Position numbers and translations under genes: made by a program. A stretch of 64,000 bases of DNA from Sneathiella limimaris (GTDB taxonomy: Bacteria; Pseudomonadota; Alphaproteobacteria; Sneathiellales; Sneathiellaceae). Positions 1 through 64,000 of the stretch are shown here, in pieces. The notes below the pieces were generated by a model. The model was not told the origin of the DNA. It was given only the letters and a program-made list of their open reading frames with translations, and did no database searches. Within the stretch, counting starts at the first letter, position 1; the number at the start of each line of letters is the position of its first letter. The DNA is taken from the NCBI RefSeq assembly GCF_012932565.1, contig NZ_JABBYJ010000002.1, positions 372,001 through 436,000 on the forward strand. The letters run 5' to 3'.

Positions 1-428
1 GCGCCTACATCTGTAAGCCCAAAATAGGCCGTCAGCCCAGGCATACCGAGACCCCCCAAATAGCTTTGCAAAGGAGCGAGGTTGGGATCAACCTTAACCA
101 AGTCCTTTCCATCTGATTTTCCATACTGTTGCACGCCGTGGTAACCGGTTACATAATCACCAACTGCAAAAGCAGAGTTATTACTTTCGATCACTTCACC
201 GACAGTACCAGCCCGCATGACCTCCCCAAGTCCAACAGGCGGAATATAGGACTTCGCATCATTCATCCAGCCACGCATCGCTGGATCAAGAGAGACATAG
301 TGGACCTTGACAACCACTTCGCCCTCCCCGGCGGTTGGTATGGCCTCCGTCGTAAATTCCCAGTCACTATCCTTTGGAGTTCCAACAGGCCGTGCTGCGA
401 GACGGTATTGTTTATTTTGCAGGGTCAT
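1..428 (-). CDS. NADP-dependent medium-chain oxidoreductase, N-terminal part
   Basis: The first 142 codons of a gene that runs off the left edge. The translation begins MTLQNKQYRLAARPVGTP and carries the hallmarks of the leukotriene B4 dehydrogenase/prostaglandin reductase (CurA-like) branch of the medium-chain reductases: a VSLDPAMRGWM segment and LGGLGMPGLTAYFGL near the cut end. The N-terminal GroES-like part is present; the glycine-rich NADPH loop lies outside the window. Members reduce alpha,beta-unsaturated carbonyls or quinones with NADPH in the cytosol; the substrate here is unknown. The ATG at 428 was chosen because family similarity starts directly after it and an AAGGAAGAAA ribosome-binding region precedes it. 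Confidence 0.85.
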   Translation of the reverse strand, partial: MTLQNKQYRLAARPVGTPKDSDWEFTTEAIPTAGEGEVVVKVHYVSLDPAMRGWMNDAKSYIPPVGLGEVMRAGTVGEVIESNNSAFAVGDYVTGYHGVQQYGKSDGKDLVKVDPNLAPLQSYLGGLGMPGLTAYFGLTDVG

Positions 429-524
429 TTTTCTTCCTTATGTTTTTAGTCCCCGCCATCCAATCGGTTTTCATCCCAAAGATCAAGACCGATCGTTCAA
501 AATGAATGTGGGGACCGTCACAAT

Positions 525-1088
525 CTAGAAAGTCAGTGAATTTACAACCTGCTCAGCAGTCTGAAGACGAGCTTGATAGTAATGAACGGCACGGGCGCCA
601 AATTCAATCAGATAAAGCTTGGAATCCTTTTCTACAAAATAGATTTTGACCCTTAAGTCTTTGCCTTTTGGTGTCGAGACAAACGCTTCGAAGCTATATC
701 CGGCAAGGCCGCCAATATCCCGCGGTGTTAATTCTGAAATCTCTGTAACCACCTTGCCATTTAGCGAGACACTGGACCGATAGAGTTCGACTACTTCTTC
801 GGGTGTCATTCCGGTTCGGTAAGCAGGAACCTTCGACGCGACATCATCCTTGTAGTCACCTGGGATTTTATCACCCTCTTTAAGCGGCTTAATGAATTGG
901 ATATTCTCGAGAATTGGGCCATATTGGGTCCAAGAAATTGCCTTTTCAGACTGCATTTCATTGATATTTTCGGCCGTAGCAACTGTATAACTGTCCCACA
1001 TGACCCGATTACCTGTTTTTAACAGTTTGTAACTCGGTATACAGGCTGTGACGAGAAGAAGAGAAAACAAGACAAGCAGTTTTCGCAT
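525..1088 (-). CDS. Predicted lipoprotein, unknown function
   Basis: A 187-residue protein with a lipoprotein signal: two basic residues, a hydrophobic stretch, and a lipobox ending LLVTAC at about residue 16. The rest is soluble and has no motif that I recognise. Last gene of a three-gene lipoprotein operon; its ATG lies one base after the stop of the M48 peptidase gene, so the two are probably translationally coupled. It probably works in the same envelope process as its neighbours, but nothing in the sequence says which. Confidence 0.75.
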   Translation of the reverse strand: MRKLLVLFSLLLVTACIPSYKLLKTGNRVMWDSYTVATAENINEMQSEKAISWTQYGPILENIQFIKPLKEGDKIPGDYKDDVASKVPAYRTGMTPEEVVELYRSSVSLNGKVVTEISELTPRDIGGLAGYSFEAFVSTPKGKDLRVKIYFVEKDSKLYLIEFGARAVHYYQARLQTAEQVVNSLTF

Positions 1089-1089
1089 T

Positions 1090-2253
1090 TTATTTCCTTA
1101 ACTGTTCAATATATGAGCGGACAAGTTTTGCATCCGCAGCTGAAGGGTTTTGCTCCAGATAGGTTTCGAAACTGGAGATAGCGGCCTCATTTCTTCCAAG
1201 TCGCTTTTCAACAAGGCCGAGATGTTTGTGAGTTTTCAAGGGAGCCGGTTCTATTGACGCTGCCTTGAGATAATATTCTTTGGCTTTTTCAAGCTCGTCT
1301 TCTGTTCCCTTTCGCCGGTATACCTCGGCAATGAAATAAGCAATTTCCTCGGCATTCTGTCCATTGGCCTCCAGATGCTCAAGAACGACGGAAGCTTCTT
1401 TAGGGCCGGAAACAGTTACAAGATTTTGAGCCCATTGATGCCAGTGTTTGGCGTAAACGTCTTGAAACTTCGAAGATGGCCCCCTTTTGAGCACTCGTCG
1501 GTCAGCCTTTAAACGCTCCCCCTCTTCCGTGAGGCGTTTTATCCGGTCTTCATTTGCAGGGTGAGTTGCCCAGAAAATACTTGGAGTTTCTTTTTCGGAG
1601 GCCTTGTGCTCGGCTTCAATCAATTCCCAAAGCTTAACAATCTCATCGACATCATAGCCCGCTTCATGGACCAATTTAACGCCACCCGCATCCGCTTCAT
1701 GCTCGTGATCGCGGGAATACCCCTGCAAAGCCCCCATTGCACCAACGGTTGCCAACATGCCGGTGATACCAAAATCAAAGCCGCCAGTTGCGATGGTGAA
1801 AAAAGTCAGAAACTCTAACGTCGCTTTTGTGCGGTTCCATTGCTGTAAGCTATGACGATTAACGTAATGAACGAGCTCATGCCCAAGAACGGCCGCCAGT
1901 TGATCTTCATTTTGCACACGCAAAAGTAATCCAGTCCAAACAAACATAGATCCATTTGGTGCCATAGATGCATTGAAATATGGATTCTTGAGAATGAAAA
2001 GCTGGATGTCCTGGCAATGCGCTTCAGAAACACGGCAGATCACAGACTTAACATAAGCGTTAAGCTCAGGATCCCTTTCAACAAGCGCGCTATTGGCAAG
2101 CCGTCGCTCAAACTTGTTCATAGTCATCCAAAGCCCAGCTTCCGTTGAGGTTAGGGCAGGCTTGTAACCAGGACTGACAGGTCCCTCCACTGATGTCGTG
2201 TTACAAGCCGCCAAACTCAGGCAAAGAATGACACCTAAAACTCTAAAAAACAT
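1090..2253 (-). CDS. M48 family metallopeptidase lipoprotein with TPR tail
   Basis: 387 residues with a lipobox (LSLAAC, cysteine at about 17), so probably anchored in the envelope. The zinc peptidase motif HELVH is at about residues 125-129, and the third ligand region EHEAD is at about 184-188, the usual M48 (BepA/LoiP/YggG-type) arrangement. The last 80 or so residues look like tetratricopeptide repeats. Relatives such as BepA help assemble or degrade outer-membrane proteins; that role is inferred. It overlaps the upstream lipoprotein gene in a TAATG stop/start junction and is followed after one base by another lipoprotein gene. Confidence 0.9.
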   Translation of the reverse strand: MFFRVLGVILCLSLAACNTTSVEGPVSPGYKPALTSTEAGLWMTMNKFERRLANSALVERDPELNAYVKSVICRVSEAHCQDIQLFILKNPYFNASMAPNGSMFVWTGLLLRVQNEDQLAAVLGHELVHYVNRHSLQQWNRTKATLEFLTFFTIATGGFDFGITGMLATVGAMGALQGYSRDHEHEADAGGVKLVHEAGYDVDEIVKLWELIEAEHKASEKETPSIFWATHPANEDRIKRLTEEGERLKADRRVLKRGPSSKFQDVYAKHWHQWAQNLVTVSGPKEASVVLEHLEANGQNAEEIAYFIAEVYRRKGTEDELEKAKEYYLKAASIEPAPLKTHKHLGLVEKRLGRNEAAISSFETYLEQNPSAADAKLVRSYIEQLRK

Positions 2254-3293
2254 TAGAGTGGAATATCTTCGTAAAGCGCATCTGTTGCATTCACCGCAGC
2301 CGGGAATGTACGGAGATCACCAGAGGTAGACACAATCCGATTGAACCACTCTACCTCCCCGGTTTTTAGATTGACCAGAGAAGCAAAACCAACTTGTGTA
2401 CCGCCTTGAACATGAGCCCCAAACAATACAGCCATCATAATTTGAGCAGCCACACGACTACCAGAGGAATACTGATCCCGAAGATAAATGAATAAACCGT
2501 AATCTGCTCCGTATCCTGATGCTAGTTCCTGGGTTGTCTTTCCTAGATGCCAGTCGAATTTGCCACTTTGCAGAGTTGGTAACTGCAGCATCGCATTCTG
2601 CTGGAAATTCAAAATTGAAATACCAACATCTTCATGCAGACTGATCAAATCCTGTCCCGTTTTCTCAGAAACACCGTTGGCCTTATCTTTATACAAAGAT
2701 ACGTCGTAGCCTAGCTTCTGAAAATATTGGGCCGAAATTTCGGTAACGTAGTTATTGGCAATCTTTGTCCAGAAAGCATTAGGCTCCTGCAATGCAACGC
2801 CCAGCTCATACAACTCCACATCCGGTTGCATGATAAGAATTTTTTTAGGAGAAGCAGAGGTAGTTAGATTTTTACCAAACAAAGAGAGGGTATTCTCACT
2901 CAGCTTTACATCACTGATAACAGTATCCCGCGCATCCGTTTTATCACCAGTCGAAATACTGTTACTTGTTTGGGTTACGATAGGTTTAACCGGTTCACAC
3001 TTGTCAGGGATGTCACATAGCAAATACTTACGGTTAAAATCTGCTCCCATCTGAACAACCAGCTTTTCATTGTTCCCTGTAGGATCGACTTCATAATCTT
3101 TTGCTTGCTCAGATTTTACTGAATAGGCACCGGATGCATCAACAATATCACTGACGGTCGCCAAATTACTTTCAGCGACTCTTGCAGTATCTGATGAATT
3201 GGCTGGCCTGCGAACCTCGCTGGAAGTTGTTGTGCAAGCGGAAAGAGTGGCCAAGGCCAAAAGGGAAACAACCCCTGACTTAAAACTCAACAT
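2253..3293 (-). CDS. Predicted lipoprotein, unknown function
   Basis: 346 residues, first gene of the lipoprotein operon. The signal ends in LATLSAC, followed by a low-complexity polar linker to about residue 60 and a folded C-terminal region containing GADYGLFIYLRDQYSSG and TGEVEWFNRI. The second half resembles proteins that report a stored or computed value per locus, but I do not recognise a named family. Its stop codon shares a base with the start of the M48 peptidase gene, so a shared envelope role is the best inference. The ATG at 3293 gives a typical signal peptide. Confidence 0.75.
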   Translation of the reverse strand: MLSFKSGVVSLLALATLSACTTTSSEVRRPANSSDTARVAESNLATVSDIVDASGAYSVKSEQAKDYEVDPTGNNEKLVVQMGADFNRKYLLCDIPDKCEPVKPIVTQTSNSISTGDKTDARDTVISDVKLSENTLSLFGKNLTTSASPKKILIMQPDVELYELGVALQEPNAFWTKIANNYVTEISAQYFQKLGYDVSLYKDKANGVSEKTGQDLISLHEDVGISILNFQQNAMLQLPTLQSGKFDWHLGKTTQELASGYGADYGLFIYLRDQYSSGSRVAAQIMMAVLFGAHVQGGTQVGFASLVNLKTGEVEWFNRIVSTSGDLRTFPAAVNATDALYEDIPL

Positions 3294-3369
3294 GATTATA
3301 CAAGTAACCCCTAATTAAATATTGCCCCATTTAGTTCAACTTTAAATGGTCAATTTAAACAGTCAACAA

Positions 3370-3394
3370 AAATGGGCCGCAAAACGGCCCATTT
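3370..3394 (-). terminator. Rho-independent terminator after the acyl-CoA ligase gene
   Basis: Ten-base perfect stem AAATGGGCCG / CGGCCCATTT with a five-base loop. On the minus strand it is followed by TTTTTGTT. It lies 23 bases beyond the ligase stop codon and before the lipoprotein operon, so it separates the two minus-strand transcripts. Confidence 0.9.
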
Positions 3395-3417
3395 CGTTAA
3401 AGATATAAATCTTCAGA

Positions 3418-5046
3418 TCAAGCAGTTGGCAGTTTGTAGTCCTTAAACTGCTCACGAAGTGCAGTTTTCAGGAGTTTTCCAGTTGCGGTATGGGGCAATT
3501 CGTCGACAAAAACGACATCGTCGGGCAATTGCCACTTGGCCAAAGTGTTTTCCAAATGATGCAGGACATCTTCCTTGGTAACAGAATGCCCCTCCTCTTT
3601 GACTGCGATCACCAAAGGACGCTCATCCCATTTCGGATGAGGCACCGCAATTACAGCTGCCTCCACAATGCCAGGACAACCAACAGCTTCATTTTCCACA
3701 TCAATGGAAGAGATCCACTCGCCACCAGACTTAATCACATCTTTGGAGCGATCTGTGATTTGCATGTAGCCGTCTGGATCGAGGGTGGCAACATCGCCCG
3801 TATCAAACCACCCCTCTTCATCCACAACGGAGCCACCCTCCGCCTTGAAATATCCGCTGGTGATCCAGGGCCCACGAACCAGAAGACGCCCAAAGGCAAC
3901 GCCATCACGAGGCTGCTCATTTCCTTCATCGTCGACAATTTTCAAATCAACGTTAAAGACTGTTCGGCCCTGTTTCAGGCGGATATCAATCTGTTTGTCG
4001 CCAGGTAGATCCTGATGCTTCTTCAGAAGGTTACCAGTAGTCCCCAGCGGGCTCATTTCCGTCATTCCCCAAGCATGGATTACATTAACTCCATACTCAT
4101 TGACAAAAGTTTCGATCATGGAGCGCGGCGCAGCGGAGCCCCCGATGACTGTCCGGTTCATGGTAGAAAACTTCAGACTATTTTCTTTCACATACCCCAA
4201 CAGCATCAACCAAACGGTCGGAACGCCAGCTGAAAGGGTAACCCCTTCGGCTTCCATCAACTCATAGATTGACTTTCCATCCATTTCGCTACCCGGCATA
4301 ACCATCTTGGCTCCTGACATGGCAGCGGCATAAGGGATCCCCCATGCATTGGCATGGAACATGGGCACAACTGGCAGAATGGTATCAGCATTGCAAACGC
4401 CCAAGCCATCATTGGTACAGACACAATAGCTGTGAAGAATTGTTGAGCGGTGGGCGTAAAGAACGCCTTTTGGATTTCCTGTCGTTCCAGAAGTGTAACA
4501 GAGGCTAGAGGCTGTCATTTCATCAAAGACTGGCCAGTCATATTCGCCATTTTCCGCCTCGACTAACGTTTCATAACAGATCACATTTGGAAGGCTAGTT
4601 TCAGGCATATGAGCTTCATCTGTCATGATAACAAAATGCTGAACTGACCCAAGTTCAGAGGCGATCGCTTCCAACAGCGGAACAAAAGTGAGATCCGTAA
4701 AAATCACTTTGTCTTCTGCATGGTTGGCGATATAGGCAATCTGCTCAGGGAAGAGGCGCGGGTTAATAGTATGACAGACACACCCCATTCCAGAGACCCC
4801 GAAATAGATCTCAAGATGCCGATACCCATTCCAGGCCAAGGTTCCAACACGATCCCCAAACTCGACCCCAAGACGGGCTAGGGCCTGCGCCAGTTTTTTG
4901 GATCGCAGATTGATCTCTCGATAATTTGTCCGATGAATTGGACCTTCAACCGTTCTGGAGACAATTTCCACATCTCCATGGTAAGTGCCCGCATACTCAA
5001 TTTGAGAAGAAATGAGTAAAGGACGATCTTGAATAAGGCCTCTCAT
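3418..5046 (-). CDS. Acyl-CoA ligase (AMP-forming; long-chain or DmdB-like)
   Basis: 542 residues. Activates a carboxylic acid to its CoA thioester through an acyl-adenylate. Visible motifs are the phosphate-binding loop [22 protein letters not shown] (A5), [15 protein letters not shown] (A7), [15 protein letters not shown] (A8) and the C-terminal ATGKLLKT with the catalytic lysine. The early sequence ([20 protein letters not shown]) matches the group containing long-chain fatty-acid ligases and 3-methylmercaptopropionate:CoA ligase (DmdB); the substrate cannot be told from sequence. Starting at the ATG at 5046 avoids a TTG start nine bases earlier. Transcribed alone, ending at a strong terminator. 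Confidence 0.9.
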
Positions 5047-5152
5047 AACACACAATCCCTTTTTATTTTTCCTTGTTAGATTTTTAGAAGATACGAAAAC
5101 AGTTCATGTGGGTAAAGCGGTTACTCTAAACAATGCTAAGATTTTTCACGTC

Positions 5153-5175
5153 TTTGACGCTTTACCTTACGTCAA
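5153..5175. promoter_or_regulatory. Candidate operator, TTTGACGC-N7-TACGTCAA
   Basis: Inverted half-sites (TTGACG / CGTCAA) in the gap between the acyl-CoA ligase gene (minus) and the small membrane protein gene (plus). The same two 8-base half-sites recur with no spacer at 7551-7566, in the next divergent gap. No regulator gene lies beside either copy. The regulatory role is inferred. Confidence 0.45.
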
Positions 5176-5234
5176 TATTTCCACACACCCTCAAAGCTGG
5201 TAAGATGTTAAAAAATGATACGCAGAGCTGACAA

Positions 5235-5657
5235 TTGGATATTGAGTTACATTATCTTTTGGGAGGGGCGACAACGGCTGTGCTAATCCTGATTTTGCTA
5301 ATCCGTTTAATTGCGGGACAGCGAGATCTGGTTTTGACAGAAGATGTTGTTTATGAATTCCTGCGCCTGAATGAACCTGATGAAACCATCAGCAAGATAA
5401 CGCTTGGGCGTGATCATAAAAGCGCTCTTGCACAGATAAAAAACACAACAGAATTTTTTGCCTTAAGAAGTTTCGGCAACAAATTGGTTCATCAACGCTT
5501 CGCAGGCACAGATAATCTAGCAATTTCAGAGCAAACAATTCGGATCCAGCGAGAGGACATCTCGCACGCGCCGCTCGCCATCCAGCCGGAAACGGAGGAA
5601 GACTTAAACTTTTGGATCAAGTTAGCCTCAGAAGGGAAACCAAATGCAACTGCCTGA
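5235..5657 (+). CDS. Small membrane-anchored protein of unknown function
   Basis: 140 residues with one N-terminal hydrophobic segment (about 8-26) and a soluble C-terminal part. An in-frame stop at 5229 leaves the TTG at 5235 as the first possible start; the Shine-Dalgarno match is weak. The gene overlaps the downstream fatty acid hydroxylase gene by 14 bases, so the two are very probably co-translated. I recognise no family. A partner or accessory protein of the hydroxylase is a reasonable inference from the overlap. Confidence 0.65.
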   Translation: MDIELHYLLGGATTAVLILILLIRLIAGQRDLVLTEDVVYEFLRLNEPDETISKITLGRDHKSALAQIKNTTEFFALRSFGNKLVHQRFAGTDNLAISEQTIRIQREDISHAPLAIQPETEEDLNFWIKLASEGKPNATA

Positions 5658-6597
5658 TCCTGTCACCCTGGCCATTCCTTTCTTCGTCCTTTTGATTATT
5701 CTAGAAGCGATTATTGGACGCTTCCGTCCTGAGAAATCCAACTACGAATATCGCGATAGTGCTGCTTCACTTTTCATGGGGCTTGGCAAATTTGCCATCG
5801 GATTTATCAACCTTGGGATTGTGGGCGGAGTGTCCCTTTGGGTTTATCAGTATCGCCTGTTTGATATCGGCTATAGCTGGCTTGCTTTTCTGTTCATCTT
5901 TTTCGCTGAGGATTTTTGTTACTATTGGTTTCATCGACTTAGCCACGAACATCGGTTCTGGTGGGCAGCGCATATCAACCACCACTCCTCCCAGTATTAT
6001 AACCTCACGACAGCTCTTCGTCAGACATGGACTGGAGGCCTTGCTGCAACCTGGATCCCCTGGCTGTTACTTTCGTTAATCGGTTTTCCACTGGAAATGA
6101 TCATATTTCAGCAAGGCATTAGTCTTGTTTACCAGTTCTGGATCCACACAGAAGCAATAGATCGCATGTGGAAACCCATCGAATATATTTTCAATACGCC
6201 CTCCCACCATAGGGTTCATCATGCCATTAACCCGAGATATCTAGATGCCAATTACGCAGGTATTCTGATCATTTGGGACCGAATGTTTGGAACTTTTATT
6301 GCTGAGGACAAGACCGAGCCTTGCCGATATGGAATTGTCAAGCAACTGGCCAGTTTCAATCCTTTGGTGATTGCCTTTCACGAATGGGTTGGGATCATAA
6401 CGGATCTAGTAAAAGCCAAAAGCCTGAAAGCCGCCTTCATGTATGTATTTGGACCACCCGGCTGGAGTGAGGACGGAAGCCGCCTCACCTCAAAAATGCT
6501 CAAAGAGCGGGAACAGGCCAGGCTCGCTCGCCAGATGGTCCAATCCGAGAGCGCTATCAACGCAACTGCTAGTGAACAGCCTCATTCAGCCAGTTAA
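5644..6597 (+). CDS. Sterol desaturase / fatty acid hydroxylase family protein
   Basis: 317 residues, integral membrane. The histidine clusters that bind the di-iron centre are all visible: HRLSHEH, HINHHSS and HHRVHH, plus hydrophobic segments before and between them. Family members hydroxylate or desaturate lipids (sterols, fatty acids, carotenoids) using O2. The first ATG lies inside the upstream gene. The last 29 bases overlap, tail to tail, the end of the alpha/beta hydrolase gene on the other strand. The lipid-related neighbours (acyl-CoA ligase, lipase-like hydrolase) suggest a lipid substrate. Confidence 0.9.
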   Translation: MQLPDPVTLAIPFFVLLIILEAIIGRFRPEKSNYEYRDSAASLFMGLGKFAIGFINLGIVGGVSLWVYQYRLFDIGYSWLAFLFIFFAEDFCYYWFHRLSHEHRFWWAAHINHHSSQYYNLTTALRQTWTGGLAATWIPWLLLSLIGFPLEMIIFQQGISLVYQFWIHTEAIDRMWKPIEYIFNTPSHHRVHHAINPRYLDANYAGILIIWDRMFGTFIAEDKTEPCRYGIVKQLASFNPLVIAFHEWVGIITDLVKAKSLKAAFMYVFGPPGWSEDGSRLTSKMLKEREQARLARQMVQSESAINATASEQPHSAS

Positions 6598-7486
6598 TTA
6601 GATCTCTGGTGACTTCGTCACGGTTTGTCTCATTGAAAAGTTCATGCCGCCCATCTTCATAAAAGCGTTGGGTTACATTTGAAAATTTGTGCTTCTCATA
6701 CTGTTTCAGCAAACGCTTCACGCCTTTTGTTTGCTCCCCGACCGGATCCTTCGTGCCGGAAAAAATATAAATCGGCGTTTCCTTGTTCATTTTGGCGAGT
6801 GCAGCGTCGGAGGCAATCCGGGTCAGAGCGTCCAATAGACCTATCCACGTGGCGATAGAACAATCAAATCCACAAAGGGGATCGTTCGCATATTTGTCCA
6901 CTTCTGCTTCGTCTCTACTCAGCCAGTCGAATTCTGTCCGGTTAGGCGCGAAGGCTTTGTTGAAGGCCTTAAACGACATATTTGCAAGAAGAGTACTATG
7001 GCCTTCCTTGCCATTTCGAAGTTGTTCGATCCGTGAGACCAATTGCCCAAGTTTGCCCAATGTACCCGGTGGTCCATTAGTCGCAGAGAGCGCCACACCG
7101 TCCACACTTTCTGGATAATGTGCCATATAATCCTGGCTCATGAAGGAACCCATGGAGTGTCCAAGCAGTATGATCTTTTTGCCAGGATGATTTTTCCGGA
7201 TCTTGTTATTGATTAGCTTCAGATCCTCTACCGCGAGACGCCAGCCGTCCTTATCCGCCATATGGCCGGGAATTTTTCCATCTGGAACCGATAACCCATG
7301 TCCCCGGTGGTCATTGGCGTAGACCGCAAAGCCAGCTTCATTTAATTCCTTTGCTAACCTCGCATATCGTTTGGCATGTTCAGCCATGCCATGAGCAATC
7401 TGCACAACCGCTTTTGGCTCCCCTTCAGGCAACCATTTATAAAGATGCAAAGAGAGACCATCCGCACCTGTCAGTTTGAATTCCAC
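6569..7486 (-). CDS. Alpha/beta hydrolase, monoacylglycerol-lipase-like
   Basis: 305 residues. Typical of the lysophospholipase/monoacylglycerol lipase family (Hydrolase_4): HGMAEHAKRY near the N-terminus (oxyanion region), NDHRGHG, the nucleophile elbow GHSMGSF, and a C-terminal FYEDGRHELFNE carrying the catalytic histidine. Likely cleaves ester bonds of acylglycerols or lysophospholipids in the cytosol. The start is GTG at 7486, supported by GGGGAGGAAG just upstream. The gene converges on and overlaps the fatty acid hydroxylase gene, and is divergent from the aminotransferase gene. Confidence 0.88.
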   Translation of the reverse strand: MEFKLTGADGLSLHLYKWLPEGEPKAVVQIAHGMAEHAKRYARLAKELNEAGFAVYANDHRGHGLSVPDGKIPGHMADKDGWRLAVEDLKLINNKIRKNHPGKKIILLGHSMGSFMSQDYMAHYPESVDGVALSATNGPPGTLGKLGQLVSRIEQLRNGKEGHSTLLANMSFKAFNKAFAPNRTEFDWLSRDEAEVDKYANDPLCGFDCSIATWIGLLDALTRIASDAALAKMNKETPIYIFSGTKDPVGEQTKGVKRLLKQYEKHKFSNVTQRFYEDGRHELFNETNRDEVTRDLINWLNEAVH

Positions 7487-7550
7487 GTTTCTTCCTCCCC
7501 TTTTCCAGTATTTAGCCAGTAAATATTAATTGGAACAAGCGCGAAGATTA

Positions 7551-7566
7551 TTTGACGCTACGTCAA
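7551..7566. promoter_or_regulatory. Candidate operator, TTTGACGCTACGTCAA
   Basis: An inverted repeat (TTGACG-CTA-CGTCAA) in the gap between the divergent hydrolase and aminotransferase genes, 52 bases before the aminotransferase ATG. It shares both 8-base half-sites with 5153-5175. That two neighbouring divergent promoters carry the same half-sites suggests a common regulator, which is not in the window. Confidence 0.5.
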
Positions 7567-7618
7567 TTGAGAATTAGCTTGGGATCAAACTTTTATTTTG
7601 CAGAAAAAGAGGCGTCTT

Positions 7619-9022
7619 ATGAGCAGTCCAAGCTTGAAAGAAGGCAATTCACTGGCCAGTCGCGATGTCAGAAGCCTGATCCACCCCTACACAAACCTGT
7701 CAACTCATCAAGATACAGGTCCGTTGATTATCGAAAACGGGAAAGGCATCTATGTCTATGACGACAATGGCAAGGAATATATCGAGGGCTTAGCTGGTCT
7801 TTGGTGCACGTCTTTCGGCTTTGGTGAGAAAGAACTGATTGATGCAGCTTACAAGCAAATGCAGAAGCTGCCATACTACCATGCCTTCGCCAGCAAATCG
7901 ACTGAGCCTGGAATCGTACTGGCGGAAAAATTGAAAGAAGTTGCCCCGGCAGATTTCTCTAAGGTGTTCTTTACAAACTCCGGATCAGAAGCAAACGACA
8001 CGGTTGTTAAGATCATCTGGTATTACAATAATTCTCGTGGGCTTCCTAAAAAGAAGAAGATCATCAGTCGGCAGAAAGCCTATCATGGGGTGACTGTTGC
8101 GGCCGCCAGCCTGACGGGCTTGCCCCCACTTCATAATGACTTTGATCTTCCTATTCAGAATATTCTGCATACAAGCTGTCCACACTATTACCGCTTCGGC
8201 AAAGATGGTGAAAGCGAAGAGGAATTTGCAACCCGGATGGCGACTGAGCTGGAGGAGTTAATTCTGAAAGAAGGGCCAGAAACAATCGCCGCCTTTATTG
8301 CCGAGCCCGTGATGGGTGCTGGTGGCGTTATTGTACCGCCCAAAGGCTACTTCGAAAAAATTCAGGCTGTTCTTAAAAAATACGATGTCCTTCTTGTCGC
8401 AGACGAAGTTATTTGTGGCTTTGGACGAACCGGTAACTACTGGGGTACCCAGACAATGGGTATGAAACCGGATATTCTGAGCTGCGCAAAGGCCCTATCA
8501 AGTGCATATCTGCCCATCGCTGCCGTGATGATTTCCGAAGAGATTTTCCAAGGCATGGTGAAGCAAAGTGAAAAACATGGCGCTTTTGCTCATGGTTACA
8601 CCTATTCTGGTCACCCAGTTCCGGCAGCTGTTGCGATCCGGACACTGGAGCTGATGGAAGAGCGAAACATTATGGATCACGTTAAATCCATTGTTCCGAC
8701 TTTTGAGAGCCGATTTAAGGCGTTAGAAGCTCATCCACTAGTTGGTGAAGTTCGTGTTTGTGGACTTGTTGGGGCGGCTGAGCTGGTAGCTGACAAGGCA
8801 ACTAAACGCTCTTTTGCACCAGCCCATGCTGTCGGTCCTAAAGGCTATCTGATGATGCAGGAAGAAGGACTGATCAGCCGCGCCGTTGCTGGGGATAATC
8901 TGGCGCTCTGTCCGCCCTTGATTATCACTGAAGCGGAAATCAATGAAATGTTCGATCGGTATGAGCGGGCACTTGATCGGCTGGAAGTACTTGTCAACCA
9001 GGAAGGCTGGCGCGACGCTTAG
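7619..9022 (+). CDS. Class III (omega) aminotransferase, PLP-dependent
   Basis: 467 residues. Transfers an amino group from an amine or omega-amino acid to a keto acid such as pyruvate. Visible are the fold-type I signatures TNSGSEANDTVVKI (cofactor phosphate), AYHGVTVAAASLTG, DEVICGFGRTGNYWG (the aspartate that contacts the PLP nitrogen) and SCAKALSSAYLP with the Schiff-base lysine. Overall resemblance is to the putrescine- or beta-alanine-pyruvate transaminase group (SpuC-like), but the donor cannot be fixed. The ATG at 7619 has AGAGG six bases upstream and is preferred over an earlier ATG at 7598. Transcribed alone, ending 27 bases from the convergent SDR gene. Confidence 0.9.
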   Translation: MSSPSLKEGNSLASRDVRSLIHPYTNLSTHQDTGPLIIENGKGIYVYDDNGKEYIEGLAGLWCTSFGFGEKELIDAAYKQMQKLPYYHAFASKSTEPGIVLAEKLKEVAPADFSKVFFTNSGSEANDTVVKIIWYYNNSRGLPKKKKIISRQKAYHGVTVAAASLTGLPPLHNDFDLPIQNILHTSCPHYYRFGKDGESEEEFATRMATELEELILKEGPETIAAFIAEPVMGAGGVIVPPKGYFEKIQAVLKKYDVLLVADEVICGFGRTGNYWGTQTMGMKPDILSCAKALSSAYLPIAAVMISEEIFQGMVKQSEKHGAFAHGYTYSGHPVPAAVAIRTLELMEERNIMDHVKSIVPTFESRFKALEAHPLVGEVRVCGLVGAAELVADKATKRSFAPAHAVGPKGYLMMQEEGLISRAVAGDNLALCPPLIITEAEINEMFDRYERALDRLEVLVNQEGWRDA

Positions 9023-9049
9023 TATTCATAGCGTGCGGGCAGTAATCTC

Positions 9050-9787
9050 TTATACGTGCTGCCCGCCGTTGATATGAACCTCTGCACCTGTGACGTAAGA
9101 TGATGGGGCATCGCAAAGGAAATAAATTGTAGAGGCAACCTCCTCTGGCCTTCCAAGACGCCGGAGGGGAATGTCTTCAATAAGATCCTCAGTACCAGGA
9201 GAGAGGATGGATGTGTCAATCTCACCTGGTGCAATCGCATTCACCCGAACACCGTGCGGCCCGAAGTCAGCGGCCATTTCGCGCGTTAGAGCGGCAAGGG
9301 CTGCTTTAGAGGTCCCATAAGCCGAACCCGCAAAGGGATGAACCCGACTTCCCGCAATGGAAGTAACGTTTACAATGGCACCTTTATCCTGAACCAGTTC
9401 CTTGAAAAGGCCTTGCGCAAGCATGAGCGGCGCAAAAAGATTTACGTTATAGACGTGTAGCCAGTCATCATAGTTCGAGTTCAGGGTACTAAAACGCTCT
9501 CCACCAGGTCCTTTAGGTGAAATTCCGGCGTTATTTACAAGTGCGTTTAAGGGGGCACCAGCAAGCTTTTCGCGGATCGTTTCAATTCCGAGTTTCAAGG
9601 CGTCCATATCGGCTAAATCCAGTTGGATATGGTTCTCTTCGCCACCATCCCAAGGACAATGCTCTGAAAAAGCCTGCCGGGAGATTGTTAACACCCGCCA
9701 TCCCGCAGCACTAAAGCGCTTTACGGTTGCATGGCCGATCCCACGGCTGGCACCGCTAAGTAATAGTGTCTTCTGTGAATTCGACAT
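9050..9787 (-). CDS. Short-chain dehydrogenase/reductase (FabG-like)
   Basis: 245 residues, a complete classical SDR. The NAD(P) loop is SGASRGIGHAT near the N-terminus. NNAGISPKG follows, then the catalytic serine (VTSIAGS) and the YGTSK tyrosine/lysine pair, and finally NAIAPGEIDTSI. The subfamily loop RLGRPEEVASTIYFL and the ending GAEVHINGGQHV are also typical. Oxidises an alcohol or reduces a carbonyl; the substrate is unknown. Single gene, converging on the aminotransferase gene and divergent from the PilZ-like gene. Confidence 0.9.
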   Translation of the reverse strand: MSNSQKTLLLSGASRGIGHATVKRFSAAGWRVLTISRQAFSEHCPWDGGEENHIQLDLADMDALKLGIETIREKLAGAPLNALVNNAGISPKGPGGERFSTLNSNYDDWLHVYNVNLFAPLMLAQGLFKELVQDKGAIVNVTSIAGSRVHPFAGSAYGTSKAALAALTREMAADFGPHGVRVNAIAPGEIDTSILSPGTEDLIEDIPLRRLGRPEEVASTIYFLCDAPSSYVTGAEVHINGGQHV

Positions 9788-9935
9788 GATCGACCTGCCC
9801 TGATTTAATAGTTTGTTAAATACTCTACTAGAGAGTGAGGCTGAGAGTACAAATGATTATTTAGTCAATTGCAAGTCACCTTGCCACCGTATTTTGTATT
9901 TTCGTTGACTGAAGAAAAAAAAGCGGTCCTGAAGA

Positions 9936-10250
9936 ATGGATAATCGTAGAAAATACTACAGAAACAAAACAAAAAACGTTGTTATCCTTATGGATGGGAA
10001 ACCCTATCTTGCTCATGACTGGTCACCGGATGGTTTCAGCATAACTTATGCAGAGGAAAAACTTGAAGTTGGCTCTGAAGTTCGGGGTGAAATTGATATT
10101 TATCAGGCAACCGAAAAAGGTCAATTTACAGGCCGTGTGATCCGGCACACCGAAGCAAACACTCTGGCTGTTCAGTTCAATTACATCAGCGCTCAATCTT
10201 TTGTCATGTTATGCGTGCTGTTGGGACTCAGTGAAGAACAGGTTCATTAA
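9936..10250 (+). CDS. PilZ-domain-like protein, possible c-di-GMP receptor
   Basis: 104 residues, essentially one domain. The two c-di-GMP-binding elements of PilZ are visible: an arginine-rich N-terminus (NRRKYYRNK, equivalent to RxxxR) and a DWSPDGF turn, matching D-x-S-x-x-G. A beta-rich segment ending in VIRHTEANTLAVQFN follows. Stand-alone PilZ proteins relay c-di-GMP to motility, exopolysaccharide or stalk functions; no target gene lies beside it. The only other c-di-GMP-related gene in the window is the degenerate EAL protein at 16.5-17.7 kb. Confidence 0.75.
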   Translation: MDNRRKYYRNKTKNVVILMDGKPYLAHDWSPDGFSITYAEEKLEVGSEVRGEIDIYQATEKGQFTGRVIRHTEANTLAVQFNYISAQSFVMLCVLLGLSEEQVH

Positions 10251-10323
10251 GTCCCTCTTTTTCTGTCGCAGAAACCTATCTCAGAATTTCAAAACCCTAT
10301 TTCCTGATCCTATTTGAACGGAC

Positions 10324-10343
10324 TCAGTTTGAATTCAAACTGA
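10324..10343. promoter_or_regulatory. 20-base perfect palindrome upstream of the deacetylase gene
   Basis: TCAGTTTGAATTCAAACTGA is a perfect 20-base palindrome in the 146-base gap between the PilZ-like gene and the deacetylase-like gene, 53 bases before the latter's ATG. On the plus strand it is followed by AAAATC rather than a T-run, so it looks more like a dimer-binding operator than a terminator. Function inferred. Confidence 0.5.
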
Positions 10344-10396
10344 AAATCTGACAAATAGGGAGATGTAAAGAGCACTGACAGCAAGAAGGTTCTGAA

Positions 10397-11326
10397 ATGA
10401 CAACACACCTCTTCACTCACCGGGACTGCTTGTTCCATGATACCGGCTATGGCCATGCAGAGAGACCTGATCGTTTGCGAATGGTCCTGCAATTTCTAGA
10501 AGAAGAGGATTTCAACGCCCTAATCCGGCATGATGCAAGCTACGGGGAAGAGGATCTGTTATTTCCCGCCCATACCAAATCCCATGTAGAGCATATCAAG
10601 AACAGTCGTCCAACCTCAGGGATTGTTCAACTGGACCCAGATACCTTTATGTCTCCCGGAAGTTTCGATGCCGCAATGCGCGGTATTGGCGCGGCGCGCG
10701 ATGCGGTCGATGTTGTGATGACAGAAAAAGACACCAATGCCTTTTGCGCGATCCGTCCTCCCGGGCATCATGCTGAGGCAGATAAGGCTATGGGCTTCTG
10801 TCTTTTTAACAATGCAGCAGTCGCAGCCTATTACGCACGCAAAAAATACGGCTTAACACGCATCGCCGTTATTGATTTTGACGTCCATCATGGAAACGGA
10901 ACTCAACATATCTTTGAGAAAGACCCTGACCTCTTTTATGGCTCCACCCATCAGTCCCCACCCTTTTATCCAGGAACCGGTTATGCAAATGAAACCGGTG
11001 TAGGAAATATTGTGAATGTGCCGCTGGTTGAAGGGTCTGGCAGTAAAGCCTTTCGCGATGCCTACAAAGACACAGTTCTCCCCGCCCTAGAAAGCTTCAA
11101 TCCTGAATTGCTAATCATTTCGGCTGGATTTGATGCCCATCATTTGGACCCACTTGCCAATATCAATTTAGAGGCTGAAGATTACACTTGGATAACTCAA
11201 GAACTTCTGAAGATCTCGGAAAAATGCTGCGAAGGAAGGGTGGTTTCCCTTCTTGAAGGCGGCTATGATCTGACGGGTTTGTCTGAAAGTGCCTGCGCAC
11301 ATGTCAAAGCGTTGCTTGATGCGTAA
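10397..11326 (+). CDS. Histone deacetylase family protein (acetylpolyamine amidohydrolase-like)
   Basis: 309 residues. The arginase-like deacetylase fold is shown by RPPGHHAEADKAMGFCLFNN (general base histidines), DFDVHHGNGTQ (zinc-binding Asp and His) and SAGFDAHHLDPL (second zinc Asp), with a C-terminal LEGGYDL. Bacterial members remove acetyl groups from polyamines, lysine or small amides; the substrate is unknown. In alphaproteobacteria this gene commonly precedes xseB-ispA-dxs, as here. The ATG has AGAAGG a few bases upstream; the gap to xseB is 31 bases. Confidence 0.92.
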   Translation: MTTHLFTHRDCLFHDTGYGHAERPDRLRMVLQFLEEEDFNALIRHDASYGEEDLLFPAHTKSHVEHIKNSRPTSGIVQLDPDTFMSPGSFDAAMRGIGAARDAVDVVMTEKDTNAFCAIRPPGHHAEADKAMGFCLFNNAAVAAYYARKKYGLTRIAVIDFDVHHGNGTQHIFEKDPDLFYGSTHQSPPFYPGTGYANETGVGNIVNVPLVEGSGSKAFRDAYKDTVLPALESFNPELLIISAGFDAHHLDPLANINLEAEDYTWITQELLKISEKCCEGRVVSLLEGGYDLTGLSESACAHVKALLDA

Positions 11327-11357
11327 AGGCAGAGTATAAGACCCCAAAGGAGAAACC

Positions 11358-11612
11358 ATGTCTGAGCAAGCTGCAACTATACCTGCCGATATTCAGAGCC
11401 TCAGTTTTGAGGATGCGCTGAAGGAACTGGAACAGATTGTTGAAAAACTGGATTCTGGTCAGGTCAATCTGGATCAATCCATTGAAATCTATACGCGGGG
11501 TTCACAATTGAAACAGCATTGTGAGAACAAACTGAAATCTGCTCAGGACCGGGTCGAAAAAATCGTCGCCCAAAATGGGACCCTCACTGCAGAGCCGACC
11601 CAGATCGATTAA
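11358..11612 (+). CDS. xseB: Exodeoxyribonuclease VII small subunit
   Basis: 84 residues, the usual size. Contains the characteristic [20 protein letters not shown] and [22 protein letters not shown] helices. Partners with XseA (not in the window) in the exonuclease that degrades single-stranded DNA into oligonucleotides. AAAGGAG sits six bases before the ATG. Part of the operon leading into ispA and dxs. Confidence 0.95.
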
Positions 11613-11641
11613 CCCATCAGAGAATTTCTGATCATTCGGAT

Positions 11642-12538
11642 ATGGACATGGAAGACAATTTCGCAACTGCGCTCCGCCAGACGGCCAACTTGATCGACAA
11701 AGAATTGGATAGCTTGCTACCCAACAGCAATGGTCCAGAGAAGCCTCTGCACGATGCTATGCGTTACGCGGTTCTCTCCGGCGGTAAGAAGCTTCGGGCT
11801 TTTTTGGTTATCCAATCTGCTGATCTTTTCAATGTGTCCAGAGACTACTCTGTCAGAGCAGCCGCAGCACTCGAACTGATGCATACCTATTCTTTGATCC
11901 ACGATGATCTTCCGTGCATGGATGATGATGATCTGCGGCGTGGCAAACCAACGGTTCACAAACAGTTCGATGAAACGATCGCAGTGCTCGCCGGTGATGC
12001 TTTGCAAGCTTTAGCTTTTGAAATTCTTGCAGACCCTAAAACTCATCCCTCTGGAAGTGTCCGGGCGGCACTGACACTCCGACTGGCACAGGCCGCTGGT
12101 GGCCAGGGAATGGTTGGCGGCCAAACAATGGATATCTACACCGATCCAGATGAGATCTCCATGCCCGTAATTACTCGGCTGCAACAGTTGAAAACGGGCG
12201 CGCTGATCGCATTTGCCTGTGAGGCAGGGGCTATTCTTGGACATGCCGCACCAAACCAGGTTTCCGCCCTAAAAGCTTATGCACATGATCTGGGACTGGC
12301 TTTTCAGATCACAGACGACATATTGGATGTTGAAGGTGAGATGGATGAGCTTGGCAAGGCAACCCGAAAAGATGTAGATGCAGGTAAAGCCACATTTGTA
12401 TCTTTGCTCGGCCTTGAGAAAGCCAAAGTTCATGCAAATATGTTGGCAACGCAGGCGGCGGGACATCTGACAATGTTCCGAGATAACGCAGAGCTCCTGC
12501 GTGATGCTGCTCGGTTTACAGTAGAAAGACGAAAGTAA
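11642..12538 (+). CDS. ispA: Farnesyl/geranyl diphosphate synthase
   Basis: 298 residues. Condenses isopentenyl diphosphate with an allylic diphosphate to make C15 (or C10) prenyl diphosphate. The first aspartate-rich motif is [15 protein letters not shown], the second is [12 protein letters not shown], and GGKKLRA is near the N-terminus. Lies 29 bases after xseB and 10 bases before dxs, so isoprenoid supply and condensation are co-expressed. The start could be the ATG at 11642 or at 11648; neither has a strong ribosome-binding site. Confidence 0.93.
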
Positions 12539-12548
12539 AGAAGGCCCT

Positions 12549-14477
12549 ATGGACGACAGAATGACACAGACGCCCCTTCTGGACAAAGTCAATGAACCGA
12601 AGGACATGCGTGATTTCACCATCGAACAACTCATTCAGTTAGCCGATGAGCTGCGGAAAGAGACAATTAGTGCTGTCTCCGTTACAGGTGGCCATCTTGG
12701 AGCTGGTCTTGGTGTTGTCGAACTTACTGTCGCTATTCACCATGTCTTTAACACGCCAGAAGATCGGCTAATCTGGGATGTGGGTCATCAATGCTATCCC
12801 CATAAAATCCTGACAGGCCGCCGGGATCGTATCCGCACTCTGCGTCAGGATGGGGGCCTTTCGGGTTTCACCAAACGGAGCGAAAGTGAGTACGATCCGT
12901 TTGGCGCAGCGCATTCGTCTACCTCCATTTCAGCTGGGCTGGGCATGGCTGTTGCTCGCGACTTGCTGAATAAAAGCAATAACGTCGTTTCAGTGATTGG
13001 CGACGGCTCCATGAGCGCGGGGATGGCTTACGAAGCTATGAATAATGCAGGCGCTATGGATAGCCGACAGATTGTGATCTTAAATGACAATGACATGTCC
13101 ATAGCCCCACCAGTTGGGGCAATGAGTGCTTATTTGTCACGACTTTTGTCAGGGCGTTCTTACCGCAGCCTTCGTGAATTGATGAAGCAAATCGCCTCCA
13201 AACTGCCGGACCCGCTCGAGAGGACGGCCCGCCGGGCAGAAGAGTTTGCACGTGGTATGGTCACAGGCGGCACCCTCTTTGAGGAAATGGGTTTTTACTA
13301 TGTAGGACCTATCGATGGTCATAACCTTGAGCATCTCATTCCAGTTCTGAAGAACGCGCGCGATTCCCAAAACGGTCCAATCCTTATCCATTGCGTAACT
13401 CAGAAAGGCAAGGGTTATGCTCCTGCGGAGGCAGCGGCTGATAAGTATCATGGGGTTGCTAAGTTTGATGTGGTCACAGGCGCACAATCAAAAGCCATTC
13501 CAAATGCGCCAAGCTATACCAAAGTCTTTTCAAACAGCTTGATCAAACAGGCAGAAAAAGATGAGAAAATTGTTGCGATAACGGCTGCTATGCCGGACGG
13601 AACGGGACTTGACCAGTTTGCAAAAAGCTTTCCAAGTCGTTGCTTTGATGTCGGAATTGCGGAACAACATGCTGTCACATTTGCCGCTGGGATGGCAACC
13701 GAAGGCCTAAAGCCATTTGTTGCTATTTATTCCACTTTCCTGCAACGCGCCTATGATCAGGTCGTTCACGATGTGGCTATTCAGAACCTTCCAGTCCGGT
13801 TCGCAATTGATCGGGCAGGCCTTGTAGGTGCGGATGGTGCAACGCATGCCGGATCCTTTGACACTACATATTTAGCGACACTTCCAAATATGGTGGTCAT
13901 GGCAGCATCAGATGAGGCTGAACTCACTCACATGGTTGCGACGGCCGCCGCTTATAATGAAGGTCCTATTTCCTTCCGCTATCCAAGGGGTGAAGGTGTC
14001 GGTGTCGAACTCCCAGAGCAACCTGAGATCCTCGAGATTGGAAAAGGTCGTCTCATCAAGGAAGGCAGCCGCATTGCGATCCTGTCTTTCGGAACTCGCC
14101 TAGAAGAAGCGCGCAAAGCCGCAGAAACACTAGACAGCAAGGGCCTCTCAACAACTATAGCCGATGCACGTTTCTGCAAGCCGTTAGATGAAGACCTCAT
14201 TCGGGACCTGGCTACCAATCATGAGGTCCTCATCACCATTGAAGAAGGCTCCGTTGGCGGCTTTGGCAGTCATGTCCTGCAATTCCTGTCTATGAACGGA
14301 TTACTGGATGATGGCTTAAAAGTTCGCCCACTTTGCATGGCAGATCAGTATATTGACCAAGCTGGTATCGATAAGATGTATGATATAGCCGGGCTGAATG
14401 CAGGCAATATTGTGGATGCCGCCTTGAAGGCCATCGAGGGTAAATCGAGCAGCAAATCAAGCCTGTCCGCCCTTTAA
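12549..14477 (+). CDS. dxs: 1-deoxy-D-xylulose-5-phosphate synthase
   Basis: 642 residues, full length. First enzyme of the MEP isoprenoid pathway: thiamine-diphosphate-dependent condensation of pyruvate and glyceraldehyde 3-phosphate. Visible are [30 protein letters not shown], the ThDP-binding [20 protein letters not shown] and the C-terminal transketolase part with [17 protein letters not shown] and [15 protein letters not shown]. Sits between ispA and the tlyA-type gene in one operon. Confidence 0.97.
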
Positions 14478-14483
14478 AAGATC

Positions 14484-15224
14484 ATGCCCTCCAACAGACT
14501 GGATCAGGAACTCGTTGCCCGCGGCTTGGTTGCAAGCCGCGCTCGGGCGCAGCATCTTATTCAAGGTCAACAAGTCTTCGTCAATGGTGAAATCGCTGTG
14601 AAGTCTAGCCAAAAGGTCCAAGACAACAGCGAAATTAGAATTGATAGCAACTACAAAGACTGGGTAAGCCGCGGCGCGTTAAAACTGCTTGCAGGGCTGG
14701 AAGCATTTAACATTACCCCGAAAGGCCTAGTTGCAGCCGATATCGGGGCCTCCACTGGTGGCTTTTGTGAAGTTCTACTGGAACAGGGCATTGCGAAGAT
14801 ATACGCGGTTGACGTGGGCCATGATCAGCTTCACGAGCGATTGAAAGGGGAGCCTCGCCTTATCAATTTAGAAGGGGTCAATGCGCGCAACCTCACTTCG
14901 GCTGAAATTCCTGAACCAATTGACCTGGTGGTATCTGATGTCAGTTTCATTTCCTTGAAAAAAGCGCTGCCAGCTGCATTATCGTTTTGCAGAAAAGGGG
15001 CTTATCTGGTGGCCTTGATTAAACCTCAGTTTGAAGTTGGCGCAGCCAACATCGCCAAAGGGGGTATTGTCAAGGATGATGCTGTCCGGGATGCGGTCCG
15101 TTTGGATATGGAAAACTGGATCGAAACAATGCCAGGTTGGAAACTGCTTGGAACGATCGATAGCCCGATAACAGGATCAGATGGTAATCACGAATTTTTA
15201 CTCGGAGCCCGCTATGAAGGCTGA
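14484..15224 (+). CDS. tlyA: TlyA-family rRNA 2'-O-methyltransferase
   Basis: 246 residues. An N-terminal S4 RNA-binding domain (RLDQELVARGLVASRARAQHLIQ) is followed by an FtsJ-like methyltransferase fold with the SAM loop ADIGASTGGFCEVLL and SDVSFISLKKALP. TlyA proteins methylate ribosomal RNA ribose and were once called haemolysins; the rRNA site here is inferred from the family. Six bases after dxs and overlapping the next RNA methyltransferase by 11 bases. Confidence 0.92.
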   Translation: MPSNRLDQELVARGLVASRARAQHLIQGQQVFVNGEIAVKSSQKVQDNSEIRIDSNYKDWVSRGALKLLAGLEAFNITPKGLVAADIGASTGGFCEVLLEQGIAKIYAVDVGHDQLHERLKGEPRLINLEGVNARNLTSAEIPEPIDLVVSDVSFISLKKALPAALSFCRKGAYLVALIKPQFEVGAANIAKGGIVKDDAVRDAVRLDMENWIETMPGWKLLGTIDSPITGSDGNHEFLLGARYEG

Positions 15225-16485
15225 ACTCACAATTGAAAAGTTAGGCGCTGCGGGCGATGGCATCGCTAGCTACCAGGGAAAAACCGTTTATGTCCCTCTC
15301 GCTTTACCTGGCGAAGTGGTCGAAGTAAGCCTGACGTCAAAAAAGGGAAAAGGGTTCGAGGCCGAACTTTTGGAGATCAAACAGCCTGCAGTAAATCGGG
15401 TGAAACCGGTTTGTCGTCACTTTGGCACCTGCGGCGGATGTAATCTTCAACATTTGGATGAAGAGCAATTAGCCATCTGGAAGGCGGAAGTTATCCAAGA
15501 AGCACTAGAAAAGCACGGTATAACAGACGCACCCATAGCACCTACAAAGACCAGTCCCCCTCACTCCAGACGCCGGGTTGATCTGGTTGCCTCCAAACGG
15601 AAGAAGGGGGCTATGATCGGTTACCACGTTAAGCGTTCCCATCAGGTATTTGATGTTGGCGATTGCCCTTTGATCACCCCTGCCCTTTTGGATTTGGTGA
15701 AACCGCTCCGCGCGCTGATGAGTGAATTGATGGACCGCAACAGCAAAGCCCGCCTCAGCCTTACCGATACAGCAACAGGCGTGGATCTTTTGATTAACGG
15801 TGAGTTCGAAATGACCCTTGCAATCAGGGAAAAGCTTGCCGCATTCGCGAGCGAATTCAATCTGTCACGGATCGCATTTTATGATACCAGCGCCGACATT
15901 CTGGAAACGATTTCAGAAGCCCGAACGACTGAGATCCAGATCGGAGATAAACGCGTCCCTTTAGCGCCAGGTGGATTTCTACAAGCGACGGAGAGTGGAC
16001 AGCAATTTTTAATTCAGCACGTCAAAGATCACCTTGATGACGGCGCAATGGTTGCAGATCTTTTTGCTGGCTGTGGAACCTTTTCTTTGCCAATTGCAGA
16101 CAGAGTAAAATCCATATCGGCTTATGAAAGTGATCCTAACCTGGTACTGGCTCTAAAAATCGGAGCCAACAGGCAGATGCTTGCCATCGATCCTGTGGAA
16201 AGAGATCTATTTCGCCAACCTCTTTTGCCCGAAGAGCTGAAAGTCTTTGATATTGTCATCATTGATCCACCCCGCGCTGGTGCGGCTGCGCAAGTCGCAG
16301 AGCTTGCCTTGAGCAGCGTTCCAAAGATCATTTTTATTTCCTGTAATCCGTCCAGCTTTGCCAGAGATGCAAAAACGCTGATGGACGGTGGGTATTCCAT
16401 GGGCACTATCACACCTGTGGATCAATTCAATTGGTCCAACCATGTGGAACTGGCCACAATTTTCACAAAACCCAGGAAGGCTTAA
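15214..16485 (+). CDS. Class I SAM-dependent RNA m5U methyltransferase (RlmD/TrmA family)
   Basis: 423 residues. An N-terminal TRAM domain (about 1-60) is followed by the [4Fe-4S] cysteine cluster CRHFGTCGGC, then a Rossmann methyltransferase with DLFAGCGTFSLP and DPPRAGA, and the catalytic cysteine in SCNPSSFARD. Methylates C5 of a uridine, most likely in 23S rRNA. The ATG at 15214 has GGAG upstream and lies inside the end of tlyA; an earlier in-frame start at 15181 would extend it with unrelated sequence. The 3' end overlaps the convergent EAL-like gene by four bases. Confidence 0.92.
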   Translation: MKAELTIEKLGAAGDGIASYQGKTVYVPLALPGEVVEVSLTSKKGKGFEAELLEIKQPAVNRVKPVCRHFGTCGGCNLQHLDEEQLAIWKAEVIQEALEKHGITDAPIAPTKTSPPHSRRRVDLVASKRKKGAMIGYHVKRSHQVFDVGDCPLITPALLDLVKPLRALMSELMDRNSKARLSLTDTATGVDLLINGEFEMTLAIREKLAAFASEFNLSRIAFYDTSADILETISEARTTEIQIGDKRVPLAPGGFLQATESGQQFLIQHVKDHLDDGAMVADLFAGCGTFSLPIADRVKSISAYESDPNLVLALKIGANRQMLAIDPVERDLFRQPLLPEELKVFDIVIIDPPRAGAAAQVAELALSSVPKIIFISCNPSSFARDAKTLMDGGYSMGTITPVDQFNWSNHVELATIFTKPRKA

Positions 16486-17732
16486 TATGCCCTTCGAAGG
16501 GAGAACGGGGAGATAGGATCAATTTGTAAGGCGCCGATCACAGGTCCACTGACATAATCGATACCAACCGTAAAGGCGCGCCTAGCCAGAACATCACTTC
16601 CAACATCCCGCCAGCAACTTCTGACCCCTTTTCCTTTTGCACGGCTCACCAGGTCTTCAATCCAGAGTAGATCCTTTTCTGAATGACCTACGACTGACAA
16701 GCCGTAAACTGGAAGGTCAGAAATAACATGAAAGTCATTCCAATGTTCGCCAACTTGCAGGGTGAAGCCTAAAACCAGTGGGTTCAAAGTCGTCAAAATT
16801 TGACGAAGACGACTGTTCAGCATACCAGCTGGGACATTCTCGATATTAATAATCAAGTATCGCTGGGTAAAGCTTGGTAGTTTCTTGAGGATATCAGCAT
16901 ATTTCATCCGCCGGTAAGCATGGGCAAGCGTTTCATAATCCACTGATACCATCACAAGTGGCTTCTTTGGCATGACAGCAAATCGTTTGAAAGCTTCGTC
17001 TGTATCTCTAAGAACTTTAAAATCCAGTTCTGCCCGCATTTCAGGAGATTCTTCAACAAGCGGATCCGTATCAGACAATGGTACCCATTTTCGATTAATA
17101 AGCCGACACGGCAAGGCCTCCATCACAGACATCAGTTTCTTGACATGGTTGACCATGGGACGATAGCAAATAGAAATCTCGTCTTCGACTTCTTTAAACT
17201 CTTGCTCAATAACTTCCCGATCTTCATCGTTATAGCCCTGAAGATATTCAATCAATTCCTCAAAATTGTTGAGCTCACCAATAAAATCTGTGAGATCCAT
17301 ATCAAGCTGCATCGTTTTTATGGAAATCTCTTCAATCTCGGGAAGTTCACCAAATAAAAGAGTCAACAGTTCATCAGCCAATTTGGAAGCTCGGCGACTT
17401 CCCGCTTCAGGTGTTGTATTGGCAAAAATAAGAGCATAATTACCGGTGCCAAGCCGCAGGAATAAGTCCTTTTTGGAAAGCTTCTTGGTAAAAAAGGCTT
17501 CGACAGCAAAATCCAGGCGTTTTTCGAGGGTATCCCATCGATCCTGGAATTTTTCTCTGATCTCATCCAAACCTAGAATTTGCAAACTACTGGTCAGCAG
17601 TGTTTTTACCGCTTCTTCCTTACTTTTGCCAAAGCGGGACAAGAAATGCGACAGCTCACCAATCTCATGATGCTGAACAACATCAGATTGTTTCTTTTTT
17701 GCATTTTCTAAATTTATTGTTGCACTGTTCAT
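16482..17732 (-). CDS. Degenerate GGDEF/EAL-like protein
   Basis: About 416 residues, not a named family to my knowledge. The C-terminal third (from VSVDYETLAHAYRRM to DYVSGPVIG) follows the EAL phosphodiesterase pattern of strands and helices, but the catalytic EAL and DDFG residues are absent (ENVPAG and QVGEHWNDF occupy those places). The segment at about 95-135 (FLRLGTGNYALIF) resembles a degenerate GGDEF domain. This suggests a catalytically dead c-di-GMP sensor or scaffold. An upstream TTG (17744) could also be the start; ATG 17732 has a GAG seven bases before it. Confidence 0.7.
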   Translation of the reverse strand: MNSATINLENAKKKQSDVVQHHEIGELSHFLSRFGKSKEEAVKTLLTSSLQILGLDEIREKFQDRWDTLEKRLDFAVEAFFTKKLSKKDLFLRLGTGNYALIFANTTPEAGSRRASKLADELLTLLFGELPEIEEISIKTMQLDMDLTDFIGELNNFEELIEYLQGYNDEDREVIEQEFKEVEDEISICYRPMVNHVKKLMSVMEALPCRLINRKWVPLSDTDPLVEESPEMRAELDFKVLRDTDEAFKRFAVMPKKPLVMVSVDYETLAHAYRRMKYADILKKLPSFTQRYLIINIENVPAGMLNSRLRQILTTLNPLVLGFTLQVGEHWNDFHVISDLPVYGLSVVGHSEKDLLWIEDLVSRAKGKGVRSCWRDVGSDVLARRAFTVGIDYVSGPVIGALQIDPISPFSLRRAY

Positions 17733-18019
17733 ATATGAGCTCAAATAGCCTTAATAACAAATAAGCTAAAACATCACGTGAATGGCAGGAATCTTGTCAT
17801 TATTCAGTGTAGAAATGGTTAATTTTACAATTATAGTTAAAAGAAAAAGTCTTTCTCCGCTCTCGACTTAGCTTGAATTGGACTCAATCCACCTAAAATT
17901 ATCAGGTCACATAAACCCCCTGTTAAGACGTCAATGCCATACTGAAAATTCTAAATTTCTAATGGAAGAATTAGTTTTAGACAGGGCAATTCTCATAACC
18001 AACTGGAAGAGAATAGGAA

Positions 18020-18406
18020 ATGGGTCTGATTGTTGATTTTCAAAGCTCAACCAACAAATATCCCCGACTGCTAAAGCCGCAGTCCAGCCTATTGATTCTG
18101 CCCATGGATGAAGATGAAACACACGAGTTAAAAACGGTATTTGCGAACCTGCACAGTCGGAATATCTGGACAGGCTATGCAGTTCTGGATCATTTACCTG
18201 ATACAATCAATCGCCGTATCTTATCTCCACAGCCCGCTCCACATCTTGGAATTGTTCTTTTCTTTAAAGGACTTCTGGATCAGTATTTTTTGATTAAAGA
18301 CGACAAGGCCTGGTTCCATCTTCTCAATCAAGATGCTGCAATTGTCGGAAGTGAAAAAAGCATGACTAGCTTAATGCAGAAGTTCATTAACAGTCTGCAA
18401 CACTGA
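18020..18406 (+). CDS. Hypothetical protein
   Basis: 128 residues, cytosolic by composition, with no signal peptide or membrane segment and no recognised motif. The middle region (HLGIVLFFKGLLDQYFLIKD) is hydrophobic but looks like a protein core rather than a membrane helix. The ATG has GGAAGAG upstream. Followed after 66 bases by the TusA-like gene on the same strand, which may be co-transcribed. Confidence 0.6.
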   Translation: MGLIVDFQSSTNKYPRLLKPQSSLLILPMDEDETHELKTVFANLHSRNIWTGYAVLDHLPDTINRRILSPQPAPHLGIVLFFKGLLDQYFLIKDDKAWFHLLNQDAAIVGSEKSMTSLMQKFINSLQH

Positions 18407-18472
18407 ATTCTGGGATTGCCGAACTGGTTTCTTGGACTATAGTGAGGCCAAATTTCACATCCACGAAGTCAC

Positions 18473-18700
18473 ATGGCAAACCACACACTTGATACAACCG
18501 GGCTTAGCTGCCCTTTACCTGTCCTGAAAACCAAGAAGTTTGTAAAAACTTTAGAACCTGGAGATCGGTTAACGGTTCTGGCCACCGACCCAGCTTCTTA
18601 TATCGACTTTGATCACTACTGCCATGTTTCAGGCAACCAACTCCTATCTCATCAGCAAGATGGAGATACTTTTATTTATGAAATTGAGATCGCCAGCTAA
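18473..18700 (+). CDS. TusA-family sulfur carrier protein
   Basis: 75 residues, the normal size. The key CPLPVLKTKK motif contains the persulfide-carrying cysteine with the CPxP context of TusA/SirA/YeeD proteins, followed by LEPGDRLTVLATDPAS. Members pass sulfur from cysteine desulfurases to tRNA thiolation, molybdenum cofactor or other sulfur pathways. Its partner is not evident. It ends four bases from the convergent MscS gene. The start has only a weak ribosome-binding site. Confidence 0.88.
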   Translation: MANHTLDTTGLSCPLPVLKTKKFVKTLEPGDRLTVLATDPASYIDFDHYCHVSGNQLLSHQQDGDTFIYEIEIAS

Positions 18701-18703
18701 ATA

Positions 18704-19909
18704 TTAAGTGCTTTCACCTTCGCTGCCGATCTTGTCACCCATGGCAACACCAGCATCATGTTTTGCTTTTGGCGGCACGAACGGTTCTGGTTCATCTGCC
18801 CCCGTGCCGGCGTAAACAGTCATAGATGGGAAGGCAAAATCAGTGCCCGCGTTTTCCACAATAGACTTAATTGCAAACGCAAAATCTTGCTTGATGTTCA
18901 GCCAATCCCCCCAGTTTGTAGTCTTGGTAAAACAATAGATCATGATGTCAATACTGCTATCATTGAAACTATCGGTAACAACAAACAAAGTTGCCTCTGG
19001 CGGCTGCGCAAAATCTTCATTATCCATAAGATAGGCACGAATTTTATCGGTTATTTCCTGAAGTTGGGCGACGGATGTTGAATACTCCACCCCAATCTTC
19101 CAATAAATCCGCCGATGGGTCATCTCTGTAAAATTGGTAACCGCCCGATCCGCAAAAACGGCATTTGGAACAATCGTAGGTGCCTTGTCAAACCTGCGGA
19201 TCATGGTTGACCGAAAGCCAATCTTCTCAACAGTTCCTTCAACGACACCGCTAACCAATACCCAATCACCGGCTTTAAACCGCTTTTCGGCCAAAATAAG
19301 AAAACCGCTAATCAGGTTTTTGAACAAATCCTGCGCACCAAGAGCCACTGCGACACCGACGAGACCAAAACCTGCGATGATCGGGCCAACCTCAATTCCC
19401 CAGAGTTCCAAGACAGTGGCAACACCAAGACAAATGACCACCCCTTTAAACACTTTAACGATGAAAGAAACCATCTCTGAAGAAAAGATTTCTTCAAGCT
19501 TGCCGAGCAGGAAGGACATTGGGTCAACAAGACAATAAAGCACCCAAAACAAATTGAGGACGACCAGAGACCTAACCAAGTTATCGGAAATATCAACAAA
19601 TCGCGGCAGCTCAGAAATACCGCTAATTTCGAGAGCTGCGTATGCACCAATAACAACTGGAATAAACCGGATAGGCCCTTCCAATGCGTCAATTAACTGG
19701 TCATCCAGTGTGTTATGGGTCCGAGTCGCTACTCCAACCAACCGGTTCAACACAAACCGGGTAAACACCCCTCGTAAAGCAAGCGCAACCAGCAGCACAC
19801 CCATGGCGTAAGCTATGGAATCTATTCCCAACCCCAAAATGTTCTGGGACCAGCTTTCCTGAACAATCGTCCAAAATTTGGTGAAGCTTTCGGGCAACTT
19901 ATTCTCCAT
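18704..19909 (-). CDS. MscS-family mechanosensitive channel
   Basis: 401 residues with four or so N-terminal hydrophobic segments, then the MscS pore helix and beta domain. The recognisable segment is GFGLVGVAVALGAQDLFKNLISGF, followed by LAEKRFKAGDWVLVSGVVEGTVEKIGFRSTMIRRFDKAPTIVPNAVFADRAVTNFT (quoted in parts; residues about 195-265). Releases solutes under hypo-osmotic stress. Last gene of the DUF6476/JAMM/threonine aldolase/MscS run. Longer than E. coli MscS (286 residues) because of an extended N-terminus. Confidence 0.88.
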   Translation of the reverse strand: MENKLPESFTKFWTIVQESWSQNILGLGIDSIAYAMGVLLVALALRGVFTRFVLNRLVGVATRTHNTLDDQLIDALEGPIRFIPVVIGAYAALEISGISELPRFVDISDNLVRSLVVLNLFWVLYCLVDPMSFLLGKLEEIFSSEMVSFIVKVFKGVVICLGVATVLELWGIEVGPIIAGFGLVGVAVALGAQDLFKNLISGFLILAEKRFKAGDWVLVSGVVEGTVEKIGFRSTMIRRFDKAPTIVPNAVFADRAVTNFTEMTHRRIYWKIGVEYSTSVAQLQEITDKIRAYLMDNEDFAQPPEATLFVVTDSFNDSSIDIMIYCFTKTTNWGDWLNIKQDFAFAIKSIVENAGTDFAFPSMTVYAGTGADEPEPFVPPKAKHDAGVAMGDKIGSEGEST

Positions 19910-19942
19910 CTCGACCGTTTCCGTTCACTCTAAAAGGTGCTT

Positions 19943-20992
19943 CTAGGCTGAATTTTTGACAATTTCAAGAAACCGGTCAATGTCATCTTCCGTTGTATCC
20001 CAAGAGGTCACCAGTCTCACTTTTCCATCTGCCTCTGGTCCCATCACGTAGAAAAGAACACCTTCTGACTTCAGGGCATGGATAGTTTCCTCAGGCAATA
20101 TGGCAAATATCATATTTGCCTCTACAGGATACAGAAGTGTACAACCGGGTAGATCTGAAAGACCAAAAGCAAGCCTTTTAGCCATTCCATTTGCCGTTTG
20201 AGCAAGCCTCAACCACAGATCATCTTCTATATACCTGTCCAACTGGGCGGACAGATATCTGGATTTCGAAAACAAATGGGCCCCCCGCTTGCGTCGAAAT
20301 TCAAACTCCTGCGCTTTATCCATATCAAAAAAGACAACGGCTTCAACCGCCATGGCCCCGTTTTTAGTTCCCCCGAAAGAGAGAACATCAATTCCCGCCT
20401 TCCAGGTAACATCTGCAGGGGCAACACCCAATGCTTCTACCGCATTTGCAAACCTCGCTCCATCCATATGGGTGCCGAGCTTGAAAGACTTCGCCACCTC
20501 TGTCAAAGCAGACACTTCAGAGGGCGTATATATCGTGCCGCATTCAGTGACCTGCGTTAGACTAAGAGCCGAAGGCTGAACATGATGAACAACTCCTACG
20601 CCGGCATTTTCAAGGCGATGATGCAGAAGTTCAGAAGACAATTTACCATTTTCGCCCGGTAATAAGCAGAGCTTTGCCCCAGAAGTATAAAACTCAGGTG
20701 CACCACACTCGTCATTCTGAATGTGAGACAGTTCGTGGCAATAAACAGAACCATAAGGTGGCGTCAGAACACTCAGAGCCAGCACATTTGCTGCTGTGCC
20801 TGTTGCAACTGGGTAAGCCTTTAGATCACAGTCAAAAAGGGATTTGAACTTTTCTTCCATTCGATGGGTGGTGTCATCATTCCCATATCCCATGGCTGGG
20901 CCCGCATTCTCCTTGACTAATGCTTCCATCAGTTCGGGCGCAACAGGTGCTGCATTATCACTTGCAAGGTTAATGACGCGCTCGCTACTCAT
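19943..20992 (-). CDS. Low-specificity L-threonine aldolase
   Basis: 349 residues. PLP enzyme of the beta-eliminating lyase family that splits threonine or allo-threonine to glycine and acetaldehyde. Visible are NLASDNAAPVAPELMEAL at the start, GTAANVLALSVL, HMDGARFANAVEALG, and SFGGTKNGAMAVEAVVFF with the Schiff-base lysine. The ATG at 20992 overlaps the JAMM gene by eight bases and has GAAGGG upstream, so it is preferred to a TTG at 21010. Could supply glycine from threonine. Confidence 0.9.
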   Translation of the reverse strand: MSSERVINLASDNAAPVAPELMEALVKENAGPAMGYGNDDTTHRMEEKFKSLFDCDLKAYPVATGTAANVLALSVLTPPYGSVYCHELSHIQNDECGAPEFYTSGAKLCLLPGENGKLSSELLHHRLENAGVGVVHHVQPSALSLTQVTECGTIYTPSEVSALTEVAKSFKLGTHMDGARFANAVEALGVAPADVTWKAGIDVLSFGGTKNGAMAVEAVVFFDMDKAQEFEFRRKRGAHLFSKSRYLSAQLDRYIEDDLWLRLAQTANGMAKRLAFGLSDLPGCTLLYPVEANMIFAILPEETIHALKSEGVLFYVMGPEADGKVRLVTSWDTTEDDIDRFLEIVKNSA

Positions 20993-21422
20993 TTTCGACG
21001 TTCCCTTCAATGACCAGATTTACAGGTTCAAACCCCTCTGTTGAACCAGGTATATATCCCTTAAGCTGAAAATCTCCGCTCTGTGTAATTGAGGCGACAA
21101 GCCAAAAAAGCTCTCTTTCAATCACCATTTTTTCGTCAGTTGCAGAGGGTCTTGCTTCACCGTTCGGATGGCTATGAAAAACCCCTATCACACCACATGA
21201 CTGGCCTCTGTACTGCTTCTCAAGTCTGATCCGTGTTGCAGGATCAACTTCGAAAAAACGCTCTTTATTTGCGGCGACATTTTCAGCAATAACAACATCT
21301 GTGACTTTTATTGCATCATCCACCCTAGCCCCGATAATAAGAGCGCAAGCCTCTTCAGGATAGCATTCAATGCTATGTGTTCTAAGGCAGTCAAAGTGTT
21401 TCTTTGTTAGATTAACATCCAT
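20985..21422 (-). CDS. JAMM/MPN-domain metallopeptidase (M67-like)
   Basis: 145 residues, one complete JAMM domain. The zinc motif HSHPNGEARPSATD matches H-x-H-x(7)-S-x-x-D, and the N-terminal EACALIIG carries the conserved glutamate. Bacterial stand-alone JAMM proteins process sulfur-carrier or ubiquitin-like proteins (for example Mec+/QbsD types). The neighbour is threonine aldolase, overlapped by eight bases. A TusA gene is three genes downstream on the opposite strand, but TusA is not a known JAMM substrate. The partner therefore remains unknown. Confidence 0.85.
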   Translation of the reverse strand: MDVNLTKKHFDCLRTHSIECYPEEACALIIGARVDDAIKVTDVVIAENVAANKERFFEVDPATRIRLEKQYRGQSCGVIGVFHSHPNGEARPSATDEKMVIERELFWLVASITQSGDFQLKGYIPGSTEGFEPVNLVIEGNVENE

Positions 21423-21425
21423 ATT

Positions 21426-21779
21426 TCAGTTGAATGTATATTGACCGAGTACGGCTCCACTCGCGACGTCCAGGATATAAATTCCCGAGATATCCAGAGG
21501 GCCAGTCCCATAACTTACGACAATTCGTCCGCTAGCCACTTCCGTCCGGATCACCTTTGCGCCCTCGGGTAAAGTTAAAGCCATAACACCAAATGGTTCA
21601 CCTGCCTGAGAGATGGGCGCCTGAGGAGCAGGTGTTTCTGACATCATTTCAGAGGTTGCTTTCGTCGCCCTTTTATAGAGAATGACGCCGATGGCAGAAG
21701 CAACCGCAATAATAAGGATGCCAAGGATAGCAACAACCCATTTCAAAAAAGTGGTGTTTGGAATATCTTCTTCTGTCAT
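21426..21779 (-). CDS. Membrane-anchored protein, DUF6476-like
   Basis: 117 residues with a single N-terminal transmembrane helix (about 12-33), then a periplasmic beta-type domain containing EPFGVMALTLPEGAKVIRTE and RIVVSYGTG. It resembles the small alphaproteobacterial protein found beside RluD-type pseudouridine synthases (DUF6476); function unknown. First gene of the minus-strand operon, with only 37 bases between its start and the divergent RluA-family gene. Confidence 0.65.
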   Translation of the reverse strand: MTEEDIPNTTFLKWVVAILGILIIAVASAIGVILYKRATKATSEMMSETPAPQAPISQAGEPFGVMALTLPEGAKVIRTEVASGRIVVSYGTGPLDISGIYILDVASGAVLGQYTFN

Positions 21780-21816
21780 AACGCCTGTTTCCGCTTAACG
21801 TATCGGTTTGTTTCAT

Positions 21817-22788
21817 ATGCCATCACCTGAAGGTACACATCAAGTTGAAGTTTCAGAAAATGACGCTGGGGAGCGTTTAGACCGGTTTCTGGCTGAGAAA
21901 CTTGGCGGTTTATCCCGTAACCGCATAAAGCCTTTGGTGAAAGAAGGGCAAGCCAGCCTAAATGACGAGGTAATTATTGATCCATCCCGACGGGTCAAGC
22001 CTGGAGAAATCTGGCAAATCACGGTCCCACCAGCGGTCGATCCGGACCCAAAACCGCAGGATATCCCTCTTGACATCGTCTTTGAGGATGAACACCTGAT
22101 CGTTGTCAACAAGCCTGCCCGAATGGTTGTGCATCCAGCTGCCGGAAACTGGAGCGGAACCCTCGTCAACGCCCTTCTGTTTCATTGCGGCGATAGTCTC
22201 TCAGGCATTGGTGGGGTCAAACGGCCGGGGATTGTTCATCGGATTGACAAGGAGACGAGCGGTTTAATGGTGGTCGCGAAAACAGATGCCGCTCATCAGG
22301 GACTTGCGAGTCTGTTTGAAGCCCATGATATTGAACGAACCTATAAAGCCATTGTTTGGGGTCGCCTTTACCCCAGTTCGGGCACTATTGAAGGAAATAT
22401 TGGTCGCGATCCCCATAACAGGAAACGTATGGCAATCGTAACTAATGGCGGGAAACCAGCTGTCACCCATTACAAGGTAGAAGAAAATTTCGATGACATT
22501 GCATCCTTGGTAACCTGTAACCTGGAAACCGGCAGAACCCACCAAATTCGAGTTCATATGGCGCATGTCGGACACCCCCTTGTCGGAGATCCTGTCTACA
22601 GTCGATCCAAACCAAGCCGCACTCAACATCTTCCAGATGCTCGGCACAATGTAATCCGCAAATTTCCAAGACAAGCCTTGCATGCCCAAACCCTCGGATT
22701 TGTGCATCCCATCACACATGAGAACTTGAAATTTGAAGCTGAATTCCCACGTGATATAATGAAATTGCTTGCTGCATTTCGAGGATGA
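21817..22788 (+). CDS. RluA-family 23S rRNA pseudouridine synthase (RluD-like)
   Basis: 323 residues. An N-terminal S4 domain (GERLDRFLAEKLGGLSRNRIKPLV) precedes the pseudouridine synthase domain. The catalytic aspartate lies in IVHRIDKETSGLMVVAKTD; RTHQIRVHMAHVGHPLVGDPVY is a second family motif. Probably isomerises uridines of the large subunit stem-loop (the RluD role). ATG at 21817 preferred over TTG at 21808. Divergent from the DUF6476-like gene. Confidence 0.93.
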   Translation: MPSPEGTHQVEVSENDAGERLDRFLAEKLGGLSRNRIKPLVKEGQASLNDEVIIDPSRRVKPGEIWQITVPPAVDPDPKPQDIPLDIVFEDEHLIVVNKPARMVVHPAAGNWSGTLVNALLFHCGDSLSGIGGVKRPGIVHRIDKETSGLMVVAKTDAAHQGLASLFEAHDIERTYKAIVWGRLYPSSGTIEGNIGRDPHNRKRMAIVTNGGKPAVTHYKVEENFDDIASLVTCNLETGRTHQIRVHMAHVGHPLVGDPVYSRSKPSRTQHLPDARHNVIRKFPRQALHAQTLGFVHPITHENLKFEAEFPRDIMKLLAAFRG

Positions 22789-22912
22789 ACTGCGTTTTCA
22801 CAAAATCGCCAAGATTATCGTCGATACTGTAGAAATCAGGAGCTTATGGCAACCTGGCTTTTAAAAAGCAGGATCCTAAATGAGCTTGCTGGAAAAGGAG
22901 AGGGTTAAATCG

Positions 22913-23791
22913 ATGAGTAATATACCACTACCTACCGTTTCGCCGGAAGGCGGACTGTCACGATACCTCCAGGAAATCCGCAAATTTCCAATGTTGGAGG
23001 CGGATGAAGAGTATATGCTGGCGAAAGCTTGGAAAGAGCGCGCTGACGCTGATGCTGCCCACAAGATGGTAACCAGCCATTTGCGGCTTGTTGCGAAAAT
23101 TGCCATGGGATACCGAGGTTACGGTCTTCCCGTTGGCGAGCTTATCGCAGAAGGCAATGTTGGCATGATGCAAGCGGTAAAACGGTTTGAACCTGAAAAA
23201 GGCTTTCGTCTGTCTACTTACGCTATGTGGTGGATCCGGGCTGCAATCCAGGAATACATTCTTCGCACTTGGTCCCTCGTGAAAATGGGAACAACTGCAG
23301 CCCAGAAGAAACTGTTCTTCAATCTTCGGAAAATCAAAGGCCAGATCGAAGCCATTGACGAAGGGGACATGCGCCCTGATCAAGTGGCCGAAATCTCCAC
23401 TAAGCTTGGTGTCTCCGAAGAAGAAGTCATCAACATGAACCGCCGTCTGACCGCGCCGGATCATAGCCTCAATTCTCCTATGCGGGCCGACACCGAAGGG
23501 GAATGGATGGACTGGTTAGAGGACGAAAGTCCTGATCAGGAAACCGTCTATGCGGAAAATGAAGAACTGCAGAGGCGCAAAGCTATGCTGGCTTCAGCAA
23601 TGGACTGCCTTAACGAACGTGAAAAGCATATCCTGACAGAACGTCGCCTTCGGGATGACCCGCTCACTCTTGAGGATCTCAGTCAGGAATATGGAATTAG
23701 CCGTGAGCGGGTTCGTCAGATCGAAGTCCGTGCGTTCGAAAAGCTACAGAAGGCTGTCAAAAGCCGAGCTTTCGAAGAGCGTGTAAATTAA
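22913..23791 (+). CDS. rpoH: RNA polymerase sigma-32 heat-shock factor
   Basis: 292 residues. Alternative sigma factor that directs RNA polymerase to heat-shock promoters. Region 2 contains AEGNVGMMQAVKRFEPEKGFRLSTYAMWWIRAAIQEYI, and the RpoH box AAQKKLFFNLRKIK distinguishes it from sigma-70. Region 4 has SREYGISRERVRQIEVRAFEKL-type sequence (about 255-285). The start at 22913 has AGGAGAGG nine bases upstream, better than the ATG at 22880. Lies 124 bases after the pseudouridine synthase gene. Confidence 0.96.
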   Translation: MSNIPLPTVSPEGGLSRYLQEIRKFPMLEADEEYMLAKAWKERADADAAHKMVTSHLRLVAKIAMGYRGYGLPVGELIAEGNVGMMQAVKRFEPEKGFRLSTYAMWWIRAAIQEYILRTWSLVKMGTTAAQKKLFFNLRKIKGQIEAIDEGDMRPDQVAEISTKLGVSEEEVINMNRRLTAPDHSLNSPMRADTEGEWMDWLEDESPDQETVYAENEELQRRKAMLASAMDCLNEREKHILTERRLRDDPLTLEDLSQEYGISRERVRQIEVRAFEKLQKAVKSRAFEERVN

Positions 23792-23804
23792 TCACTCAAA
23801 ATCT

Positions 23805-23831
23805 GCGGGAGAGGAGCAAAACCTCTTCCGC
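23805..23831 (+). terminator. Hairpin after rpoH
   Basis: Ten-base stem GCGGGAGAGG / CCTCTTCCGC (one G-T pair) with a seven-base loop, 13 bases after the rpoH stop. No long T-run follows, so it may be a weak terminator or an mRNA 3' stabiliser. Confidence 0.6.
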
Positions 23832-23840
23832 TTCCTATAG

Positions 23841-23862
23841 CCGGTTAATGTCACTTAACCGG
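23841..23862. terminator. Hairpin at the rpoH/nikR convergent junction
   Basis: Perfect eight-base stem CCGGTTAA / TTAACCGG around TGTCAC. It overlaps the last codons and stop of the nikR-like gene. T-rich sequence follows on the plus side. Possible two-way terminator between the convergent genes. Confidence 0.5.
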
Positions 23863-24252
23863 TATTATATTCATCCGACCGTAGCTGGTGCCCGACATAG
23901 ACATTATTTCATGTCCTCTTTTATGAACCACATCGCCAGCCCCTCTCAACAACGTCGCCTCAACATAACTATGAGAATCTATCGGCATCTGAAGTGTTGA
24001 GACAATCAAATCTGGACTAAACCGGATCCGGTCAGAGGGTTTCGAAGGACCACTCTTTTCAGAATATTTTACAGTATATGATATGCAGCCGATGCAATTT
24101 TGATCAGCGCCAATGGTTTCCTGTTCATGGGACAACATATGACGAACAGCGTCACGAATACCTTCCGATCGGTTTGCATATCCATTTCGTTCAAGATAGG
24201 CATCGAATTCCGCCAACAATTCATCTTCAACCGTAATTGTTACACGTTCCAA
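23851..24252 (-). CDS. NikR-like ribbon-helix-helix regulator lacking canonical nickel ligands
   Basis: 133 residues, the same length as E. coli NikR. The TTG start at 24252 follows GGAGGTGATT and gives MERVTITVEDE, matching the operator-reading strand MQRVTIT of E. coli NikR (Arg, Thr, Thr contacts kept). The ACT-like sensing domain aligns without gaps, but the four nickel ligands (E. coli His76, His87, His89, Cys95) correspond to Arg, Gln, Pro and Tyr (segment STLQMPIDSHSYVE). Divergent from the nickel transporter gene, with a NikR-type operator between. It probably represses that gene; how it senses nickel, or what it senses, is open. Confidence 0.85.
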   Translation of the reverse strand: MERVTITVEDELLAEFDAYLERNGYANRSEGIRDAVRHMLSHEQETIGADQNCIGCISYTVKYSEKSGPSKPSDRIRFSPDLIVSTLQMPIDSHSYVEATLLRGAGDVVHKRGHEIMSMSGTSYGRMNIIPVK

Positions 24253-24287
24253 AATCACCTCCGATGTTGCGCTTGCGAAAAAGATGC

Positions 24288-24315
24288 GTATGATAATTTT
24301 TATAAAACATCATAC
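24288..24315. promoter_or_regulatory. NikR operator, GTATGA-N16-TCATAC
   Basis: GTATGA at 24288-24293 and TCATAC at 24310-24315, separated by exactly 16 bases. This is the E. coli nik operator arrangement. It lies 32 bases before the HupE/UreJ ATG and 35 bases before the nikR-like start, so one site could control both directions. Confidence 0.88.
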
Positions 24316-24347
24316 CACATTTCAAAGCCGTCAAGCGGGAGCAACAA

Positions 24348-24911
24348 ATGAAACGCGTTTTTCTGACATCCAGCCTTCTATTACTTGCCACAGCATCACC
24401 AGCACTGGCACATACCGGCCATGCTGTTGCAAATGATTTTTCAACTGGTTTTCTGCACCCTTTCTTCGGCCTTGATCATATTCTGGCAATGATCGGCGTT
24501 GGTCTGCTGGCCACTCAGTATGAAGGCAAATTGAAAATGGTATTGCCAGCCACCTTCGTTGCGGTAATGGCATTGGGTGGTTTCCTTGGACTATCTGCAA
24601 TGCAAGTACCGTTTATGGAGCAAGGCATTCTAGCTTCTGTTATCTTGCTCGGTGCGATCCTCGCTTTTGGAAAGAAACTTCCTCTCATTGCTTCAGGTGC
24701 TTTGGTCGCAATCTTTGCCCTATTCCACGGCGCTGCCCATGGTGTTGAAATGCCACTGGCTTCCACCTTCGCAGTCTATGGAGCAGGCATGATGGTCGCG
24801 AGCACTCTATTGCACGCTGCTGGCGTCGCATTTGGTTACGCAGCACCTTTCATGATCCGCTATGCGGGTGCAGGATTTGCACTTGTTGGAATGGGTCTTG
24901 CCGCAGCCTAA
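24348..24911 (+). CDS. HupE/UreJ-family nickel (or cobalt) transporter
   Basis: 187 residues with a cleavable signal (ending SPALAHTGHA) and about six membrane helices. The family motif HPFFGLDHILAMIGVGLLA carries the metal-binding His and Asp (HPxxGxDH), and a second HGAAHGVEMP is present. Imports Ni2+ for urease or hydrogenase. GGGAG precedes the ATG. The NikR operator lies just upstream and a strong terminator just downstream, so it is a single-gene unit. No urease or hydrogenase genes are in the window. Confidence 0.92.
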   Translation: MKRVFLTSSLLLLATASPALAHTGHAVANDFSTGFLHPFFGLDHILAMIGVGLLATQYEGKLKMVLPATFVAVMALGGFLGLSAMQVPFMEQGILASVILLGAILAFGKKLPLIASGALVAIFALFHGAAHGVEMPLASTFAVYGAGMMVASTLLHAAGVAFGYAAPFMIRYAGAGFALVGMGLAAA

Positions 24912-24938
24912 TTAAAACGGTTAAAGAACAAAATATAG

Positions 24939-24967
24939 AGCCCTCTGGAAACAGGGGGCTTTTTTTT
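24939..24967 (+). terminator. Rho-independent terminator of the nickel transporter gene
   Basis: Eight-base stem AGCCCTCT / AGGGGGCT (one G-T pair) around GGAAAC, followed by an uninterrupted T-run of seven beyond the stem's own T. Confidence 0.93.
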
Positions 24968-25050
24968 AACGCGAACCTCCGTCCCAGCGGTTCAATTCTG
25001 TACACCTACCCCTACATAATATTATGCGACTAAAAAAGGGGGAGACAGCC

Positions 25051-26271
25051 GTGAACAAGAACTCAAAGAACCGCCTTCAACGAACAGCTCTCAGTTTTCT
25101 GGGAGTGTTCACTATTACCTTCTCCCCTGCACTTGCCGTTTCGTCTGACTTTAATGATCGCGCACCGAATGCGCCCCATCAAACCCCTGCATTTGAAGGA
25201 CAGACACGAGCCCCGATTATTGATGATGCTATTGCCATCACTGAAACCACCATCGCATCTGGATTTGTAAATCCCTGGGGAGTTGATCAGCTGCCTGATG
25301 GGGGCTGGCTCGTCACCGAAAGACCGGGAAGGCTCCGTCATGTCAGCAGAAACGGAGACGTTTCAAAACCAATTACCGGCCTACCGGATGTTGATGCGAG
25401 AGGCCAGGGTGGTCTGCTTGATATTCTGATCAGCCCAAATTTCTCAGATGATCGCAGAATTTGGTGGAGTTATGCGGAACCGCGTGGAAATGGCGTCAAT
25501 GGGACTGCCGTCGCGACTGGTCAACTGTCTAACGATTTAACAAAGGTTCAAAATGTCAAAGTGATTTTCAGCCAACAGCCGGGGTGGCGATCTACATACC
25601 ATTTCGGGTCTCGTTTAGTTTTGGATACTAAAGGTGCACTCTTTGTGACAACGGGTGAACGATCTTATGTCAATGCGCGCAAAATGGCTCAGGATCCAAT
25701 GACCCATATCGGGAAAGTCATTCGCCTTAACCCTTTGGGTGGTGCGGCCGATGATAACCCAATCATTCCAAATGCATTGCCAGAAGTCTGGTCATGGGGG
25801 CACCGGAATATTCAGGCTGCAGCCCTCTCTCCTGATGGACAGCTATGGACAATTGAACATGGCCCTCGTGGCGGTGATGAACTCAATCGGCCCGAGGCAG
25901 GTAAGAACTATGGCTGGCCAATTATCACTTATGGCGAGGATTATAGTGGCACCCCTATCGGGGCTGGCATCACAGCAAAGGAAGGGATGGAACAACCAAT
26001 TTATTATTGGGATCCAGTGATAGCGCCGAGCGGCATGACGTTTTACAACGGTGAGTTATTCAAAGACTGGAAAGGCAGCATTCTTGTCGGCGGTCTAGCT
26101 AGTCGATCCCTCATTCGTCTAACACTTGAGAGGGACCGAGTTACAGGGGAAGCCCGCTACCGCCAAGGCAAGGCCCGGGTGAGAGATGTGGATGTGGCCG
26201 ACGATGGATCCGTCATTCTACTCACCGATGCGAATAACGGATCCCTCATTCGATTAACGCCTGACCAATAG
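25051..26271 (+). CDS. Secreted PQQ-dependent sugar (aldose) dehydrogenase
   Basis: 406 residues. Resembles the soluble glucose/sorbosone dehydrogenase family (Asd/YliI-like beta-propeller): GFVNPWGVDQLPDGGWLVTERPGRL, RGQGGLLDILISPNF, EVWSWGHRNIQAAAL and ITYGEDYSGTPIG. Likely oxidises aldose sugars in the periplasm with PQQ. The GTG at 25051 has GGGGGAG six bases upstream and gives a clean signal peptide (cleavage near SPALA); the ATG at 25024 would add nine charged residues. It ends eight bases from the convergent TcuA-like gene. Confidence 0.88.
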   Translation: MNKNSKNRLQRTALSFLGVFTITFSPALAVSSDFNDRAPNAPHQTPAFEGQTRAPIIDDAIAITETTIASGFVNPWGVDQLPDGGWLVTERPGRLRHVSRNGDVSKPITGLPDVDARGQGGLLDILISPNFSDDRRIWWSYAEPRGNGVNGTAVATGQLSNDLTKVQNVKVIFSQQPGWRSTYHFGSRLVLDTKGALFVTTGERSYVNARKMAQDPMTHIGKVIRLNPLGGAADDNPIIPNALPEVWSWGHRNIQAAALSPDGQLWTIEHGPRGGDELNRPEAGKNYGWPIITYGEDYSGTPIGAGITAKEGMEQPIYYWDPVIAPSGMTFYNGELFKDWKGSILVGGLASRSLIRLTLERDRVTGEARYRQGKARVRDVDVADDGSVILLTDANNGSLIRLTPDQ

Positions 26272-26279
26272 CGGCACAG

Positions 26280-27776
26280 TCAGTCCGAGCATTCACTTGC
26301 ATATTCTGCTGCTGATCTGCCTGCAATTCGTCCAAAAACAGCGCCATTGATCAGACCTGTACCACCTGGATAGTTATTGTAGAATATGCCGCCAACAATC
26401 TCTCCTGCCGCGTAAAGTCCAGGAAGAGGTTGCAGATCCGTATTCTTTACTTCGGCTTCAGTAGTGATCCGCAACCCGCCAAATGTAAATGTAACCCCAC
26501 AAGTGATCGCATATGCTTCATAGGGAGGAGTATCCAACGGATTTGCCCAATTGGACTTTGGAACTTCAAGACCTTTTGTGCCCCGTCCATCCTTGATATT
26601 GGGATTGAACTCTTTATCCGTCATGACAGATTCGTTGAAAGCTTTTACTGTCTTGAGAAACCCATCTGGATCCACTCCTTCAAGTTTTTCCGCAAGTCCC
26701 TCAAGCGTGTCAGCTGAGACTTTGGTCACCTGCTTGATCCGGTATTCATCCCGGAGCAGATGAGTGACTTTTGAGTCAAAGACCTGCCAGGCAAAATTTC
26801 CAGTTTGAGCCAAAATTTCACGGCCATATTTTGCGTAAGTATAATTTCTGAAATCGGCGCCTTCATCGACAAAACGACGGCCCTCAGCATTAACCATTAT
26901 GCCAAACGGATAGGAATGTTTCTGGAAATTGTCTCCGACCGCCAGATCTCCATATTCAGGGGCGTTTCGATCCCAACCAACCGCGTGACAACCTGACCAG
27001 TTACCAGCCGAACTCGCTCCAACGTTAAGGGCCATTGCATGACCATCCCCAGTATTGAACGGTGTCCCTCGCACTTTGGCCAAATCCCATCCTGGCCCCA
27101 GATATCGGGTTCGCTTTTCCGGACTGGACTGAAAACCACCGGAGGCAAGGATAACAGCCTTCGCAGTGACATCCATAATCTGACCAGATTTGCGAATTTT
27201 CACCCCGCCAACCCTTGTGCCGTCGAATAATAGCTCCAATGCCCTCGCCTGATACCAGACATCTATCCCCCGACTTTTGGCAATCTCAGTCAGACTATCA
27301 ACGAGTCCTGGTCCCCCGCCGTTCGCCTCAACTGTCAATCCACCCCAGAACTTGAAACGACCATCAACCTTAAACGCCTGGCGCCCATAGATTGGAACGA
27401 ACCGAACGCCTTTCTCCCTCATCCACTTGATAGTCGTAAAGCTGTTGCGCACCAGAACTTCACAAAGATCCGGATCTGTCCTGTATTGGGTGACCCTGAA
27501 CATGTCGTCGAAAAACTGATCTTCCGTGTAGGTTCCAAAATCGGTGATTGCGATTTCATTTTCAGACAGGTCAGGCATCACTTCTTTTAGGTCTTCAACA
27601 CCCCGGTATGCGAAGCGAATAGCGCCCGCTGTAAAACGCGAGTTTCCACCGTTCAAATCCTCAGGCGCACATTCCAGCACCAAAACCCGGCTCCCATTCT
27701 CTTCAGCACTCAAAGCCGCACAGAAAGCCGCATTTCCAGCGCCAACAACAATGACATCATACTCCTGATTACTCAT
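26280..27776 (-). CDS. FAD-dependent dehydrogenase, tricarballylate dehydrogenase (TcuA)-like
   Basis: 498 residues of the fumarate reductase/succinate dehydrogenase flavoprotein family. The FAD loop is VIVVGAGNAAFCAALSAEE at the N-terminus, followed by ECAPEDLNGGNSRFTAGAIRF. GGFQSSPEKRTRYLG and the C-terminal ITCGVTFTFGGLRITTEAEV and GLYAAGEIVGG are also typical. TcuA oxidises tricarballylate to cis-aconitate; this protein may act on a related carboxylate. Last gene of the four-gene LysR-linked catabolic operon, so a carboxylic acid intermediate is likely. Confidence 0.82.
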   Translation of the reverse strand: MSNQEYDVIVVGAGNAAFCAALSAEENGSRVLVLECAPEDLNGGNSRFTAGAIRFAYRGVEDLKEVMPDLSENEIAITDFGTYTEDQFFDDMFRVTQYRTDPDLCEVLVRNSFTTIKWMREKGVRFVPIYGRQAFKVDGRFKFWGGLTVEANGGGPGLVDSLTEIAKSRGIDVWYQARALELLFDGTRVGGVKIRKSGQIMDVTAKAVILASGGFQSSPEKRTRYLGPGWDLAKVRGTPFNTGDGHAMALNVGASSAGNWSGCHAVGWDRNAPEYGDLAVGDNFQKHSYPFGIMVNAEGRRFVDEGADFRNYTYAKYGREILAQTGNFAWQVFDSKVTHLLRDEYRIKQVTKVSADTLEGLAEKLEGVDPDGFLKTVKAFNESVMTDKEFNPNIKDGRGTKGLEVPKSNWANPLDTPPYEAYAITCGVTFTFGGLRITTEAEVKNTDLQPLPGLYAAGEIVGGIFYNNYPGGTGLINGAVFGRIAGRSAAEYASECSD

Positions 27777-27796
27777 AACACTTGTTCCTCCTCGGC

Positions 27797-28690
27797 TTAA
27801 CTGAGACGCGACTGTTCAACAACTTTGATTAGTGCTGGAAAATATTCAGCCCCATACCCGGCAGCACTTGATCTTTCCAACATAGATTTAGCGAGTTCAG
27901 CTGACGGAGTTTCCACGCCGCCATCCGCCGCCAGTTCCAGCGCATATGTAATATCCTTGATCGCATAGTCGGTAGCGAAGGCATTCAGTGGAAAAATTCC
28001 AGGGACCATGGCCTTCATGCCATGATTTCTAAGCGCAAAGCTATCTGCTGACCCTTGAGAGAGTGTGCTCAACAACAAGTCCTTTGAAACACCGGCAGCT
28101 TCTGCGGTCACCATCGCTTCGGCCAGGGCAACAACAGTCTGAAAGAGCACCATGTTGTTCATGACCTTCATGACTTGTCCGGTACCAATTTCCCCGCAAT
28201 GCGTGATTTCTGATGCTGCAGGTTCCAAAAAAGGCTTAATCACAGCAAACTGGTCATTCGTTGCACCCACCATAATGCTAAGTGTCCCATCGATTGCGGC
28301 CTGACGAGTTCGGGCAACCGGCGCATCAATGAATTCAACACCCTTTGCTTTTGCGGCTTCATGCAAATCTCTGGTGAGGCCAACAGGACAGGTACTTAAA
28401 TCAACAACGATTAAGCCTTCCTGGGCACTGGACAAAATTCCATCTTCGCCTGTCAGAATTGCCTCAACCTCTTTCCCTCCAGGCAGGGATAAGAAAAGGA
28501 TGTCTGAAGTTGCTGCCAGATCACGGACACCTGCCCCTTCTGACGCACCATCTGCAACGAGCCTCTGAACTGGTTCTTTGTTCAAGTCTAAAACTTGCAT
28601 AGAACCCAAACCTGCCTTCAAGATATTGCGGCAGATTGGCTCCCCCATCACCCCTAAACCAATAAACCCGAGACGTTTTTGTGTTGTCAT
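27797..28690 (-). CDS. 3-hydroxyisobutyrate dehydrogenase family oxidoreductase
   Basis: 297 residues. Beta-hydroxyacid dehydrogenase: NAD(P) loop RLGFIGLGVMGEPICRNIL, substrate segment FIDAPVARTRQAAIDGTLSIMVGA, catalytic lysine in GQVMKVMNNMV. Relatives oxidise 3-hydroxyisobutyrate or reduce tartronate semialdehyde; the substrate is unknown. The DAPVSGG motif of most members reads DAPVART here. The ATG at 28690 has AGAGGG upstream; the longer frame to 28810 is discarded. Lies between the SMP-30 and TcuA-like genes. Confidence 0.87.
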   Translation of the reverse strand: MTTQKRLGFIGLGVMGEPICRNILKAGLGSMQVLDLNKEPVQRLVADGASEGAGVRDLAATSDILFLSLPGGKEVEAILTGEDGILSSAQEGLIVVDLSTCPVGLTRDLHEAAKAKGVEFIDAPVARTRQAAIDGTLSIMVGATNDQFAVIKPFLEPAASEITHCGEIGTGQVMKVMNNMVLFQTVVALAEAMVTAEAAGVSKDLLLSTLSQGSADSFALRNHGMKAMVPGIFPLNAFATDYAIKDITYALELAADGGVETPSAELAKSMLERSSAAGYGAEYFPALIKVVEQSRLS

Positions 28691-28703
28691 TATTCTATCC
28701 CTC

Positions 28704-29684
28704 TCAAAGTTTGAAATCTGCTGGCAAGATAGCCGTTGCGACGGCTGTATCAGCCAATGCCCCCATATAAAGCTGACGGCCAGAGGGGCCTCCGATAGCG
28801 ATGGAAGCAATGTTTTTCAGCTTTTTGCCAGCGGTCTTGTAAAAATGCTCCCGCCCCATTTCGCCTGCGGCTAGAGCATCCTCCACCCACTTGATATGCT
28901 CTTCAACGGCGTCCTCAATTACCAGCTTCACATCTCCGGCCGGTGTCACGGCGTAAAGCCGGTTACTCACAATACTGGTCACCCATAGGTTTCCGTCCGC
29001 ATCGAAACAGCAGCCATCCGGAAAATCTCCATATCCAAACCGGCAAAAAACTTCTCGATCCACCAGTCTATTGTCGTCTGTTATTCGAAAGCGGGTAATC
29101 TGTCGGGCAAATGTTTCACTGATATATAGGTGCGTTCCATCAGGGGAAACCCGGCATTCATTTGCAAAACAGATATCATCGCAAACGATCCGGGCACCCT
29201 TCTCATCTTCAACAATGATTAGCCCATCTTTCACTTTATCAGAATAGGCATTGAAACGCGGTTGGCTGACAGTGCTAACCGTGATCCAGGTCCGCCCTTG
29301 GGTATCCTGCGTTACGAAATTGGCGGCAGCAAGAGAGGTTTTATCCACCTCCATCAGATGATGAGTTAGCTCACCTTGCACAGAGAGCTTCCAGACACCG
29401 CCGCCTTCACCAATATTGGCGATCAGGAAACTGCCGTCCGCGCACCTGAAAATCCCATTGGGAACAATATCAGCTCCGTTTGCCTGAAGCCCCTCCGTCC
29501 CGATTAATGTCTGCTCCAAATCGCTAGAAATATGCGTTACCCCGCCTGCAGTATGAGAGACATAGAGAGATCCATCCGATTGCACCAAAACGCATTCTGG
29601 CCGGGACAAGTCATGGCCGACAAAAGAAACGTCTTCAATGGGCAGAAGCGGTTTCAGCCCAAGTGGTTTAAGTTCAAATCCCAT
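28704..29684 (-). CDS. SMP-30/gluconolactonase-like protein
   Basis: 326 residues with the six-bladed propeller signatures of the SMP-30/regucalcin/gluconolactonase family: CVLVQSDGSLYVSHTAGGV, NGIFRCADGSFLIANIGE, ECRVSPDGTHLYISETFA, FPDGCCFDADGNLWVTSI. Hydrolyses sugar-acid or similar lactones with a bound divalent metal. ATG at 29684 has a GGGGGGA run upstream, and it overlaps the aldehyde dehydrogenase gene by 11 bases. The lactonase next to two dehydrogenases suggests breakdown of a sugar acid or lactone. Confidence 0.87.
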   Translation of the reverse strand: MGFELKPLGLKPLLPIEDVSFVGHDLSRPECVLVQSDGSLYVSHTAGGVTHISSDLEQTLIGTEGLQANGADIVPNGIFRCADGSFLIANIGEGGGVWKLSVQGELTHHLMEVDKTSLAAANFVTQDTQGRTWITVSTVSQPRFNAYSDKVKDGLIIVEDEKGARIVCDDICFANECRVSPDGTHLYISETFARQITRFRITDDNRLVDREVFCRFGYGDFPDGCCFDADGNLWVTSIVSNRLYAVTPAGDVKLVIEDAVEEHIKWVEDALAAGEMGREHFYKTAGKKLKNIASIAIGGPSGRQLYMGALADTAVATAILPADFKL

Positions 29685-31152
29685 CTTCAAATCCCCCCAG
29701 ATAGATACTTTTTAGTTGTTGGTAAGCACGAAGTCCCTGAACACCTTTTTCGCGACCAACACCACTTTCACCGTACCCACCAAACGGCGCTGAAATGCTG
29801 AGTTGCTTATAAGTATTCAGCCAAACGGTACCCGCCTTGATAGCCTTCGCAACTGCCCAAGCTTTTTGATAGTCTTGCGTCCAAACTCCAGCGGCCAGCC
29901 CATAAACGGTGTCATTTGCCAAAGCAACGGCCTGTTCGGTGGACTTGAAACTACAGATCGCCAGAACACCACCAAAAATCTCTTCCTGAATGACGCGGGA
30001 GGAGGAACTTAAGCCATCAATGATGGTTGGTGGCAAATAAGCCCCTTTGTCATAAACACCTCCCGTGGGCCGTGTCCCGCCTGTCAGTATTTCACCACCT
30101 TCTTGCCGGGCGAGCGCAACATAGCTTTCAACTCTTTCCCGTTGCTGGAAGGACGCCATAGGACCAATGTCGCTCTCCTCGTCGAAGGGATCCCCAAGCT
30201 TCATGCCTTCCGCATGCTCAATCAACATCTCTAAAAATTTATCTTTGATTGACTGCTCAACCAGCAACCTTGAGCCGGCAACGCAAGACTGCCCTCCCGA
30301 AGCAAAGATGGCACTAATCACACCCTTGCATGCGGCATTCAAATCAGCATCTGCAAAGACAATATTAGGTGATTTTCCGCCAAGCTCTAAAATAACAGGT
30401 TTAAACAGTCCCGCAGCCGTTTGAGCGATAGAGCGTCCCGCACCGGGGCCACCGGTAAATGAAATCAAGCCACTGAGCGGGCTTTCTACAAGCTGCTGGC
30501 CAATTTCGCCTCTACCCGGAACGACATTCAATATCCCGCTCGGCAATCCCGCATCAAGGAAACAGCGCGCAAGTTCCATAGAGACAAGTGAGGTAAGTTC
30601 AGATGGTTTCAAGACAACCGCATTTCCTGCTGCCAAGGCTGGAGCAATCTTCTGGGCTGCCATTGTAAGCGGTGAGTTCCAAGGCGTAATCGCAGCAACA
30701 ACCCCAAAAGGTTCATGAACCGTGGCCGTCAGGTAATTACCCCGAGCAGGTGGGATATCATCAAGTTGCGTTTCACAAAGGGACGCAAAATACCTGACGA
30801 TCCCGGCAGCGGACAAAGCCTGCCCTCGTGACTCTTTAAACGTCTTCCCATTTTCTGAGGACTGCAAACAAGCAAGTAAATCTGCTCTATCTGCAATTAA
30901 CTCGGCACTTCGGAACAAGTAATCTGCTCGCTGATGGGGGAGCAAACTCGCCCAGTCATGAGATTGATAAGCCCTATCCGCAGCTTGCAGGGCTTCCGTG
31001 ACTTGTTCACTTGATGCGCAGCTAAGTTTTCCAATTAACTCACCAGATGCTGGGTTTCGGATCTCGAGAACCTCTCCCTTCCCTAGCACCCATTCTCCTG
31101 CAATTGGCAGCTTGTCATGGTTATTGAAATTAAATCTGAAATCCACACCCAT
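29674..31152 (-). CDS. Aldehyde dehydrogenase (NAD(P)+)
   Basis: 492 residues, complete. The catalytic glutamate is in LELGGKSPNIVF and the nucleophilic cysteine in ASGGQSCVAGSRLL; FTGGPGAGRSIAQ is the nucleotide-binding turn and GGYGESGVGREKG the C-terminal signature. Oxidises an aldehyde to a carboxylate. First gene of the operon, divergent from the LysR gene with a 97-base gap. Substrate unknown; by context probably a hydroxy or oxo aldehyde in the same route as the lactonase and 3-HIBADH-like enzyme. Confidence 0.92.
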   Translation of the reverse strand: MGVDFRFNFNNHDKLPIAGEWVLGKGEVLEIRNPASGELIGKLSCASSEQVTEALQAADRAYQSHDWASLLPHQRADYLFRSAELIADRADLLACLQSSENGKTFKESRGQALSAAGIVRYFASLCETQLDDIPPARGNYLTATVHEPFGVVAAITPWNSPLTMAAQKIAPALAAGNAVVLKPSELTSLVSMELARCFLDAGLPSGILNVVPGRGEIGQQLVESPLSGLISFTGGPGAGRSIAQTAAGLFKPVILELGGKSPNIVFADADLNAACKGVISAIFASGGQSCVAGSRLLVEQSIKDKFLEMLIEHAEGMKLGDPFDEESDIGPMASFQQRERVESYVALARQEGGEILTGGTRPTGGVYDKGAYLPPTIIDGLSSSSRVIQEEIFGGVLAICSFKSTEQAVALANDTVYGLAAGVWTQDYQKAWAVAKAIKAGTVWLNTYKQLSISAPFGGYGESGVGREKGVQGLRAYQQLKSIYLGGFEDGI

Positions 31153-31217
31153 TTCAGCCCCTTCCTTTTTATTTGAAAGAAGCTTAGTCAGGAATTATTA
31201 TTATGTTAAATAGATTA

Positions 31218-31249
31218 ATTTGAATAATTATATAAAATATTTGAATAAT
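31218..31249. promoter_or_regulatory. Exact 11-base direct repeat ending at the LysR start
   Basis: ATTTGAATAAT occurs at 31218-31228 and again at 31239-31249, 21 bases apart (two helical turns), with the second copy ending at the ATG. Fits an autoregulatory site in the LysR/ALDH divergent promoter region, but the region is AT-rich and chance is possible. Confidence 0.4.
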
Positions 31250-32152
31250 ATGGACGTAAAACATTGCCGGGCTTTCGTTGCAGTAGCTGAACATTTACAT
31301 TTCACCAAAGCTGCCAACGCCCTCAACATGACACAGCCAACCTTAACCCATCTCATTCAGCAGTTGGAACAGAGTTTAGGACTATCGCTTCTCAACAGAA
31401 GTACCCGCCAAGTAGAACTCACCCAAATGGGTGAGGTTTTTCTCCCCCTTGCAAGAAATGTGGTTCACGATCTGAAGTCAGCCATTGATCATATGAAAGA
31501 CATGGCTGAACTCCGCCGTGGCAAGGTTTCAATCGCGGCCTTCCCATCGGTCGCAGCCAACAAGCTTCCGCCGCTTGTCGTCAGTTTTGAAAAACAGTTT
31601 CCCGGTGTTGAGGTGATAATTCGAGATGGGATTTGGGAGAACATTATCCGCGACATACAAGAAGGGACTGCCGATTTTGCGATCACCTCCGAGCCAAAGA
31701 ACATGGAGTCATTTGCATTTACCCACATGTATGATGATTTCATTCACTTGCTGTGTTTGGACACTCATCCTTACGCGCAGCAAAAATCAGTATGTTGGCG
31801 AGACATTAGCAACGAAAAGCTTATTCTGCTGTCAGATAACACCGGCATCCGCCAAAGCATTAATCAAGCGCTCGGTGATACAACTCAGCAGTTCAAATCC
31901 GTTTACGAACCCGCCCTCATTCAAACTGTAGTTGGCCTTGTCGCTGCAGGTGCGGGTCTTGGCGTTGTCCATTCATCCTACCAACAGGTCACATATCAGG
32001 AAAATATTGTCTCACTGCCGATTGAGGGCCCTATCGTGCGGCGCCCCGTTGGAATTCTCACCCGAAAAGACAGGCAACTCACACCTGCAGCAAAAACCCT
32101 GCTTGCAATGACTTTAGATCATTTTACGTCCAACTCTGAATCGAGAAATTGA
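31250..32152 (+). CDS. LysR-family transcriptional regulator of the ALDH operon
   Basis: 300 residues. The N-terminal winged helix-turn-helix reads MDVKHCRAFVAVAEHLHFTKAANALNMTQPTLTHLIQQLE (residues 1-40, quoted in two parts by domain), and the rest is the LysR substrate-binding domain. Divergent from the ALDH/lactonase/3-HIBADH/TcuA-like operon, the usual layout for its regulator. The ATG at 31250 is preferred; the TTG ten codons earlier adds non-family sequence. No Shine-Dalgarno sequence is visible, since the repeat occupies that place. Confidence 0.88.
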   Translation: MDVKHCRAFVAVAEHLHFTKAANALNMTQPTLTHLIQQLEQSLGLSLLNRSTRQVELTQMGEVFLPLARNVVHDLKSAIDHMKDMAELRRGKVSIAAFPSVAANKLPPLVVSFEKQFPGVEVIIRDGIWENIIRDIQEGTADFAITSEPKNMESFAFTHMYDDFIHLLCLDTHPYAQQKSVCWRDISNEKLILLSDNTGIRQSINQALGDTTQQFKSVYEPALIQTVVGLVAAGAGLGVVHSSYQQVTYQENIVSLPIEGPIVRRPVGILTRKDRQLTPAAKTLLAMTLDHFTSNSESRN

Positions 32153-32235
32153 CTACCAAAATCCGGTTTCACTTGACCCAATTTCTATTTTAGAAAATTA
32201 TAATCTTATAGGTTAACGTTGGGATGGAGCCTGAT

Positions 32236-32967
32236 ATGCTTAAGCTGACACTGGCCATTTGTGCCAGTTATTTTTTAACCGCAATCCCGATCAGCAGTGC
32301 CCAGGAAGAGACAAAGGTTGGCCTGGAACTTGTTCTGCTTGCAGATGCAACAGGATCAATCGATGATGCTGAAATTCTGTTTCAGCGGCAAGGATATGCG
32401 AAGGCCATAACCGATCCCGCGGTCATTGATGCCATCACCATTAGCGCCTACGAGAAAATTGCAGTCACCTATGTGGAATGGGGTGACGCTGATAGTCAGC
32501 ACATTGTTGTCGACTGGCAGATTATTGATGGCGCGGAGAGTGCACGGAAGTTTGCCGAAGATCTTCTGAAACCAGCCCGGCTCGCGTTTGGATATAATGC
32601 CATTGGCTCTGCCCTCATGTTTGGCAAAAACCTTATCGAAAGTAATAATATTTGGGGCTTAAGGCGGGTAATTGATATTTCAGCTGACAGCGCCAACAAC
32701 TGGAGCGGCCCCTCCATCCCCTATGCTCGAGAAGAAGTCGTAAACGCCAACATCACCATAAATGGCCTTGCTGTTCTTTGTCGTCATTGCTCAGGAAGGC
32801 CCAATAATTATGACCTTGAAGAAGCGTTCAAAACGCAAATCATTGGTGGAAACGGGGCTTTTGTCATCACAGCCGATAGCGCCAATACTTTTGCGGCAGC
32901 AGTTCGCCGCAAGTTGATCCTGGAGATCGCGGACACGTCTCCAACTGGGGCGCAAAAAGTTGAGTAG
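32236..32967 (+). CDS. DUF1194 protein with von Willebrand A-like fold
   Basis: 243 residues with a signal peptide (ending SSAQE). The body is the DUF1194 pattern: GLELVLLADATGSIDDAEI, a metal-site-like DxTxS, then VTYVEWGDAD, IGSALMFGKNLIES, IDISADSANNWSG and ITINGLAVL. Resembles the extracytoplasmic VWA modules. Function unknown. GGAG lies six bases before ATG 32236; the ATG at 32224 is possible. Ends 12 bases from the convergent permease gene. Confidence 0.8.
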   Translation: MLKLTLAICASYFLTAIPISSAQEETKVGLELVLLADATGSIDDAEILFQRQGYAKAITDPAVIDAITISAYEKIAVTYVEWGDADSQHIVVDWQIIDGAESARKFAEDLLKPARLAFGYNAIGSALMFGKNLIESNNIWGLRRVIDISADSANNWSGPSIPYAREEVVNANITINGLAVLCRHCSGRPNNYDLEEAFKTQIIGGNGAFVITADSANTFAAAVRRKLILEIADTSPTGAQKVE

Positions 32968-32979
32968 CTGGCGTGCAGC

Positions 32980-34104
32980 CTAACTAACGATGGCCTTACG
33001 GAACCGACGCAAAGCGAACGCAAAGAAAACAGATCCGATGACAAACATCATAAGAGCCTGCGGCCAAATGATTTCGAAACCGGCATCCCGGAACAAAACA
33101 GCCTGAGAAAAACTCACATAGTGAGTTGAAGGAGAAAGCTGCATCGTCCATTGAAGCCACCCCGGCATACTTTCAAGGGGCGTCATCCCTCCTGAAAGGA
33201 GCTCCATCACAACAAAAACAGGGATCGCCAAAAGCCCAAATTGTGGCATGGAAGTCGCAAGGGTCGCCAACAAGATTCCAAGTGCGGTCACAGAATAGAG
33301 ATACAACCCAGCGCCCAACAAAAACAGCGCGGTCGAGCCTGTGATAGTGACATTCATCAAACCCTCCACTACGAAAGTCAATGAAAGCGCTGTTGCAACA
33401 AGGATCACCAATCCGTTTGCCCAGATTTTGGAAATCATAATATCTGTTGGCCTGACAGGCATTACAAGGAGATGCTCAATTGTCCCATGCTCGCGCTCCC
33501 GAATAAGAGCAGCCCCCGTCAATAGAATAGACATAACTGTCACATTGTTGATGATCTGCGAAACTGCCATGAACCAGGTGGAATTCAGATTTGGGTTAAA
33601 AGCAGCCCTTACAACCACTTTCAAAGGTCCAATTTCCTCAATCGGTTGTTCCTTTTGTAAAAAATGCATTACTTCCTGATTGATAATGTTCGCTGCATAA
33701 TTGGCTCCATTGCCGGCCACTGACATTGCTGTTGCATCCACATTCAACTGAATTTCCGGCTTTTCTCCTTTGAGCAAGTCTGACTCAAATTGTGGTGGAA
33801 TACTGACAATAAAAATAAAATTACCAGCATCCAAAAGCGGGTCTATTTGATCGGCAGAGATTTGAACAGCCGGCTTGAAGTATGGCGGTAAAAAACCATC
33901 CGCAATGCGACGGGAGAGAAGTGAGCCATCTTCATCGACAATTGCAACAGAGGCATTTTCAACCTCCATTTTGGCATTCGTTGCGATTTCATAGATAGCA
34001 AAAGTGAATACCCAAATTAGCAAAACGATCAACACAGGATCAGAACGAAGGCTATAGAGTTCCTTGATCCCAAGTGAATATATTGTTCCAAGTCTCCCTC
34101 TCAT
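32980..34104 (-). CDS. ABC-2 type exporter permease
   Basis: 374 residues. One N-terminal helix (about 22-42), a large periplasmic domain (about 45-190), then five helices; the stretch AALIREREHGTIEHLLVMPV is the ABC-2 transporter signature. Corresponds to the YhhJ/YbhR permease in exporter operons of the HlyD/ATPase/permease type. Two bases after the large ATPase-permease gene and last in its operon. The cargo is unknown; relatives export drugs, bile salts or similar amphiphiles. Confidence 0.88.
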   Translation of the reverse strand: MRGRLGTIYSLGIKELYSLRSDPVLIVLLIWVFTFAIYEIATNAKMEVENASVAIVDEDGSLLSRRIADGFLPPYFKPAVQISADQIDPLLDAGNFIFIVSIPPQFESDLLKGEKPEIQLNVDATAMSVAGNGANYAANIINQEVMHFLQKEQPIEEIGPLKVVVRAAFNPNLNSTWFMAVSQIINNVTVMSILLTGAALIREREHGTIEHLLVMPVRPTDIMISKIWANGLVILVATALSLTFVVEGLMNVTITGSTALFLLGAGLYLYSVTALGILLATLATSMPQFGLLAIPVFVVMELLSGGMTPLESMPGWLQWTMQLSPSTHYVSFSQAVLFRDAGFEIIWPQALMMFVIGSVFFAFALRRFRKAIVS

Positions 34105-34106
34105 CT

Positions 34107-36845
34107 TTATTTCTCCTGCTTTTTCAGAAGAAGTGCTGCAAGTCCGAAAAGTCCAATAGCAAAGGCGATCAACGCCAGGTGATTAGACATTAGATCTTCG
34201 AACTGGAGTGCCTTCGTAAATCCACCCACGCTGATTTGCTGAAAATATGGAGCGGGAAAGAATTTACCCATGAGTTGAGCAGTGCCACCAAGCGTCGACA
34301 CAGGTGTCATAAAGCCAGAGAAATTCATCGTTAGAACCACACTAATAATTGCGGTTGCGAAAATCGCTGCAATTTGGCTTCTCACGAAGGAAGAGACAAA
34401 AATTCCAAAACCGGTCGTCGTGCAGACATAAAGGAAAGCACCGGAAATGAGAGCCAGCCACGAACCTTTCATTGGCACCTCAAATACCAAAAGAGCCAGA
34501 ACCAACAAGATAAAAAAGTTCATGAAGGCAAGTGCCACATAAGGGATTTGCTTGCCCAAAAGGAATTCTAGTTTGTTTACAGGTGTTGCATAGAAGTTGG
34601 TAATACTACCCATCTCCTTTTCCCGCACAACACCAACTGCAGTCAACATCGCCGGTATGATTATGCAGAGCAGCATGATTGTTCCAGGAACAATGGCATA
34701 AGTACTTTTGAAGGACTGATTATACCGAAATCGGGTTTCTAACTCATAAGCCGCGAGATCCGGTGGCAACCCAAATCGTCGAAGGGACATATCTTCCAAA
34801 TAGTGGGAAGTTACACCTTGAATATAACCGCGAGCGGTCTCAGCTCGGAAAGGCATAGCCCCGTCAATCCAAATGGCCAACTCCGGTTTTCGCCCTGCTA
34901 GCAAGTCACGCCCGAACTCGCTTGGAACTTCAATGACAAACTTGAGTTCCCCGCTTTTCAGTCGCCGCTCCAACATCTCTGAATTTGTGATAGGCGCCTG
35001 CTCTTCAAAATACCGAGAGCCTCTGAAATTCTCAAGATAAGTGCGACTTTCCAGGGATTGGTCCTGGTCAAAAACGGCGAACGTTAAATCTTCGACATCA
35101 AAGGAAATTCCATAGCCAAACGTAATCATCAGGATTACAGGGCCGATAAACGCAAACGCAAGCCGAATAGGATCCCTCATAAGCTCTTTGGACTCTCGAA
35201 GTGTGTAGGCTAGCATTCGCCGAAGGCTGAAAAAGCCCCTCAACAACTTTTTGTCTGCCCCATTTAGCTCTACTCCGAGAGGCTCTTCCCCATTTGGTGG
35301 GTTCTGAACCTCGCTCGCATCTTGCAATACGGAGACAAAGGCCTCCTCCAAGGTTTCTGCACCCTGTTCTTTTCGCAAGTCTTCTGGCTCTCCCACTGCC
35401 AGGACCTTACCCGCATGCATCAAAGACACCCGATCACATCTTTGAGCCTCATTCATAAAATGTGTGGAGATAAAAATGGTCACGCCCTCGTTACGGGAGA
35501 GGTCAATGAGAAGCTGCCAAAACTGGTCCCGAGCGATGGGATCAACGCCGGAAGTGGGCTCATCAAGAATGAGGACCTCAGGTTTGTGCAAGATGGCAAC
35601 AGCAAGTTGCAAGCGTTGCCTTACACCAAGTGGCAGACTATCTGGCAGTTGGTCTTTGACGGGTTCAAGATTAAACCGATCTAATAGCTCTTTTACTCGG
35701 ATCTCTTTCTCAGACCGAGACAAATTAAACAAGTCAGCATGAAGGTTGAGGTTCTTAAGGACGCTAAGCTCGTGATAGAGGGAAAAGGATTGGGACATAT
35801 ACCCAATGCGCTTTCGAATTGCCATATCCCGCGCATTCAGTGGTTGGCCAAACAATTCAGCATGCCCTTCAGATGCAGGTAGCAGGCCTGTTAACATCTT
35901 CATTGTGGTGGTCTTGCCGCACCCGTTTGATCCCAGAAATCCGAAAATTTCACCTTTGGCAATTTCAAAACTGACATGGTCAACCGCTGTAAAATCCCCA
36001 AACCGCATGGTCAAATTCTCAGCATGTATCGCGACCTCTTGCTGTGATTGATCACGAGGCGGGACTTCAACAGCCCTATATTGAGCTCGCTTCTGCTCAG
36101 GCAGCAAACCAATAAATGCCTCTTCAAGAGTTTCAGACTGAGTTCGCTGCAAAAGCTCTACTGAGGTCCCGGTGGCGGTAATCGCACCCGCATCCATAGC
36201 CACCAGCCAGTCAAAACGTTCCGCCTCATCCATATATGCGGTGGAAACCAAAACACTCATTTCCGGTCTGCGCTCACGCAATCGGTCGATCAATTCCCAG
36301 AACTGCTTTCTAGACAATGGGTCAATCCCGGTTGTTGGCTCATCAAGGATCAATAGATCTGGATCATGGATTAGTGCACAGCAAAGCCCTAGCTTCTGTT
36401 TCATTCCACCAGACAGTTTGCCCGCAGGTCGTTTTAAAAATGGCAGTAATCCAGTTGCACTCGTCAGTTCCCGAATTTTCTGCTGGCGGTTTCTTTTACT
36501 CTGATTGAATAGTCGCCCAAAGAAATTAAGGTTTTCCTGAACGCTGAGCGTGGGGTACAGGTTTTTCCCAAGGCCCTGGGGCATATAGGCAATCCGATCC
36601 ACAACCTTTCGCCGTTGACGTCTAGATGCCATATCAGCATCCAGTGTCACGACTGATCCTTGCTGGATTTTCCGGACACCCGAAATTAACCCAAGCAGGG
36701 TAGACTTCCCCACCCCGTCTGGGCCGATTAAACCGACTAAGCATCCTGATGGAATATCCAGACTGATATTCGACAAAGCTTTGGTGGACCCATACTGATG
36801 GGATAAGTTCTTAAGCCTGACAATATGCGTATCAGCATCAGTCAT
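34107..36845 (-). CDS. RbbA-like protein: two fused ABC ATPases plus ABC-2 permease
   Basis: 912 residues. First ATPase: Walker A GPDGVGKSTLL, signature LSGGMKQKLGL, Walker B LLILDEPTTGID. Second: GSNGCGKTTTMKML, a degenerate signature LPLGVRQRLQL, and VLILDEPTSGVDP. The C-terminal 380 residues form an ABC-2 permease with GVVREKEMGSITNFYATPV. Same architecture as E. coli RbbA and the same operon order as yhiI-rbbA-yhhJ. Starts inside the stop of the HlyD gene (ATGA overlap). Exporter by context. Confidence 0.9.
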   Translation of the reverse strand: MTDADTHIVRLKNLSHQYGSTKALSNISLDIPSGCLVGLIGPDGVGKSTLLGLISGVRKIQQGSVVTLDADMASRRQRRKVVDRIAYMPQGLGKNLYPTLSVQENLNFFGRLFNQSKRNRQQKIRELTSATGLLPFLKRPAGKLSGGMKQKLGLCCALIHDPDLLILDEPTTGIDPLSRKQFWELIDRLRERRPEMSVLVSTAYMDEAERFDWLVAMDAGAITATGTSVELLQRTQSETLEEAFIGLLPEQKRAQYRAVEVPPRDQSQQEVAIHAENLTMRFGDFTAVDHVSFEIAKGEIFGFLGSNGCGKTTTMKMLTGLLPASEGHAELFGQPLNARDMAIRKRIGYMSQSFSLYHELSVLKNLNLHADLFNLSRSEKEIRVKELLDRFNLEPVKDQLPDSLPLGVRQRLQLAVAILHKPEVLILDEPTSGVDPIARDQFWQLLIDLSRNEGVTIFISTHFMNEAQRCDRVSLMHAGKVLAVGEPEDLRKEQGAETLEEAFVSVLQDASEVQNPPNGEEPLGVELNGADKKLLRGFFSLRRMLAYTLRESKELMRDPIRLAFAFIGPVILMITFGYGISFDVEDLTFAVFDQDQSLESRTYLENFRGSRYFEEQAPITNSEMLERRLKSGELKFVIEVPSEFGRDLLAGRKPELAIWIDGAMPFRAETARGYIQGVTSHYLEDMSLRRFGLPPDLAAYELETRFRYNQSFKSTYAIVPGTIMLLCIIIPAMLTAVGVVREKEMGSITNFYATPVNKLEFLLGKQIPYVALAFMNFFILLVLALLVFEVPMKGSWLALISGAFLYVCTTTGFGIFVSSFVRSQIAAIFATAIISVVLTMNFSGFMTPVSTLGGTAQLMGKFFPAPYFQQISVGGFTKALQFEDLMSNHLALIAFAIGLFGLAALLLKKQEK

Positions 36846-37825
36846 TTAGGCAGACTCACCTCAAGATTTTTTGGCCATTCTATATTTGGATCAGGTTTTA
36901 CATATCCGACACCCCTGACCCCAGCCTTCACCCTTCCTTCGTACTTCCGAAGTAGCGTTGGCGCGATCCGCAACTTTACACGAAACACAAGCTTTGAGCG
37001 TTCATCTACAGTTTCGACCGCCTTCGGAGTAAATTGGGCGTCCGAGGAAATGAAGGATACTTTGGCCGGTATGACCAGGTCAGGCGCTGGATCCAATATC
37101 AGTCGCGCGTCTCCTCCCACAGCTAGGCGACCAACTGTTTCCGCGGCCAGAAAAACAGTCATATACACATCGGACAAATTGACCAAAGTCACAACATTCC
37201 CGCCAGCTGCCAATACCTCTCCGGGCTCGGCCAAGCGATATTGCACGCGCCCCCGAATAGGTGCCGTCAGCTCATAATCCGCGAGGACCGCAAGCAGTCG
37301 CAATCGATTTTGGCGAGCGGCCTCCAGAGCTGCCTCTGCTTGCGCAACGCTGGCGTTAGCCGCCCGCATTGCTGCATCCGCAGCAGTAAATTCATTTCGT
37401 CGCTGATCGAGCTTTTCAGTGGAGGCATAGCCTCTTTCGTGAAGTTTCTGTGTCCGTTGCAGTTCATTGCTGGCATAGACAAGTGTACTTTTGCGGCTTT
37501 CTACTGAGGCTAAGGCCTCCTCCAGCGATTTTTCAGAAAGCTGAATATTTGCTTCTGCGACCTTAATTTCCGCCTCTAGCTCGGCTGTGTCCATGCGCGC
37601 AACGACGGCACCTTTTTCGATCATATCGCCTTCACGCACTAAAATCTCTTGAACTCGTGCAGCTCTTTTAACAGAGACATTGACCTGTCCCGCCTCAATC
37701 CTACCGTTAGAGCTGTAAATTCCGTCAGGGAGTTGATTGGCGATGTTTTCCAGCCAGTAATAATACCCACCCCCAACCAGAACTGATAAAACCACCACCC
37801 CGACAAGCAATTTTCTTAAATTCAT
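36842..37825 (-). CDS. HlyD-family membrane fusion protein of the exporter
   Basis: 327 residues. One N-terminal membrane anchor (VGVVVLSVLVGGGYYYW), a lipoyl-like half (VNVSVKRAARVQEILVREGD), a coiled-coil hairpin (about 85-165), then the second lipoyl half and beta-barrel (YELTAPIRGRVQYRLAEPGE). Connects the inner-membrane ABC exporter with an outer-membrane channel. ATG at 37825 has GGGGGC upstream and replaces a longer frame to 37870. First gene of the exporter operon. Confidence 0.9.
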   Translation of the reverse strand: MNLRKLLVGVVVLSVLVGGGYYYWLENIANQLPDGIYSSNGRIEAGQVNVSVKRAARVQEILVREGDMIEKGAVVARMDTAELEAEIKVAEANIQLSEKSLEEALASVESRKSTLVYASNELQRTQKLHERGYASTEKLDQRRNEFTAADAAMRAANASVAQAEAALEAARQNRLRLLAVLADYELTAPIRGRVQYRLAEPGEVLAAGGNVVTLVNLSDVYMTVFLAAETVGRLAVGGDARLILDPAPDLVIPAKVSFISSDAQFTPKAVETVDERSKLVFRVKLRIAPTLLRKYEGRVKAGVRGVGYVKPDPNIEWPKNLEVSLPK

Positions 37826-37934
37826 CAAAATGCCCCCTACCGCCCACGGTAAACGATCATCCCAGATCACATCCGCTTTAATAAGAGCCTATGTTAACTC
37901 ACCCATCCAATAAAGCCATTGATCAAAAGCAGTT

Positions 37935-37961
37935 CGTGTAAATTCTGCAAAAGTTTACACG
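37935..37961. promoter_or_regulatory. Inverted repeat CGTGTAAA-N11-TTTACACG upstream of the exporter
   Basis: Perfect eight-base arms 110 bases before the HlyD start, between it and the end of the VOC gene. On the minus strand no T-run follows, so an operator for the exporter promoter is more likely than a terminator for the VOC gene. TGTAAA/TTTACA also resembles TyrR-box arms, but with spacing 11 instead of 6. Confidence 0.5.
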
Positions 37962-37999
37962 TATTAGAGGTAGGAAGACACGAACGGCTTTGTAAAAAA

Positions 38000-38821
38000 T
38001 TATCTTTTCGGAGTTTGCAACATGATGGTCGGAACATCGCAGTTGTGATCCCGAACGGTAAAAACCTCAGTTCCGGGGCGCCGCCCTTTTCGAGCTTCTG
38101 AAACATCTACTCCTTGTGCTCTTAAGGACTCCACTGCACGCGCAGCATCTTCAACTCGCCAGCTGATCCCCCAGAAATAATCTTCTTCCGCTCCTAGACT
38201 GTCATCCTTCAATTGCCGAGCAACTTCCAAAACCATATCCCCACAGCGGAAGAAGAGAAGTTGCGCCCCCCATTCGGGTCTGTTTATATCAAGCCGCAAG
38301 TTCAACCCCAAACGCGCTCCCAACAACGCCATTATCGCATCCGTATTCTGTGTGCGAATGACCAAGTGGTCCATTGCCTTGACTAGACCATGACCACTCT
38401 TTTCTCCTTTTTGAGAGGCCCAGTCACTTGATCGCTCTACGAAAGAGAAATGCAGTGATCGGCAATCTTTTGATGACAACTCATAGACATCAGAATTAGT
38501 GCCAGCACTCGACAACGTTTCGTAAGGATCAGCTCGGTTCTGAATATTGCTGCCGAGATCAATAGCCTTCAAACGTCTCAAAAACCGATCAGCTCTTGGC
38601 ACCTCAAAGCAAACCTCCGCTAGCCCAAATTCTCCTTCTGCTTCTCTCAACAGTAAACCCGTGTTGGCAAACTGAAAGAGACATGCATCACCCCCTTCAT
38701 ATTTCCCTCGACCAGTCGCCTCTTTTCTAAAAAGTTTTTCGGAATCGCGAACTGCTGCCTCTAAGTCAGGAACGTTAATCACCACATGATCTAAGCCGGA
38801 GATATAAGGGTAGTTGCTCAT
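38000..38821 (-). CDS. VOC (glyoxalase/bleomycin resistance) superfamily protein
   Basis: 273 residues with two VOC-type modules: ISGLDHVVINVPDLEAAV at the N-terminus and LVKAMDHLVIRTQNTDAIM at about residue 135. A His (LDHVV, MDHLV) and late glutamate (MVLEVA) fit the metal-binding pattern, and the ending VFTVRDHNCDVPTIML is common in the family. Could be an isomerase, a lyase or a dioxygenase; the reaction is not predictable. Single gene before the exporter operon. Confidence 0.82.
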   Translation of the reverse strand: MSNYPYISGLDHVVINVPDLEAAVRDSEKLFRKEATGRGKYEGGDACLFQFANTGLLLREAEGEFGLAEVCFEVPRADRFLRRLKAIDLGSNIQNRADPYETLSSAGTNSDVYELSSKDCRSLHFSFVERSSDWASQKGEKSGHGLVKAMDHLVIRTQNTDAIMALLGARLGLNLRLDINRPEWGAQLLFFRCGDMVLEVARQLKDDSLGAEEDYFWGISWRVEDAARAVESLRAQGVDVSEARKGRRPGTEVFTVRDHNCDVPTIMLQTPKR

Positions 38822-38995
38822 TGCTTTTCTCGTTTCTTGTTTTCGTTTTTTAGCTTGCTAGGTAATATAGATCCTACCCTAAACTAAAAAGGTGTCCGCC
38901 TTTCAAAAAGTTTATTTCATAATTTGGGGAAAAACAGCGGAAACGAAGAGAACCTCTTCTAACAGACACCCGTAAAACATCAGGGGAGGATTGCC

Positions 38996-39607
38996 ATGAA
39001 ACAAGATTACTGGAATGACAGATATGCTTCTAAAGACCTTATCTGGTCAGCAGGCCCTAACCAGTTTTTCAAAACGGAAGTCGATAATCTGAAACCAGGA
39101 AAAGCCATTGACCTCGCCTCGGGAGAAGGTCGTAATGCTCTTTATCTGGCGGAGCTGGGATGGAATATAAAAGCTGTCGATTTTTCCGAAGTAGCATTGG
39201 AGAAGGCTGAAAAAATTGCTAGCGGAAGACACCTTAAAGATAAAATTGAGTTCATTAATGCGGATCTCAACACTTATCTCCTTCCGAAATCTTCCTTTGA
39301 TCTGGTGGCAATCATCTATCTTCAACTCCCTCAGGATCAAATGATCCCGATTATTCATAAAGCTGTCCACGCTGTCGCACCAGGCGGCACCTTTCTTATG
39401 ATCGGCCACCATTCGCAAAATCTCACTCATGGTTACGGCGGACCTCAAAATCCAGAAAACTTGTACACAGAAATGGAAATTGTCGGCACCATTAATGGAG
39501 AGCTCGCTATCGAAAAAGCAGAACAAGTTAATCGGATTGTTGATACGGATGAGGGTCCCCAAACAGCTATCGACTGTCTGGTCCGTGCGATCAAACCAAA
39601 TCAATAA
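38996..39607 (+). CDS. Class I SAM-dependent methyltransferase (TehB-like)
   Basis: 203 residues. N-terminus MKQDYWNDRYASKDLIWSAG, then the SAM loop AIDLASGEGRNALYLAELGW and VDFSEVALEKA, typical of the TehB/UbiE-like group. Substrate unknown. Transcribed with the DUF2798 gene 17 bases downstream and probably the flavin monooxygenase after it. AGGGGAGGA precedes the ATG. Confidence 0.85.
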   Translation: MKQDYWNDRYASKDLIWSAGPNQFFKTEVDNLKPGKAIDLASGEGRNALYLAELGWNIKAVDFSEVALEKAEKIASGRHLKDKIEFINADLNTYLLPKSSFDLVAIIYLQLPQDQMIPIIHKAVHAVAPGGTFLMIGHHSQNLTHGYGGPQNPENLYTEMEIVGTINGELAIEKAEQVNRIVDTDEGPQTAIDCLVRAIKPNQ

Positions 39608-39624
39608 CCCTCAAGGACCCCCAT

Positions 39625-39852
39625 ATGGTACCACAGCGATTTGAACATATTCTTTTTGGCTTTATCCTTTCTGGTCTGATGTCGTTTATTGTCTCAGGCA
39701 TCTCAACTTTACGGGCAATCGGCTGGCACGATGATTTCTTTTTATCGTGGGTTGGTGCCTGGGTCCCCTCCTGGATGGTTGCCTTTCCTGTTGTGTTATT
39801 TGTAGCGCCGCTCACACGTAGGATTGTCCATAAACTCGTTCGGCCTGTTTGA
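39625..39852 (+). CDS. DUF2798 small membrane protein
   Basis: 75 residues with two membrane helices (about 7-29 and 48-68). The segments LFGFILSGLMSFIVSGIST and PSWMVAFPVVLFVAPLTRRIVHKLV match the DUF2798 pair-of-helices family. Function unknown. CAAGGA precedes the ATG. Its stop is 37 bases before the monooxygenase ATG. Confidence 0.85.
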   Translation: MVPQRFEHILFGFILSGLMSFIVSGISTLRAIGWHDDFFLSWVGAWVPSWMVAFPVVLFVAPLTRRIVHKLVRPV

Positions 39853-39889
39853 CGCCCCAATATCCAAAAAGGGAAGGAAACTAGATCCC

Positions 39890-41821
39890 ATGCAATATCA
39901 TTTAAACGGATTTCAACCAGGCAATCCTTCTATTCATAATCTTGAAGATAAGATTACAAGAGCAACACCTCAGCGCGACCTACCAACTGATGTAGATGTC
40001 CTGATTATTGGTTGTGGTCCCGCAGGCCTGACTCTCGCTGCCCAACTCTCCACTTTTGATGATATCAAAACTGTCATTGTCGATCAGAAGGATGGCCCTC
40101 TCCAACTTGGGCAGGCCGATGGAATTGCTTGTCGGACGATGGAAATGTTTGAAGCCTTCGGCTTTTGCGAAAAAGTCATGAAAGAAGCTTATTGGGTCAA
40201 TGAAACTTGCTTCTGGCGTCCATCTGAAGCAGATCCGCAGAAAATTGAGCGAAGCAGTGTAATTCAGGATACAGAAGACGGCCTCTCAGAATTTCCTCAT
40301 GTCATTCTAAACCAAGCACGTGTCCATGATTTTTATCTGGAAGTGATGAAAAACAGCGCCTCTGAGCTTCAACCTGATTATTGCCGCAAACTTGTTAGCC
40401 TAACCGTTAATCCTGAGGCTACATATCCTGTCACAGCTACTTTTGAAAGAACTCACCCCGATCATGAAGGCGAAAGTGAAAGTATCCGTGCAAAATATGT
40501 TGTGGGTTGTGACGGCGGACGAAGTACGGTTCGAAAAGAATTAAACCTAGAATTAAAAGGGGATTCCGCAAATCAGGCCTGGGGGGTCATGGATGTTCTG
40601 GCCCTGACAAATTTCCCGGATATTCGGGTAAAGACAGTAATTCATTCCGCGAATGAAGGTAACATGCTGATCATTCCGCGGGAGGGAGGCTATATGGTCC
40701 GCCTCTATATTGAACTGGATAAACTGAACGAAAACGAACGGGTCGCCAGTAAAAACATAACATCCGATCATTTGATTGCGGCAGCTCAGCGGATTATGAG
40801 CCCCTACGATTTGGACGTCAAAGAAATCGCCTGGTGGTCTGTCTATGAAATCGGGCAGCGACTTTGCGATCATTTTGACAACGTCCCAAACGAGGCCAGA
40901 GAGAGCCAATACCCGTCAGTCTTTATTGCAGGCGATGCTTGTCATACGCATAGTCCAAAAGCGGGGCAAGGAATGAATGTTTCCATGCGAGATACATTTA
41001 ACCTTGGCTGGAAGTTGGCGGCCGTTCTTCGGAAACAGGCCCACCCGAAACTACTCCACACCTATTCAGAAGAAAGACAGAAAGTCGCCAAGGAGTTAAT
41101 CAATTTCGATCGGGAGTTTGCAAAACTCTTCAGTGCGCCCCCAAAAACGTCTGATATGGCGGAAGAGCATGCGGTCGATCCCGCTGAATTCCAGCGCTAT
41201 TTCGTTCAGCATGGGCGGTTTACGGCAGGTACCGCAATTCAATATCGCCCCTCTCTTCTCACGACTGATATGGAACACCAAGACTTGGCGCCGGGATTTG
41301 AAATTGGCAAGCGCTTTCATTCAGCCCCGGTTATTCGCCTCGGTGATGCGAAACCGATGGAACTTGGCCATACGGTTAAGGCAGATGGCCGCTGGCGCTT
41401 GTTTTTGTTCGCAGATGCCACTGATCCGGCAGAAAAGGATGCTCCAATCCAGAAGGTCGTTTCAAGTCTCTATAGTGACCCAAAATCGCCTATTGTCCGC
41501 TACACTCCTAAAGAAGCTGATATTGATAGCATTTTCGATGTGCGTGCAGTTTTTCAGCAAAACCATCGGGATTTGGAATTACATCAAATGCCCTCTGCCC
41601 TTATTCCGTCAAAGGGCAGATATGGTCTTCAGGATCTGGAAAAAATGTTTTGCCCTGATCTTCATAGGCAACAGGACATCTATGATATGCGCCGAATAAA
41701 CCGGACCAAGGGGGCTATGATTATTGTCCGCCCAGACCAGCATATTGGCGCTATCTTCCCATTAACGGATCTGGGAGGATTAATTGCCTATTTTGATGCC
41801 TTTATGATAACACCTAAGTAA
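39890..41821 (+). CDS. FAD-dependent aromatic monooxygenase (phenol 2-monooxygenase-like)
   Basis: 643 residues. Class A flavin hydroxylase: FAD loop VDVLIIGCGPAGLTLAAQLS, the substrate/NADPH segment VVGCDGGRSTVRKEL, and VFIAGDACHTHSPKAGQGMN. The last 180 residues form the thioredoxin-like domain of phenol hydroxylase homologues. Adds one oxygen to a phenolic or similar ring with NAD(P)H. ATG at 39890 follows AAGGGAAGGA; the earlier frame start overlaps the DUF2798 gene. Seven bases before the MpaB-type gene, so the two oxygenase-like proteins are probably co-expressed. Confidence 0.88.
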   Translation: MQYHLNGFQPGNPSIHNLEDKITRATPQRDLPTDVDVLIIGCGPAGLTLAAQLSTFDDIKTVIVDQKDGPLQLGQADGIACRTMEMFEAFGFCEKVMKEAYWVNETCFWRPSEADPQKIERSSVIQDTEDGLSEFPHVILNQARVHDFYLEVMKNSASELQPDYCRKLVSLTVNPEATYPVTATFERTHPDHEGESESIRAKYVVGCDGGRSTVRKELNLELKGDSANQAWGVMDVLALTNFPDIRVKTVIHSANEGNMLIIPREGGYMVRLYIELDKLNENERVASKNITSDHLIAAAQRIMSPYDLDVKEIAWWSVYEIGQRLCDHFDNVPNEARESQYPSVFIAGDACHTHSPKAGQGMNVSMRDTFNLGWKLAAVLRKQAHPKLLHTYSEERQKVAKELINFDREFAKLFSAPPKTSDMAEEHAVDPAEFQRYFVQHGRFTAGTAIQYRPSLLTTDMEHQDLAPGFEIGKRFHSAPVIRLGDAKPMELGHTVKADGRWRLFLFADATDPAEKDAPIQKVVSSLYSDPKSPIVRYTPKEADIDSIFDVRAVFQQNHRDLELHQMPSALIPSKGRYGLQDLEKMFCPDLHRQQDIYDMRRINRTKGAMIIVRPDQHIGAIFPLTDLGGLIAYFDAFMITPK

Positions 41822-41828
41822 AATCAAT

Positions 41829-42731
41829 ATGCATTTCCCGCTTGAATTTATTCGAAAACAGCTCGAACAAGAGATCCTTTCAAATTCAGGGCTTGCGCTT
41901 GGTGGTATTGATTATGAAAGCCCAAAAGGCGACCCTGGCTTATTTGGTCCTGACAGCGCTGCCTGGAAGGTTCATAGAGACTTCACCTCAATGATTGTGG
42001 GTGGCTTCTCTGCCCTTCTTTTGCAAATGCTTCACCCTCTCGCGTTAGCCGGGGTTTGGGAACATTCTAACTTTCGTGAAGATATGCTTGGGCGACTGAG
42101 GCGAACAGCCCAATTCATTGCAGCGACAACCTACGGAAATCAGAAGGACGCCTTGATGATTATCGAAAAGGTCCGCGACATTCACTCACGTGTAAAGGGC
42201 TATTCAAGTGATGGACGAGCTTATAGTGCGATGGATCCAGAGCTTTTAACATGGGTTCATGTTGCAGAAACCAGAAGCTTTCTTTATGCCCGGCTTCAAT
42301 ATTTTGCAGATGATCTGACTTCTGAAATTCAGGATCAGTATTTCATGGAATATGCGAGTATCGCTGAACGTCTCGGAGCGCAAAACGTTCCAACGACAAA
42401 GCAAGAGGTTGATGACTACCTTGAGGCAATGCGGTCCAACCTCATTTTTGATGAAAGAACAGCAGAAGTTTTTCGGATCCTGCAAAATCCAATTGTGGAT
42501 AATCGCCGCAAGAAGATATTTGCGCATCATGCAATGCTGGCAGCCTATGACCTGCTTCCAAAGTTTGCTAAGGACTTCTATCCGATGATGTCCATCCCCC
42601 AGATCCAGATTTCCAAAACGATCCTTAAGGCTATTGCACCAACCTATCGATGGGCCGTTCGAAATGGCGCCTATGCAAAGGCCATGCGCCGCATGGATCT
42701 TCCGCCAGAGCTGAGAAGCAAGACCGTCTGA
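41829..42731 (+). CDS. MpaB/DUF2236-family (Lcp-like) haem oxygenase-type protein
   Basis: 300 residues. The DUF2236 pattern is clear: GDPGLFGPDSAAWKVHRD, LLLQMLHPLALAGVWEHSNF, RLRRTAQFIAATTYG, and MDPELLTWVHVAETRSFLYA. The family includes MpaB and the latex clearing protein Lcp, which cleave double bonds oxidatively with haem. Function here unknown, likely coupled to the monooxygenase seven bases upstream. It ends two bases from the convergent EamA gene. Confidence 0.85.
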   Translation: MHFPLEFIRKQLEQEILSNSGLALGGIDYESPKGDPGLFGPDSAAWKVHRDFTSMIVGGFSALLLQMLHPLALAGVWEHSNFREDMLGRLRRTAQFIAATTYGNQKDALMIIEKVRDIHSRVKGYSSDGRAYSAMDPELLTWVHVAETRSFLYARLQYFADDLTSEIQDQYFMEYASIAERLGAQNVPTTKQEVDDYLEAMRSNLIFDERTAEVFRILQNPIVDNRRKKIFAHHAMLAAYDLLPKFAKDFYPMMSIPQIQISKTILKAIAPTYRWAVRNGAYAKAMRRMDLPPELRSKTV

Positions 42732-42733
42732 TT

Positions 42734-43627
42734 TTAACCCGACCTATTTCCTCTCGCCAGAATGAACAATCCAGATAAGACAATGATAGTACACCCGATT
42801 ATCATCGGCGTATCGACTGTTTCATTAAAAAGGATCACTCCAAGTGCGATCCCAAAAAGCAGGCGTGTATATCTAAAAGGTGTCACGATAGAAACTTCAC
42901 CTGTTCGCATGGCTTTCATCAAACAGGTATACGCACCAGCGCCCCAGATGACAGCAAGACAGAGATACCCAGAATCAGTTAAATCTGGCAAAAGAAAAGC
43001 CTTTTGCTCCCAGAGGCTATAGAGAGCGCCTGCCAAAATTATTGCGATAAAACCATAGAACCCAAGAGCAGATGAACTGAGTGATTTAGGGGCCGCTCGG
43101 CTGGCTAGATCCCGACCGGCGAAACCAAGCATTCCAAGTACCGCAAGGATTGATTGGACTGTAAAACTATCAGTCGCAGGGCGCAAAATAACCAAAACAC
43201 CGACAAGACCTATCCCAATCGCCGTCCAGCGCCGCCAACCGACTTTTTCTTTGAAAAAGACCGCAGCACCCAGCACCACAACGATGGGGGTTGCTTGCAG
43301 AATTGCAGTAGTTGCAGACAACGAGGAAAAGGCTAAAGCTAGAACGTAAAATAAACGGCCCAGCACCTCAAAACAAACACGTACCCGCATGGGGGGCGAA
43401 ATACTATCCCGAATGAATAGAGGTTCTTTTCTCCAGGTTGCCAAGGCCGCAAAAAAAATCATGCCGCCGATGCCAAACAGGACTAGAACCTCCGCCACTG
43501 GAAGACTTACCGCTACAGCTTTGATTAACGCATCTTCGACTGCAAAAGCCGCCATTGCGACTATCATCCAGAAACTTCCCCGAAGATTTGTGTGTTTATC
43601 GTCAAGGACAGGTTGAAGCGTTGACAT
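42734..43627 (-). CDS. EamA/DMT-family transporter
   Basis: 297 residues with about ten predicted membrane helices in two internally similar EamA halves. The N-terminal half holds FWMIVAMAAFAVEDALIKAVA and the C-terminal half MKAMRTGEVSIVTPFRYTRLLFG, which is typical. Exports or imports small metabolites; substrate unknown. Downstream of the ABC importer operon but separated by a terminator, so probably its own unit. Confidence 0.85.
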   Translation of the reverse strand: MSTLQPVLDDKHTNLRGSFWMIVAMAAFAVEDALIKAVAVSLPVAEVLVLFGIGGMIFFAALATWRKEPLFIRDSISPPMRVRVCFEVLGRLFYVLALAFSSLSATTAILQATPIVVVLGAAVFFKEKVGWRRWTAIGIGLVGVLVILRPATDSFTVQSILAVLGMLGFAGRDLASRAAPKSLSSSALGFYGFIAIILAGALYSLWEQKAFLLPDLTDSGYLCLAVIWGAGAYTCLMKAMRTGEVSIVTPFRYTRLLFGIALGVILFNETVDTPMIIGCTIIVLSGLFILARGNRSG

Positions 43628-43776
43628 GGAAAGCTATTCCTAGAGACCAGTCAGCCCAAACGTCTGACCAAAAAGAAAGGACGTAAAACCTAGCTCATGG
43701 AAAGCCATGTGTTAAGTGATGTTTATTTTCAGACGTCAATTCTTTTAACAACCTGAGCTTCACCCTTCCAAAAAAT

Positions 43777-43803
43777 GCAAAAAGGGCCCCAATAATGGGA
43801 CCC
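43777..43803 (-). terminator. Terminator of the polyamine-type ABC operon
   Basis: On the minus strand, GGGTCCC / GGGGCCC (one G-T pair) with a six-base loop, followed by TTTTTGC. Lies 33 bases past the second permease stop. Confidence 0.88.
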
Positions 43804-43835
43804 TCCTATTTTAAGGCAATGACAATTCTTGCTAA

Positions 43836-45020
43836 TTAGCCTGGTGACATACCACGCAGTCTCTCCGAGCGACGGCGGAGGAGTTCAAGAGTTGTCAGCA
43901 TCAAGATCGACAAGACCACAAGGATTGTAGCAACTGCCAAGATGGTCGGGGAGATTTGCTCCCGAAGACCAGTAAACATTTGCCATGGCAACGTTTTTTG
44001 TCCTGCGGAACCAACGAACAGAACCACAACCACTTCGTCAAAAGATGTAATAAAAGCAAAAAGACCACCTGATACTACACCCGGCAAAATCAAGGGCATC
44101 TGCACTCTAAAGAAAGTTGTAACAGGGTTTGCGCCAAGATTTGCAGCCGCCCGTGTCAGACTATGATCAAAGCCGACAAGAGTGGCCGTCACTGTGATGA
44201 TTACAAATGGGATCCCCAAGGCCGCATGCGCAAGAACAACACCAATGTAGGTACCTTGCAGGCCAACCCGGCTATAGAAGAAATACATACCTGCAGCTGA
44301 GATGATAAGCGGCATAATCATTGGCGAAATCAGGATAGCCATAATAGCCCTGCGGAACGGGACAAAAGGCTGACTGAGACCAATTGCTGCCAGTGTCCCC
44401 AAAGAGACAGACAAGATTGTTGCCGCAGGCGCAATTGCGAAACTATTCCGAAGTGCCCCTTGCCAATCAGAATTGGTAAAAAAGTCTTCATAATGCTTCA
44501 AGGAATACCCGGCCGGATCAAAGTTCAACATTGCCGGTGTAAAAGTGAAGAAGTTTTCGGCATTAAAACTAAGAGGCATCACCACAATAATCGGAGTGAT
44601 TAGAAAGATGAAAATCGCCCAACAAATCACCACAAAGGTATGATGCCAAAGTACCTGCCCCGGTGTTGCATATGAGGGTAAGCGGCGGCGATGTTCGCCC
44701 GTCGCCAACCAAAATACAAACCAGTTAAAGACCCAACCAAACAGGACACCAATGACAGCGCCAGCAATTTGGGCTTGCAGGTAACCCAAAACAAGACCCA
44801 AGGCCATTAAAACCATTTGTGACAGTCGCTTTGATTTAAGCACCCTGACCATAATAAAAGCAGCAATCGCCCCAATAACAACGCCGGCAACAATTCCAAT
44901 CAGTGGGATTTTTTGCGTCATCCCAAAGAGCAGACCGAACAATCCAAGGAAAAAGGCGCCGCCACCGACTATTAGCTGGTTTGAGGCAATGATCGCTTTG
45001 TCTTTTTTCTGAACACTCAT
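43836..45020 (-). CDS. PotC-like ABC importer permease with N-terminal extension
   Basis: 394 residues; PotC/YdcV-type permeases are usually near 260-280. The core starts about residue 120 and contains the binding-protein-dependent signature AAANLGANPVTTFFRVQMPLILPG (EAA loop). The added N-terminus (about 20-110) has three or four extra hydrophobic helices. Four bases after the PotB-like gene with GGGGGGG before its ATG, so translated from the same mRNA. Imports together with the PotB-like, ATPase and binding proteins. Confidence 0.9.
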   Translation of the reverse strand: MSVQKKDKAIIASNQLIVGGGAFFLGLFGLLFGMTQKIPLIGIVAGVVIGAIAAFIMVRVLKSKRLSQMVLMALGLVLGYLQAQIAGAVIGVLFGWVFNWFVFWLATGEHRRRLPSYATPGQVLWHHTFVVICWAIFIFLITPIIVVMPLSFNAENFFTFTPAMLNFDPAGYSLKHYEDFFTNSDWQGALRNSFAIAPAATILSVSLGTLAAIGLSQPFVPFRRAIMAILISPMIMPLIISAAGMYFFYSRVGLQGTYIGVVLAHAALGIPFVIITVTATLVGFDHSLTRAAANLGANPVTTFFRVQMPLILPGVVSGGLFAFITSFDEVVVVLFVGSAGQKTLPWQMFTGLREQISPTILAVATILVVLSILMLTTLELLRRRSERLRGMSPG

Positions 45021-45024
45021 AGCT

Positions 45025-46578
45025 TTACCCCCCCAACTTAACGTTATCAATACCGACGATCCGGTCATAGACCCAATACAGCAACAATACGACGACCAGC
45101 AATATGGTACCAAGAGCTGCCGCTAATCCCCAGTTCAGGGAACTTGAAATATGATAGGCGATCCGGTTGGAGATAAAGGTGCCTGTCGTGCCACCCACGA
45201 TCTCTGGGGTAATGTAGTAGCCGATCGACAAAATAAACACCAAGATTGAACCCGCCCCAATACCAGGAACTGACAGAGGGAAATAGACCCGCCAGAATGC
45301 AGTCCAGTTGGTTGCTCCCATCGACTTGGCGGCACGGGTATAGGTTTCAGGAATAGTTCTCATCACCGAGTAAAGTGGCAGAACCATAAAAGGTAGAAGG
45401 ATATGGGTCATTGCGACAATAGTACCAAACTGGTTGTTAATCAGAACCAGCCGGCCTGCTTCGTCCACAATATTTAACCAAACCAAGGTATCATTGATCA
45501 CACCTTGCTGCTGCAGCATAACCTTCCATGCCGAGGTCCGAACCAACAATGAGGTCCAGAAAGGCAACAACACCATAATCATCAGGAGATTAGCTTCCCG
45601 CATGGGCCGGTTAGACATAAGCCAAGCAATCGGATAGCCAAGCAGGATGGCGCAGCCCGTGATGACCATTGACATAAACAACGTGCGCCCAAACAAAGTC
45701 CCGTAAATTCTTTCGTTATCTGGGCGAACTGAATACCCATCAAAATCTTTTTTCAGGTCCGCCGCATTCAAGAAATATCCTTCAGTGTACGGCGGTGAAT
45801 AAGTGCGAAGTGTCTTCCAGACGTCCTCACTCACCCAGTCTTTGTCAAATTTTTTGAATGCCGCCTTGAAGTCAACAGTTTCAAAACCAGACACTCCACT
45901 GGCGGCTTTCTGGATCATGTCGTTTCCGACTGCATTTCCAGAGATATTCTTTAGATCATCATAGAGGGCCACAAATATAAAATCTTCAAGCCCTTCTTCT
46001 TTTGGTACATCACCATCAGCAATTACATAGTCCTGCCAAGCGCCAAAAGCCCACATTGCGCGCGGCAAAACATCACTGGCATCAGAGTCGTTCGCCAGCA
46101 TTTCCCATGTGGCAAATTCATTCCATTTAGGATCTACTGCCGCAAACTGGTCTCTGTAAACTTCAACATCCAGCCTACGCACTCGGCGACCTGATTTTCT
46201 GAAAAGTGAGGAAACACCGGTTTGCTCATAGTTGAGGCGTGTTCCGAGGCGGGTATGTTCTTTCTTTTCAGCCGCCACGAACATATCCACATAAAGGGCA
46301 GAAAATGTCTCGTTCCCTGGAACTATCGGGTCATCATCGCTATCCGCGTTCAACATTCCAACGGTTTGCGGGAGCGTTTCCTCAACAATCTTGTTTTCAA
46401 CAGATCGGAACAGCATGTCCGCTATTGGCGCAATGAAAGTGATTAGAATAAACGCGAGCAATGGTGCTATCAGCATCAATGCGCGGAATTTCTGAAGGCG
46501 CAAGGACCGTTTAAGGCTGCGTTTTAGAGGTGTCCCATCAGCGGCAAGCACGGGACCTGTGTCGGTCGTATCACTCAT
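45025..46578 (-). CDS. PotB-like ABC importer permease with large periplasmic insert
   Basis: 517 residues against about 285 for E. coli PotB. First helix about 34-55 (ALMLIAPLLAFILITFIAPIA); then an acidic soluble insert of about 230 residues (starting DMLFRSVENKIVEETLPQTV, about 55-285), and only then YGTLFGRTLFMSMVITGCAI and the usual five helices with AAKSMGATNWTAFWRVYFPLSVPG. The insert would sit in the periplasm by topology and may interact with the binding protein. Separated from the binding-protein gene by a hairpin. Confidence 0.9.
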   Translation of the reverse strand: MSDTTDTGPVLAADGTPLKRSLKRSLRLQKFRALMLIAPLLAFILITFIAPIADMLFRSVENKIVEETLPQTVGMLNADSDDDPIVPGNETFSALYVDMFVAAEKKEHTRLGTRLNYEQTGVSSLFRKSGRRVRRLDVEVYRDQFAAVDPKWNEFATWEMLANDSDASDVLPRAMWAFGAWQDYVIADGDVPKEEGLEDFIFVALYDDLKNISGNAVGNDMIQKAASGVSGFETVDFKAAFKKFDKDWVSEDVWKTLRTYSPPYTEGYFLNAADLKKDFDGYSVRPDNERIYGTLFGRTLFMSMVITGCAILLGYPIAWLMSNRPMREANLLMIMVLLPFWTSLLVRTSAWKVMLQQQGVINDTLVWLNIVDEAGRLVLINNQFGTIVAMTHILLPFMVLPLYSVMRTIPETYTRAAKSMGATNWTAFWRVYFPLSVPGIGAGSILVFILSIGYYITPEIVGGTTGTFISNRIAYHISSSLNWGLAAALGTILLVVVLLLYWVYDRIVGIDNVKLGG

Positions 46579-46638
46579 TCTTCAGTCGCCAGTTTACTGT
46601 TCAAAACAAGGGTCGAAAGCTATTCTGAGGTATAAATA

Positions 46639-46665
46639 AGAGAGCGGGCATGATACCCGCTCTCT
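46639..46665 (-). terminator. Hairpin between binding-protein and permease genes
   Basis: Perfect ten-base stem AGAGAGCGGG / CCCGCTCTCT with a seven-base loop, followed on the minus strand by TTATTTA. Partial termination or 3' stabilisation would leave more binding protein than permease, as in many ABC import operons. Confidence 0.8.
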
Positions 46666-46674
46666 CTTTTTGTC

Positions 46675-47781
46675 TTAGTTTGCCAACCAAGCTTGGAATT
46701 TAGCGTCAATGTCGTCGCGATAATCTGCCCAGAACTCATAATTGTAGAGGAATGTGTTCTTGGCATTGTTAGGATCTGTTGGCATATGTGGACCCATTTC
46801 GATACCCAGTTCAGCGTGTTTTCCAACAAGTGGAGCTGAAGATTTCCGAGCAGGACCATATGAAATATATTTTGCCTGATCAGCAAGACGCTGTGTGTCA
46901 GTCGCAAACTTCAGATAGTCCATAACGCGGGCTTTGCGCTCTGGGCTCAAACCAGCAGGAACAATCCAACCGTCCAGGTCAAACACCTGTGCGTCCCAAA
47001 GCATAGCAACTGGCTGTTTCTGCTCTTCAATAACTGAGAACAGACGTCCGTTGTATGTTGAGCCCATGACGATCTCACCATCAGCAAGCAGCTGAGGTGT
47101 ATCAGCACCAGCTGACCACCAGATCACGTCATCCTTGATTGTGTCCAGCTTGGCCAGAGCCCGCTCTTGACCTTCTGGAGTGGCCAGTACGTCATAAACT
47201 TCGTTTTTCGCAACACCGTCACAGAGCAATGCCCACTCCATGTTGTTGATCGGGCGTTTTTCCAATGACCGTTTTCCAGGCCATGTCTTGGTGTCGAAAA
47301 TCGCACAAACAGAAGTTGGTTTTTTGTCACCAACCAGATCAGTCCGGTAGCCAAATGTTGTGGAGTATACGATCTGTGGGATGAAACAATCAGAAACGAT
47401 CAGGTCACCAAAGTCTTTACTCGCTGGCGTTCCGTCCGGAGCCGCAGCCAAAACTTTGTCGTGATCAATTTCTGCAGCCAGGCCTTCGTCGCAAAGACGA
47501 ATAGCATCGGCAGCAACAACGTCTACGAGATCCCAAGTAACGTTACCGGCCTCATCCATAGCCCGCAACTTGGCCACAGCCTCTGCGGAACTCTCGTCAT
47601 TGATCACCTTAATGCCAGTCTTTTCCATGTAAGGTTCATGGTATGCCTTCATTTGAGATGCAGAATAAGCTCCACCCCAAGACACAATTGTCATTTCATC
47701 TGCCATGTCGGCTGCCGATGCTCCTGTTACGCAAACAGCAGAAAAGACAGTCGCAATTGACAGCTTTGCTAAAAATTTCAT
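46675..47781 (-). CDS. Periplasmic polyamine-type substrate-binding protein (PotD-like)
   Basis: 368 residues with a signal peptide (cleavage near GASAADM). The family signature EMTIVSWGGAYSASQMKAYHEPYMEKTGIKV and the late AKYISYGPARKSSAPLV fit the PotD/YdcS-type (SBP class 8) family. Substrate could be spermidine, putrescine or a related cation; by context it might be a betaine- or amino-acid-like compound. Second gene of the operon after the ATPase. Confidence 0.9.
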   Translation of the reverse strand: MKFLAKLSIATVFSAVCVTGASAADMADEMTIVSWGGAYSASQMKAYHEPYMEKTGIKVINDESSAEAVAKLRAMDEAGNVTWDLVDVVAADAIRLCDEGLAAEIDHDKVLAAAPDGTPASKDFGDLIVSDCFIPQIVYSTTFGYRTDLVGDKKPTSVCAIFDTKTWPGKRSLEKRPINNMEWALLCDGVAKNEVYDVLATPEGQERALAKLDTIKDDVIWWSAGADTPQLLADGEIVMGSTYNGRLFSVIEEQKQPVAMLWDAQVFDLDGWIVPAGLSPERKARVMDYLKFATDTQRLADQAKYISYGPARKSSAPLVGKHAELGIEMGPHMPTDPNNAKNTFLYNYEFWADYRDDIDAKFQAWLAN

Positions 47782-47827
47782 GTCGCTCTCCTCTGAAATT
47801 TCCCAGTTAGATTATTGAGTACATTTA

Positions 47828-47873
47828 TGGGGGATATAATAGTTCCCCCACTGCGGAAGGTCCGAAATGGACC
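47828..47873 (-). other. Two small hairpins between the ABC ATPase and binding-protein genes
   Basis: TGGGGGA / TCCCCCA (47828-47850) and GGTCC / GGACC (47859-47873) lie in the 118-base gap. Neither is followed by a strong T-run on the minus strand. May be RNA stabilisers or partial terminators. Confidence 0.4.
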
Positions 47874-47899
47874 ACCACAGCGATTGGGTTTCCCCGATT

Positions 47900-48994
47900 T
47901 TAGGCATCAAGAGCCCGGCAGTCCTGAGGCAACCAACCGATATCGATTTGTTGTCCTGGCTGCAAACGCGTTTGATTAACTGCGTTTCTTGTTTTCACAA
48001 TAAAGTCTTCGTTCCCTGCGACCCGAAGACGTGTCCGGAAAATATCGCCCATGTAAATGAATTCAAGAACTTCCGCCTTAAGCGTATGGGCATTCTCTCC
48101 CAGCCGTTCGCGATCAAACTCAACACGTTCTGGCCGAATGGAAACCTTAGTTCTCTCACCCACTTCACTGATATTAATCGGAATTGTGTCAATCAATTCA
48201 CCATTATCCAGACGGACGATCGCTTCGTTACCTTTGATTTCCTGCACAGTGCCTTCCAGCGTATTATTTTCACCGATGAACTGCGCAACAAAACTGTTTT
48301 CAGGCTCTTCATAAAGTTGATCCGGTGGCGCGAGCTGCTGAATACGCCCATCATCAAACACAGCAACTCGATCGGACATGGTCAGCGCTTCCGTCTGGTC
48401 ATGGGTCACATAAACCACTGTGATATCGAGGTCGTCAGCAATTCGCTTAATCTCAAATTGCATATGTTCACGAAGCTGCTTATCCAACGCTCCGAGCGGC
48501 TCATCCATCAGGACAAGAGTTGGATCAAAAACCAGCGCCCTAGCTAACGCAATCCTCTGCTGCTGACCACCTGATAGTTGGGCAATTCGGCGATTACCAA
48601 AATCCCCCATTTGAACCATTTCAAGCGCGCGCTTCACTTTTTTCTCACGCTCAGGCTTGCTCATTTTGCGAATTTCAAGCGGGAAGGCCAAATTCTCGTT
48701 CACAGTCATATGCGGAAAAAGTGCATAGTTCTGGAACACCATTCCAATTCCCCGCTTGTGGGGCGGAATGTTGTTTATTTCCTGTCCATCCAATCGAATT
48801 TCACCATGTGTCGCAGTTTCAAAGCCTGCCAACATCATCAGACAAGTCGTCTTACCAGACCCGGATGGGCCCAACATGGTTAGGAATTCGCCTTTCGGCA
48901 TTGCCAGATTAAGATCTTTGACGACCAAGGTCTCGCCATCATAGCTCTTTTGAACGCGTTCAAATTCTACAAACGCCTGCTCGTCCCCTGTCAT
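47900..48994 (-). CDS. ABC importer ATPase, PotA-like
   Basis: 364 residues. Walker A GPSGSGKTT, signature LSGGQQQRIALARAL, Walker B VLMDEPLGALD, H-loop VTHDQTEALT, and a C-terminal TOBE domain (IRPERVEFDRERLGENAHT). Energises the polyamine-type importer. First gene of the operon, divergent from the DpaL-like gene across a long AT-rich gap. ATG 48994 chosen; TTG 49000 has better spacing to GGGGGA (six bases) and cannot be excluded. Confidence 0.92.
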   Translation of the reverse strand: MTGDEQAFVEFERVQKSYDGETLVVKDLNLAMPKGEFLTMLGPSGSGKTTCLMMLAGFETATHGEIRLDGQEINNIPPHKRGIGMVFQNYALFPHMTVNENLAFPLEIRKMSKPEREKKVKRALEMVQMGDFGNRRIAQLSGGQQQRIALARALVFDPTLVLMDEPLGALDKQLREHMQFEIKRIADDLDITVVYVTHDQTEALTMSDRVAVFDDGRIQQLAPPDQLYEEPENSFVAQFIGENNTLEGTVQEIKGNEAIVRLDNGELIDTIPINISEVGERTKVSIRPERVEFDRERLGENAHTLKAEVLEFIYMGDIFRTRLRVAGNEDFIVKTRNAVNQTRLQPGQQIDIGWLPQDCRALDA

Positions 48995-49000
48995 AGTCAA

Positions 49001-49477
49001 GTTTGGTCCCCCATACTCTTAAGTACCAATTATTAGATGTAGACTCCCTTAACGTTGGAAGTGATTACAACAATATTTTTCAAATAACACAACCGGTTAA
49101 AATGTTTTTTTTGTACACGAATAAAAAAAACACAAGGAACCACTTAAATTAAACTATATACTTAAGTTATAGAATCACGATTTATACATTAATCCAACTA
49201 TAATATAGTCAAATTAAGTATTTCTCGACTTACTTTGATCATATGAGAATTTTATTTCTTTAAATTTTTAGAAACAATTTAGAATGAGCAATTTTATTAC
49301 TAATTTTAACTATGATGAAAATTCACATTCTAAAGCCCTAACAGATAGAAAATCAGAAAGGCCTTTCATACGAAAAATTGCATTTACCTTGCGAGCAAGT
49401 TCTTAATCACCCAAAGGCTGGCTTTTCATAACCTGACCCGCTAGTGTGATTCTCAAGCAAGATTGCAAGGAAGTACA
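49001..49477. other. AT-rich 477-base gap between two divergent operons
   Basis: No convincing ORF. It must hold the two divergent promoters for the ABC importer and the DpaL/M24/racemase operon. Visible: a perfect 12-base palindrome GAAAGGCCTTTC (49356-49367), an ACTTAAGT palindrome near 49162, and several long A/T runs. Markedly more AT-rich than the rest of the window. I see no terminator, tRNA or known RNA here. Confidence 0.6.
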
Positions 49478-50563
49478 ATGCGGATAATTGCAAATCCTAT
49501 CAGGGGGAAGGGTTTATCTGATCAAGCCGGATTTGAAACTGGCACAATTGTGACAAACCCGAAAGCGGCTCTAAACCTCATGTCACAATGCCCAGTTGGT
49601 CACACGACACCTCTTTTGGACAAAACCGAACTCGCGGATGAGCTAGGTATTGCCAAACTCTTCATTAAAGATGAGAGAGGCAGGATGGAACTGGGGAGTT
49701 TCAAAGCACTTGGCGCCGCCTTTGCAATCGCAAAACAGGCCGCGATCCGAATGGAAGACTTGCCTTCACTTACTCCTGAAAACAGCCTATCCGGGACAAC
49801 ATTTGTCTGCGCCAGCGCTGGCAATCACGGGCTGTCCATGGCAGCAGGTGCTCGCGTTTTTGGCGCAACCGCAGTTGTCTATCTCTCGGAAACGGTCCCT
49901 GAAAGCTTTGCTGAAAAATTAAGAGCGAAGAACGCTGTCGTTGTTCGGGAGGGCACAGATTATGAGGCGAGCATGGACGCGGCCCGAAAAGCCGCGCAAG
50001 ACAACGACTGGCAACTACTGTCTGACAGTAGCTGGCTAGGATACTCAGAACCTGCCCGGGATGTGATGGAAGGTTACCTGATAATGGGAGCCGAAATCGG
50101 AGATCAATTAGCAGAAGCACCAAGCCATGTGTTTCTCCAAGCTGGCGTTGGTGGACTAGCCAGCGCTGCGGCAGCTATGTGCCGCTACTTATGGCAAGAT
50201 ACACCGGAAATCATTGTGGTAGAACCATCTGAAGCGCCCTGCCTCATCGAAAGCATAGAGGCAGGAAAACCTGTCAAGACCAGCGGCCTGGTATCCAACA
50301 TGGGTCGACTAGATTGTAAGGAGCCCTCTCACCTCGCGCTTCGATATCTTTCAAAAGAAGCCGATTACTTTATGACAATTGACGACGAAATGGCCCAGTC
50401 AACTTGCCAATGGCTTAAAGAATTTGGACTTGCCTCCACACCGTCAGGTATCGCCGGAATAGCTGGCTTAAAAACAGTAAAAGAGCACGATGCACTGAAA
50501 AGCCTCACTGGCAGCTCCACCGTCCTGACATTTATGTCTGAAGAGGCAACTGGCGATGATTGA
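49478..50563 (+). CDS. Diaminopropionate ammonia-lyase-like PLP enzyme
   Basis: 361 residues. Fold-type II PLP enzyme: the Schiff-base lysine sits in GSFKALGAAFAIA, then CASAGNHGLSMAAGARVFGA, SDSSWLGYSEPARDVMEGY, and HVFLQAGVGGLASAAAAM. The pattern matches 2,3-diaminopropionate ammonia-lyase (YgeX/DpaL); threonine or serine dehydratase-type activity is possible, and so is the EutB role of ectoine catabolism. ATG 49478 has AAGGA upstream. The gene overlaps the M24 peptidase by eight bases. Confidence 0.8.
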   Translation: MRIIANPIRGKGLSDQAGFETGTIVTNPKAALNLMSQCPVGHTTPLLDKTELADELGIAKLFIKDERGRMELGSFKALGAAFAIAKQAAIRMEDLPSLTPENSLSGTTFVCASAGNHGLSMAAGARVFGATAVVYLSETVPESFAEKLRAKNAVVVREGTDYEASMDAARKAAQDNDWQLLSDSSWLGYSEPARDVMEGYLIMGAEIGDQLAEAPSHVFLQAGVGGLASAAAAMCRYLWQDTPEIIVVEPSEAPCLIESIEAGKPVKTSGLVSNMGRLDCKEPSHLALRYLSKEADYFMTIDDEMAQSTCQWLKEFGLASTPSGIAGIAGLKTVKEHDALKSLTGSSTVLTFMSEEATGDD

Positions 50564-51704
50564 AGAGTTTAGTGGGGATTTTCCGGTTTCTGAATTTGAA
50601 GCTCGGCTCAATAAAGCTCATGTCATGATGCATAAGCTCAACATTGACCTTCTCTTTTTCACAAGCGAGCCAGAAATGAGGTATTTCACTGGTTTTCGCA
50701 CCTTATTTTGGCAAAGCCCTACCCGCCCTTGGTTTCTCATAATCCCAAAAAATAAAAAGCCAATTGCCGTAGTTCCTGAAATTGGCAGTGCCCTCATGCA
50801 TGAAACATGGTTAGATGACATTCAAACCTGGTCTTCACCTCATGCCACAGATGATGGTGTGTCTCTTCTAACTTCTATCCTCAAACCTTTCTCAAGGGTT
50901 GGTATGCTTATGGGCCGGGAAAGCTCACTTCGTATGCCACTCAAGGACTTTCAATCTTTACAGCAAAATTTGCCACACATCTCTTTTGTAAATGTCTCAG
51001 CTGAAGTTCAACATTTACGTATGGTCAAATCGCCAGCGGAAATTCAGTTCATTGAGCAAATTTGCAGCATTGCATCCACGAGCTTTGAAAACGCCGCCAA
51101 CCTGTTTCAGGTAGGAATGCCGTTAGATGAAGTGTTTCGCACCTTTAAAAAGGACCTACTGACCAACGGGGCTGATGACGTTCCCTACCTAGTGGGAGGA
51201 GCCGGCGATGGTGGCTATGCCGATGTGATATCACCACCGAGCAGCACCCCACTTAAAGAAGGAGATATTCTGATGCTCGACACGGGTGCTACCTTTAAAG
51301 GCTATTTCTGTGACTTTGATCGAAACTATGCTTTTGGGCGGGCCTGCGATCACGTGAAGCATGCATATAAAATCCTCTTGAACGCGACGATGGCAGCTTT
51401 TGAGGTTGCCCGGCCCGGCACTCGTTGCAAAGACTTACACGCAACGATGCAGCAAGTTATCGGCCAAAGCACCGGCGATGTTGGTCGCTATGGACATGGT
51501 CTTGGAATGCAATTAACGGAAGCCCCCTCCCTTATTGATTTTGATGACACGGTTCTTGAAGAAAACATGGTCATAACACTAGAGCCTAGCTTGTCTTTGG
51601 GAGATGGCAAAATCATGGTTCACGAGGAAAACATTCTTATTCAGGATGGTGCACCAAGATTTTTGTCCAGACTTGCACCTGAGGAATTACCTATCCTTGG
51701 ATAA
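50556..51704 (+). CDS. M24-family metallopeptidase / hydrolase (Xaa-Pro type)
   Basis: 382 residues with the creatinase/prolidase two-domain layout. All metal ligands are present: LDTGATFKGYFCDFDRNYA (two Asp), GHGLGMQLTEAP (His), LEPSLS (Glu) and HEENILI (Glu), so a di-metal enzyme. Possible roles are a dipeptide or amide hydrolase, including an ectoine hydrolase (DoeA/EutD)-like activity by context. Overlaps the DpaL-like gene and is followed after 21 bases by the isomerase-like gene. Confidence 0.88.
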   Translation: MIEEFSGDFPVSEFEARLNKAHVMMHKLNIDLLFFTSEPEMRYFTGFRTLFWQSPTRPWFLIIPKNKKPIAVVPEIGSALMHETWLDDIQTWSSPHATDDGVSLLTSILKPFSRVGMLMGRESSLRMPLKDFQSLQQNLPHISFVNVSAEVQHLRMVKSPAEIQFIEQICSIASTSFENAANLFQVGMPLDEVFRTFKKDLLTNGADDVPYLVGGAGDGGYADVISPPSSTPLKEGDILMLDTGATFKGYFCDFDRNYAFGRACDHVKHAYKILLNATMAAFEVARPGTRCKDLHATMQQVIGQSTGDVGRYGHGLGMQLTEAPSLIDFDDTVLEENMVITLEPSLSLGDGKIMVHEENILIQDGAPRFLSRLAPEELPILG

Positions 51705-51725
51705 TTGCGATCGGAAACCCATATC

Positions 51726-52469
51726 ATGAAACTCTCATACGATCTTGAAGACCCCAAAGATATCAAAGCTGTCCTCGGCCTGATTGTCCTGCAAGCGGAT
51801 GAAACACTGGAAACCGAATTTCGCTCAGTTCTAACCGATCCAAGTATTCGCCTCTATCACAGCCGTATTCCAAGTGGCGCCGACCTGAACCCTGAAACCT
51901 TGATGCAAATGAAGGCTGACTTGCCAATGGCAGCATCACTGTTACCCAAAACAGCTGAGTTTGATGTAATTGGATATGCTTGTACTTCGGGCGCGACTTT
52001 TATCGGTAGGGATACAGTTCGCAAGCTCATTCAAACGCATCATCCTGATGCCCTGGTATCCGATCCGATTACAGCAGTCCTCGCCGCCTTCAGAAAGCTT
52101 AACCTGAAACGGCTCGGTTTTATCACACCGTATGTTGCCGAAGTGTCTGCGGCTATGAGAGAGTTACTTGAAAACGAAGGCTTGGACATTGCTGCATTTG
52201 GATCTTTCGAGCAGATGGAGGAAGCACTGGTAGCCCGTATCAGTGATCAATCTGTGCTAAATGCTTTGATTGATATGGGGTCACGAGACGATATTGAAGG
52301 GCTTTTTGTCTCCTGCACCAATGTGAACAGTTTTGGCATTATCGAGGAAGCAGAGCGCCTAATTAATAAACCCGTTGTTACCAGTAACCAGGCTCTGTTT
52401 TGGCATATGCTAACTCTATCAGATGTGGCCACCAAAGGAGCAGGACCAGGCAAACTATTTAATTCATAA
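51726..52469 (+). CDS. Maleate isomerase / Asp-Glu racemase superfamily protein (EutA-like)
   Basis: 247 residues. The two catalytic cysteines of the family are visible in IGYACTSGATFIG and LFVSCTNVNSFG. Resembles arylmalonate decarboxylase, maleate cis-trans isomerase and EutA of ectoine clusters. Third gene of the PLP lyase/M24/isomerase operon; acts on an amino- or dicarboxylic acid by inference. ATG at 51726 chosen; an earlier TTG at 51705 directly follows the M24 stop. It ends 23 bases from the convergent DgcA-like gene. Confidence 0.8.
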   Translation: MKLSYDLEDPKDIKAVLGLIVLQADETLETEFRSVLTDPSIRLYHSRIPSGADLNPETLMQMKADLPMAASLLPKTAEFDVIGYACTSGATFIGRDTVRKLIQTHHPDALVSDPITAVLAAFRKLNLKRLGFITPYVAEVSAAMRELLENEGLDIAAFGSFEQMEEALVARISDQSVLNALIDMGSRDDIEGLFVSCTNVNSFGIIEEAERLINKPVVTSNQALFWHMLTLSDVATKGAGPGKLFNS

Positions 52470-52492
52470 TCTCAAGCTTCATTCTAGTTGGC

Positions 52493-54529
52493 TCATATCG
52501 CCATTCCAAGACGCAGCGCGTCATAAATCGCTGCGTGAGTATTTCTGGCAGCGACTGCATCTCCTATCCGGAACAACTGATATCGGCCCTCTTCATTTCG
52601 AACAGTTGCTTGTGGCTGACCCTCAATTAACGCATTGTAATCAACTTCTCCCATATTGACCGAACTTGGTTTGAGATCAAAATAGAGCTCATCTAGAGGG
52701 ATTGTGCCGTGATTGACGACAATTTGGTCATACGGTTGTTTCTTAGAAACTCCACCATAATCGCTCCCTATCAAAGCCATCAATTGATTGCCTTGCCTTT
52801 CCACCGCTTTCAAACGGTACGTTACCGTAAATTTCGTATCCAACTGCTGTAAAGTCCGCATATATGGCACCAGATTCATCGCCATCACTTCAGGAGCAAA
52901 AGAGCGGTCTGGTGTCATTATTTCTACTTTCGCGCCTGAGCGAGCTATCAATTCCGCAGCCTGGAGAGCAGCATGATCACCAGCGTCATCATAGACAAGC
53001 ACATCGCTACCTGGCCTTACATCACCGGATATTATATCCCAAGATGAAACAACCAACTCATTCCCGGAAACCAAAATATCTGTATGAGGCAAGCCACCGG
53101 TTGCTATGATCACGACATCTGGTTTTTCGTTCAAAACTGTTTCTTTTTCCGCCCAGTTATTAAAGTAAAAATGAACCCCCTTGGCCGTACATTGGGCCAT
53201 GCGCCAGTCAATGATACTCATCATTTCCTTGCGGCGATCGCTCTGAGCGGTCAATCGGACTTGTCCCCCGGGCTGGCTCGCTGCCTCGAAGACAACAACA
53301 TTGTGCCCCCGTTCCGCCGCGACACGAGCCGCCTCCATACCACCCGGCCCAGCCCCGACAATAACTACCTTTTTCCGGTGAGGTGCTTTTTCAATTACAT
53401 GCGGCATGGAAACTTCACGGCCCGTCGCCGGGTTATGAATACAATGGGCAGCTCCACCTTGATAAATCCGATCGAGACAATAATTCGCTCCAACGCAAGG
53501 CCGAATATCATCCTCCCTTTTCTGCATAATTTTTTGAACTATGTAAGGGTCGGTCATATGCGCTCGCGTCATCCCCACCATATCAACCTTCCCAGATGCA
53601 ATGGCGTGCCTCGCCGTGGCGACATCTGGAATTTTAGCAGCGTGAAAAGTCGGGAAATCAGTTGCCGATCGAATTTCTCCAGCAAAGTCTAAATGAGGAG
53701 AGTTTGCCATCCCCTGAATTGGGATCACATCTGTAAGACCCGCATCTGTGTCTATGTGGCCTCGAATAACATTTAAGAAATCAATTTGCCCGCTATCCTT
53801 TAGCTTTTTAGAGATTGCAAGGCCATCTTCTTTTGTAAGGCCACCTTCAAGTGACTCATCCCCCGTATAACGAATACCTACAATAAAGTCAGGTCCAACC
53901 CGTTTTCGGATCTCTGTAAGCACATCAAAAGTCAGTTGCAGTCGATTTTCCAACTCCCCACCATAGGGACCTGACAGGTCATTAGTCAGCGGGGACCAAA
54001 ACTGGTCCAACAAATGACCATAAGCCTGCAACTCAATCCCATCCATTCCACCCGCTTTCATACGCTCAGCGGCGTCAGCATAATCCTTGATTATCCGCTC
54101 AACATCCCAGTCTTCGGCTTTTTTAGGAAAGGCTCTGTGTGCGGGCTCCCGCTCATGAGAGGCTGAAATTACGGGAAGCCAATCTTCTTTGTCCCACCTG
54201 GTCCTCCTTCCCAAATGAGTCAACTGGATCATAACAGCCGCACCTTGCTCATGGATAGCATCAGTCAAATCCTTAACCCAGGGAACGACCTCATCTTTAT
54301 AAACAAGTAAGTTATTGAAAACTGGAGGGCTGTCTTTGGAAACGGCGGCAGAGCCAGCAGTCATTGTCATGGCAACCCCTCCCTTTGCCCGTTCCACATG
54401 GTAGGCCCTGTAACGCGCCTTAGGCATGCCATCCTCAGGATAAGCAGGCTCATGAGAAGTCATAATTATCCGGTTTCGCAAAGTGAGGTGCTTCAGCTTG
54501 TAAGGCTGTAGAATAGGATCTTTAGACAT
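52493..54529 (-). CDS. DgcA/StcD-like demethylase (OYE + Fe-S + FAD/NAD flavoprotein)
   Basis: 678 residues. N-terminal old-yellow-enzyme barrel (LRNRIIMTSHEPAYPEDG, VMIQLTHLGRR), Fe-S region CVGANYCLDRIYQGGAAHC at about 355-375, then a FAD/NAD domain (VVIVGAGPGGMEAARVAAERGH). Belongs with dimethylglycine (DgcA) and N-methylproline/stachydrine (StcD) demethylases and trimethylamine dehydrogenase. One of the four usual cluster cysteines is Ala (CVGANYC). No DgcB or ETF gene adjoins it. Third gene after the Rieske pair, so it likely removes a methyl from the first product. Confidence 0.85.
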   Translation of the reverse strand: MSKDPILQPYKLKHLTLRNRIIMTSHEPAYPEDGMPKARYRAYHVERAKGGVAMTMTAGSAAVSKDSPPVFNNLLVYKDEVVPWVKDLTDAIHEQGAAVMIQLTHLGRRTRWDKEDWLPVISASHEREPAHRAFPKKAEDWDVERIIKDYADAAERMKAGGMDGIELQAYGHLLDQFWSPLTNDLSGPYGGELENRLQLTFDVLTEIRKRVGPDFIVGIRYTGDESLEGGLTKEDGLAISKKLKDSGQIDFLNVIRGHIDTDAGLTDVIPIQGMANSPHLDFAGEIRSATDFPTFHAAKIPDVATARHAIASGKVDMVGMTRAHMTDPYIVQKIMQKREDDIRPCVGANYCLDRIYQGGAAHCIHNPATGREVSMPHVIEKAPHRKKVVIVGAGPGGMEAARVAAERGHNVVVFEAASQPGGQVRLTAQSDRRKEMMSIIDWRMAQCTAKGVHFYFNNWAEKETVLNEKPDVVIIATGGLPHTDILVSGNELVVSSWDIISGDVRPGSDVLVYDDAGDHAALQAAELIARSGAKVEIMTPDRSFAPEVMAMNLVPYMRTLQQLDTKFTVTYRLKAVERQGNQLMALIGSDYGGVSKKQPYDQIVVNHGTIPLDELYFDLKPSSVNMGEVDYNALIEGQPQATVRNEEGRYQLFRIGDAVAARNTHAAIYDALRLGMAI

Positions 54530-54586
54530 ATACGACCTCCGCTTATGACCTTCTTATTCCACTGTTTAAATTACTTTTTGTTTCAA

Positions 54587-55654
54587 TCATGCATCAACTT
54601 TGACATGGCCAATAGGATTGGAGCAACAGGCCAAGATATACCCATCCTCGATGTCTTCATCGGTTATTCCGCCGTTGTGAACCATATGGACGTGGCCTTC
54701 TATCCTACGAATTTTACAAGTTCCACATATGCCCATGGTGCAGCCTGATGGTATCACCAAACCTGCATTTCGAGCCGCAACCAGGATATTATCTGCCTCT
54801 TTACAGTGAGCCAAAACATCCGAAGCCAAGAATTCAATTGAAGCATTAGTTTTCTCGTCCGGGACAACATCCTCTTGTACAACGTCAGCCTCAATCGAAG
54901 GAGCATGAAAACTTTCCTGATGATAGTGATCCATATTAAAACCTAGACCAGCAAGGACCTCCCGCACAGCTTGCATAAAAGGTTCAGGCCCGCAGCAAAA
55001 CACTTCACGGTCCAGATAATCCTGCGCCATTAGGCCAAGCATCAATTGGTTGAAGCTTCCCAAGTATCCTGTCCACGGCTGAAAAGGATCTGGTTCCTCA
55101 ACCACCCACTTCAGATCAATCCCTTTAATCCGCGATGCCATATGCTCCAGCGCTTCTTTAAAAATAATTTCAGACGGTCGTTTCGCACAATTGACAAAAA
55201 TGACATCAGGCTCCCGCCCTAAATCATAGAGATACGTTGTCATGGATTTCATCGGTGTAATGCCGGAGCCTGCGGAGATAAAAAGGTACCGATCCGAAGG
55301 GTTGTTGACGATTGAAAATCTTCCCGATGGACCTCTGGCCTTCACTTTCATTCCGGGTCTGAGATTATCCAGCATCCAACGTGTTCCAATAGAATTTTGT
55401 TGGGCCTTCACTGTTATCGTTATCGACATGGGCCGACTTGGTGAGGATGAAATAGTGTAGGTCCGATATAAAGGACCACCGGGCACTGGCAATTCAAGTG
55501 TTATAAACTGACCTGGATCATAGCTAAACAGCACTCCCGAGGACGCCTGAAAGGAAAAAGTCATTACGTTAGGTGCCTCAGGAAGAAAAGATACGCATTC
55601 CAGCAATTCCTTATCGTCCCAGAGGGTCAAATTGGGCTTGTGACGTGAAGACAT
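54587..55654 (-). CDS. Rieske oxygenase reductase, GbcB-like
   Basis: 355 residues. Ferredoxin-NADP reductase type FAD domain (YRTYTISSSPS, FISAGSGITPMKSM), NAD domain ending EVFCCGPEPFMQAVREVL, and a C-terminal plant-type [2Fe-2S] ferredoxin (CTMGICGTCKIRRIEG with a later CC). Passes electrons from NAD(P)H to the Rieske oxygenase. Five bases after the oxygenase gene; the ATG at 55654 has GGAG upstream and is preferred to the TTG at 55672. Confidence 0.87.
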   Translation of the reverse strand: MSSRHKPNLTLWDDKELLECVSFLPEAPNVMTFSFQASSGVLFSYDPGQFITLELPVPGGPLYRTYTISSSPSRPMSITITVKAQQNSIGTRWMLDNLRPGMKVKARGPSGRFSIVNNPSDRYLFISAGSGITPMKSMTTYLYDLGREPDVIFVNCAKRPSEIIFKEALEHMASRIKGIDLKWVVEEPDPFQPWTGYLGSFNQLMLGLMAQDYLDREVFCCGPEPFMQAVREVLAGLGFNMDHYHQESFHAPSIEADVVQEDVVPDEKTNASIEFLASDVLAHCKEADNILVAARNAGLVIPSGCTMGICGTCKIRRIEGHVHMVHNGGITDEDIEDGYILACCSNPIGHVKVDA

Positions 55655-55658
55655 TACC

Positions 55659-56900
55659 TTACTCCGCAGCAACCATAGACTCGCCCAAAACTTCCTGGCT
55701 CAACAAACCCATATACCAATCCGTAAACTGGATGACCCCGCCTTCCTGAATTTCAGAATACGGACCAGGCTCATACGCAGGTGACTGAATCCCTTTTTGG
55801 TTATTTTCGACGACTTCTTTATCTTCCGCATTTGTTGAGAGCCATACCTCTGTCAGCCGGTTCAGATCATAATGACGCCCTTCCTCAGCGTCCTTATGAA
55901 CCAACCATTTTGTACAAATCTCCGTTTCTGTAGCGCTTATAGGCGATACTCGAAAGACCAGAGAATGATCTGCCATAAAATGATTCCAAGTCGTTGGAAG
56001 ATTAAAATAGAGGAGTGACCCCGCGTCTTTAAATGGGATTGAAGAGTTTGGAATTTCAACGGCTGACTTAGTATCCATCGTGTAACTCTCTCCTGCGCCA
56101 AGCAGAGGCGGTCGCACAAAACGCCAATTCCCGTCTTTTGCAGTAATTAGGGCGGAGGGAGCCCCTACTGCTTCACATCTTTTTACATGCTGCTCCATCA
56201 ACGGAGCTATGCTGCCGTCACCAATATTTCCAATCAGGCGAGCATCTTCGGGAAATGTTCGGCAAAGAGATGGGTGATTGCCACCACAATGGTAGCATTC
56301 CCTATTATTCTCCCAAACCAACTTCCAGTTCGCATTTTCTATGATCGTGCTTTCATATGCGACTTTTGAATTTTCCAAATCGTGTGGCGCCAAGTAACGT
56401 CCTGCCACATCAGAAAACACCTCAATATCTGGCGCGACTTCAGCTAGGCAAATATAAATCAAACCGCTAACGTTTCGGCAGTGGACCGGCTTCAATCCAT
56501 ATTGGTCTGGATTGAAATCTTCACCCATATCTCGAGCCCATAAGAGCTTTCCATCCAAATCGTATGTCCATTGATGGTAAGGGCAGACCAGCTTTGGATT
56601 CCGTCCTTTTCTCGACTTGCATATAACAGAGCCCCTATGACGGCAGGTATTATGAAACGCCCGAATTACCTTATCTTCTCCGAGCACCAAAATTACCGAA
56701 AAAGCTCCAACCTGATGGAGAACAAAGTCCCCTGACTTTTGGAGCTCACAAGCTGGTATCGCAAAAAGCCACTGCTTATAAAAAATATGTTCGAGATCGA
56801 AATCATAGATAGCTTGTGACGTATAAAAGTCCTGCTCCAGCGAAAAGCCTGAGACATGACGGGTCAGCATGTCACCAAAAGAAGATTTTAAAGCCACCAT
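55659..56900 (-). CDS. Rieske aromatic-ring/betaine oxygenase alpha subunit, GbcA-like
   Basis: 413 residues. Rieske [2Fe-2S] ligands in CRHRGSVICKSRKGR and CPYHQWTYDLDG, and mononuclear iron site NNRECYHCGGNHPSL, with LYFNLPTTWNHFMADHSLVF and KWLVHKDAEEGRHYDLNRL as further family segments. Closely parallels glycine betaine monooxygenase GbcA; stachydrine or carnitine oxygenases are alternatives. Would remove one N-methyl as formaldehyde. ATG 56900 preferred over TTG 56924. Divergent from the LysR gene. Confidence 0.87.
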   Translation of the reverse strand: MVALKSSFGDMLTRHVSGFSLEQDFYTSQAIYDFDLEHIFYKQWLFAIPACELQKSGDFVLHQVGAFSVILVLGEDKVIRAFHNTCRHRGSVICKSRKGRNPKLVCPYHQWTYDLDGKLLWARDMGEDFNPDQYGLKPVHCRNVSGLIYICLAEVAPDIEVFSDVAGRYLAPHDLENSKVAYESTIIENANWKLVWENNRECYHCGGNHPSLCRTFPEDARLIGNIGDGSIAPLMEQHVKRCEAVGAPSALITAKDGNWRFVRPPLLGAGESYTMDTKSAVEIPNSSIPFKDAGSLLYFNLPTTWNHFMADHSLVFRVSPISATETEICTKWLVHKDAEEGRHYDLNRLTEVWLSTNAEDKEVVENNQKGIQSPAYEPGPYSEIQEGGVIQFTDWYMGLLSQEVLGESMVAAE

Positions 56901-57057
56901 CGCAATATTCCATGTGATTACCAACGCAGTGACTTAAACTTTTGACCCCTTCGCGATTTTTGACAATAGTATAAAATTTCAATCTAGATTAGATGAGCTA
57001 ATGTCAAGATGGGTATAAATTGATCTATTGCAGACTAATGTTTAGGCGTCTCTTAAA

Positions 57058-57936
57058 ATGAAAAGTCCATATGATCTATCCTCAATAAATGCCCTAGTCT
57101 GTTTTGAAGCTGCGGCCAGACATCTCAGCTTCAAAAAAGCGGCACAGGAAATGAATGTAACACCGGCGGCGATAAGTCACAGGATTAAAGCGCTTGAGAT
57201 CGATTTGGGATGTCGGCTATTTAATCGAAGCAATCGAGGTGTCGAACTGACAGAAAAAGGAGCATTCCTAGTTTTTGCCTTACAACGAGGGTTCGAAACC
57301 ATTTCAGACACAGTTACACTGCTCAAAGACCAGCCAGAAACCGTCGACGTCACGATACGAACAACGACTGCAGTCAGTTCACTCTGGCTCATCCCGAAAA
57401 TTTCTCAATTTTGGAAATCTCACCCAGACATCACGATTTCGCAAATCGTTAGTGATATCCCTGAGATGACTGCCCGATGCGACCTTAGTATTCAATACAG
57501 TAACCCTCTGGAGGAGGGCTCCGAAAACAAAAAGCTCTTTCAGGGCAATATCATCGCAATAGGATCACGCCAATTTGCCGATGACCATCAAATTCTCTCA
57601 ATCAATGATCTGTTAAATGTACCTCTTATTCATATTCAAAATGATGACACGGTCTGGACAAGCTGGACGGACTGGTTTCATGAATTAGAGTATCCGGGCC
57701 CCAAAGGCAGGAGTTTTTATTTGAACAACTATATGATTGGCCTTCAGGCAGCACAGGATGATGTTGGTGCCATTCTTGGATGGGACCGTTTGGTAGGAAA
57801 GTTATTGCAAGACGAACAACTGGTTCAGCTTGTGCCAAACAGCATTCCCTCTCCAATGGGGTTTTATCTTAATATCCACCCAAGAGCTTCAGAAAAAGCC
57901 CGTATTTTTGCTGATTGGCTCTTGAAAGCCGAATAA
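57058..57936 (+). CDS. LysR-family regulator (GcvA-like) beside the Rieske operon
   Basis: 292 residues. Helix-turn-helix domain LSFKKAAQEMNVTPAAISHRIKALE followed by a LysR ligand-binding domain with GcvA-like features (SSLWLIPKISQFWKSHPDI). Divergent from the gbcA-like gene across 157 bases, so probably its regulator; the ligand is perhaps the quaternary amine or its product. A perfect AATCTAGATT palindrome at 56981-56990 lies in that gap. Ends before a convergent terminator. Confidence 0.88.
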   Translation: MKSPYDLSSINALVCFEAAARHLSFKKAAQEMNVTPAAISHRIKALEIDLGCRLFNRSNRGVELTEKGAFLVFALQRGFETISDTVTLLKDQPETVDVTIRTTTAVSSLWLIPKISQFWKSHPDITISQIVSDIPEMTARCDLSIQYSNPLEEGSENKKLFQGNIIAIGSRQFADDHQILSINDLLNVPLIHIQNDDTVWTSWTDWFHELEYPGPKGRSFYLNNYMIGLQAAQDDVGAILGWDRLVGKLLQDEQLVQLVPNSIPSPMGFYLNIHPRASEKARIFADWLLKAE

Positions 57937-57960
57937 CGGCACACCTGCATACACCATGTC

Positions 57961-57993
57961 TTGGAAAACTTGAGAGCTAATCAAGTTTTCCAA
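57961..57993. terminator. Two-way terminator between LysR and creatinase genes
   Basis: Perfect 13-base stem TTGGAAAACTTGA / TCAAGTTTTCCAA with a seven-base loop, between the convergent LysR and creatinase genes. The arms supply A/T-rich flanks in both directions, so it could end both transcripts. Confidence 0.8.
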
Positions 57994-58024
57994 ATCAGGT
58001 TAGACCGACCAGCTCTTAAGATAA

Positions 58025-59227
58025 CTAACCAACGACATTAAAATCGGGACCATAAGGATATCCCGTAATATTCTCGTTTCCATCCTCCGTAATAATCAGG
58101 ATGTCGTGTTCTCTGTATCCACCACTACCGGGTTTCCCTTCAGGAATTGTCAGCATCGGCTCCATAGATATGACCATTCCAGCTTCTAAAACAGTATCGA
58201 CGTCTTCTCGAAGCTCTAAACCAGCTTCCCGGCCATAGTAATGGGACAAAACTCCGAACGAGTGGCCGTAGCCGAATGTACGGTATTGCAGTAGATCTCG
58301 CTCTTCAAAAAACCGATTTATCTTTTCAGTAACTTCCACACAGGAAACACCAGGTTTTAATAGGCCCATCCCATATTCATGAGCAGCCACATTAGCTTCC
58401 CAAACGCTTAAACTTGCGGGATCCACATCCTGAACGAATAAAGTTCTCTCAAGTGCTGTGTAGTAGCCAGAAATCATTGGGAAAGTATTTAGGCTTAATA
58501 TATCTCCGCGTTCCAGCTGCCGGGAAGTTACAGGGTTATGCGCACCGTCAGTATTAATGCCGGATTGAAACCAGACCCAGGTATCTCGATATTCAGCGTC
58601 TGGGAACCGCTTAGCAATCTCAAGTTCCATCGCGTCCCGGCCTGCCATCGCCACATCAATTTCGCGCGCGCCCAAACGAACGGCTTCCCGAATAGCATAA
58701 CCACCAACGTCGGCAACAGCTGCTCCCTTTCTAATTAGTTCGATTTCCGCAAACGACTTGTTCATACGCTGGAGCATAGTTGCCGGTGCGATATCCACCG
58801 TGTTTACCGGGTCGAGAAACTCATCCAGCAAAGCCTTTTGGACAAGGGTCAAATGATCCCCTTCGTAGCCAATGACCTTCCCCTTACCAGAAACGGACCG
58901 AATGGCCCGCCAAAAATTATTTCGCTGCCAATCTGTATAGGTGATGTTATCTCCGTGGCATCTGCGCCAGGGCTGAGCGGCATCAATACCAGCGCTAATC
59001 GTTACACTTTCATTTTGCGTTACCACCAAGCCATACGGACGCCCAAAACTGCAATATAGAAACCCTGAATAATAGGCAATGTTGTGCATGGAGGTAAAAA
59101 CGCAGACCTCCACACCTTCTCGGCTCATTGCACTTCTTAATCCTTGCAGCCGGGCATCATACTCTGTCGAAGTAAAGGGGAGCTGTCTCTCCCCTTGATG
59201 AAATTGATAAAATTCAGGACGGTCCAT
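58025..59227 (-). CDS. Creatinase (creatine amidinohydrolase)
   Basis: 400 residues, the normal length. Hydrolyses creatine to sarcosine and urea. Long stretches match Pseudomonas creatinase as I remember it: ISAGIDAAQPWRRCHGDN, TWVWFQSGINTDGAHNPVT (active-site histidine), GYYTALERTLF (active-site Glu), FGYGHSFGVLSHYYGREAGL and GGYREHDILII. M24 fold without the metal-binding aspartates (the position of LDTGATF reads LNTFPMI), as expected of creatinase. Transcribed alone after the PhyH gene, with a 257-base gap. Confidence 0.92.
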   Translation of the reverse strand: MDRPEFYQFHQGERQLPFTSTEYDARLQGLRSAMSREGVEVCVFTSMHNIAYYSGFLYCSFGRPYGLVVTQNESVTISAGIDAAQPWRRCHGDNITYTDWQRNNFWRAIRSVSGKGKVIGYEGDHLTLVQKALLDEFLDPVNTVDIAPATMLQRMNKSFAEIELIRKGAAVADVGGYAIREAVRLGAREIDVAMAGRDAMELEIAKRFPDAEYRDTWVWFQSGINTDGAHNPVTSRQLERGDILSLNTFPMISGYYTALERTLFVQDVDPASLSVWEANVAAHEYGMGLLKPGVSCVEVTEKINRFFEERDLLQYRTFGYGHSFGVLSHYYGREAGLELREDVDTVLEAGMVISMEPMLTIPEGKPGSGGYREHDILIITEDGNENITGYPYGPDFNVVG

Positions 59228-59484
59228 CGCGGTTTCCTTCTAGCAGCCTTGCTGCGAGAAGAGGATTTTCCTCACCGCAGCAACGGTAAAGTAAATCCCG
59301 GCGTTCAGGATGGAAAACGGGTATTCAAACACAGGCGACGCCATCGCCTACCCGACCAAATTCTATGCAAGAAGTTCCGATCTGTGCAAGAAGCAAATAG
59401 CTATGCCTCTCAAAATACAAACATTATTACAACTATCAAAAAAATAAATCAGCATCCCTCCAAAAGAAGAAGCGATAGCCGCTC

Positions 59485-60546
59485 TTACACCTCATGCTCC
59501 TCTTGCAACTGGACTGGCCATTCATCGACTTTGCCTTTACCTGCACAAACCCATGGTGAACTTGCAATATGTACATTTTCCAGCAACTTCAGCCCATTAA
59601 ACATTATTCGATTGTAATTCCCACCTATGAAGGGAATAGAGAATAAATCTCCTCCACTCCATGGGCAAAATGGATTTCTACGCAACGAGCCGTACATTTC
59701 AATTCTAGTTGTTCGCTGAAAACTTGGACTGCGCGCGTGAAAACCATGCGTGTCAGCAACCACCAAAGTATTCGCTGGTACCGACATTTTTTTTGGTTGT
59801 CCGTAACCCAGCTCTGAAAGAAGTTCTGGTGATGCTCTTAACGATCCATTGCGGACATGCTCATTATTTATTGACTTGTAATTAAAAGAAATCTCTTGTT
59901 CCCAATCTCGACGAGGCTCTGTCATTCTATGAGAACCAGGAACATATGAAAACGGGCCTTCATCCTCATGAACATCATGCAGAAAAAGCCATGCCTTAGA
60001 AGTCGAATGGAAAGTATCACTATGTAAAACTGTTTGCGGATCATTTTCATCGACATTTGTAACCGGGTTCGCGTGGACAGATTGAAGACTAATTAATGGC
60101 TGCCCTCCGACACCAGCAACATATCTCATCAACTGGATAAACTTAGAACTAAAACAAAACTCTCTCATCGCTGGCAGGAAGGAAAGTTCTGCTCTATCGG
60201 TTACCGCTCTTCTGGTTATGGTACTTCCTTGAAGCATATCATATCTTAAAAAATCGGTTTCTTCGACTTCACGCCTAAGACTTTCAAATGTGGATTTTGG
60301 CAGAAAATTGTTTATCTGGACAAAGCCATTTGTTTCGTATGATAGCTTTAGCTCACTAGAGAGTGGCTGCCCCAACGTTTTTCTTCTGAAATCAGATAGC
60401 CGCTGCGCATACTCAACGCGTTTGATATGCAAACCTTTTCGATTTAGCCATTCGCTTCCTATTATAGGATTTCTCTCAAAGGATTTAGACTTTGAAAAGA
60501 CCTGCATGCCGTAAAAGGGGTATGCCGCCAAATTTAACAACTTCAT
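59485..60546 (-). CDS. Phytanoyl-CoA dioxygenase (PhyH) family protein
   Basis: 353 residues. Fe(II)/2-oxoglutarate oxygenase fold: the iron-binding HxD is in TVLHSDTFHST, the second histidine in ADTHGFHARSPSF, followed by the 2-oxoglutarate-contacting Arg region TTRIEMYGSLRRNPFC. PVFVIPGSHR-type sequence (YVPGSHRMTEPRRDW) is also present. The substrate is not known: members act on fatty acids, amino acids, ectoine and natural products. Upstream of the creatinase gene on the same strand and possibly co-regulated. Confidence 0.85.
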   Translation of the reverse strand: MKLLNLAAYPFYGMQVFSKSKSFERNPIIGSEWLNRKGLHIKRVEYAQRLSDFRRKTLGQPLSSELKLSYETNGFVQINNFLPKSTFESLRREVEETDFLRYDMLQGSTITRRAVTDRAELSFLPAMREFCFSSKFIQLMRYVAGVGGQPLISLQSVHANPVTNVDENDPQTVLHSDTFHSTSKAWLFLHDVHEDEGPFSYVPGSHRMTEPRRDWEQEISFNYKSINNEHVRNGSLRASPELLSELGYGQPKKMSVPANTLVVADTHGFHARSPSFQRTTRIEMYGSLRRNPFCPWSGGDLFSIPFIGGNYNRIMFNGLKLLENVHIASSPWVCAGKGKVDEWPVQLQEEHEV

Positions 60547-60634
60547 TTTTTCCTCTTAATGTCATGTTCAACGCAGCAGGTACTAAGCAATTCCGCCATA
60601 GAATTGCGAAAACATTAAAACAAAAAAATATGTG

Positions 60635-60655
60635 ATGTTCAAAAAAATTGAACAT
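60635..60655. promoter_or_regulatory. Inverted repeat ATGTTCAA-N5-TTGAACAT
   Basis: Eight-base perfect arms around AAAAA in the gap between the divergent PhyH and DUF2061 genes, 92 bases before the DUF2061 ATG and 89 before the PhyH start. Suitable as an operator for either gene. Function inferred. Confidence 0.45.
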
Positions 60656-60746
60656 GAACTTACATTTATTCAATTTTACTCATTCCATTCCTAGTCTTAC
60701 ATTTCCTCTATCGGAAACAGGAGCAACAAGTGAGCAGGAGGAATAT

Positions 60747-60962
60747 ATGCGACTGGCACTCAAAACCGCGAGTTACGGATTACTTCATATTCTGGTCGCC
60801 ACAACTGTTGCTTATGTATTGACAGGAAACTTGGTCGCGGCTGTGAGCATAGGTCTACTCGAGCCCATAGTCCAAACAGTTGTTTTCTCAATTCATGAAT
60901 ATTTATGGGAGCGTCCCAAAAGTTTTGAGGGAGATACTTATCAGATGGCCCCTCAAAATTAA
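60747..60962 (+). CDS. DUF2061 small membrane protein
   Basis: 71 residues with two hydrophobic segments (about 8-26 and 32-50). KTASYGLLHILVATTVAYVLTG and IGLLEPIVQTVVFSIHEYLWER match DUF2061. Function unknown. AGGAGG precedes the ATG at 60747. An earlier ATG at 60648 would add 33 residues without family similarity. Followed after 71 bases by katG, possibly in one transcript. Confidence 0.83.
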   Translation: MRLALKTASYGLLHILVATTVAYVLTGNLVAAVSIGLLEPIVQTVVFSIHEYLWERPKSFEGDTYQMAPQN

Positions 60963-60967
60963 CGTAA

Positions 60968-63181
<2,214 letters not shown>

Positions 63182-63212
63182 CCCTGAGGCAAAAAACACG
63201 TACTGAAGTAAG

Positions 63213-63241
63213 AAAACACGGGCTTAATCAGCCCGTGTTTT
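63213..63241. terminator. Two-way terminator between katG and acyl-CoA ligase
   Basis: Perfect 12-base stem AAAACACGGGCT / AGCCCGTGTTTT with a five-base loop. The arms end in TTTT on both strands, serving both convergent genes. Confidence 0.93.
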
Positions 63242-63264
63242 CATATATCTGCTTTCTTTAGCCA

Positions 63265-64000
63265 TCAAAAACTTCCATGCTCAGCGCTCCACTCTTCTCT
63301 AAGAACGCGCTTCAACACTTTTCCAAGAGCATTTCGGGGAAATTCCTCACGAAACATGACAGCCGCCAGTCGCTGATGCTTGGCCAGTCTTTCATTCGCC
63401 CATCGAAGAATATCGTCTTCAACAGCACCTTTTTCCGGAATAATTAGGGCGACTGGAGTTTCGCCCCACTTTTCATGGGGTACCCCGATGACAGTGACGT
63501 CTTGGACACTTTCGTTCTCTCCAATAATTGCCTCTATGTCAGCTGGGAAAATATTTAGCCCCCCGGTTATGATCATATCCTTTTTTCTATCCAGGATATA
63601 AAGAAACCCGTCTTCATCAAGCTTCCCTATGTCGCCTGAGCGGATCCATGTTTTACCGCGAGGGCATTTCCAAATGAGTTCCGCTGTGGCGTCTGGTCTA
63701 TTGTGATAGCCCTGCATCATACCAGCGCCTGTTCCTGTGATCTCACCTACCTCCCCAACTGGCAGTTCATTTCCGTCATCATCCAGTATGGTCACATCGA
63801 ACCCCAAAACAGGAGTTCCAACTGAATTATGTTTTAAGGCATGCATATGGGGACGGCACATAGAGGCAAACCCTTCTGAATATCCGTAAAGCTCATAAAG
63901 ATTTGGAGTGATCCGCTTTAAAACTTCAGCTTTTGTATCTGGACGAAGAGCCGATCCGGCACAGAGTAATGAACGTAAGCTGCTAAGGTCATAACTTTCC
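63265..64000 (-). CDS. Acyl-CoA synthetase (AMP-forming), C-terminal part
   Basis: About 245 residues of the C-terminal half; the open frame continues through the right edge. A5 motif YELYGYSEGF, A7 RSGDIGKLDEDGFLYILDRKKDMIITGGLNIFPADIE (A7-A8, residues about 125-160) and the end PRNALGKVLKRVLREEW with the catalytic lysine. A methionine at 63861 is internal, not the start. Similar to class I long-chain or aryl-CoA ligases; substrate unknown. Converges on katG. Confidence 0.9.
   Translation of the reverse strand, partial: ESYDLSSLRSLLCAGSALRPDTKAEVLKRITPNLYELYGYSEGFASMCRPHMHALKHNSVGTPVLGFDVTILDDDGNELPVGEVGEITGTGAGMMQGYHNRPDATAELIWKCPRGKTWIRSGDIGKLDEDGFLYILDRKKDMIITGGLNIFPADIEAIIGENESVQDVTVIGVPHEKWGETPVALIIPEKGAVEDDILRWANERLAKHQRLAAVMFREEFPRNALGKVLKRVLREEWSAEHGSF

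Follow-up and report, generated by a model that had tools for sequence, protein, structure and literature searches.

The stretch of Sneathiella limimaris DNA analysed here (the window, 64,000 nucleotides, to whose numbering all positions refer) encodes a homologue of NikR, the textbook nickel sensor, in which the DNA-binding RHH domain is kept, all four ligands of the high-affinity nickel site are replaced, and a perfect NikR operator lies between the gene and a divergent nickel transporter gene, hupE. We tentatively favour, at a little short of an even chance, the interpretation that this NikR is blind to nickel but continues to bind its operator, working as a metal-independent autorepressor.

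The locus is summarized in Table 1. The open reading frame program had begun nikR at the first GTG, giving a frame from 23851 to 24258 on the minus strand. The start is probably the TTG at 24252, two codons further on, because the Shine-Dalgarno sequence and the start positions are conserved across the genus: in an intergenic alignment, all four genus orthologues have GGAGG and then TTG or GTG immediately ahead of Glu-Arg. From this TTG the protein has the 133 residues stated in a first-pass annotation made from the window alone. Its score exceeds the cut-off of the NCBIfam NikR model NF002815 (97.6 bits against 83) but not that of TIGR02793 (82.6 bits against 175); it matches Pfam RHH_1 (PF01402) in its N-terminal domain with 29 bits (cut-off 20.5) and matches NikR_C (PF08753) in its C-terminal domain marginally, with 23.7 bits (cut-off 22). 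A PDB search returned Escherichia coli NikR as the best solved relative, matched over its full length (E = 2e-14). The window protein is a NikR homologue by descent and by its operator. The first-pass annotation had also based this identity on the strand ERVTIT "as in E. coli"; the identity holds, and the E. coli protein in fact reads QRVTIT.

Table 1. Features of the nikR-hupE locus (positions in the window).
Feature	Position	Strand	Remarks
rpoH-type sigma factor gene, named by sequence	22880..23791	+	flanks the locus in the genus; synteny anchor
nikR homologue, 133 aa (probable TTG start)	23851..24252	-	RHH domain kept; four nickel ligands replaced
Shine-Dalgarno GGAGG of nikR	24258..24262	-	kept in 4/4 genus orthologues
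Putative hupE promoter	24267..24294	+	TTGCGC 24267-24272, 16-base spacer, TATGAT 24289-24294
NikR operator GTATGA-N16-TCATAC, perfect	24288..24315	strandless	between nikR and hupE
hupE, HupE/UreJ-family transporter, 187 aa, intact	24348..24911	+	divergent from nikR
Terminator-like hairpin and T-run, 3' of hupE	24937..24962	+	

The operator, GTATGATAATTTTTATAAAACATCATAC, has no mismatch to the consensus, as the first-pass annotation had it, and also fits the extended form GTATGAT-N14-ATCATAC; all other sites in the window have at least three mismatches. It is the only perfect match to GTATGA-N15/16-TCATAC in the 3.66 Mb genome, where the reversed control pattern gives none, and this genome encodes a single NikR and a single HupE/UreJ protein. 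The hupE product matches PF04955 essentially end to end (169 bits, residues 11-183 of 187). The TATGAT of the putative hupE promoter overlaps the left half-site of the operator and is probably the -10 element, judging from its conservation in relatives that lack nikR (see below); a consensus promoter scan did not list this promoter. The genome also encodes urease and its accessory genes, adjoining an apparent urea-type ABC transporter, and with this nickel enzyme present nickel import is plausibly needed. No NiFe hydrogenase was found in the genome, and a search for nickel superoxide dismutase gave no match there, but none in the control genomes either.

In two MAFFT alignments, the residues equivalent to His76, His87, His89 and Cys95 of E. 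coli NikR are Arg, Gln, Pro and Tyr, which upholds the assignment made earlier from an ungapped comparison. The corresponding codons are CGG, CAG, CCG and TAT, as opposed to CAY, CAT, CAT and TGC in the relatives, and the square-planar His3Cys high-affinity nickel site is absent. The His-His-His-Cys set is present in 95 of the 98 aligned NikRs, the exceptions being the window protein, L018 and the Caballeronia sequence L129. Because the alignment with the genus orthologues contains no gaps, the ligands have not been displaced to other positions, and a realignment that would recover them elsewhere in the protein is ruled out. A frameshift or sequencing error is likewise unsupported, the change being specific to one domain and the frame open.

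The losses in the C-terminal domain extend beyond the ligands. The window protein keeps 7 of 23 family-conserved positions in this domain (Tyr58, Asp91, Glu97, Leu101, Gly103, Gly124 and Pro130) versus 12 of 14 in the RHH domain; also gone are Tyr60, His62, Arg65, Leu67, Leu71, His78, His79, Ala112 and Val121. The segment equivalent to the His76 region, SEKSGPSKPSDRIRFSPD, contains a glycine and prolines, and its GPSKP interrupts the stretch that bears His76. AlphaFold places a helix of four residues here (74-77) versus one of ten (68-77) in the orthologue from G005, both with low confidence. The overall model (pLDDT 82) retains the RHH domain and the NikR C-domain fold, and the modelled C domain superposes on that of nickel-bound E. 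coli NikR with TM scores of 0.78-0.85 (0.84-0.85 for three of the four chains). It is very unlikely that the protein still senses nickel through low-affinity or non-classical sites. Such sites do exist in addition to the classical one in E. coli and Helicobacter pylori NikR (PMC7055735), the potassium-site side chains Glu30 and Asp34 are present in the alignment, and nickel control would still make sense in a genome that keeps urease and hupE; nonetheless, the lost His62 is a strictly conserved C-domain residue, and no new histidine cluster was found in the window protein.

Among 26 genomes of the order searched, nikR occurs in four, all of the window's genus (the window, G005, G009 and G024), and these four share the rpoH-nikR-hupE locus. 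Each has a perfect operator with both half-sites, 27-28 bp long, with a spacer of 16 in the window and G005 and of 15 in G009 and G024; both spacers lie inside the known range, since the enterobacterial NikR site spans 27-28 bp (Rodionov et al., 2004; PMC545781). In G005, both hupE and rpoH appear frameshifted (L022:5400-6040 and L165); the proximity of two broken genes suggests assembly errors rather than real pseudogenes. The NikRs of G005, G009 and G024 all keep His-His-His-Cys, and the protein tree groups the window NikR with them (98% support) on a long branch. With three congeneric, syntenic orthologues bearing the ligands, the loss is derived and confined to the window's own lineage, after its split from these relatives. 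The first-pass annotation was thus right that the ligands are gone and the operator kept; its proposal that this characterizes a subfamily fails for the genus, and a true ligand-less subfamily lies elsewhere.

The change is concentrated in one domain. In the RHH domain the window protein is 72-79% identical to its genus relatives, compared with 77-86% among the relatives themselves; in the C domain the corresponding values are 28-41% and 66-85%. Columns invariant in the three relatives are altered in the window at 3 of 32 RHH positions versus 28 of 52 C-domain positions (Fisher p = 5e-5), and Tajima counts for the C domain are 30 versus 0-1. A codon model rejects neutral evolution for the whole window gene (p = 2e-5) and for the C domain alone (p = 0.013); since dS is saturated, the sizes of omega on the genus branch are uninformative, and we rely, cautiously, on no more than the rejection of omega = 1. 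Despite the saturated synonymous sites, the frame contains no stop or frameshift, and neutral walks to the observed C-domain divergence, in which indels were not counted, stayed free of stops in 6-7% of trials. The rejection of neutrality, the normal constraint on the RHH domain, the conserved ribosome-binding site and the intact operator favour a gene that is still functional.

These data bear on the possibility that we are seeing decay in progress, in which the lineage no longer needs nickel to control hupE, the nickel domain is wearing away and nikR is on its way to loss, with the operator and RHH domain as remnants or still in weak use. We consider this somewhat unlikely, but it has a concrete basis. 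In G010, G015 and G018, nikR is missing from the same locus and hupE comes straight after rpoH, so the genus does lose nikR; moreover, the conserved C-domain positions that have gone from the window protein include many that are not ligands, losses that could equally count as loss of function against the nickel-blind interpretation, and the neutral walks leave an open frame under decay unlikely yet possible. The same nikR-less loci also bear on the operator. A left half resembling GTATGAT is still recognizable in them, probably because its TATGAT is the hupE -10 element, whereas their distal TCATAC has been lost, the best match having three mismatches. Retention of this half in the window is what continued NikR binding would predict. 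That half-site, the intact ribosome-binding site, the normal rate of evolution of the RHH domain and the unbroken frame all speak against decay, as does a parallel ligand-less clade that is maintained by selection.

This clade emerged from a NikR_C survey of the phylum (51 of 397 genomes) in which weak matches were then inspected; a profile scan of genome contigs, centred on E. coli NikR, had returned 80 mostly canonical relatives that are not close to the window protein. It comprises 16 genomes of another alphaproteobacterial family, f164 (L184-L199), in which His87 is replaced by Ser or Thr, His89 by Pro and Cys95 by Ser, with Leu near the position of His76. The clade is under purifying selection, with dN/dS of about 0.19 in the RHH domain and about 0.17 in the C domain. 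In 14 of the 16 genomes, nikK and nikM adjoin nikR and are divergent from it (these two names follow the literature; neighbours of the other homologues are named from sequence), and the operator is perfect in 11 and has at most two mismatches in 14. Almost no variation is seen in the former ligand region (GRL-RHD-T...PLDH-TS), which is the strongest argument that this clade, at least, binds something. A protein from another family, L179 (G698), joins this clade with 100% support and has the site GTATGC-N16-GCATAC. Two members, L192 (G1022) and L194 (G820), have lost their operator together with the adjacent nikK-nikM, and in their RHH domain Arg28 has become Leu; this joint loss suggests release from the old target. 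Derivation of the window NikR from the nikK-linked clade is ruled out by the tree, in which the two fall into separate clades (100%); their ligand losses are thus of independent origin.

Altered ligand positions also occur in scattered homologues. L180 (G753), like the window protein, carries Gln in place of His87 and Pro in place of His89, and lies between TonB-receptor-like and HupE-like genes; in L181 (G579), residues 87, 89 and 95 are Leu, Cys and Met, and the gene adjoins a peptide/nickel-type ABC transporter. A separate NikR-like class with the motif EVISS-HV-L and altered ligands is found in L169 (G289), L176 (G664) and L177 (G632), the G289 copy lying near an ABC substrate-binding protein. 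In G682 (L168:3304-4688), a NikR-like protein that keeps His87 and His89 but has Arg and Thr in place of the other two ligands is encoded divergently from creatininase-like and glutamine-synthetase-like genes, with a perfect operator, GTATGACGAATTGTTGCAAACGTCATAC, between them, so that the nickel operator here stands beside genes seemingly unrelated to nickel. Viral contigs queried with the window protein alone yielded no relative; queried with the alignment, they yielded one full-length canonical NikR (HHHC; L061, IMGVR_UViG_3300044998_001280).

We also weighed whether the ACT-like C domain now binds a different signal, a metal or a small molecule, and switches the same operator in response to it. 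Several observations are consistent with such a new effector: the modelled C-domain fold is kept, neutrality is rejected for this domain, the former ligand region of the f164 clade is as nearly invariant as a specific site would be, and the G682 protein with its perfect operator suggests non-nickel roles. The conservation around the old site in the f164 C domain suggests a specific task and counts against a bare scaffold. Among candidate residues for another metal, the histidines of DSHS and HKRGHE do not recur together in any relative found, and indeed no candidate is shared between the window protein and any relative. The cysteines of NCIGC, proposed as new ligands in the first-pass annotation, are not supported in that role, because both also occur in ligand-bearing relatives (QCVGC, KCVGC). 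In the window protein, moreover, the His76 segment is broken by GPSKP. A new effector for the window NikR is rather unlikely. Sensing of something else, as originally suggested, is possible, though no more likely than metal-independent repression or slow loss of function.

The nickel-blind interpretation is supported by the derived nature of the ligand loss, the confinement of change to the C domain, and the retention of the ribosome-binding site and start, the distal half-site and the modelled fold. It also has a precedent in the f164 clade, which is ligand-less yet under selection and keeps both the operator and a nickel transporter. In the mechanism we propose, the window NikR would bind the operator with no nickel in the classical site. 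The operator overlaps the probable hupE -10 element, and bound NikR would cap expression of both nikR and hupE, thereby freeing hupE from nickel-specific shut-off. The C-terminal domain would serve mainly as a tetramerization scaffold, keeping two RHH dimers as far apart as the 28-bp site requires. In H. pylori NikR, the affinity of the apo form for DNA is orders of magnitude below that of the nickel form (PMC7949043; PMC9860126), nickel raising it through a shift of the conformational equilibrium (PMC7949043), and a ligand-less window NikR would consequently need compensating changes; none was identified in it. A shift to nickel-independent binding is nevertheless plausible, because some single mutations in H. 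pylori NikR strengthen apo binding (PMC9860126).

The window protein resembles E. coli NikR (PDB 1q5v, 2hza) in length, RHH domain, C-domain fold, operator sequence and spacing, and a nickel-importer neighbour, and differs in lacking the four high-affinity ligands and in having hupE rather than nikABCDE as its partner. With its genus relatives it shares the locus, ribosome-binding site, start, operator half-sites and RHH domain; unlike it, these keep HHHC, and their C domains are diverged from that of the window. The f164 clade and L179 share with it the absence of the four ligands, Pro in place of His89, a retained operator and an adjacent nickel transporter, whereas the f164 clade differs in its separate origin, its nikK-nikM partner and its conservation across many species. 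A Methanothermobacter NikR homologue has been suggested, from its gene neighbourhood, to respond to zinc (PMC3087415). Like the window protein, it would be a NikR homologue for which a signal other than nickel is proposed; it differs in being archaeal and in adjoining a zinc transporter, and the passage describing it makes no mention of ligand loss. One review singles out NikR as the sole RHH-family protein regulated by a metal (PMC7055735). A literature search, conducted largely outside subscription papers, found no description of a ligand-less NikR.

More broadly, it is conceivable, if on present evidence doubtful, that NikRs have more than once discarded the nickel site but retained the operator and a nickel-transport partner, the resulting regulators tying importer genes to a signal other than nickel at the classical site, a new effector bound by the ACT-like domain, with the window protein and the nikK-linked clade representing two origins. 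For annotation, the window protein, on the evidence of its sequence, ought not to be recorded as a nickel-responsive NikR, given that the defining His3Cys site is absent. NF002815 applies the nickel-responsive label to the window protein as well as to the f164 clade, and nickel regulons predicted from name or operator alone are consequently unsafe; membership in the NikR family is no longer by itself proof of nickel sensing. Ligand-less NikRs that keep their operator separate DNA targeting from nickel sensing, two properties normally taken as one, and thus offer natural mutants for studying how nickel binding reaches the DNA-binding domains.

Follow-up and report, generated by a model that had tools for sequence, protein, structure and literature searches.

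A three-gene operon beside a PotABCD-type importer in Sneathiella limimaris and its possible part in the use of ectoine-type solutes

Ectoine is a salt-stress protectant, and ectoines are widespread marine osmolytes. The window, a stretch of 64,000 nucleotides of the Sneathiella limimaris genome, carries an operon (here the trio) that encodes a PLP lyase, an M24-family protein and a relative of EutA; the genes of a polyamine-type transporter run divergently from it. The question raised by this locus is which compound these proteins take up and degrade. The original prediction pointed to an imported diamino or amide compound and a pathway that was not settled; a literature search among papers open without subscription, preprints excluded, found none on this set of genes, in agreement with the latter claim. 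The reading preferred here, to which a probability of about 0.5 is given, is that importer and enzymes together form a module for a compatible solute of the ectoine type.

Layout and conservation of the operon and the importer

The features of the region are as follows.

43836-45023, minus strand: PotC-like permease (start codon provisional)
45025-46578, minus strand: PotB-like permease
46675-47781, minus strand: PotD-like solute-binding protein (Pfam)
47900-49000, minus strand: PotA-like ABC ATPase (NCBIfam)
49001-49477, no strand: intergenic region shared by the divergent importer and the trio, 30% G+C
49478-50563, plus strand: diaminopropionate (DAP) ammonia-lyase-like PLP enzyme of fold type II, short type, 361 aa (NCBIfam, motif)
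50556-51704, plus strand: M24a, an M24-family protein with five metal ligands and without the two peptidase catalytic histidines (Pfam, alignment, model)
51726-52469, plus strand: EutA-like protein (Asp/Glu racemase-maleate isomerase superfamily) that has Cys86 and Cys197 (NCBIfam, alignment)
58025-59227, minus strand: M24b, a creatinase-family protein (neighbour search)

The three open reading frames of the trio share one strand; those of the lyase and M24a overlap by 8 bases, and a gap of 21 bases separates M24a from the EutA-like gene. The first one starts with ATG at 49478, with an alternative longer TTG start at 49463. Pfam places the three proteins in PALP (E 5e-53), Creatinase_N plus Peptidase_M24 (E 4e-33) and AMDase/EutA-like (E 2e-16), respectively. 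The divergent importer occupies 43836-49000. Its ATPase passes the cut-off of TIGR01187 (PotA) with 385.9 versus 355.6 bits, and its PotD-like protein has 8jv1 as the nearest solved chain, followed by GABA and opine binders.

The gene order of importer and trio is kept in two congeneric species, in which the trio proteins are 69-73% (L021) and 66-73% (L022) and the transporter proteins 82-92% identical to those of the window. Both the operon of overlapping or nearly touching genes and its co-inheritance with the divergent importer are thus confirmed. The trio is also conserved as a unit in many other genera of marine Alphaproteobacteria, so the arrangement is not due to chance, and the proposed search for the same set and its partners in other genomes had a positive outcome. 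A first contig scan with the EutA-like protein as sole query gave no match; in the M24a scan of named genomes, the best 80 of 574 matches were taken as loci, mostly from the Roseobacter clade, Stappiaceae and other marine Alphaproteobacteria. An EutA-like gene was found at at least 68 of these best 80 loci, a DAP-lyase-like gene at at least 64, an M20 deacylase at at least 37 and an AsnC/Lrp regulator at at least 35, all minima because contig edges cut off some loci. The loci L021-L170 contain duplicates (e.g., L056/L136, L059/L143 and L081/L140) and overlaps (L022/L041 and L024/L042), and for this reason the row counts given below for the alignments and the tree are not genome counts.

No conserved operator was found in the intergenic region between the PotA and lyase genes. 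The search for an operator common to this region in the three species and to the upstream region of the genome's own eutD gene gave only matches of chance length, which counts against the ectoine-module reading.

Family assignments and active-site residues

The PLP enzyme has DAP ammonia-lyase as its best NCBIfam model, as expected, although it scores below the cut-off (267.9 versus 276 bits). It also stays below a second DAP ammonia-lyase cut-off (171.8 versus 532 bits) and below that of EutB (42.8 bits with TIGR02991 and 63.8 bits with NF005680, versus 413). The lyase slot of the loci is filled by two types of enzyme, a long one with the motif ATDGNHG (52 of 92 rows) and a short one with ASAGNHG (40 of 92 rows), to which the window lyase belongs. 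The Asp of the TDGNHG motif, which we take to be a catalytic residue of DAP ammonia-lyase, is present in the DAP lyase chain 5ygr and is replaced by Ala in the window lyase. The Asp of the motif D-x-x-W-x-GY, presumably a second functional residue of DAP ammonia-lyase, is retained (SDSSWLGY). The long-type lyase of one Roseobacter-clade operon exceeds the DAP ammonia-lyase cut-off (463 versus 276 bits). The R. pomeroyi locus tags SPO2194-SPO2197 were dropped as candidate members of the module: the sole find for them was a small-RNA target table that names SPO2196 as DAP ammonia-lyase.

These assignments bear on the main rival reading, which is judged rather unlikely: a pathway of its own, with 2,3-diaminopropionate or one of its derivatives as the end point, the ectoine link being due to shared lifestyle or importers. 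M24a, together with the M20 deacylase of many relatives, would strip an N-acylated or cyclic precursor, the EutA-like protein would racemise the product and the lyase would yield pyruvate and ammonia. Besides the best family of the PLP enzyme and the long-type lyases that keep the Asp and, in the case above, pass the cut-off, this route draws support from the frequency of the M20 protein (best model DoeB2, 305 bits versus a cut-off of 550) and from the canonical ectoine cluster that the genome already has. A precedent comes from the reductive breakdown of uric acid: passages of PMC12507026 describe an M20 enzyme, YgeY, and a DAP lyase, YgeX, that turn albizziin into pyruvate. On the other hand, the window lyase differs from YgeX in falling below the family cut-off and in being a short type with Ala at the active-site Asp, EutD occurs in 26 of the 30 genomes with a strong trio (see below), and Ehu importers lie within the same operon in relatives.

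The five metal ligands of M24a (D242, D253, H314, E343 and E357) are invariant in 126 of 126 rows, whereas all seven EutD rows have E, P, Y, M and T at these positions. M24a reaches 73.2 bits on the EutD/DoeA model, with a cut-off of 613. The His of PHG and the His of HExP are what we take to be the catalytic residues of M24 Xaa-Pro peptidases; M24a has no His at the PHG position, and the HExP histidine site is Thr321, fixed in 126 of 126 rows. Its AlphaFold model (mean pLDDT 80.7) has the pita-bread fold of the ectoine hydrolase EutD/DoeA, and the fold-search matches comprise creatinases, prolidases and EutD (6yo9 and 6twk). Since Xaa-Pro peptidases are the closest solved sequences, ordinary dipeptide salvage by a prolidase-like enzyme with unrelated neighbours was considered, and it is highly improbable given that both catalytic histidines are missing and that the linkage of M24a to the EutA-like and lyase genes is conserved. 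Passages of PMC4108388 describe a comparable case, the DMSP lyase DddP: a metalloenzyme of the M24 type that occurs in marine Alphaproteobacteria and acts on an osmolyte by chemistry other than that of a peptidase. It has no close sequence similarity to M24a, and in the fold search with the M24a model RlDddP comes no higher than 48th.

The third protein had been called an EutA relative and is one: EutA (TIGR02990) is its best NCBIfam model, with 154.1 bits versus a cut-off of 318 (canonical eutA scores 360), and both canonical cysteines are kept. Cys86 is present in 103 of 103 operon EutA rows and Cys197 in 102 of 103 (one gap), and the canonical EutA rows have both paired cysteines in 7 of 7, two of these rows being identical. 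In the tree, the window protein falls within a clade of 88 rows without any canonical row (support 99/97), and the canonical rows form a separate group (support 90/94).

Compared with the eutABC genes of R. pomeroyi and S. meliloti, the trio likewise pairs a fold-type-II PLP enzyme with an EutA relative that shares both cysteines, and in some relatives it is part of, or close to, clusters that hold EutD, EutE, Atf and ectoine importers. Unlike eutABC, it has no EutC, its PLP enzyme is nearer to DAP lyase than to EutB, an M24 metalloprotein is added, and its proteins miss the EutA, EutB and EutD cut-offs. Of the proposed parallel with EutB, EutD and EutA, the EutA relative stands; the M24 protein is no counterpart of EutD, having kept the metal ligands that EutD lacks. 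That the trio is a plain EutA/B/D set is ruled out by the active-site residues and the missed cut-offs.

Association with ectoine genes

The absence of EutC and EutE had been put forward against an ectoine role. This is true within the window; on another contig (C1), EutD (603 bits, cut-off 613) occurs with EutB and EutE (424 bits each, both over the cut-off), adjoined by EutC, Ssd and Atf. A canonical eutA was not found in this cluster, and no match to EhuB or UehA was found in the genome.

The co-occurrence sample comprised 385 Alphaproteobacteria, of which 55 have M24a at E<=1e-60. Strong M24a matches (>=560 bits) are present in 30 and EutD in 52 of the 385 genomes; 26 have both, with 4.05 expected. 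EutD matches of >=570 bits occur in 23 of the 30 (2.4 expected), both bit groupings having been picked after the scores were seen. Counted by genus, which controls only in part for phylogenetic non-independence, 19 of 23 strong-M24a genera have EutD (3.25 expected). Against the ectoine-module reading, four of the 30 strong-trio genomes (G217, G215, G300 and G366) have no EutD match, and the betaine gene GbcA, used as control, is also enriched, less strongly (7 of 30, with 1.79 expected), so shared lifestyle accounts for part of the co-occurrence. EutB is equally frequent among the genomes with EutD and a strong trio (12 of 26) and those with EutD and no strong trio (12 of 26); this lack of anticorrelation, a further point against the reading, means that the trio is no simple substitute for EutB and rules out strict replacement. 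Consistent co-occurrence with ectoine genes had been named as what would count against the original prediction, and it was largely found; the diamino or amide route is weakened by the trio in or beside ectoine clusters and by the ectoine-type importers of relatives.

Physical linkage was also observed; the identity thresholds for naming genes, here and at the PotABCD loci, were chosen by the analyst. Two genomes, that of L056/L136 and that of L137, have lyase-M24a-EutA-EutD-EutE in this order on a single strand, and EutB was not found in either. In L041 the cluster atf-ssd-asnC-eutE-eutD-eutC-eutB is the immediate neighbour of the Pot-trio unit, and in L042 M24a and EutA lie next to eutD, eutE, asnC, atf, PotABCD and a lyase gene of the long type. 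The trio, or its M24a and EutA genes, is also near eut genes in L060, L126, L138 and L139, and the trio or its M24a/EutA part is near atf in L098. Canonical ectoine enzymes were found, at a distance of up to some 10 kb, at 4 of the 80 named loci (best 80 of 574), a low share that speaks against the ectoine-module reading; they were also found in 4 of 34 class genomes (G216 is also among the named loci) and in 3 of 9 family genomes. A rough chance model (4-Mb genomes, a 10-kb cluster) expects 0.6, 0.26 and 0.07, respectively. One of these last is G006, with genes on two contigs: its Pot genes are split between L023 and L044, and its M24a-EutA/eut linkage is deduced from the arrangement in G018.

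In the window's family, EutD is present at E<=1e-140 in 18 of 25 genomes. Where an ectoine importer is missing, a Pot-linked locus takes its place, as the operon EutA does for a missing eutA. Pot-M24a-EutA loci occur in 4 of the 5 EutD genomes without EhuB and UehA versus 1 of the 13 with either (Fisher 0.008), and the operon EutA and canonical eutA are mutually exclusive except in G017 (Fisher 0.013), both p-values being optimistic because the genomes are related and not independent. G017 carries a full Ueh-eutABCDE cluster plus the trio, which argues against the preferred reading. In favour of that reading, G003 has lost the importer (Ehu), the lyase, BisC and M24a, with the adjoining operon EutA-like gene intact (L032:9431-10177), and no eutA turned up among its eut genes.

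In relatives, the importer slot also supports the ectoine-module reading. It holds EhuABCD in L030, with all four cut-offs exceeded, Ehu homologues in L028, L045 and L058, a weaker EhuA homologue in L073, L084, L120, L125 and L133, and UehC-like TRAP permeases (57-59%) in L101, L117, L119 and L132. The Ehu-linked operons of L030 (6192-8504), L028 and L045 also contain a BisC/TorA-family molybdoenzyme (in L030 an S/N-oxide reductase), which in L058 lies near the operon.

PotABCD itself has EutD as a neighbour in several genera: in L171-L173 the two are side by side, and in L189 the importer lies between EutD and EutE. These loci and L139 suggest a class of ectoine importer that the cited passages do not mention. 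This position beside EutD distinguishes the window type from the polyamine, GABA and opine importers whose binders the PotD-like protein resembles. Of 62 genomes selected for EutD or the trio, 39 have a PotD homologue, versus 1 of 18 controls, the latter picked by hand, seven of them for carrying GbcA, and G008 and some other family members being outside the search. On the other hand, 15 of 20 fetched PotABCD loci lack both canonical ectoine enzymes and M24b in their surroundings, and one (L174) has M24b only.

A salvage role for side products of EutD, namely gamma-ADABA and the corresponding hydroxy compound, neither of them accepted by EutE, would account for the co-occurrence of the module with EutD irrespective of EutB. 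According to passages of PMC8739950, R. pomeroyi on ectoine has substantial gamma-ADABA, which in passages of PMC5924519 is seemingly no substrate of DoeB/EutE. Such salvage would not call for an own importer, present at several loci, nor for a PLP beta-lyase, which gamma-ADABA does not need, and the idea has a slim chance.

Proposed role and neighbouring catabolic genes

In the preferred reading of an ectoine-type module, PotABCD would take up the solute, and the trio would act on it or on hydroxy-diamino acids derived from it through EutD and EutE encoded on the other contig. The EutA-like protein would epimerise or isomerise, the PLP lyase would catalyse an elimination from C-beta with release of ammonia, and M24a would perform a metal-dependent cleavage other than ordinary peptidase chemistry. 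The likeliest substrate is 5-hydroxyectoine, because EutA is a hydroxyectoine gene. Passages of PMC8739950 report that EutABC is required for 5-hydroxyectoine use in R. pomeroyi and state its activities as unknown. More tentatively, marine Alphaproteobacteria may possess a second hydroxyectoine branch that was put together separately. In it, an enzyme resembling DAP lyase and an M24 metalloenzyme devoid of the histidines would work beside EutB/EutC, or replace them in some genomes, and the PotABCD type would be a further class of ectoine importer. Among the 31 genomes with EutD at >=570 bits, strong M24a is present in 23 and EutB in 15, which suggests that the known list of marine ectoine-use genes is incomplete; the module singles out an M24 metalloenzyme and a candidate importer. 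Homarine catabolism was also considered as a role, and the literature search gave nothing relevant.

The stretch 52493-60546 of the window is an osmolyte-catabolism island next to the trio. It encodes an OYE-type flavoenzyme, GbcB- and GbcA-like betaine demethylase subunits (below the NCBIfam cut-offs), a LysR regulator, the creatinase-family protein M24b and a PhyH-type dioxygenase. M24b adjoins PotABCD in L026, L112, L135 and L171-L174 and is one gene away in L139, which makes it a possible member of this system. This adjacency and its match to creatinases (519 bits) would suit a creatine or guanidino-acid route, in which PotABCD would import creatine, M24b would cleave it and the trio would handle a related guanidine or amidine. 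Yet only six M24b rows were found among the loci L021-L170, and G011 and G017, both with Pot and the trio, have no M24b at E<=1e-120; this route is improbable.

In L125 and L133, and partly in L102, L118, L120 and L127, M24a lies amid a DMGDH/GcvT-type oxidase, a PhyH protein that is weakly ectoine-hydroxylase-like and a GntR regulator. A second EutA-like gene is found near M24a in L125 and L133.
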